Positions 1 through 29,458 of a DNA stretch of 29,458 bases are shown piece after piece; position 1 is the stretch's first letter; every line of letters starts with the position of its first letter. The notes under the pieces were generated by a model, which ran no database searches, was not told where the DNA came from, and was given only the letters and a program-made list of their open reading frames with translations. Made by a program: the position numbers and the translations under genes. Origin of the DNA: a bacterium (GTDB taxonomy: Bacteria; CAIWAD01); NCBI GenBank assembly GCA_030429345.1, contig JAUIFJ010000035.1, forward strand, positions 1 to 29,458. Direction: 5' to 3'.

Positions 1-2
1 TG

Positions 3-149
3 CACCTGGAAAGCTCTCTCTACAAAATGCTACAGGTTCTTTCAGTTTCAATCTTCGAGAAAGCCAAGCTCGGAAGCGCCTTCGCCGACTTCGACTACAC
101 AAACTCACTGCATGGGGATCTTAACCAACTGAAATTATTCGAGTTTTAA
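3..149 (+). CDS. IS4-type transposase, C-terminal end only (runs in from left edge)
   Basis: Reading in frame from base 3 to the TAA at 147-149 gives 48 residues containing SLYKMLQVLSVSIFEKAKL and ending NQLKLFEF. This closely resembles the C-terminus of IS4-family transposases of the DUF4372/DDE type, whose members usually end in SLY-ILQ-LSV-LFEK ... NQL-LFDF (family recognition from memory). The catalytic DDE core would lie to the left of the window. The bases just after the stop, ACCGGACACTAGTG at about 149-162, are a plausible right terminal inverted repeat, but the left end is outside the window so this cannot be tested here. The sequence is visibly less GC-rich than the rest of the window, which fits a mobile element. 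Whether the whole element is intact is unknown. Confidence 0.8.
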   Translation, partial: HLESSLYKMLQVLSVSIFEKAKLGSAFADFDYTNSLHGDLNQLKLFEF

Positions 150-268
150 CCGGACACTAGTGGGCTTGACCACGGAATCCGTCTCACCGCCGCAGGCAGG
201 AGGGGTTCCGTTTCGGTCATGGTTCCGCAGACTTCGACGCAGTCCTTCCGTCTGCGACGCGGAGAAGG

Positions 269-291
269 ATCCCGCGGTCAAGCCGCGGGAT
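269..291. repeat. Perfect 9-bp palindrome, 5-nt loop
   Basis: Bases 269-277 (ATCCCGCGG) are the exact reverse complement of 283-291, separated by TCAAG. It sits in the non-coding stretch between the transposase end and the antiporter stop. It has no T-run and looks like a dispersed palindromic repeat rather than a terminator. I recall similar CCCGCGG-TCAAG-CCGCGGG elements dispersed in other bacterial genomes, but that is unverified memory. Confidence 0.6.
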
Positions 292-312
292 GACAGTGGC
301 TGCGAGAGGAAG

Positions 313-349
313 GTACAAGTAGGGCGGCCTGCGGCCGCCCTACTTGTAC
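313..349. repeat. Perfect 17-bp inverted repeat, 3-nt loop
   Basis: Bases 313-329 are perfectly complementary to 333-349, with loop TGC. The arm begins GTACAAGTAGGGCGG. It lies 50 bp past the antiporter stop codon (400-402, minus strand), so it could form a very stable hairpin at the 3' end of that mRNA. Neither strand carries a T-run after it, so it is not a classical intrinsic terminator. With the 269-291 palindrome it makes up most of the recognisable structure in the 250-bp gene-free stretch 150-399. Confidence 0.7.
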
Positions 350-399
350 TCCACTCTCCTCTGCGGGCTCCGTCTTCTCCGCGCCCTCCGTGCGAGTTC

Positions 400-2094
400 T
401 TATTCCTTCCCTTCCCGATGCAACACGCCGTAGTGCTCCCGGCGGATCTCGTCGCTCAGTCGCTGGACCTCGAAGGCGGGGACGTCCAGGTGGCGCAGGG
501 CCTGGCGGGTGATTTCCAGGCCGGCCTCGAACTCGGGCTGGACCACTTCGTAGACGCCGCGTTCGCGCAGCTCCTCCAGCTCCTCCAGCCCGTTGCTCCG
601 TGCGACAATGTCCAGGTCGGGATGCATGCGCTTGACCTCGTCCACCAGCTGCCGCGTGGTGGACAGCGCGGGAATCGTCGCCAGCAGGACGCGGGCATGG
701 GCGATGCCGGCGGCTTCCAGCACGGCGGGCCGCGTCGTGTCCCCGAAGATCATCGGCAGGCCGCGGGCGCAGCCCTCCTCGAAGCGGCGGTGATCCAGCT
801 CGATCATCACGAAGGCCAGTTCCAGCTCCTTGAGCAGCAGGGCGATGCTGCGTCCGACACGGCCAGCTCCGGCGATCACCACGTGATCGCTGAGTTCCTC
901 CTGCGGCAGGTTGAAGGTCTGCAGGACTTCCGGAACGCCGCGCTTCAGGCGCAGGTGATACAGGGGCGCCGTCAATCCGGAAAGCATCGGCGTCAGCAGC
1001 ATGGTCAGGATGGCCACGCTGAGCACCAGCGAATACAGGTCCTGGCTGATCGACTCGGTCTGCACGCCGACGCGCGCCAGCACGAAGGAGAACTCGCCCA
1101 CCTGGAACATGGTCAACCCGAGAGCCAGCGGGATCACGCGGCGGTAGCCGAAGGCCCTTCCCAGCAGGGCGAAGAGCGCGCCCTTGGCGGCGACCAGCAG
1201 GGCGACCACGCCCAGCAGCATCCACAGATTCTGCCAGAGGTAGGCCGGGTCGAGCAGCATGCCGACCGATGCAAAGAAGAGCAGGGCGAAGATGTCCCTC
1301 AGGGGCACGACTTCGGAGAGGGCCTGATGCGCGTACTCGGACTCGCTGAGCACCAGGCCGGCGACGAAGGCGCCGAAGGCGAAGCTCAGCCCCACCAGCC
1401 AGGTCAGGTAGCCCACCCCGAGACCGATGGCGACCACCGCCAGCAGGAAGAGTTCGCGCGAATTGCGCGCGGCAATCGCCGCCATCAGCTTCGGCATGAC
1501 CCGCGTGCCGACGAAGACCATCAGCGCCAGGAAGACCACCGCCTTGACCAGGGCCCAGCCGAGCACGGGCAGCCCCTGTTCCAGGTCCTTCAGCGCCGGC
1601 AGCAGGATCAGCATCGGCACGACGGCCAGGTCCTGGACGATCAGGATGCCGATCATCACCCGGCTGCTCAAGGTTCCCATGCGGCCCTGGCTCATCAAGG
1701 TCTTGAGGATCACCATGGTGCTGGAGAGGGAGATCATCGCTCCCAGCCAGAGTCCCTCGTAGAGCCCGTAGCCCAGCAGCTTGCCTACGCCAATGCCGAT
1801 GCCGATGGTCAGCAGCAGCTGGATCGGCGTTCCGATCAGGGCGATGGCCCGTACCGGTTTCAGTTCCTTCAGGCTGAATTCCAGCCCCAGCGCGAAGAGT
1901 AGCAGGGCCACACCGATCTCGGCCAGCAGTTCGATGTCGTGGTGATCGGAGATGTGCAGCCCGAAAAGCCCGCTGCCCACCAGCACGCCGGAAAGGATGT
2001 AGCCCAGGATCAGCGGCTGGCGCAGGGCCTGGGCGATCCAGCCTCCGACGAGGCCGGCAACAAGGATGATGGCGATGTCCGCGGCAATGCCCAT
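400..2094 (-). CDS. CPA2/Kef-type cation:proton antiporter with RCK (TrkA-N) domain
   Basis: Predicted 564-residue inner-membrane monovalent cation (K+ or Na+) / H+ antiporter. Residues 1 to about 385 are strongly hydrophobic with many membrane segments, as in the Na+/H+ exchanger family, starting [19 protein letters not shown] cytoplasmic RCK/TrkA-N Rossmann domain follows: GAGRVG at about 409-414 and an acidic residue ending the second strand (IELDHRR) suggest NAD(H)-type nucleotide gating. No separate TrkA-C domain is obvious after it. The frame is open for 44 more codons upstream (to 2226), but that extension is Pro/Arg-rich and soluble; the ATG at 2094 puts the first membrane segment at the N-terminus as in the family. 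No strong ribosome site is visible before it. The substrate cannot be told from sequence; KefB/KefC or YbaL-like proteins are the nearest named relatives. Confidence 0.9.
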
Positions 2095-2222
2095 GCGTGG
2101 TTCCCGGATGGAAGGATGGAGTGGTCCTGTCGTGGACAAGGTAGGAAGTGGATGCGATCGTGGGGCCCTTCCCTGCCACGCAACAGAATCTGTTCGAATA
2201 CCGTCGGAAGGCAGGCTACGGT

Positions 2223-4253
2223 TCAACGAAGGATCGTGACTCGACGGAAGTCTGCCGCGCCTTCGGAATCACGCAGTTGCAGAATGTAGACACCCGAAGG
2301 CAATGGCTTCTGGTCCTCGCTGACGGGAACCCATTTCATGGCATGCATCCCGCGTTCGAAGAATCCCAGGCCTCTTTGAGTCACTCGCCGTCCGATCAAA
2401 TCGTATACACCCAGGGTGACGCTGGCTGCTCTGGATGTGCTGAAATGCAGATAGGTCTCCGGATTGAGTGGATTGGGAAAGACCCTCCGCAAGACAGGTC
2501 CCTGGAGCACAGGTGGGCGTCCTGGCATTTCGTGTACTCCTGTCTGCCCTACGTGCCGAAGGGCCATGGAATTGCGTTTCCATGCATCTATGGCCAGGTA
2601 GCCGCTGTTCGGTTCGGGCACATCGCATTCATAGCTCGCGTTGGAGCCCCAGGCAAGGATGCGTCCAGAGGCCGATAAGGCAAGACTGTGCGCCTCTCCG
2701 GCAGCCAGTGCGACAATGGCTTCGGAAGAAAAGGGCACCTGGCATTGCCCTGATCCGTTTGCGCCCCAGGCGACGACGCTGCCGTCCGATCGCAGTCCCA
2801 GACTGTGCGCCCCTCCTCCTGCCATGGCGATGAAGTCCCCGTTGGGTTCAGGAACTGCGCATTGTCCTGAATCATTCCGTCCCCATGCAATGATCGTCCC
2901 ATCGCTGCGCAATCCCAGGCTGTGCCAGCGACCGGCAGCCACCTGGATGAACTCCGCATTGGGTTGAGGAACGGCACATTGACCATCGCCGTTGCCGCCC
3001 CAGGCTGCCACGGATCCGGCATTGCGCAAGCCGAGACTGTGATACTCCCCGGCCGCCATGGACAGGTAGCCTTCCGCTTGCAGCGGGACATTGCACTGCC
3101 CCTCGAGGTTTCTGCCCCAGGCAACCAGTTCTCCATTCGATCGCAAGGCCAGAACATGCTTCATGCCTGCACTCAGCGAGAGGAAGTCCTCGTTGGGCTC
3201 GGGAATCGTCAAGTAGGAGTCCGAAGGGTACCCCCAGGCAAAGAGGGAACCGTCCCTGCGCATGGCTACGTGGAAAGTGGAGGCAGTGGCCAGTGCCCGC
3301 AAGGAATCGTTTGGCGGCGGCACATTGCATTGTCCGCCGGAGTTTCTTCCAAGGGCGACCAGGTCGCCATTGGCCAACAGAACCAGGCTGTGTCCGAAAC
3401 CGCCCGCGATGTCCTCGATGGGCCCGCGATCTGTTGGCAGGTCGCACTGTCCAAAACTGTTCCTGCCCCAGGCGACAGCCGTGCCGTCTGCACGGATCCC
3501 CATGCCGTGATACACGCCGCTTGCAATGGACACGAAGCCCGCATTCGGGGCGGGCACCGTACACTGTCCATCCTCATTGACGCCCCAGGCCTCGACGGTT
3601 CCGTCTTCGCGCAAGGCAAGGCTGAATCCATAGCTCGCCTCAATCGCCACAAAGCCCGAGTTCGGTTCGGGGACGTCCAGCGTTCCGTCGCTGTCACTTC
3701 CCCAGGCAACGATGGAGCCGTCAGAACGAAGGGCCAGATTGTGATGCACACCCGCAGAGACCGCCACGAAGTCCTCGTTGGGAACGGGCAACACCAGCAG
3801 GTCGCTGTGATCCGCTCCCCAGGCAAGGATCTCGCCAGTTGCCTTCAAGCCCAGGCTGTGCTGCCAGCCGCCGGAAACCGCCATGAAGCCCTCATTCGGC
3901 TCCGGCACCGTGCATTGCCCGTGTTGATTGCTGCCCCACGCAAGGATCGATCCATCGGGGCGCAGCGCGAGGCCGTGCCCGGCGCCACAGGAAATCGCCT
4001 GGATTCCGGACTCGGAAGGAACCAGGCAGACTCCCTCGCTATTGAAGCCCCAGGCCACCAGCGACCCGTCCTCCTTCAAGCCAAGGCTATTCTCAAACCC
4101 GGCCGATATGGAGGACAGTTCAGCCAGATTCTCCTGTGGTACAAAGACCCGTGCTCCCCAACCGATCAGGGATCCGGCAGGTTGGGAACAAAGCCTGGGC
4201 GGCCAGAGGATCGCCAGCAGGATCAGAAAAGTGAGGTTCGCTGGATACACCAC
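2223..4253 (-). CDS. Secreted RCC1-repeat beta-propeller protein with C-terminal sorting domain
   Basis: 676 residues. A signal peptide (about 1-23, hydrophobic core [11 protein letters not shown]) is followed by about 14 tandem repeats of roughly 39 residues built around G(S/T)-hh-AWG-N ... C-VP-PN--F-A--AG--HSLGL, the hallmark of RCC1 repeats, predicting one or two seven-bladed propellers. The repeats share a conserved Cys before VP, which is unusual for the eukaryotic family. From about residue 592 an FPNPLNP ... GVYDLIG ... SGVYILQL module matches type IX secretion / FlgD-Ig-like C-terminal sorting domains, so export to the cell surface is likely. The start is GTG (4253) with GGGAG 5 nt upstream; the nearby ATG at 4266 is out of frame. 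The ligand is unknown. It is 50 bp downstream of the LVIVD-like gene and probably cotranscribed. Confidence 0.88.
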
Positions 4254-4303
4254 TCGCTCCCTTCATGAAGGACTCAGTGGGAGAGTTGTTGCGTGGCTGC
4301 GAA

Positions 4304-6424
4304 CTACTTGAGAAGCAGCATCGCTTGAGACTTCGATTCTCCGGGGACCGCAAGGCGACCGATGTAGACCCCGCTGGCCAGGCCCGTCCCGTCGAAGGCC
4401 ACCTGGTGCTCCCCCGTGCCGTATACACCGCGCGCCAGCTCGCGGACCAGCGCTCCCTGCAGGTTGTAGACCGCCAGGCGAATCTCTGCCGGCCGCTCGA
4501 GGCGGAAGGGAATCACGGTGGACGGGTTGAAGGGATTGGGATGGTTGGGCAGCAGCTCGAAGGCCGCCGGCAGGGCGGGGGCTTTCTGTGAGACGAAGTC
4601 CTCGAAGGCCAGCGCCTGCACGCCCAGGCTGCCGGTCGCCAGGTAGATGGTTTCCTCGCCCGGCAGGACGTCGAGGGCGTAGCCGCCGTTGTCGAACCAG
4701 CCGACCAGCTGCGGATGCAGGGGGTCCTCCAGGTCGTAGACGCGCAGGCCGCTGCTCCCGTCGGCTATGAACAGATGATCGGCGTATACGGCCAGGCCCT
4801 GGGTCTGGCCCGGAGTGTCGAACTGCCCGACCACCTGGGGCGCGGCGGGGTCGCTGATGTCGACAATGCGCACGCCGACTACATGGCAGCCCAGGTAGGC
4901 CAGGTCGCCGAGAAGAGCCACATCCTCGCCGAAGGTGCCCAGCTGCAGGTCTCCGACCAGTTCGGGCTGCGCCGGATCCGTGCAATCGACTATTTGCAGG
5001 CCCTCGCCGTCGCAGGCGATGTAGGCCAGCCCCTCCCTCAGGCGCAGCTTGCGCGAGCCGCTGGAAACGGGCAGGCTTCCCAGTTCCTGGGGCAGCCCGC
5101 TTTCCGGCAGGCCCCAGAGCTGCAGCTGGCCCTGTGCGACACCGGCCAGCAGCTCCCCTTCGCGGGCCAGGTCCGCCACGGGATCGCTCAGCGGCCCGTC
5201 CAGCAGCAGGGGCTGCTGCGGGTTCTCCAGATCCGCCGTATACAATCCCTCGGACCAGTCCGCCAGGTAGGCCTTCTGCTCATGGAGCACAAGACTCCTG
5301 CAGTCCGGGTCTTCCAGGTCCAGTCGCGCGACCAGCGGCAGCTGCTCGCCATCGAGCTCGCCCTGCAGGCTGAAGCCCGCCGCCTGGCGCGCCACTCCAA
5401 GCAGGCTGCCGAATCTCCCCAGACGATAGGCCGATCCTTCCGCCCGATAGGCTCCGAGGGGCTGGGGATCCTGCGGCTGCTCCAGCGAGAAGGCCTGCAG
5501 GCCGCGGTGGGAATCCGTCATCCAGACGAGCCCGGGGCCCAGCTGCGTGCGGCAGGTAGCGCCGCCCAGCGAGATCGTCTCGACCAGCTGGGGATTTCCC
5601 GCATCCTCGAGATCGAGCACGGCAAGGCCGCCGAAGCCGCGCGCCAGATAGGCCGTGTTGCCGAAGAGCACCGCGCATTCCGTGTTTCCCGGCCCGTTCC
5701 ATTCGCCGAGCAGCTGCGGCTGCAGGGGGTCCGCCAGGTCGATGATCCAGATGTCCTCCGCGCCCCTTGTCGCCAGCAGGCGGACTCCATCCATCGCCAG
5801 CCGCGAGGCGCCGACAGCCTCGGCCAACATGGCCGCCTGTGTGACTTCCTGCGGAGTGCTGATGTCGTACACGGCCAGGCCATCCGCGCCCAGCGAGGCC
5901 AGCAGCCAGGAACCGTGGAGCAGCAAATCGCCGACCGTCGCCTGAGCAGTCCAGTGGTCCAACAACCTGGGATCCTGGGGATCGGACAGGTCCAGCAGCT
6001 GGATCACGCCGCCGCTTCCGCCGAGGGCCGCCAGGTCGCCCTGCAGGTCCACGGTGTGGAAGGGGGCGCCCTCGACGGGCGGATCCACGCCATAGCTTGA
6101 CAGCACCCCGGGCACTCCCTGCGCCGCATCCAGCACAAGCAGTCCTTCATCGGACGTCGCCGCCAGCGCCAGGCCGTCCTCCAGCGCCAGGTCCTGGATC
6201 ACGACCGGCAGCCAGCTGCGGCCCACGACCTGGGGCTGCAGGGGATCGGACAGGTCGAGCCGAAGCAGCCAGCCTCCGCTCTGCACCAGCCCGGCGCTCT
6301 GGTCTACGGCGGATGCCTGCAGCGTGCCTTCGCTGGCGCCCAGCCAGTCGCAGCGCCAGGCCTCCTCTGCGGTTGCCGCGCCTGCCAGCAGCAGCAGGAT
6401 CATCGGGAATCGAAAGGTCGTCAT
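4304..6424 (-). CDS. Secreted LVIVD-like beta-propeller protein with C-terminal sorting domain
   Basis: 706 residues. Signal peptide MTTFRFPMILLLLAGAATA, then many repeats of about 40-45 residues of the form L-h-G--AYLA---GL-V-DL-DP--P-LVG, typical of LVIVD repeats that fold as a propeller. The phrase (D/S)L-DP--PQ-(L/V)(V/L)G recurs throughout. From about residue 628 it carries the HPNPFNP ... AVYNLQG ... GLASGVY ... MLLLK sorting module. AGGAGG at 6431-6436, 7 nt before the ATG, is a near-ideal ribosome site. It is a tandem paralogue of the gene immediately upstream (shared LGASEG near the mature N-terminus and almost the same sorting domain). Function is unknown; extracellular binding or adhesion is the usual guess for such proteins. 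Confidence 0.88.
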   Translation of the reverse strand: MTTFRFPMILLLLAGAATAEEAWRCDWLGASEGTLQASAVDQSAGLVQSGGWLLRLDLSDPLQPQVVGRSWLPVVIQDLALEDGLALAATSDEGLLVLDAAQGVPGVLSSYGVDPPVEGAPFHTVDLQGDLAALGGSGGVIQLLDLSDPQDPRLLDHWTAQATVGDLLLHGSWLLASLGADGLAVYDISTPQEVTQAAMLAEAVGASRLAMDGVRLLATRGAEDIWIIDLADPLQPQLLGEWNGPGNTECAVLFGNTAYLARGFGGLAVLDLEDAGNPQLVETISLGGATCRTQLGPGLVWMTDSHRGLQAFSLEQPQDPQPLGAYRAEGSAYRLGRFGSLLGVARQAAGFSLQGELDGEQLPLVARLDLEDPDCRSLVLHEQKAYLADWSEGLYTADLENPQQPLLLDGPLSDPVADLAREGELLAGVAQGQLQLWGLPESGLPQELGSLPVSSGSRKLRLREGLAYIACDGEGLQIVDCTDPAQPELVGDLQLGTFGEDVALLGDLAYLGCHVVGVRIVDISDPAAPQVVGQFDTPGQTQGLAVYADHLFIADGSSGLRVYDLEDPLHPQLVGWFDNGGYALDVLPGEETIYLATGSLGVQALAFEDFVSQKAPALPAAFELLPNHPNPFNPSTVIPFRLERPAEIRLAVYNLQGALVRELARGVYGTGEHQVAFDGTGLASGVYIGRLAVPGESKSQAMLLLK

Positions 6425-6450
6425 GCCAGGCCTCCTCTCGCTCCGGAAGT

Positions 6451-6472
6451 GGGCCGCCGTGCGCGGCGGCCC
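6451..6472 (-). other. Perfect 9-bp intercistronic hairpin
   Basis: GGGCCGCCG (6451-6459) pairs perfectly with 6464-6472 across a 4-nt loop. It lies in the 55-bp gap between the two LVIVD-like paralogues and just upstream of the ribosome site of the downstream one. No T-run follows on the minus strand. It may stabilise or attenuate the shared transcript rather than terminate it fully; this is inference. Confidence 0.6.
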
Positions 6473-6479
6473 GCGTGGT

Positions 6480-8585
6480 TCACTTCAGCAGCAGCATGCG
6501 CCGGCTGGCGCTTTGCTCGCCGCTTTGCAGGCGGGCCAGGTAGACGCCGCTGGCCAGGCCCGCTGCGTCGAAGGCGATGCTGTGCTCGCCGGCGGCCTGC
6601 GGCCCCGAGTGCAGCAGGGAGACCCGCTGCCCCTGCAGGTTGTAGACGGCCAGCTCGATCGCCCCGGCCCTTGCCAGGCGAAAGCGGATCTGTGTGACAG
6701 GATTGAAAGGGTTGGGATGATTGGGCAGAAGAGCCAGGCTTTGCGGCAGGAGAGAATCGTCCACCGTGGTGAGTTGCCCGATCCGCCAGACGGCCACGCC
6801 GCCCACATGGCTGGCGACATAGAGACGATCGCCGACGACTCGGCTGGACCAGGCCAGGCCCGGCACCTCGAGCGCTCCGCCCAGGACCGGCGCTTCGGGA
6901 TCGGCCAGGGAGTAGATCCGCAGGAACTCGTCCTCGCTGCCGAGGAAGAGCCACTCCCCGGCCACATCCAGCTGAAGTAAGTGCCCGCCGAAGGCCGTGT
7001 CTTGAGTATGCCTCAGCTGCGGTGCGCCTGCGCCTTGCACATCGAAGACGCGCAGCGTCCCGTTCGACAGGACCTGGTAGAGCAGGCCCTCCCGGCAGGC
7101 GAGGCCGCAGCCCGGCTGGCCATCTTCGTAGGAACCGGCAAGGGACAGGCTTTCCGGGTCCGCCAGGTCGACGGCATAGAGGGGAGCATTGTTGTTGCTC
7201 AGGAAAACCCGGTCTTCGCAGACCGCCATGCCGAAGACGCTTCCGGGCACATCCAGGCGGTCGAGCAACTCGGGTGCCGCCGGATCCGCCAGGCTCCAGG
7301 TCATCACTTCTCCGGCGCCGGCACCGATCAGCAGCTCGCCCTGTCGCTCGAGAAAGCGCATCTGGGCGCCCGGCGCAAGATCCGTCTGGACCGGATTCGC
7401 CGGATCCGTGGCATCCATCACGCGCACGTTGCTCGACCAATCCGCCAGGTATACCCAGTTGTCGTATACAACCAGGCTGCGGCTCACGCCCCAGTCGGTG
7501 TCGAATTCTCCCAGCAGTGGAAGTCCCGCCTGCGGGTCGTCGGCAAAGGCGCGGTAGCCGTGATGGTCGGAGGCCACATGCAGCACCTCGCCGGACACAT
7601 GCAGGGCCGCAGCCCTCCCGCCTCCGCGGAAGATCGTGTGGACCTGCGGCTCCTCGTTCGGCTCCAGGGAGAGGCGCAGCAATCCGAGCGGTTCGCTCAG
7701 CGCCAGGAAGTCCCCCTGTGTTACAGCTACTCGAGTGCCACGGTTCATGGCTTCCGTCTGGGCCAGCAGTACGGGTGCCGCGGGATCCTGCAGATCCCAG
7801 CGGCTGAGGCCATGGGTCGTGCTCTGCAGCACGACATGATCCTCGAGAACCAGGAGATCCTCGTTGGCATTGTCCTCGGCGAAGGTCGACAGCAGGGCCG
7901 GCGCTTCCGGATCCGTCAGATCATAGACCTCCACTCCGGCATTGAAACGGGCGACGAAGAGCAGATCCTGCTCCAGGGCCAGGCTGGAGGCGTAGGTTTC
8001 CGAGGGAAGAACATGGATCAATTGCGGATCAGCGGGCAGAGACACATCCAGCAGCTTCACCTCGCCATCGAATCGCGCCAGGGCTGCCCGCCGGCCCTGC
8101 AACACGATGTCCTCCAGCATTTGCTCCTCGTCCCAGGAATGCAGCAGCTGGGGACTGGCGGGGTCGGCCAGCGAAAGCACCTGCACCACGCCCTCGCGGC
8201 CGGCAAGCAACAGCAGGCTGTCCTGGGCTGCCATGCGATAGGCGGATCCTTCAAGGGGCAGCCGGCCGATCTCCTGAGGATCGGTCATGCTCTGAAGATC
8301 CAGGATTCGCAGATCCTGCCGTGTCAACACAAGAGCCAGGCTCTCGTGCAGCAGCAGATCCAGCGGGACCGTTCCCAGCCACAGCCGGGCCACGGACTCC
8401 AGCTCGCCGGGGCTGGCCGGATTCAGCACATGCAGGTAGGCGCCCGCATTCGCGAGCACGGCATCCTCGCTGGCAGCCAGCGCCAGAATGGATCCTTCGC
8501 TTGCGCCGAGGAACTCCAGATCGGGAAGGTCCTGGGCCGACAGCGGAAGAGCCGTCAGGCAGAGCAGGAACAAAAAGGGCTTCAT
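6480..8585 (-). CDS. Secreted LVIVD-like beta-propeller protein, tandem paralogue
   Basis: 701 residues. Signal peptide MKPFLFLLCLTALPLSA, then propeller repeats with recurring (S/D)LADP-APELL and LL(V/L)G phrases, and from about residue 623 the HPNPFNP ... AVYNLQG ... GLASGVY ... MLLLK sorting module, nearly identical to that of the downstream paralogue. The ribosome site AGGGAG (8592-8597) is 6 nt before the ATG. It appears to be the first gene of a minus-strand unit running through the second propeller gene and the RCC1 gene, and possibly the antiporter (128-bp gap). Surface location is inferred from the sorting module; the ligand is unknown. Confidence 0.88.
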   Translation of the reverse strand: MKPFLFLLCLTALPLSAQDLPDLEFLGASEGSILALAASEDAVLANAGAYLHVLNPASPGELESVARLWLGTVPLDLLLHESLALVLTRQDLRILDLQSMTDPQEIGRLPLEGSAYRMAAQDSLLLLAGREGVVQVLSLADPASPQLLHSWDEEQMLEDIVLQGRRAALARFDGEVKLLDVSLPADPQLIHVLPSETYASSLALEQDLLFVARFNAGVEVYDLTDPEAPALLSTFAEDNANEDLLVLEDHVVLQSTTHGLSRWDLQDPAAPVLLAQTEAMNRGTRVAVTQGDFLALSEPLGLLRLSLEPNEEPQVHTIFRGGGRAAALHVSGEVLHVASDHHGYRAFADDPQAGLPLLGEFDTDWGVSRSLVVYDNWVYLADWSSNVRVMDATDPANPVQTDLAPGAQMRFLERQGELLIGAGAGEVMTWSLADPAAPELLDRLDVPGSVFGMAVCEDRVFLSNNNAPLYAVDLADPESLSLAGSYEDGQPGCGLACREGLLYQVLSNGTLRVFDVQGAGAPQLRHTQDTAFGGHLLQLDVAGEWLFLGSEDEFLRIYSLADPEAPVLGGALEVPGLAWSSRVVGDRLYVASHVGGVAVWRIGQLTTVDDSLLPQSLALLPNHPNPFNPVTQIRFRLARAGAIELAVYNLQGQRVSLLHSGPQAAGEHSIAFDAAGLASGVYLARLQSGEQSASRRMLLLK

Positions 8586-9138
8586 GTGTCACTCCCTGGG
8601 GATTGCGGTTCCATGCGGAACCAGTGGAAGACAACGAGCCGCGGGACACGGGCCGGCGTGTGACAGATTTCAGGGGGGAGAGAGTCTGCACGACATGCCG
8701 GGGCCTGTGGACTGCGTTCGATAATACGATCGCCAGGGGTCGAAAGCCACTCCTTTCGGTGAGCAGGCGGGAAATGCGGCACAGGAGACAAGCGCGTTCC
8801 TGTGCCGGGATGCAGCACAAACTCTTTCCCTGCCGCCGGGTTCCCGCAAGGGAGTGAAACGCGATGACGAAAATTCTTTTGTGTGTCGGTGTGTGTACGC
8901 CGATCCGCACTCGTTCGACTCGCGGGACAGGCATCCGGCCAAGGGGTTCCGGTATCCGCTTGACGCAGATTCGTCCCGAGCGGGTTTCGGCCAGCCCATC
9001 GACCGGATTCTGTGACTCTTCGGCCTTGGCTCTTGACCAATATCAACACTCCCCGCCCCGCCGCATCTCACTTTCACTGCGGAGTCCTTCGACTCTGGAA
9101 CCGCCCGGGGCCTGTCCCGGGGAAAACGGGGAGTTCCA
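8586..9138. other. Divergent intergenic region, no convincing gene
   Basis: 553 bp separate the leftward propeller operon from the rightward oxidoreductase operon, so promoters for both must lie here, but I see no clear -35/-10 pair. Small structures are visible: an 8-bp inverted repeat (minus-strand GCACAGGA/TCCTGTGC, about 8779-8805), a 6-bp hairpin GGTTCC/GGAACC just upstream of the leftward gene, and CCCGGG repeated just before the rightward ribosome site. The short open frames here (for example 8864-9142) are Arg/Ser/Pro-rich and look non-coding. No tRNA or known riboswitch was recognised. Confidence 0.5.
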
Positions 9139-9426
9139 ATGAAAACACTGGATACACCGACCATGGTGGTCAAGCCCGAATTGTGCAAGGGCTGCGGGCT
9201 GTGCATCTCCAACTGCCCGGTGGACGTCCTGTCCTTCCACGAATCCTTCAACAGCAAGGGCTACCATTTCGCCAGCTACAGCGGCGAAGGCTGCACGGGC
9301 TGCGGCATCTGCTTCTACGCCTGCCCGGAACCGGAAGCGATCATCGTCTGGAAGAAACGGGCCGAAGTGCCGGACGACTTCGCCGTCGAAAACTACGTCG
9401 ATCCCGGCGTGAGGGGGGGTGCCTGA
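9139..9426 (+). CDS. 2-oxoacid:ferredoxin oxidoreductase, delta (2x[4Fe-4S] ferredoxin) subunit
   Basis: 95 residues with two CxxCxxCxxxC clusters: C16, C19, C22, C26 (with CP following) and C52, C55, C58, C62 (with CP following). This is the bacterial-type two-cluster ferredoxin that passes electrons from the thiamine-diphosphate catalytic subunits to free ferredoxin in KorD/VorD/PorD proteins. Its stop overlaps the start of the alpha subunit (TGATG), so translation is coupled. GGGGAG lies about 6 nt before the ATG. It is the first gene of a delta-alpha-(beta-gamma) operon in the cytoplasm. The second cluster spacing is unbroken, so both clusters should assemble. Confidence 0.93.
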
Positions 9427-10481
9427 TGGCCAAGGAACTGCTCAAGGGAAATGACGCGGTCGTGCGCGGCGCGGCCCTGGCCGGTTGCCGGCTCTACTTC
9501 GGCTACCCGATCACCCCCGCCAGCGAGATCGCGGAAAGCGCGGCGCGCTACATGCCGCGCGTCGGCGGCACCTTCCTGCAGGCCGAATCGGAAGTCGCCG
9601 CCATCAACATGGTCTACGGCGCCGCCGGTTGCGGCGTCCGCGTGATGACCGCCAGCTCGAGTCCCGGCATCAGCCTCAAGCTGGAAGGCATTTCCTACGC
9701 CGCCGGCGCGGAACTGCCCTGCGTGATCGTCGACGTCAACCGCGGTGGACCCGGCCTGGGCAACATCGCCCCCGAACAGAGCGACTACAACCAGGTGGTG
9801 CACGGCGGCGGACACGGCAACTACAAGCTGCCAGTCCTGGCTCCGGCCAGCGTACAGGAAATGGCCGACTATGTTCGCGACGCCTTTGCTCTTGCCGAGA
9901 AGTACCGCACGCCGGTCTTCCTGCTCACCGACGGCGTGATCGGCCAGATGATGGAACCCGTCGAATTCCCGGAAGCGGTCGACGAGATCCCGCATTTCGA
10001 CTGGGCGCTCTACGCCGACAAGGCCAGCAAGCACAACCTGATCAGCTCGATCCAGCTCGAGCCGGACCGCCTGGAAGAGCACAACCGGCACCTGCAGGAG
10101 AAGTACGCGACCCTCGAACAGGAGGAAGTGCGCGTCGAGCAGTATCACACCGAAGACGCCGAGCACATCTTCGTCGGCTACGGCATTGTCTCACGCATCC
10201 TGAAGAGCGTCGTCGACGAGTTGCGGACGAAGGGCGTCAAGGCAGGCCTGGTACGGCCGATCACGCTCTTCCCCTTCCCCAAGGACTGCCTTTCCGGCCT
10301 GGCGCAGAAGGAAGTCGATTTCACCGTCGTCGAGATGAACAACGGGCAGATGCTGCGGGACGTCGAGCTGGCGATCCGCTGCAGCCGGCCGGTGCACTTC
10401 TACAACCGCATGGGCGGCAACGTGCCGACGATCCGCGAGATCACGGATCACGTCCTTGCCCGCCTCGAAGTCGCCCAGTAA
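9426..10481 (+). CDS. vorB: 2-oxoacid:ferredoxin oxidoreductase, alpha subunit (VorB/KorA type)
   Basis: 351 residues. The start [16 protein letters not shown], the YPITPASE motif near residue 27, [16 protein letters not shown] and [17 protein letters not shown] are characteristic of the alpha (pyrimidine-binding and domain II) subunit of 2-oxoacid:ferredoxin oxidoreductases, most like VorB (3-methyl-2-oxobutanoate) and KorA (2-oxoglutarate). Length is usual for the family. The enzyme decarboxylates a 2-oxoacid with CoA and ferredoxin to an acyl-CoA; it is oxygen-sensitive and reversible, which suggests anaerobic or low-oxygen metabolism. The ATG at 9426 overlaps the ferredoxin stop; the open frame upstream (to 9012) runs through the ferredoxin gene and is not used. 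The substrate (branched-chain versus 2-oxoglutarate) is not settled by sequence alone. Confidence 0.92.
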
Positions 10482-10494
10482 AGGAGGTGCCCTG

Positions 10495-11940
10495 ATGGCC
10501 ACCAAGATCCTGGAGAAATCCAAGGCTTTCTATACCGAGTACGAGCGCGCCGGTCATGTAGACAAGCGCGCCACACACTACTGCCCGGGCTGCGGACACG
10601 GCGTGATCCACAAGATCGTCGCCGAGGCTCTCGTGGACCTGGAACTGCAGGACCGGACGATCTTCATCAGTCCCGTCGGCTGCAGCGTTTTCGGCTACTA
10701 CTACTTCGACACCGGAAACATCCAGGCGGCTCACGGCCGCGCGCCGGCGGTCGCCACGGGCGCCAAGCGCTCGCATCCGGACAGCATCGTGATCTCCTAC
10801 CAGGGAGACGGCGACCTGGCGGCGATCGGCACGGCGGAAATCATCCATGCCGCCAACCGCGGCGAGAAGATCACGGTGATTTTCGTCAACAACGCGATCT
10901 ATGGCATGACCGGCGGGCAGATGGCCCCCACCACCCTGCAGGGCCAGAACTCGACCACCACGCCCATGGGCCGCGACGTGCACAACGAAGGATACCCGAT
11001 GAAGGTCTGCGAGATGATCGACGCCCTGCACGCGCCGGTCTTCATCGAACGCTGCAGCCTGCACAGTTCGAAGCACATCTCGCGCACGCGGCGCGTGATC
11101 CGTCGCGCCCTGCAGTCCCAGGCGGATCACAAGGGCTTCAGCTTCGTCGAAGTCCTGAGCGCCTGTCCCAGCGGCTGGAAAATGGACCCCGTCTCCGCCG
11201 AGAAGTGGATCGAGGAGCACATGCTTCCCGTCTTCCCGCTGGGCAATTTCCGCGATCACATCGACGAGACCGAAGGCCACCGGCCGCAGAAGCCGCGGCT
11301 GGACAATGCCGCCATGCGCAGGCAGCTGGACCTGGTGGAACGGGAGATCACGAAACCCGAGGCCACCCAGCCCATGGAGGCGGCGCGCAACCCGGAAATC
11401 CTGATGGCGGGATTCGGAGGCCAGGGCATTATGCTGCTCGGTGTCGCCACCAGCAGCGCGGCGATGATCGAAGGCTACGAGACCAGCTGGATTCCGAGCT
11501 ACGGCCCGGAGATGCGCGGCGGCACCGCCAACTGCAGCGTGCGCATCGACGAGAAACCCATCGGCAGTCCGATGATCGCCGAACCGACAATCCTGATGGC
11601 CTTCAACCGTCCGAGCCTCGAGAAGTTCGCCCCCAAGGTCAAGCCCGGCGGCATTCTCTTCTACGACAGCAGCCTGATCGACATCGAACCCGAGCGGCCG
11701 GACTGCATCTGCGTGCCCGTGCCCTTCACCAAAATGGCCGACGAACTGGGCAACACGCGCTTCGCCAACATGGTGGCCATGGGCGTGCTCTGCGGCTACA
11801 CCAACCTGCTGACGCAGGAGGCTCTCTTCGAGGCCCTGCCCAGCGTGATCAAGCGGCGGCAGTTCATCGATGCCAACCGCAAAGCCGTCCAGAGCGGCCT
11901 GGACTACGGTCGGAAGCTGCGCGAGCAGCAGAGCAACTAG
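10495..11940 (+). CDS. 2-oxoacid:ferredoxin oxidoreductase, fused beta (TPP) and gamma subunits
   Basis: 481 residues, two subunits in one chain. Residues 1 to about 265 are the thiamine-diphosphate-binding beta subunit: CPGCGHG (C30, C33), C63 and possibly C187 as [4Fe-4S] ligands, GDGD at 104-107 and NN at 132-133 for Mg-ThDP, then IYGMTGGQMAPTT. A linker of about 35 residues leads to the gamma subunit, from about 300, with MAGFGGQGIMLLG (304 onward) and SYGPEMRGGTANC. Beta and gamma are separate genes in most bacteria with this enzyme. The start ATG at 10495 is set by AGGAGGTG at 10482-10489, an ideal ribosome site 5 nt away; the open frame begins 13 codons earlier but that would overlap the alpha stop. 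It is last in the operon and followed by a strong terminator. Confidence 0.93.
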   Translation: MATKILEKSKAFYTEYERAGHVDKRATHYCPGCGHGVIHKIVAEALVDLELQDRTIFISPVGCSVFGYYYFDTGNIQAAHGRAPAVATGAKRSHPDSIVISYQGDGDLAAIGTAEIIHAANRGEKITVIFVNNAIYGMTGGQMAPTTLQGQNSTTTPMGRDVHNEGYPMKVCEMIDALHAPVFIERCSLHSSKHISRTRRVIRRALQSQADHKGFSFVEVLSACPSGWKMDPVSAEKWIEEHMLPVFPLGNFRDHIDETEGHRPQKPRLDNAAMRRQLDLVEREITKPEATQPMEAARNPEILMAGFGGQGIMLLGVATSSAAMIEGYETSWIPSYGPEMRGGTANCSVRIDEKPIGSPMIAEPTILMAFNRPSLEKFAPKVKPGGILFYDSSLIDIEPERPDCICVPVPFTKMADELGNTRFANMVAMGVLCGYTNLLTQEALFEALPSVIKRRQFIDANRKAVQSGLDYGRKLREQQSN

Positions 11941-11963
11941 ACTTCTTTTCCTTCACATCCTTC

Positions 11964-12003
11964 GGGGCGGATCACGCAGGCTGCGTGTTCCGCCCCGTTT
12001 TCG
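11964..12003 (+). terminator. Intrinsic terminator of the oxidoreductase operon
   Basis: GGGGCGGA (11964-11971) pairs perfectly with TCCGCCCC (11989-11996); inside it CACGC pairs with GCGTG around loop AGGCT, with only a T/T mismatch between the two stems. GTTTTCGT follows. It starts 23 bp after the stop codon of the fused subunit. Confidence 0.88.
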
Positions 12004-12028
12004 TGTAGCGGAAGGGGATGAATTGAAA

Positions 12029-12106
12029 TAGTTCGCAGGAGAATCCTGCGGCTTGTGCCCACAAGAGAATCCTGCGACTCGTGCCCGCAGGAGAATCCTG
12101 CGGCTA
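12029..12106. repeat. Three 26-bp imperfect direct repeats, each with an internal palindrome
   Basis: Units at about 12029-12054, 12055-12080 and 12081-12106 share (G/A)CA(G/A)GAGAATCCTGCG followed by CTTGTGCCC-like sequence. In units one and three CGCAGGA pairs with TCCTGCG around a GAA loop; in unit two the left arm is mutated (ACAAGAG). The array is non-coding and lies between the oxidoreductase terminator and the beta-helix gene. Three copies without unique spacers is not a CRISPR; a dispersed palindromic element expanded by tandem duplication is the simplest reading. Confidence 0.75.
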
Positions 12107-12113
12107 TATGCAA

Positions 12114-12130
12114 GGACCGCTATGCGGTCC
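12114..12130. repeat. 7-bp hairpin GGACCGC/GCGGTCC, 3-nt loop
   Basis: GGACCGC (12114-12120), loop TAT, GCGGTCC (12124-12130), directly after the 26-bp repeats. A related hairpin with GCGGAC/GTCCGC arms occurs at 24702-24718. No T-run. Confidence 0.5.
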
Positions 12131-12224
12131 CTCGCTATGCGACCTGTTCTTGTGCACCATCCGGCGGGGCAGGGTGATTTTGACTCTGCGGATGCAGGAC
12201 CCGCGATGGCATGTCGAACCAGCG

Positions 12225-12244
12225 CCGCGGGCTTAGGACCGCGG
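12225..12244. repeat. CCGCGG inverted repeat, 8-nt loop
   Basis: CCGCGG at 12225-12230 and again at 12239-12244 around GCTTAGGA. It is the third small palindrome in this 364-bp gene-free stretch (12008-12371), which otherwise holds only the leftward terminator near its right end. Confidence 0.4.
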
Positions 12245-12277
12245 CTATTTGCTTGAAACGGAGTGGTGTGCATCCCA

Positions 12278-12312
12278 ATAAAAAACGGGGAAGCCGCCTC
12301 CGACTCCCCCGT
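12278..12312 (-). terminator. Intrinsic terminator of the beta-helix gene
   Basis: On the minus strand ACGGGGGA (from 12312) pairs with TCCCCGT (to 12285) with one bulged G, followed by TTTTTATT. It lies about 60 bp past the stop codon at 12372-12374 and is correctly oriented for that gene. Confidence 0.75.
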
Positions 12313-12371
12313 CTTCATGAGTTCACTCAGTAAGAAGCACTTCAACCTTCATACTTCGTACTTCATCCATC

Positions 12372-14258
12372 TCACTTCACCAGCATCACCCGCCGCGTCT
12401 GAATGCCGCCCGTGTGTTCCAGCCGCAGGAAATAGAGGCCGCTGGCCAGGGCGCTGCCGTCCAGGAGCTGTTGGTGTGTCCCGGCAGCCAGGGGTCCTTC
12501 GTGGAGCACGGTGACACGTTCTCCCCGCAGGTTGTAGACGGCGAGCGTGGCCGGACCGCCCGTGGTGACGAAGCGGACGCGGGTCGTCGGATTGAAGGGA
12601 TTGGGATAGGCTTCCAGCAGGCCGAAGTCCGCGGGGCGCAAGGTCTCCTCCACGCTGACGCAGCCGGCTCCCCAGGCGCCCATGTCGACGCCGCAGTCGT
12701 TGTTGGCCGCAAGGGCCGGGCTGGAATCCAGCAGGTGGAAATCGCCGTTGCCGGGATTGCAGAAGAGCGGGTCTCCGCCCATGTTCCCGTCGACTCCGCC
12801 CTGGCCGGACAGGCAGCCGTCCCAGCCGCCTCCCGCGCCATCGTCGAGCAGGGTGCAGCTGAAGGCGTGATCCGTCAGCTGCGCGCAGTCGTACTGCACA
12901 TCCGCCGTATTGGCGTAGACGATGCAGTTCTCCATGAACAGGGAGGCCACGTCGGGCACGGCGCCCTCGAAGTGGATCGCGCTGGAAAGCGAGTCCATGC
13001 CCGTCTCGCAGGTATTGTAGGCCACCGTGCAGTTGCTCATTTCCAGGCGGCCGTCGTAGAAGCCGAGAATCGAGCTGTGCAGGGTCTCGGTCCCACCGGT
13101 GGAGACGTTGTTGGCGATCACGGTGCCTTCCATGCGGACTTCCAGCCCCAGGTCGACGGCAGCCCAGTCCTCGCCCGTGTTGCCGATGATCGTGCAGTCG
13201 ATGATCGTCGTCGTGTCCGCCTCGCCGGCGATCGCCGCGCCGTAGGTCGCCTCATTGCCTTCGAACCAGCAGTCGATAATCGTCGCCGGAGGAGCCGTGT
13301 TCAGGAAAATGCCGGCACCGCGCCCGGCGCTGTTGTTGTGGAACTCGCAGCCCGTGGCGCTCATCGCGGTCTCGAAACTGAAGATCGCGCCCCCCAGCAG
13401 CCCCGTCGAGTTCTCCTCGAAGAGGCAATCGATCACGGTGATCGTCGATCCCGTGTTGTTGGAAATGGCGCCGCCGTAGCCGTCGTCGCCTTCCGGCAGG
13501 GTGAAGAGAGCCGTGTTGCCGCGAAAGACGCAGTCCTCGATCCAGACGTCGGAATCGGTGCTGGTGCGCAGACCGCCGCCGCTGGCCGCGTCGCCTTCCG
13601 TCGTATACGCGGCATTATTCTCGAAAAGGCAGCCGATGTAGCTGGCGTCGCTGTCGTTGAAGTTGTTGGCTCCTCCTCCGCTGCGCTGGGCCTGGTTGCC
13701 CAGGAAGCGGCAGTCGCGGAAGACCGGCGAGCTGCCGTTGTGTCCGACGCCGCCGCCGAAGAGAGCGTTGTTGTGGCGGAAGTCGCAGGCCTCGAAGACC
13801 GGCGCCGCGCCCGACTCGCAGCGCAGACCGCCGCCCGTGTCCTCGCAGCTGTTGTCGCTGATAGCGCAGTCGCGGAAGTAGGGGCTGTCGCCGACGATCA
13901 GCAGGCCGCCGCCATTGACCACGGTGCCTCCACCGGTGATCTTGAAGCCGATGACCTGGGTCGTCGTGTCGATGGTCGTCCCGGCCAGGGTGGCAAAGAG
14001 CAGGGGCCGGAATGTCTGCAGCCCGTCGATCACCGTGTCCGTCGTGTCTCCCTCGGCAATCATCTTGATCGATTCCGTGTCCGGCCACTCGAGAGGCTCG
14101 AAATAGAAGCCGGGCGCGACGCTGACCGTATCCCCGTCGGCGCAGGCCCAGAGGGCGGACTGGATGGTGCTGAAATCCCCCGGCACGGTGTGGGTGGTCG
14201 CCTGCGCGGCCAGGGGGAGCAGCAGAAGGAACCACAAGCGGAGTGCATTCGAAGTCAT
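12372..14258 (-). CDS. Secreted right-handed beta-helix protein with C-terminal sorting domain
   Basis: 628 residues. Signal peptide MTSNALRLWFLLLLPLAAQA, then GDFSTIQSALWACADGDTV, the typical entry into a pectate-lyase-like beta-helix, and many turns of the form h-DC-F-NN-A--GGG(A/G)h, with stacked Asn and small residues. From about 551 a YPNPFNP ... AVYNLRG ... ALASGLYFLRL ... MLVK sorting module follows. AGGAAG lies 9 nt before the ATG at 14258; the open frame extends 18 codons further upstream but that part is basic and would bury the signal peptide. Secretion to the surface is inferred. Catalytic residues of a polysaccharide lyase are not identifiable, so an adhesin or structural surface protein is as likely as an enzyme. 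Confidence 0.88.
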   Translation of the reverse strand: MTSNALRLWFLLLLPLAAQATTHTVPGDFSTIQSALWACADGDTVSVAPGFYFEPLEWPDTESIKMIAEGDTTDTVIDGLQTFRPLLFATLAGTTIDTTTQVIGFKITGGGTVVNGGGLLIVGDSPYFRDCAISDNSCEDTGGGLRCESGAAPVFEACDFRHNNALFGGGVGHNGSSPVFRDCRFLGNQAQRSGGGANNFNDSDASYIGCLFENNAAYTTEGDAASGGGLRTSTDSDVWIEDCVFRGNTALFTLPEGDDGYGGAISNNTGSTITVIDCLFEENSTGLLGGAIFSFETAMSATGCEFHNNSAGRGAGIFLNTAPPATIIDCWFEGNEATYGAAIAGEADTTTIIDCTIIGNTGEDWAAVDLGLEVRMEGTVIANNVSTGGTETLHSSILGFYDGRLEMSNCTVAYNTCETGMDSLSSAIHFEGAVPDVASLFMENCIVYANTADVQYDCAQLTDHAFSCTLLDDGAGGGWDGCLSGQGGVDGNMGGDPLFCNPGNGDFHLLDSSPALAANNDCGVDMGAWGAGCVSVEETLRPADFGLLEAYPNPFNPTTRVRFVTTGGPATLAVYNLRGERVTVLHEGPLAAGTHQQLLDGSALASGLYFLRLEHTGGIQTRRVMLVK

Positions 14259-14380
14259 GGCGAGTCTCTTCCTGTTATAGGCTGTCGATGGAGGTTGCCG
14301 GATCCTATACAAGACCTGCCGGTGGGAACCGGACGCGGGCAGGTGCCGCTTGGACGGCCGGAAAGCCTTCGGGTTTCCCC

Positions 14381-14881
14381 TCAGGGCCTGAATGTACTAC
14401 TTGCCTGTCGCGGAATGGGCAGGCCGGGAGCGCCGCGCTCCAGCCAGTCGCGCTGTTCCCCGGTCTCGGGACAGGCTTCCAGCAGCCCGGCGGCCCGGCG
14501 CAGGGAGGACAGGCGCTCCAACACCTCGCCGGCGGAAAGTCCCTGTCGAAGCAGCAGGGCGCCCGCCAGCAGACCGCTGCGCCCGCAACCGGCCTGGCAA
14601 TGAAGGAAGACCCTCTGGCCGACGGCCAGCCCCTGCTCGACCCAGAGGCAGCCCTGCAGGATGAGCTCCGCCGGCGGTAGACTGAAGTCCTTTACCGGCA
14701 GATGCAGGGCCTGCGCGTCGGACGAATGCGCCTCTTCGCGCAGGTCCAGGACCCGCTCCGGGATCCACTCCCCTTTCCGCAGAAGGTCCGCCGCCGCAGC
14801 GGGTCCCGCCAGCAGCCGCCGGGGAAGGATCCACCAGCAGCCCGGGGCGGGAAGAGCGGATGCGTTTGTTGCCTGATCCAT
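14381..14881 (-). CDS. Small dual-specificity/tyrosine-type protein phosphatase
   Basis: 166 residues with the CX5R active-site loop HCQAGCGRSG (nucleophile C95, R101) in LHCQAGCGRSGLLAGALLL, and a likely general acid D65 in LPVKDFSLPP. VLDLREEA is the usual beta strand before it. These define the cysteine-based phosphatase superfamily; the length fits minimal bacterial and archaeal dual-specificity phosphatases. No signal peptide or membrane segment, so it is cytoplasmic. The ATG at 14881 is chosen because the open frame upstream (to 15244) is Pro/Arg-rich and runs into the divergent cytochrome gene. It is 122 bp upstream of the beta-helix gene on the same strand and may share its transcript. 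The substrate is unknown. Confidence 0.85.
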   Translation of the reverse strand: MDQATNASALPAPGCWWILPRRLLAGPAAAADLLRKGEWIPERVLDLREEAHSSDAQALHLPVKDFSLPPAELILQGCLWVEQGLAVGQRVFLHCQAGCGRSGLLAGALLLRQGLSAGEVLERLSSLRRAAGLLEACPETGEQRDWLERGAPGLPIPRQASSTFRP

Positions 14882-14927
14882 GCTTCTCTCAGCTCCCCTG
14901 AAAATGTCAGGCAAAGGTAAATTTTTC

Positions 14928-14956
14928 TTGAATCGCCCTGGAGCAAGCGGTACTCT
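14928..14956 (+). promoter_or_regulatory. Weak sigma70-like promoter candidate for the large cytochrome gene
   Basis: TTGAAT (14928-14933), a 17-nt spacer, then TACTCT (14951-14956), within an unusually AT-rich patch of the 179-bp divergent region. It would give a leader of about 100 nt. The match to consensus is only partial, and promoter consensus in this lineage is unknown. Confidence 0.3.
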
Positions 14957-15060
14957 GTTGCCCAGGCCTGACACCACGGCCCAACCAACTCGCACAAACA
15001 CAGCCACTCCGCCATGGGGAGACCCCCCGGCGGAACAGTCTACCAAATCGGGACACGCAC

Positions 15061-18000
15061 ATGAGATCCTGTCGATTGATGATGTGGTCTGCCCTGCTCG
15101 GGGCAGCTTTGGCCGGCGGCGCTTCCGCCGCGGAACTGTGGAGCACCGGCGAAGGCCAAAGCTTCTTTTCCCTGGATGAGGCGGACCGCAGCGGCGGGCT
15201 GCAGCTGGAAGGCGGCCGCACCCTCCAGGGGGAATGGCAGACACCGGTGCAGGAGCAGAGCGCTTTCACCTTTCATGTGAGCGGCAACAAGGTGCTGCCC
15301 CGCTTCAGCGGACGCCTCTTTCATGAAGGGCCCCTGCGCATTGCAGGCCCTGCCAGCAGCCTGAACGCCGAGCGCTTCGTGCTGGTGGACGCCTTCGCGG
15401 AGGGACGCCAGGAAATGCGCCTGCTGAGCGAAGAGGGCGCGGTGCTCTTCGTGCTGGCCGACATCAAGTTCGGCTTCCTTCCGGAAGCCAACAGCCTGCA
15501 ACTGGTGGCGGATCACCTGAGCCTGCCCGCGAAGAGCGCGGCCACCCTGGGCCTCGAGCACCTGGCCGGACAGGACCTGGGACGCATGCGCCTCGACCTG
15601 GAAGTCTTCTGGGTCGGCGGCGAACTGCCGGACAGCCGTCCCGTCAATCGCCCCGGCGAGGGCCCGGTACTTGACGCCGGCCGCGACCCCGGGCCGGACA
15701 TGGTCTTCTGCCAGCTCTACGGCCTCTACCAGGCCAGCCGCAGCGGCAGCACGGTGGAGATGTCCCTGGGCACCACCTCCTGGAACATCGGCGACCAGGA
15801 TCTTTCCTGGGACAGCGGCCTGGGCAATCCTCACCCTTACATTATTCAAAACCTGTATCGCGAAAATGCCGAAGGCCACTTCGAGCAGTTGTCCGCCTCC
15901 TGGATCAAGCACGGCTTCTACGCCCTGGCCAGCCACCAGTGCGATCTGCCCGATCTGCCCGACTGCGTCTTCGAACCCGGCCATGGTGCCGGCGACTGGC
16001 TCGGCGTCGGCTGCACCGACACCTACAGCCCGGGTCTCAATGCCAGCGGCCTGCGTCCGCGCAGCGAGGTCAATCCCTGGACCGGCGCCTGGAGCGGAGT
16101 CAACTACAGCGGCGACTACGCCCTGACCCTGGAGGATGCCGACATCGATCCGGCACAGAACCCCGGCGCGACCTACTATTCCGAAGGGCTCTACAACATC
16201 GGCGACGACATCAACCCGATGAACAGCATCGCCTGGAAGCCGGTGACCTTCAGCGGCAGCCCCGGCGGCACCTGGAGCGTCGGCATGTCCGGCAGCGGCA
16301 CCCTGCCGACGACGGGCCCGGCCCTTGAAGCCTGGGGCGGCACGGAGACCCTGGTCGCCCAGGAGATTCCCGTAATCCACAACAACTGGGGCGGCGGGAA
16401 TGACAGCCCCGACGGGCGCTGCCTGCTCAGTGTCAAGACCTGGGACAACGGCGACGGCACCTGGCACTACGAATACTGCCTCTATAATGTGGACATGCAT
16501 GCCAAGGTCGACGGCTTTATCGTTCCGATCTCCGCCGGCACGCTGATCAGCAACGCCGAGTTCCACGCTCCCCAGCAGTACGACGCCCAGCCCTACCAGA
16601 GCGCGGGCAACACCTCGTATACCAATGACCCCTGGACGATCAATGTCAACGCGAACTCGGTGGCCTTCACCTCCGCGGACAACCCCCTGCGCTGGGGCGT
16701 GATGTATACTTTCCGCTTCGATGCCAACCAGCCGCCCGAGAGCGTGCAGGTCCAGCTGAACCAGTACGAACCGGGTGGTCCCGCCTTCCTGACGGCCAGC
16801 ACCACCGGCCCGGCCCAGGGTCCTGCGGACTGCAACAACAACGGCACTCCCGACGACGAGGATATCGACAACGGCACCAGCCAGGACTGCAACGGCAACG
16901 GCGTGCCCGACGAGTGCGAGCCGGACTGCAACAACAACGGCGCGGCCGACGAGTGTGACATCAGCAGCGGCGGCAGCCTCGATTGCAACCTCAACGGCAT
17001 TCCCGACGAGTGCGAGGCGGACTGCAACAACAACGGCGTGCCCGACGAGTGTGACATTGCCGGCGGCATGCCCGACTGCAACGAGAACGGCGTGCCCGAC
17101 GAGTGCGAGAACTTCGAGGACTGCAACAGCAACGGCATTCCCGACGAGTGCGAGCTGCAGGACAACGACTGCAACAGCAACGGCGTGCTCGATTCCTGCG
17201 ACATCGCCAGCGGCACCAGCCAGGACGAGGACCTGAACGGCGTACCCGACGAATGCGAGAACATCTGCTACCAGTCGATCTGCCCCGACACGGAACCCGT
17301 GCTGGGCAATACGAGCGGCAAGGAGCCGGGCGAGAACCACGGCTCGAGCAGCTGCGGCAGCAGCGCCACCAGCCCGGACGTGTTCTACACCTACACCCCG
17401 GCGGCCGACGGCAGCGCGACCGTCGAGACCTGCGGCTACGGCAACTACGACACGGTGCTCTCGATCCACACGGCCTGCCCCGGCACGGTGGACAATCAGC
17501 TCTTCTGCAACGACGACAACTGCTCCAACTACAAGAGCAGCATTACCTGGGACGTGACGGCCAACACGACCTATACCATTCGCGTCAGCGGCTACAACAA
17601 TGCCAGCGGAGACTTCGGCCTGGTGCTTTCCGGTCCTCCCTGCGCGGTCAATTTCCCCGACTGCAACGGCAACTTCGTCGACGACGCCGAGGACATTGCC
17701 GGCGGCTTCAGCCTGGACTGCAACGGAAACGGCATTCCCGACGAGTGCGACCTGGACGAGGGTTTCAGCCTGGATTGCAACGAGAACGGCATTCCCGACG
17801 AGTGTGACATCAGCTCCGGCCTGTCCGACGATTGCAACACGAACGGCTTCCCGGATGACTGCGAGTTCATCGGCGGCGGCGGCGGCTTCAACGACTACAA
17901 CCGCGACGCCATCGGCCTGCAGATTCCCGACAACGATCCTGCCGGCGTTAGCGACGAACTGGTGATCACGGACGATCTGCCGATCAGCGCCCTGGAAGTG

Positions 18001-20154
18001 ACACTGCAGATCACGCATACCTACAACGGCGACCTGATCGTCAGCCTGGAACACGTGGACACGGGCAGCAGCGCGATCCTCATCGATCGTCCCGGACGCG
18101 TGGACAGCGGCTTCGGCTCCAACAGCAACGGCTTCGACATCCGCCTGGCCGACTATTTCAGCGAGGATATCGAGGACAGCGGCAATGGTCCCAACGGCCT
18201 GGTGAGCGGCGACTTCCACCCCAGCCCCGACGCGCTGACCCTTTTCGACGGCGAAAGCATCCTCGGCACCTGGCGCTTAAGCGTGAGTGACAACGCGGGC
18301 AGCGACCTGGGCAGTCTCGAACACTGGGGACTGCACCTGGCCGTCAGCGGAGCGCCTGAAAACGACTGCAACGAGAACGGCATTCTCGACGAGTGCGACA
18401 TCGCCTCCGGCAACAGCACGGACGGCAACAGCAACGGCGTGCCCGACGAATGCGAGGGCTACGACCCGGTCAACTGGCAGAGCGAGTACTTCAGCGGCGC
18501 CAACAACTGCCGCACCTGCCACAACGCGAGTCCCGGCGAGGGCATCTACGTGGACGAAAGCAACCAGGACATCAGCCCCTACCCCATGTGGGAGGCGACG
18601 ATGATGGCCAACTCGGCCCGTGATCCCTACTGGAAAGCCAAGGTCGGCTTCGAGGTGAGCCAGATGCCGGGCATGCAGGAGCTGATCGAGACCACCTGCA
18701 CCAGCTGCCATGCCCCCATGGGACACAAGGAAGCCGAGCTGCAGGGCGAAGGTCCGTATACACTCAGCGCGCTGGAAGGGGACTTCCGCGGCAACGAGGG
18801 CGTCAGCTGCACCATGTGTCACCAACAGACCCAGGACGATTCGGAAAGCACCTGGAGCGGCAATTTCAGCATCAACACTCAGCGCGAGATCTACGGTCCC
18901 TACCAGGATCCGAATCCGACCCTGATGCTGAACACCACGGACTACACCCCGGTGCACGACAACAACTACGGCGGCAACCAGACCTGCGTCAGTTGTCACA
19001 CGCTCTTCACGCCGACCTTCGACGGCAGCGGACAGCAGCAGGGCGAGTTCCCGGAGCAGGTGCCCTTCCTCGAGATGCTCAATTCGGACTTCGCGGCCTC
19101 GACCTGCGTCAGCTGCCACATGGCGCCGAATCCCAACGAGCAGCCGGTGAGCACCCTGCCCCCGGGCCTGCCGGATCACACCGGCCTGCAGCGCCACGAC
19201 GTGGTCGGCGGCAACATGATGATGCTCGAACTCTTCGCCGCCAATACGGTGGCACTGGGCACCCTTGCCGACGAGGCCGGCTTCCTGGCCATGGCCGATC
19301 GCAGCCGCGAGTTCATGGCCACCGCGGTGGACCTGGACGCGCTCTTCGAAGAGGACAACGGCCAGCCCTTGCTGCAGGTGCAGCTGGACAACCTGAGCGG
19401 TCACAAGTTCCCCACCGGTATTCCCGTGCGCCGCGCCTGGCTGGAGGTGATCGCCCGCAACGCGGCCGACGAGATCGTCTTCCACAGCGGAGCGGTCGGT
19501 ACGGACGGCGTGATCGCCGGACACGACGCCGGCGTCGAGCCGCACTATTCGGAGATCGACGATCCCGGGCAGGTGCAGATCTACGAAGGACGCATGGAGA
19601 ACACGGACAGCCAGCCGACCTGGACACTGCTGCGCGCGGCGGGCTTCGCAAAGGACAATCGCCTTCTGCCTTCCGGCTACAGCGCGGTCGGTCCCTATGC
19701 ATCGGTCACGGCGCCGGCGGGCGCGGCGGCGATGGATCCGGCCTACGCGGACGGAAGCGGCAGCGATCAGCTGAGCTATCGCCTGCCGCTGGATACGCGC
19801 AGCGCCGAAGTCAACCTGCACTTCCAGGCCGTCAACCCGCTGAGCATCGACCCGATGCGCACGGTTGCCGGCGATGCCAACATCGACCAGTTCCTCGCCA
19901 TGTGGGATGCGCTGGATCGCAGCGGCGACGTGATCGCGTCGACCAGTCTGGGTTTCCTGCCCTTGCCCGAAATCGAGATCGCCACCAGCGACGAGGATGT
20001 GATCCTCAGCTGGGGCGGCGGCGGCAGCTGGATGCTCGAACGCAAGCTGGATGACGGCAGCTGGACCAGCCTCGGACTGCAGGCTTCGCCCTACACGGAC
20101 AGCGGCGTCAACGTGGACGATACGCTCGGCATCTACCGTCTCGTCCGTCCATAG
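15061..20154 (+). CDS. Giant secreted pentahaem cytochrome c with calcium-binding repeats and P-domain
   Basis: 1697 residues. Signal peptide about 1-23 (ending GGASA). About 24-589 is an extracellular region I do not recognise. About 590-733 holds nine DCN-NG-PDEC(D/E) repeats resembling thrombospondin-3/dockerin calcium loops, but with paired Cys. About 735-860 looks like a bacterial pre-peptidase C-terminal (PPC) fold. More DCN repeats occur at 867-935 and 1101-1137. About 938-1098 resembles the proprotein-convertase P-domain ([28 protein letters not shown]). The last third has five CXXCH haem sites at C1150, C1213, C1250, C1309 and C1349, then [17 protein letters not shown] (H1448), a motif found after haems in some multihaem cytochromes. 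There is no protease domain and no PNPFNP sorting module. The ribosome site is weak; a strong terminator follows. An extracellular or periplasmic redox role is inferred from the haems. Confidence 0.85.
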
Positions 20155-20179
20155 AACGAATCACAACAGCACAAACCGA

Positions 20180-20214
20180 ACGGGGCGATCCACTGCGGAT
20201 CGCCCCGTTTCTCT
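20180..20214 (+). terminator. Intrinsic terminator of the large cytochrome gene
   Basis: A perfect 12-bp stem, ACGGGGCGATCC (20180-20191) with 20197-20208, loop ACTGC, followed by TTCTCT. It starts 25 bp after the stop codon. Confidence 0.88.
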
Positions 20215-20263
20215 CATACATGATTTCCGCTGTCGTGCCCGAGATCCCACGAAATGGACAGGG

Positions 20264-20506
20264 CCTGGCACCGTCCCTGGCACCGACCCTGGCACCGTCC
20301 TTGGCACCGTCCCTGGCACCGTCCCTGGCACCGTCCCTGGCACCGTCCCTGGCACCGTCCCTGGCACCGTCCTTGGCACCGTCCTTGGCACCGTCCTTGG
20401 CACCGTCCTTGGCACCGTCCTTGGCACCGTCCCTGGCACCGTCCTTGGCACCGTCCCTGGCACCGCCCTTGGCACCGTCCCTGGCACCGTCCCTGGCACC
20501 AGTCGT
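20264..20506. repeat. 12-bp tandem array, 20 copies of GGCACC-GTCC(C/T)T
   Basis: GGCACC occurs in strict 12-bp register from 20267 to 20500 (20 copies), joined mostly by GTCCCT or GTCCTT, with single variants GACCCT and GCCCTT. Because the unit is a multiple of three and contains no stop in any frame, all six frames stay open: plus-strand frames read (GTVP)n, (LAPS)n or (WHRP)n. This falsely extends the downstream mutase frame to 20254. The array lies between a terminator and the mutase ribosome site, so it is intergenic. C/T variants are clustered (five GTCCTT units in a row at 20369-20422), as expected for tandem duplication by slippage. Confidence 0.95.
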
Positions 20507-20565
20507 ATCGATTCATCGAAGCGGTTCCTACCTTGACGCGGCAAATCCGCATCCAAGGAGTGAAC

Positions 20566-21888
20566 ATGTCCATTTTCAAAGCCTATGATATCCGCGGGCT
20601 GGTCCCTGCTGAACTGAACGAGGAGATTGCCGGCCGCATTGGTCGCGCCGCCGCCGAGTACTTCGGCGCCAGCCGTTTCCTGGTCGGGACCGATGACCGC
20701 AAGAGCCGCGACAGCCTCTTCAAGGCCTTCACCGACGGCCTGCGCGCCGGCGGCGTGGACGTGGTCAGCATCGGAAAGGTCAGCACGCCGATACTGTACT
20801 ACAGCGTCGCCAAGGAGGACTTCGATGCCGGCGTGATGATCACGGCCAGCCACAATCCGGGCGAGTACAACGGCTTCAAGTTCTGCCGCCGCGGCGCCCA
20901 GCCGGTGCCCCAGGAAGAGCTCGCCGCCCTGCGCGCCCTGGTCGAGAAGAACGCCTTTCAGGATGCTCCCCAGCGCGGAGACCTGGAAGAGAAGGATCCT
21001 TTTCCCGCCTATCGCGAGTTCCTCAAGCAGAACAGCCACCTGGGACGGAGCTACAAGGTCGTCGTGGACGCCGGCAACGCGGTCTGCGGCCTGTTCCTCG
21101 AGGAGCTCTACAAGGACACGCCGATCGAGATCATTCCCATGTATTTCGAGTCGGACCCCAGCTTTCCCAACCACGAGCCCAATCCGCTCGAGGAAGAGAA
21201 CACGGCGGACCTGCGCAAGCGCGTCGTCGCCGAAGGCGCGGACCTGGGCGCGGCCCTGGACGGAGACGGGGACCGCATCATGTTCATCGACGAAAAAGGC
21301 GAGCAGCTCGCCGGAGACGTGACGACCCTGCTGATCGCGCTGGGACTGAAGGAGGATGGGCATTCCGACTTCGACGTGGTCGTCGATTGCCGCAGCAGCC
21401 GCGCCGTGGAGGAGATCCTGCGGGAGAACGGCCTGGGCTGCACCAAGAGCCGCGTGGGACACACCTTCATCAAGCGCCTGATGCGCGAGAAGAACAGCCT
21501 GAGCGGCGGAGAGCTTTCCGGCCATTACTATTTCCAGGCCAGTTCGTATACGGAAAGCACCGACCTGGCGCTCTTCACCATTCTGCGCATGATGGAACGG
21601 CGCGCCTGCCGGCTTTCCGAACTGGTGGAGCCGACGAAGCGCTATGTCCAGAGCGGAGAGATCAACAGCCGCGTAACCTCCGTGACGGACACGCTGGCGG
21701 CGCTCCGCAAGGCCTTCCCGCAGGGCAAGGTCAGCGAGATCGACGGCGTGACCATCGAGTTCGAGGACTGGTGGTTCAATGTGCGCCCCTCCAATACCGA
21801 GCCACTGCTCAGGCTGAACCTGGAAGCGCCGGACAGGGCCTCCATGGAAAAGCACCGCGACGCCGTGCTGTCGGTGATCCGCGGCTAG
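20566..21888 (+). CDS. Phosphomannomutase/phosphoglucomutase (alpha-D-phosphohexomutase)
   Basis: 440 residues starting [11 protein letters not shown], the usual start of ManB/AlgC-type mutases that interconvert hexose 1- and 6-phosphates for nucleotide-sugar and surface polysaccharide synthesis in the cytoplasm. All four signature loops are present: phosphoserine TASHNP (S95), Mg-binding DGDGDR (D232, D234, D236), sugar-binding GGELSGH (314-320) and phosphate-binding RPSNTEP (407-413). Length is normal. The start at 20566 is fixed by AAGGAG 5 nt upstream and by family alignment; the frame stays open through the 12-bp array to 20254, giving a spurious Trp-His-Arg-Pro extension. Preference for mannose or glucose phosphate cannot be called from sequence. 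Confidence 0.94.
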
Positions 21889-21931
21889 GGCTCGTTGAGA
21901 GTCGGCGCAGACAAGAAGATCGCCTGTATGC

Positions 21932-21961
21932 AAGGGGAGCGACTCAGTCGCTCCCCTTTTT
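21932..21961 (+). terminator. Intrinsic terminator of the mutase gene, overlapping the convergent cytochrome stop
   Basis: AAGGGGAGCGAC (21932-21943) pairs perfectly with GTCGCTCCCCTT (21947-21958); the loop is TCA and TTT follows. The loop TCA is the UGA stop codon of the convergent minus-strand cytochrome gene, whose last codons form the right arm. On the minus strand the hairpin lacks a following T-run, so it is a poorer terminator in that direction. Confidence 0.85.
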
Positions 21962-23170
21962 CATGCCGTGCCGGAAGGACCGCAAGGAGAGAATGTCCGT
22001 CTCCGTGTGACACGAGGCGCAGGCACTCCATGGATTACGCGGCAACCCCTTTGCGGAAGGATCCGACAGGTGCCCTTCTCCCGCTCCGTGACAGGCCTCG
22101 CATTGCACGTTGACACGATCCGGTGTGCTTTCGTAGTCCAGGTAGCCACCGGGTTCCAGCAGGCCCGTGACCAGGCGGGCCAGTTCCCCTGTGTCCGGCC
22201 TGCCGGGGCGGCGCAGGCGTTCGGCGTAGACGCGGGCATGTGCACCTTCCCTCCATGCCTGGTGGATTTCCGTGTGACACAACACACAGGCTTCGTGCCC
22301 CGCGAACCTGTCCCCCTGGGGATCCAGCGCCGGCCAGCCTAGTGCGCGCCTTCTGCGCTGCATCTCGTCCCGTTGCCTGGCCTCGCGCCGCAGCTTCTCC
22401 TGGCGTCGGAAACTCCGCAGGGAATCCGCCTCCGCGTGCAGGCTGTCCTGGCGCACAGGAAGCAGGAAGGGCAAGTTCGGCTTTGCCAGGGGGACGGCCG
22501 CCAGGTAGCGCATGCGATCGCCGAGTGCCAGCACCGCCACTCCCTGGCCGGAAAGCATCGGCGAACGCAGCACGCGGCTGTCCCCGGCAACCAGCAGGCA
22601 GGCGACCGCCGCGGGCAGCTCCTGTTCCAGCGCATCCTCGATGCGTCCCCGATACAGCGCGACAAGCGGCCCTGATTCCGCCCGTGCTTCCGGCATCCCT
22701 TCCAGCGTAGTGACGGAGTGCCCATTCATGGCAAGGAGCAGCAACTCGTCTTCGAGCAGGGTGTCGAGCAGCGCCGGGCCTGGCGCGTATACGAAGTTCC
22801 GGGCCGCCGAGTCCGGCAGGGCCAGCAGGCCGGGACCGGCCACCCAGTGTGACACGCCCTGGCGCTGCAGCCCCCGCTTCAGGAAGAGGGCTTCCCGTTG
22901 ACAGGCCTCCGCGCAGCGCGGCTTGTGCAGATTGCCCAGCTCCAGCTGCAGCAGGCGCCACCCCGTTTCCCGCAGGCTGTCCAGCAATGCGGCCCGGCCG
23001 GGCCAGCCGCCAAGCCGGGAATCCGAGCAGCCGCAGTCCTCCAGGTAGCCCTTGCTGTCGGCGGAGACCAGCAGCAAAACGCCTCGCGCGTCCGGCGCGT
23101 CTGCTTTCCCCGAAAGACGAATGCAGGCGACGAATAGCAGCCCCAGCAGAAAGAGAAAAGGGCGGCCCAT
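21944..23170 (-). CDS. Exported trihaem cytochrome with degenerate 5'-nucleotidase-like domain (Cys paralogue)
   Basis: 408 residues. [16 protein letters not shown] at the N-terminus is a lipoprotein-like signal (C16). About 30-250 resembles the N-terminal domain of 5'-nucleotidase/UshA-type metallophosphoesterases, but metal-binding motifs are not recognisable. DCGC (C46, C48) lies where the upstream paralogue has Cys-Gly-UGA. Three haem sites follow: CVLCH at C295, CEACH at C357 (with GxGEGH after it) and CASCH at C384. Start: the frame is open to 23236, but that stretch overlaps the upstream gene and precedes the signal peptide; ATG 23170 is preferred, with a weak GGGCGG site. It lies 40 bp downstream of the selenoprotein candidate and should be cotranscribed. 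The role is unknown; an electron-transfer partner is a reasonable inference. Confidence 0.85.
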
Positions 23171-23210
23171 GCGGGACCGCCCTTGCGATTGCCTTGTCTG
23201 CCACACCCGG

Positions 23211-24665
23211 CTACTTCCCCTTGCCCGATCGCACATCCTTCGGCAGGTGCTTCTGCAAGGGCGAGGAGCTGGTTCTGGAGGCCGCGCCGTCCAGGCGGAT
23301 GTCCGCCATGTTGTGCACGTGCTTCAGGCCCTCTTCCAGGTCGAAGTCCGGGTCGAAGTCCTGTGTGTGACAGGCGACGCAGCTGTTCTCCGGATCCGGG
23401 CGCAGGGTCTCGAGCGCCTTGCCCTCGGTCCGGACGTGCTCGCTGCCGCGGCCGTGGCAGGACTCGCACTGCACGTTCATCAGCCTGGGCGTGTGGATGC
23501 GGTTGAGGAAGCCGGTCTTTTCCAGGTAGCCCGTCGTGTACTTGGGCAGCTTCTCCTCGTTGTTGCTTTCGCGTTCCCGGATCAGGTTCGAGAAGGCGCG
23601 CGCATGGGGAGTCGCCTTGTAGGCCGAGTAGACATCCGTGTGACAGGCGCGGCATTCGTTGTCGCCCACGTAGCTCAGCGGACTGTCGTGGCCGGGCAGC
23701 GAGAAGGGGTTGATGCCCAGGCGATCCAGCTTGGCCAGTCGTTCCTTTTCGATCTTGTCCGCCTTCTTCTCCGTCAGCATGTCGCTGAACTCGAGCATGG
23801 CCTGTGCGACATCCGGCCGGCGCGGGAAGTCGTGGTCGAGCTTCATTACGCCGTATTCGCGCTTGACCATCTGCTTGTTGCGGTCCAGCTCGATGTCGAA
23901 CCAGGCCACGTGGCGTCCGCGATCGCCCGCATTGCCGATCAGTGTCTGGCCGGCCAGCTTCTCCTTCATCATCGGGCTGGCGTTTCCGCCGAGCAGCACG
24001 AAATCGACTTCCGGCACCGACTCCATCACGTCTTCCACGCCGCGGTTGCTGGTGTGAGCCAGCAGAACGAGCACGTCCACCTTGGGGCGCAGCTCGCGCG
24101 CGGTCTCCACCAGGTTGTCCAGCACCTTGGCGCTGTCCACGCGGTTGAAGTTGTAGGCCGGATCGATCCAGCTGAAGAGGCCGACCTTGACGCCGTCCAC
24201 CTTCTGGATCAGGTGCGGCTGGATCACCGAGCCGCGATCCTCGGGCTTCAGGTTCGTGCCGATCCAGGTGCCGGGAGCTTCGTCGAGCAGCAGCTGCTTG
24301 CAGCTGTCGGGAAGAGCCAGATCCTTGGCGCCCATCGCGATCGCGTCATAGCCCTGATCGCCCATCTGCTGGAGAATGAAACGCGCCTCGTCCATTTGCT
24401 CGTCGCCGCGCTTCAGGGAGTAGAGATTGCCCACATCCACCAGCAGCATTCCCTTGCCGAAGGTGGATCGCAGACTGTCTACGGCTGTGGCTCGCCTGGC
24501 AAGACCGCCAAGCTTCTTGTTGTGTCAGCCACAGTCCTCGACGTACCCCTTGCAATCCGAGGTGAAGACAAGCCCCAGGCGATAACTGTCGCGGGGCGGT
24601 TCACAGGCCGTGCTTGCCAGTCCCAGCAGGAACAGCAGCAGGAGGTGAAGAGTGCGTGAATTCAT
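23211..24665 (-). CDS. Candidate selenoprotein: exported trihaem cytochrome with 5'-nucleotidase-like domain, UGA recoded at codon 47
   Basis: 484 residues if UGA at 24527-24525 is read as selenocysteine. It starts ATG 24665 with GGAAG 5 nt upstream. MNSRTLHLLLLFLLGLASTAC is a lipoprotein-like signal. Then TSDCKGYVEDCG-U47-HNKKLGGLARRATAVDSLR follows the N-terminal pattern of 5'-nucleotidase metallophosphoesterases; the frame continues without break to LLVDVGN, LIQKVDGVKVGLF and LLAHTSNRG. Usual metal motifs are altered (GN for GD, GAKD for GNHE, GGNAS for GGHxH), so phosphatase activity is doubtful. Haem sites: CRACH at C338, CESCH at C400, CVACH at C429. Without recoding, translation could only begin at M73 (24449), losing export, and haem attachment needs the periplasm. 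The SECIS-like hairpin is annotated separately. Alternatives: a sequencing error or a true nonsense mutation. Confidence 0.82.
24485..24534 (-). promoter_or_regulatory. Bacterial SECIS-like element directing UGA recoding
   Basis: On the mRNA, UGA (24527-24525) is followed by 12 nt, then CUUGGC (24512-24507), loop GGUCUU, and GCCAGG (24500-24495): a 6-bp stem with one U-G pair. Around it CUGUGGCU (24534-24527, which includes the U of UGA) pairs perfectly with AGCCACAG (24492-24485). A short upper stem about 11-14 nt after UGA with a G and U exposed in the loop is the known SelB-binding requirement. From memory, E. coli fdhF also has GGUCU in its loop and the same 18-nt distance from UGA to that GGUCU. 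The structure was paired by eye. Confidence 0.78.
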
Positions 24666-24701
24666 CAGGCTTCCATCTATCGATCAGCGGATTGCTCGGG
24701 C

Positions 24702-24718
24702 GCGGACTTGCGGTCCGC
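24702..24718. repeat. 6-bp hairpin GCGGAC/GTCCGC, 5-nt loop
   Basis: GCGGAC (24702-24707), loop TTGCG, GTCCGC (24713-24718), in the leader of the selenoprotein candidate about 40 nt upstream of its start codon. It could be a leader structure or a small dispersed palindrome like the one at 12114-12130. Confidence 0.4.
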
Positions 24719-24787
24719 CGGCAGGGCGCCGGAACCTCCTCCAACGCAACCTGTCATGCAAAAGTTTCCCTCGAGCCCAAGAGCGCC

Positions 24788-24815
24788 TAAGATATGGGAG
24801 ACGCTTGAACTTGCA
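24788..24815 (-). promoter_or_regulatory. Sigma70-like promoter candidate for the cytochrome pair
   Basis: On the minus strand TTGCAA (24815-24810), a 16-nt spacer, TATCTT (24793-24788), in the 155-bp gap after the Nudix stop codon, in a locally AT-rich patch. It would give a leader of about 115 nt. Both hexamers match consensus at four of six positions. Confidence 0.35.
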
Positions 24816-24820
24816 AGACC

Positions 24821-25513
24821 TTATCGGCCGGGCGGCACTCCCGGTTGACGATGCCTGGAAAAGGGCAGCGAGCATAGCGGAAGGGAGCGAATGGCTTCAA
24901 GCAGCCCGTCCTGGTTCAGGAAATTGCGCGTAATCCTGGAACTCAGTCCCCACAGGCCGCCGTGAGGCGTGGGGAAAATCCACTGCCCCTCCCGTTTCCA
25001 GGGTTCTCCCGGCGCGCGGAGCCGGACCGGCCGGCAGCCTTCCTGCAGTTCGTAGAGGGAGATCCAGAAGAAGGCCTCGTTCTCTTCGCTGGCGATGCGC
25101 ACCTCGGCCTCGGGATCCAGCAGGCCCAGCATAGGCGTGACCACGAAACGGCTGACGGAGGTGTACTGGTCATCAAGCAGCCCCAGCTCCAGCACCTGTT
25201 CGGGACGAATGCCGACCTCCTCTTCCGCTTCGCGAAGGGCCGCGTGGCGATGGCTTTCGTCCTCTTCATCCACGCGCCCTCCGGGAAAGGCGATCTGCCC
25301 CGGATGATGGCGCAGACGGGAACTGCGCACCACGAAGAGCAGCTCGGGGTCCGAATTCTCCTGCAGGCGAAGGGTCAAAAGGACGGCGGCGTGACGAATT
25401 TCCTCCGGCCCGACACCGGCCGCCCGGTCCTGCACATGATCCAGCACCCGGCGGCTGCGCTCCCGCAGCCAGCGGCGGATGTCTTCGATGGCGGGATCAA
25501 CTTGAAAACACAC
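24821..25513 (-). CDS. Nudix hydrolase, coenzyme A pyrophosphatase type
   Basis: 230 residues. LLFVVRSSRLRHHPGQIAFPGG (about 58-79) is the NuCoA motif that precedes the Nudix box in CoA diphosphatases (NudL/YeaB, PCD1), and GGRVDEED ... ALREAEEEVGI (about 78-102) is the Nudix box with the REAEEE metal ligands. Such enzymes split CoA or acyl-CoA to phosphopantetheine and 3',5'-ADP in the cytoplasm with Mg or Mn. The start is GTG at 25513, sharing a base with the TAG stop of the Rel gene (TAGTG), so it is translationally coupled; no strong ribosome site is visible. The tail after about 205 is Arg/Pro-rich and not conserved in the family. It ends the dnaB-rel-nudix series. Confidence 0.9.
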   Translation of the reverse strand: MCFQVDPAIEDIRRWLRERSRRVLDHVQDRAAGVGPEEIRHAAVLLTLRLQENSDPELLFVVRSSRLRHHPGQIAFPGGRVDEEDESHRHAALREAEEEVGIRPEQVLELGLLDDQYTSVSRFVVTPMLGLLDPEAEVRIASEENEAFFWISLYELQEGCRPVRLRAPGEPWKREGQWIFPTPHGGLWGLSSRITRNFLNQDGLLEAIRSLPLCSLPFSRHRQPGVPPGR

Positions 25514-27717
25514 TACCAGTCCGCGCTCTGGTCATGACGATCCACCCGGATCACCTTGGGGAGGGCCTTGATCTTGTTGATGATCTGCTGCAGGTGGTTC
25601 AGGCTCTTCACATCCAACACGCAGCGGCCGATCGCCAGCTCGTCCTGGCGCTTCATGGTGAACTGGGTGATGTTGACATCCAGGTTGGCCAGGCATTCGC
25701 TGATGTCGTGGATCAGGTTCTTGCGGTCGCTGGCGACGATCATCAGGCGGGCATTGAAATTGTCGGAACGGTCGCTGTCCCATTCCACATCCACTTGCCG
25801 TTCGCTGCGGCCGATCATGCGGCTGACATTGGCGCAGTTGCTGCGGTGGATCTTGACTCCCTGCCCCGTCGCCACGAAGCCGACGATGTCGTCTCCGGGC
25901 AGCGGCTGACAGCAGCGGGCAAACTGCACGGCCATGTTGCCCAGCCCGCCAATGCGGACGGCGCTCTTGCGGGCCTTCTTCTTGTCGCCGCCGCGGCGGA
26001 AAATGCGCTTGAGCAGGGTGTCCTGTTCCGTCTCGCCGCTCTCCGGCAGGATCTTGCGCATGAGGGTCGCCAGGGACAGGTCGCCGGCGCCCAGGGCGGC
26101 GTAGAGCTGGTCCACTCCGCGGAATCCGGAGGTCTGGGCCAGATCGGTCAGATTGACGCTGCGGATGCCCAGCTGCTCCTTTTCCAGCTCCTTGCGCAGG
26201 ATTTCTTCGCCCAGGTCGCGGCTTTCGTGCCAGCGCCTTTCCTTCAACCACCGACGAATCTTGCTGCGAGCGCGGTTGGTCTTGGCGATGCGCAGCCAGT
26301 CTTCCGAGGGCTTCTGGTTCTTCGCCGTGACGATCTCGACGATCGAGCCGCTGGTGAGCTCCGCGTCCAGTCCGACGAACTTCTGGTCGATGCGCGCGCC
26401 GCTGCAGGCAAGCCCCACATTGGTGTGGATGGCGAAGGCGAAGTCGATGGGGGTCGAGCCCTTGGGCAGCTTGTAGAGATCCCCCTTGGGCGAGAAGACG
26501 AAAACGTCGTCCTGGTAGAGGTTGATCTTGAAGTCTTCCAGGAACTCCGTGCTGTCGGAGTCGGCGACATTCTCGTCGAGCACCTGCTTGATCCACTTGA
26601 AGAAATCGCCCAGGTGCTGGTCGCGCTTGCCGCCCTCCTTGTAGATCCAGTGCGCCGCCAGGCCGAACTCGGCGACGCGGTTCATCTCCTCCGTGCGGAT
26701 CTGGATCTCCAGGGTCCGCCCGCCCGGACCGACCACTTTCGTGTGCAGGCTCTGGTAGCCGTTGGACTTGGGCGTGGCCACATAGTCGCTGAACTTGTCC
26801 GTGATCGGATTGTAGATGTTGTGGACGGCGCCGAGCACGAAGTAGCAGTCCTCGATGCGGTCGACCATGATGCGGATGGCGAAGAGGTCGAGGATCTCCT
26901 CGAAGGTCTTGCGGCGGTTGTGGATCTTGTTGAAGATCGAGTAGAAGTGCTTCGGCCGGCCGTAGATGCGGTGTTGCACGCCGTAGGAGACGAGCTTCTC
27001 GCGGATCGGGGCGATCGCCTGCTCGATGACCTCCTCGCGCTCCTCGCGCTTGAGCTCGATCTTGTCGATCAGCTGGGCGTAGAACTCGGGCTCGAGCACC
27101 TTGAGACAAAGGTCCTCCAGCTCCCACTTGATGGAGCCCATGCCGAAGCGATGCGCGAGAGGAGCGTATACTTCCAGTGTCTCACGGGCGATGCGCCCGG
27201 CCTTCTCCGGGGCAAGGCTGCCGATGGTCCGCATGTTGTGCAGGCGATCGGCGAACTTCACGAAGATCACGCGGATGTCGCGCGACATTGACAGCAGCAT
27301 CTTGCGGTAGTTGACGCTCTGCCTGTGCTCTGTGCTGGCGAACTTGAGCCCGCCGATTTTTGTCACACCGTCCACGATCACGGCGACGTGCTCGCCGAAC
27401 TCGCGCGCGACATCGTGCAGGTCCACGCTCTCGCAGTCCTCGACCGTGTCGTGGAGCAGCGCGGCGACCAGCGTGTCCGTGTCCATGCGCTGTCTCACAA
27501 GGATCTGCAGCACGGCCACGGGATGCACGATGTAGGGCTCGCCCGACTTGCGGGTCTGCCCCTCGTGCGCCGTCCGGGCGAAATCGAAGGCGCGCAGGAT
27601 GGTCTCGTCATCCAGGGGCGGACCGCCCTGCGGGGCCTTCTGCAGGGTCTCGATGACGGTTTCGCGCAGCTCGTCGCGTGTTTCGCCGGGGCGTGTCGTG
27701 TCCGTAGGCGCGGCCAC
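25513..27717 (-). CDS. rel: Bifunctional (p)ppGpp synthetase/hydrolase (Rel/SpoT homologue)
   Basis: 734 residues with the full long-RSH layout: HD hydrolase domain (H51, H89-D90 in LLHDTVED), synthetase domain (RIYGRPKHFYSIFNKI, then DYVATPKSNGYQSLHT and EIQIRTEEMN), TGS domain (VFVFSPKGDLYKLPKGSTP, about 400-460), and a C-terminal ACT domain. It makes and degrades the stringent-response alarmone in the cytoplasm. The HD motif is intact, so hydrolase activity is expected. At the position that reads RFKD in bifunctional Rel and EFDD in RelA it has KFSD (308-311): the catalytic Asp is kept but the charge pattern fits neither class. The start is GTG 27717, directly abutting the dnaB TAG, with AGGGA 7 nt before that stop-start junction. 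It overlaps the Nudix start at its own stop. Confidence 0.95.
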   Translation of the reverse strand: MAAPTDTTRPGETRDELRETVIETLQKAPQGGPPLDDETILRAFDFARTAHEGQTRKSGEPYIVHPVAVLQILVRQRMDTDTLVAALLHDTVEDCESVDLHDVAREFGEHVAVIVDGVTKIGGLKFASTEHRQSVNYRKMLLSMSRDIRVIFVKFADRLHNMRTIGSLAPEKAGRIARETLEVYAPLAHRFGMGSIKWELEDLCLKVLEPEFYAQLIDKIELKREEREEVIEQAIAPIREKLVSYGVQHRIYGRPKHFYSIFNKIHNRRKTFEEILDLFAIRIMVDRIEDCYFVLGAVHNIYNPITDKFSDYVATPKSNGYQSLHTKVVGPGGRTLEIQIRTEEMNRVAEFGLAAHWIYKEGGKRDQHLGDFFKWIKQVLDENVADSDSTEFLEDFKINLYQDDVFVFSPKGDLYKLPKGSTPIDFAFAIHTNVGLACSGARIDQKFVGLDAELTSGSIVEIVTAKNQKPSEDWLRIAKTNRARSKIRRWLKERRWHESRDLGEEILRKELEKEQLGIRSVNLTDLAQTSGFRGVDQLYAALGAGDLSLATLMRKILPESGETEQDTLLKRIFRRGGDKKKARKSAVRIGGLGNMAVQFARCCQPLPGDDIVGFVATGQGVKIHRSNCANVSRMIGRSERQVDVEWDSDRSDNFNARLMIVASDRKNLIHDISECLANLDVNITQFTMKRQDELAIGRCVLDVKSLNHLQQIINKIKALPKVIRVDRHDQSADW

Positions 27718-29196
27718 CTAGAAGTCCCTGTCGTCCGGATCGCCGCCGGAGACATTGGGCAGGGCCGAGCTGCCCGGGCGGGCGTAGGCCTCCGGGGGGA
27801 TTCCGCCTCCGCCCTGTGTTACGCCGGGCGGAGGGGCGATGTTCGCCAGGTCCTTGAAGCGGCCGGTCTCCTTGTCGAAAAAGAGCTTGACCGTTCCCGT
27901 GGGGCCGTTGCGATGTTTGCCGACAATGATCTCGGCCAGGCCCTCCACCGGGTTGCCCTCCTCGTCGGTGCTCATGTATACTTCCGGCCGGTAGACGAAG
28001 AACACCAGGTCCGCGTCCTGCTCGATGGCGCCCGAATCGCGCAGGTCGCTCAGCATGGGCCGTTTGTCGCCGCCGCGCTGCTCGACCTGGCGGCTGAGCT
28101 GACTCAGGGCGATGACGGGAATGCTCAGCTCCTTGGCCAGCGCCTTGAGGGCCTTGGAGACCGCGGCAATGCCCAGCTGGTGGGTCTCCGTGTTGGGCAG
28201 GGTCATCAGCTGCAGGTAATCGACGATCAGCAAGTCGATGGTGTTGCGGTTGCAAAGGCGGCGCGCCTTGCTGCGCAGCTCGGCCACGGTGATCCCCGGC
28301 GTCTCGTCTATAAAGATCTTGTAGTTGCTCAGTTCATTGACTGCGGTGCCGACGCGCACGCTCTCGTCGCCGTGGTTGAAGCGCTTCAGGCGAATGCTCT
28401 GGCCGCTGACTCCGCTGATCGTGCTGATCATGCGGTAGGCCAACTGCTCGGCGGACATTTCCAGGCTGAAGAAGGCCACCGTGCTGCCGGCGCGGCCGGC
28501 GTTCATCGCCAGGTTGAGCACGAAGGCGGTTTTGCCCATGCTGGGCCGGGCCGCGAGGATCAGCAGGTCGGTCCGCTGCAGGCCGCTGGTCAGCTTGTTC
28601 AGGTCGGTGAAGCCCGTGTCCACTCCCAGCAGGCCGTCGGTCTGCTCCATCTGTTCCAGGCGCATCATGGTCTGATCCATGAGGTCCTGCATGCTGACCA
28701 TGTCCTGGGAATGCTGGTTGTGGCTGATCTCGAAGAAGGACTGCTCGGCCATGTCGAGCAACTCTTCGGGATTGGCAGCCGGGCCGAAGGCCTCGTTGAC
28801 CAGGCGACCGCTGGCACTGATCACGTGACGCAGGATGGCCTTCTTGCGCACGATGTCGGCGTGATACTCCACGTTGCCGGAGCTCTCGACGGCCAGGCTC
28901 AGTTCCTGCAGGCGGGCGATGCCGCCGGCCTCCTCGAGCAGGTCGCGCGGCTTCTTTTCCTCGGCAGAGAGCTCCTGCAGGGCTTCCCGCACACTGATCT
29001 GGTCCACAGGCCGGCTGTTGTTCGCCAGGCGCATCATGGCCCGGTAGATCAACTTGTGCTGCAGATCGTAGAAATTGTCGTCGCTGTGCAGGATCTGCCC
29101 TACCCGGTCGACCGCGTCGGGGTCGATCAGCATGGCGCCGAGCACAGCCTCCTCGGCCTCGCGGGAATGCGGGGGAATGCGGGTCGTTTCATCCAT
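27718..29196 (-). CDS. dnaB: Replicative DNA helicase DnaB
   Basis: 492 residues, normal for DnaB. The N-terminal domain begins [18 protein letters not shown], the usual DnaB start. The RecA-like domain has Walker A in [10 protein letters not shown] (K222), [11 protein letters not shown], Walker [11 protein letters not shown], and [12 protein letters not shown] with [14 protein letters not shown], all diagnostic. It unwinds DNA ahead of the replisome as a ring hexamer. The C-terminal tail after about 460 is Gly/Pro-rich and probably disordered. ATG 29196 fits the family start; the ribosome site is weak. It is the first gene of the leftward dnaB-rel-nudix series. There is no sign of an intein, which often sits in the Walker A region of this gene. 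Confidence 0.97.
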
Positions 29197-29303
29197 CAGG
29201 GCATCCGATCCAGGTTCTGCAAGTGGGTCTGGAGTCTACCAAAAAGACCGGTGGCCTGACACGGAGGAAGTGCCCCTCAAGAACCCTGTTAGCCACCGCC
29301 CCT

Positions 29304-29458
29304 GGCAACGTCCCTGGCACCGTCCCTGGCACCGTCCCTGGCACCGTGCCTGGCACCGTCCTTGGCACCGTGCCTGGTACCGTCCCTGGCACCGTCCTTG
29401 GCACCGTCCTTGGCACCGTCCTTGGCACCGTCCCTGGCACCGTCCCTGGCACGGTCCT
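29304..29458. repeat. 12-bp tandem array, at least 13 units, running off the right edge
   Basis: GGCACC-type units sit in 12-bp register from 29304 (GGCAAC) to 29448 (GGCACG), joined by GTCCCT, GTCCTT or GTGCCT. It is the same family and orientation as the array at 20264-20506, but with more variants: GTGCCT twice and one GGTACC. It lies 108 bp upstream of the dnaB start. Again all six frames are open. The 29197-29303 stretch between it and dnaB holds no gene or clear promoter. Confidence 0.92.

Follow-up and report, generated by a model that had tools for sequence, protein, structure and literature searches.

Selenoproteins with a UshA-like domain and a CxU motif (COG0737) were tabulated in the 2008 Global Ocean Sampling survey (PMC2398784), a 2022 review names the UshA-like CxU selenoprotein family (PMC9312934), and a 2026 review names the UshA-like CxU selenoprotein and ties it to the NCBIfam family NF041198, 'UshA-like (seleno)protein' (UshA_like_PCGU) (PMC13188914). 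We analyzed a stretch of 29,458 nucleotides of bacterial DNA (hereafter, the window), in which one gene on the minus strand contains an in-frame UGA. NF041198 was the best family by far for the product of this gene (216 bits, E 7e-64), with two matching stretches that cover the nucleotidase-like and the haem parts, and the CxU motif of the family is present as C45-G46-U47. The score lies below the curated cut-off of NF041198 (275 bits), as do those of the relatives tested; therefore, the protein is a divergent relative of NF041198, not a certified member of the NCBI equivalog. An earlier sequence-only reading of this DNA did not recognize the family as an established selenoprotein family. The idea that it is not established is wrong, because NF041198 is the best match and a CxU family has been tabulated since at least 2008. 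The gene very probably encodes an exported, probably lipid-anchored UshA-like selenoprotein (COG0737 / NF041198), which adds a little-studied, Delongbacteria-like phylum to the range of a poorly understood selenoprotein family.

The gene, its in-frame UGA and its homologues

The gene, the two features at its 5' end and the neighbouring paralogue are located as follows:

23211..24665, minus strand: UshA-like selenoprotein gene, with an ATG start, a TAG stop, 484 codons and one in-frame UGA
24525..24527, minus strand: UGA codon 47, predicted to be read as selenocysteine (Sec) in the motif DCGU; same codon in 5/5 genomes of the phylum
24603..24665, minus strand: export signal to Cys21, judged by its sequence a probable lipoprotein signal, with the Cys unchanged in all homologues aligned
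21944..23170, minus strand: paralogue in tandem, which encodes Cys (TGC, 23029-23027) where the gene has Sec and carries the same haem tail

Translation of the minus strand (24665..23211) agreed with the claim of a single in-frame UGA in an otherwise continuous gene: the TGA at codon 47 is the sole internal stop of the 484-codon frame, and when the 437 codons downstream of it were base-shuffled 5000 times, the frame never stayed open. With respect to the upstream signals, the export signal stood, being a hydrophobic N-terminal segment that ends in Cys21, whereas GGAAG, 4 nt before the ATG, is only a moderate ribosome site, although it had been called good. The position of Cys21 at the end of the export signal and its invariance in all homologues aligned suggest a lipoprotein. 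It should be noted that an annotation taking the UGA as a stop would begin the protein at codon 73, losing both the export signal and the Sec.

The analysis covered five genomes of the phylum, which represent two families and include one Candidatus Delongbacteria. An alignment-based scan of genome contigs recovered relatives; a single-protein scan of these contigs returned none, and a plasmid search gave only one 5'-nucleotidase, 24% identical. A homologue with TGA at the same codon is present in all five of these genomes, at protein identities of 30-47%. In homologues from three Bacteroidetes genomes and one Planctomycetota genome, the motif reads GFLEDCGC or GYLEDCGC, with Cys at this place. 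Across three phyla, every aligned homologue has C45 and G46, followed by Sec or Cys at position 47. The neighbouring paralogue in the window aligns around the UGA site without gaps and has TGC at the UGA position, exactly as had been described; it would perform a related task without selenium. A neighbouring Cys paralogue occurs in four of the five genomes.

A lone stop in an otherwise open gene looks like an error, and the TGA might be ascribed to sequencing or assembly, or to a cytochrome gene that recently acquired a nonsense mutation. However, the same TGA occurs in five genomes that were assembled separately and belong to two families, together with a conserved hairpin; thus, error is excluded, and we give this explanation practically no chance of being correct. 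One in-frame TGA alone also does not name the amino acid, so that decoding as Trp, Gly or Cys, whether by a generally altered code or by leaky readthrough, has to be weighed. The Sec machinery present in the source genome argues against such readings, as do the homologues, which have Cys at the site and never Trp or Gly, and the adjacent genes: the ferredoxin gene and the Cys paralogue end in TGA, and the neighbouring genes contain no internal TGA. Since TGA is a true stop of the neighbouring genes, there is no global recoding, and we consider decoding as another amino acid highly improbable. Both general recoding and sequencing error were rejected on these grounds.

Other neighbours of the gene (NUDIX, Rel, DnaB and phosphomannomutase) are partly syntenic in relatives, and no functional link between them and the selenoprotein was found. 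Further away, an exported protein of 1697 amino acids (15061-20154, plus strand) is rich in DCN.NG.PDECD repeats and has a P-domain, and its C-terminal half carries several CXXCH motifs; we read it as a very large surface protein with multiple haems. At 2223-8585 (minus strand), three secreted repeat proteins are encoded in tandem, one RCC1-like and two LVIVD/propeller-like, which share a C-terminal domain that we take to be a PNPFNP-type sorting domain. Arrays of the 12-bp unit CCTGGCACCGTC lie at 20264-20500 and 29294-29457, with 20 and 14 copies, respectively. The array matches 78 places in the genome, many of them at contig ends, and is a dispersed minisatellite at which the assembly probably breaks.

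The downstream hairpin and the selenocysteine machinery

In bacteria, the SECIS element is a hairpin just 3' of the UGA, with G in the first two positions of a loop that lies about 16-37 nt away. Two features correspond to such an element here:

24494..24513, minus strand: SECIS-like apical hairpin GCUUGGC-GGUCUU-GCCAGGC, with 18 nt from the UGA to the loop
24485..24534, minus strand: full hairpin predicted by folding, with an outer helix CUGUGGCU/AGCCACAG starting at the UGA

The apical hairpin consists of a 7-bp stem (GCUUGGC/GCCAGGC) and a 6-nt loop (GGUCUU); its GGUC and the 18-nt spacing match known bacterial SECIS elements, and the loop is invariant in the five genomes. The outer helix CUGUGGCU/AGCCACAG is not kept in relatives. 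Within the hairpin region, all five genomes share CTTGGCGGTCTTGCCAGG without a difference, and the codons CTT GGC GGT CTT GCC AGG that follow the UGA are likewise the same in all of them, although CTT, GGT and AGG each account for only 4-6% of the codons of their amino acid in the window. Among residues that are identical in the five proteins, identical codons were found at 9 of 12 positions near the UGA, compared to 7 of 49 positions in the rest of the gene (Fisher p=1e-4). In the Cys paralogues, the same residues near the site are specified by other codons. Nearly all stem pairs are invariant, with one pair lost in the most distant copy. The folding energy is unremarkable (z about -0.6 to -1.6 in the window), and a search of Rfam produced no match near the UGA. 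The hairpin proposed from the sequence alone is thus present at the place given for it, and the support comes from conservation and rare codons, not from folding energy.

The search for the Sec machinery in the source genome (4.2 Mb, 98% complete) recovered all components: selA (425.6 bits) and selB (307 bits), which lie near each other on contig C87, selD (341 bits), and a tRNA-Sec gene (54 bits, anticodon TCA). In two of the relatives, G004 and G001, selB was not found over the cut-off; these assemblies are 90% and 67% complete, respectively. The selD gene is itself a selenoprotein gene, with an in-frame TGA in TCGUAAKFSP (contig C46, around 5893, minus strand), and its UGA is followed, 17 nt downstream, by the hairpin CAGTCC-GGTC-GGACTG with a GGTC loop. 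One CCTGGCACCGTC array and the tRNA-Sec gene are separated by about 100 bp (contig C59, 10007-10170 versus 9816-9912). A covariance model of the hairpin 3' of codon 47 detected no second SECIS of that type in the source genome; this model is mostly sequence, its only strong genome match being one of its own training sequences, and because it is sequence-specific and missed the selD hairpin, it provides no count of the selenoproteins of the genome.

The reading of UGA codon 47 as selenocysteine, proposed from the window alone, is strongly supported by these comparisons: the machinery is present, the UGA is kept in five of five genomes, Cys replaces it elsewhere, and the hairpin is conserved. 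Of the findings that the earlier reading had named as refuting it, neither a lack of selB or selC nor homologues with a residue other than Cys or Sec at the site was observed. SelB and tRNA-Sec would decode the UGA as Sec, aided by the hairpin just downstream, a step that is well supported by comparison.

The nucleotidase-like domain, the haem tail and a proposed function

The mature protein would consist of a 5'-nucleotidase-like domain with its metal ligands largely lost, a D-C-G-U loop, and a c554-type trihaem tail:

23826..24590, minus strand: 5'-nucleotidase/UshA-like N-terminal domain, residues ~26-280, with degenerate metal-site motifs
23640..23654, minus strand: haem motif 1, CRACH, residue C338
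23454..23468, minus strand: haem motif 2, CESCH, residue C400
23367..23381, minus strand: haem motif 3, CVACH, residue C429

The three CXXCH sites described earlier in this exported protein were found, and the C-terminal part matches Cytochrome_C554 (3.8e-12). An AlphaFold model, for which nine sequences were used, is of good quality over most of residues 26-320 and of poor quality at the DCGU loop and the haem tail, residues 45-50 (the CGU loop) being below pLDDT 50. A Foldseek search with this model retrieved 5'-nucleotidases (E about 1e-18), so that the fold of the predicted metallophosphoesterase-like domain was confirmed, whereas its metal-binding and catalytic residues are mostly replaced. 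Specifically, in a profile alignment to solved 5'-nucleotidases, (i) ND-x-H has become SD-x-K; (ii) AGD has become GGN; (iii) GNHE has become GPKD; and (iv) the GH motifs are lost. The D-C-G-U loop directly follows the old nucleotidase motif I.

The fold match and the HMM matches to SoxB and UshA are what an active metallophosphoesterase or 5'-nucleotidase would show, with the Sec serving as a modulator or a metal ligand. We regard such an enzyme as unlikely given that the metal motifs of the family are replaced and the GH motifs lost, although the Bacteroidetes Cys forms keep some motifs (AGD, GHDQ), which makes a residual metal site possible. An additional observation concerns the Delongbacteria copy, in which the Sec domain is present and is followed by a Pro-rich tail without any CXXCH. 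In some members, the Sec site is therefore independent of the tail, which suggests that the Sec domain can act alone.

Taken together, the tandem Sec/Cys pair, the haem-free relative and the degenerate metal site suggest a Cys-Gly-Sec redox centre coupled to the haems. As the likeliest mechanism, we tentatively propose that Cys45 and Sec47 make up a selenenyl-sulfide redox or chalcogen-binding centre, which would act on a small periplasmic substrate and pass electrons to and from the haems. In most members, this centre would sit beside a trihaem electron carrier. More broadly, and with similar reserve, the fold could be that of a former phosphoesterase which has exchanged its two-metal site for a haem-wired Cys-Gly-Sec centre; it would then be a periplasmic selenium-dependent oxidoreductase, kept in one phylum as a Sec form and a Cys form in tandem. 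With a degenerate nucleotidase site, a Cys copy in tandem and a relative without haems, the function of the family becomes easier to test.

Comparison with known systems

Four described systems resemble this protein in part. The UshA/CD73 5'-nucleotidases share the fold of the N-terminal domain only, and their catalytic motifs are replaced here. The SoxB thiosulfohydrolase (TIGR04486) has the same fold, with HMM matches of 6e-10 for this protein and 8.5e-24 for the Delongbacteria copy; however, the metal-site motifs are degenerate here, the score is far under the TIGR04486 cut-off of 550, and SoxB is not known to contain Sec. The ExtKL multihaem c-type cytochrome (seleno)protein (NF040886) is likewise a selenoprotein with haems but belongs to a different family: the protein encoded here has no NF040886 match, and the paralogue has only a weak haem-motif match (15 bits). 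The UshA-like selenoprotein family 2 (NF049981) combines a UshA-like domain with Sec, but is a CxxU family (PMC13188914), and the match to it reaches 54 bits against a cut-off of 140.

The closest system is NF041198 (COG0737 CxU; WP_013162925.1, WP_263046620.1), with which the protein shares the N-terminal UshA-like domain, the CGU motif and the C-terminal haem part. Every member found scores below the curated cut-off of that family and the motif is DCGU, not PCGU, as would be expected if these proteins formed a separate selenoprotein family, distant from NF041198, in which the DCGU form and the tandem Cys paralogue have a function of their own. Such a separation appears improbable, because NF041198 outscores the other families by far across the N-terminal as well as the haem part, and the spacing of the CxU motif is the same. 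Placed by its profile score, the gene is a divergent DCGU member of the known UshA-like selenoprotein kind, from a Delongbacteria-like lineage. It differs from NF041198 in having DCGU instead of PCGU, in forming a tandem pair with a Cys form, and in having one relative without the haem part.
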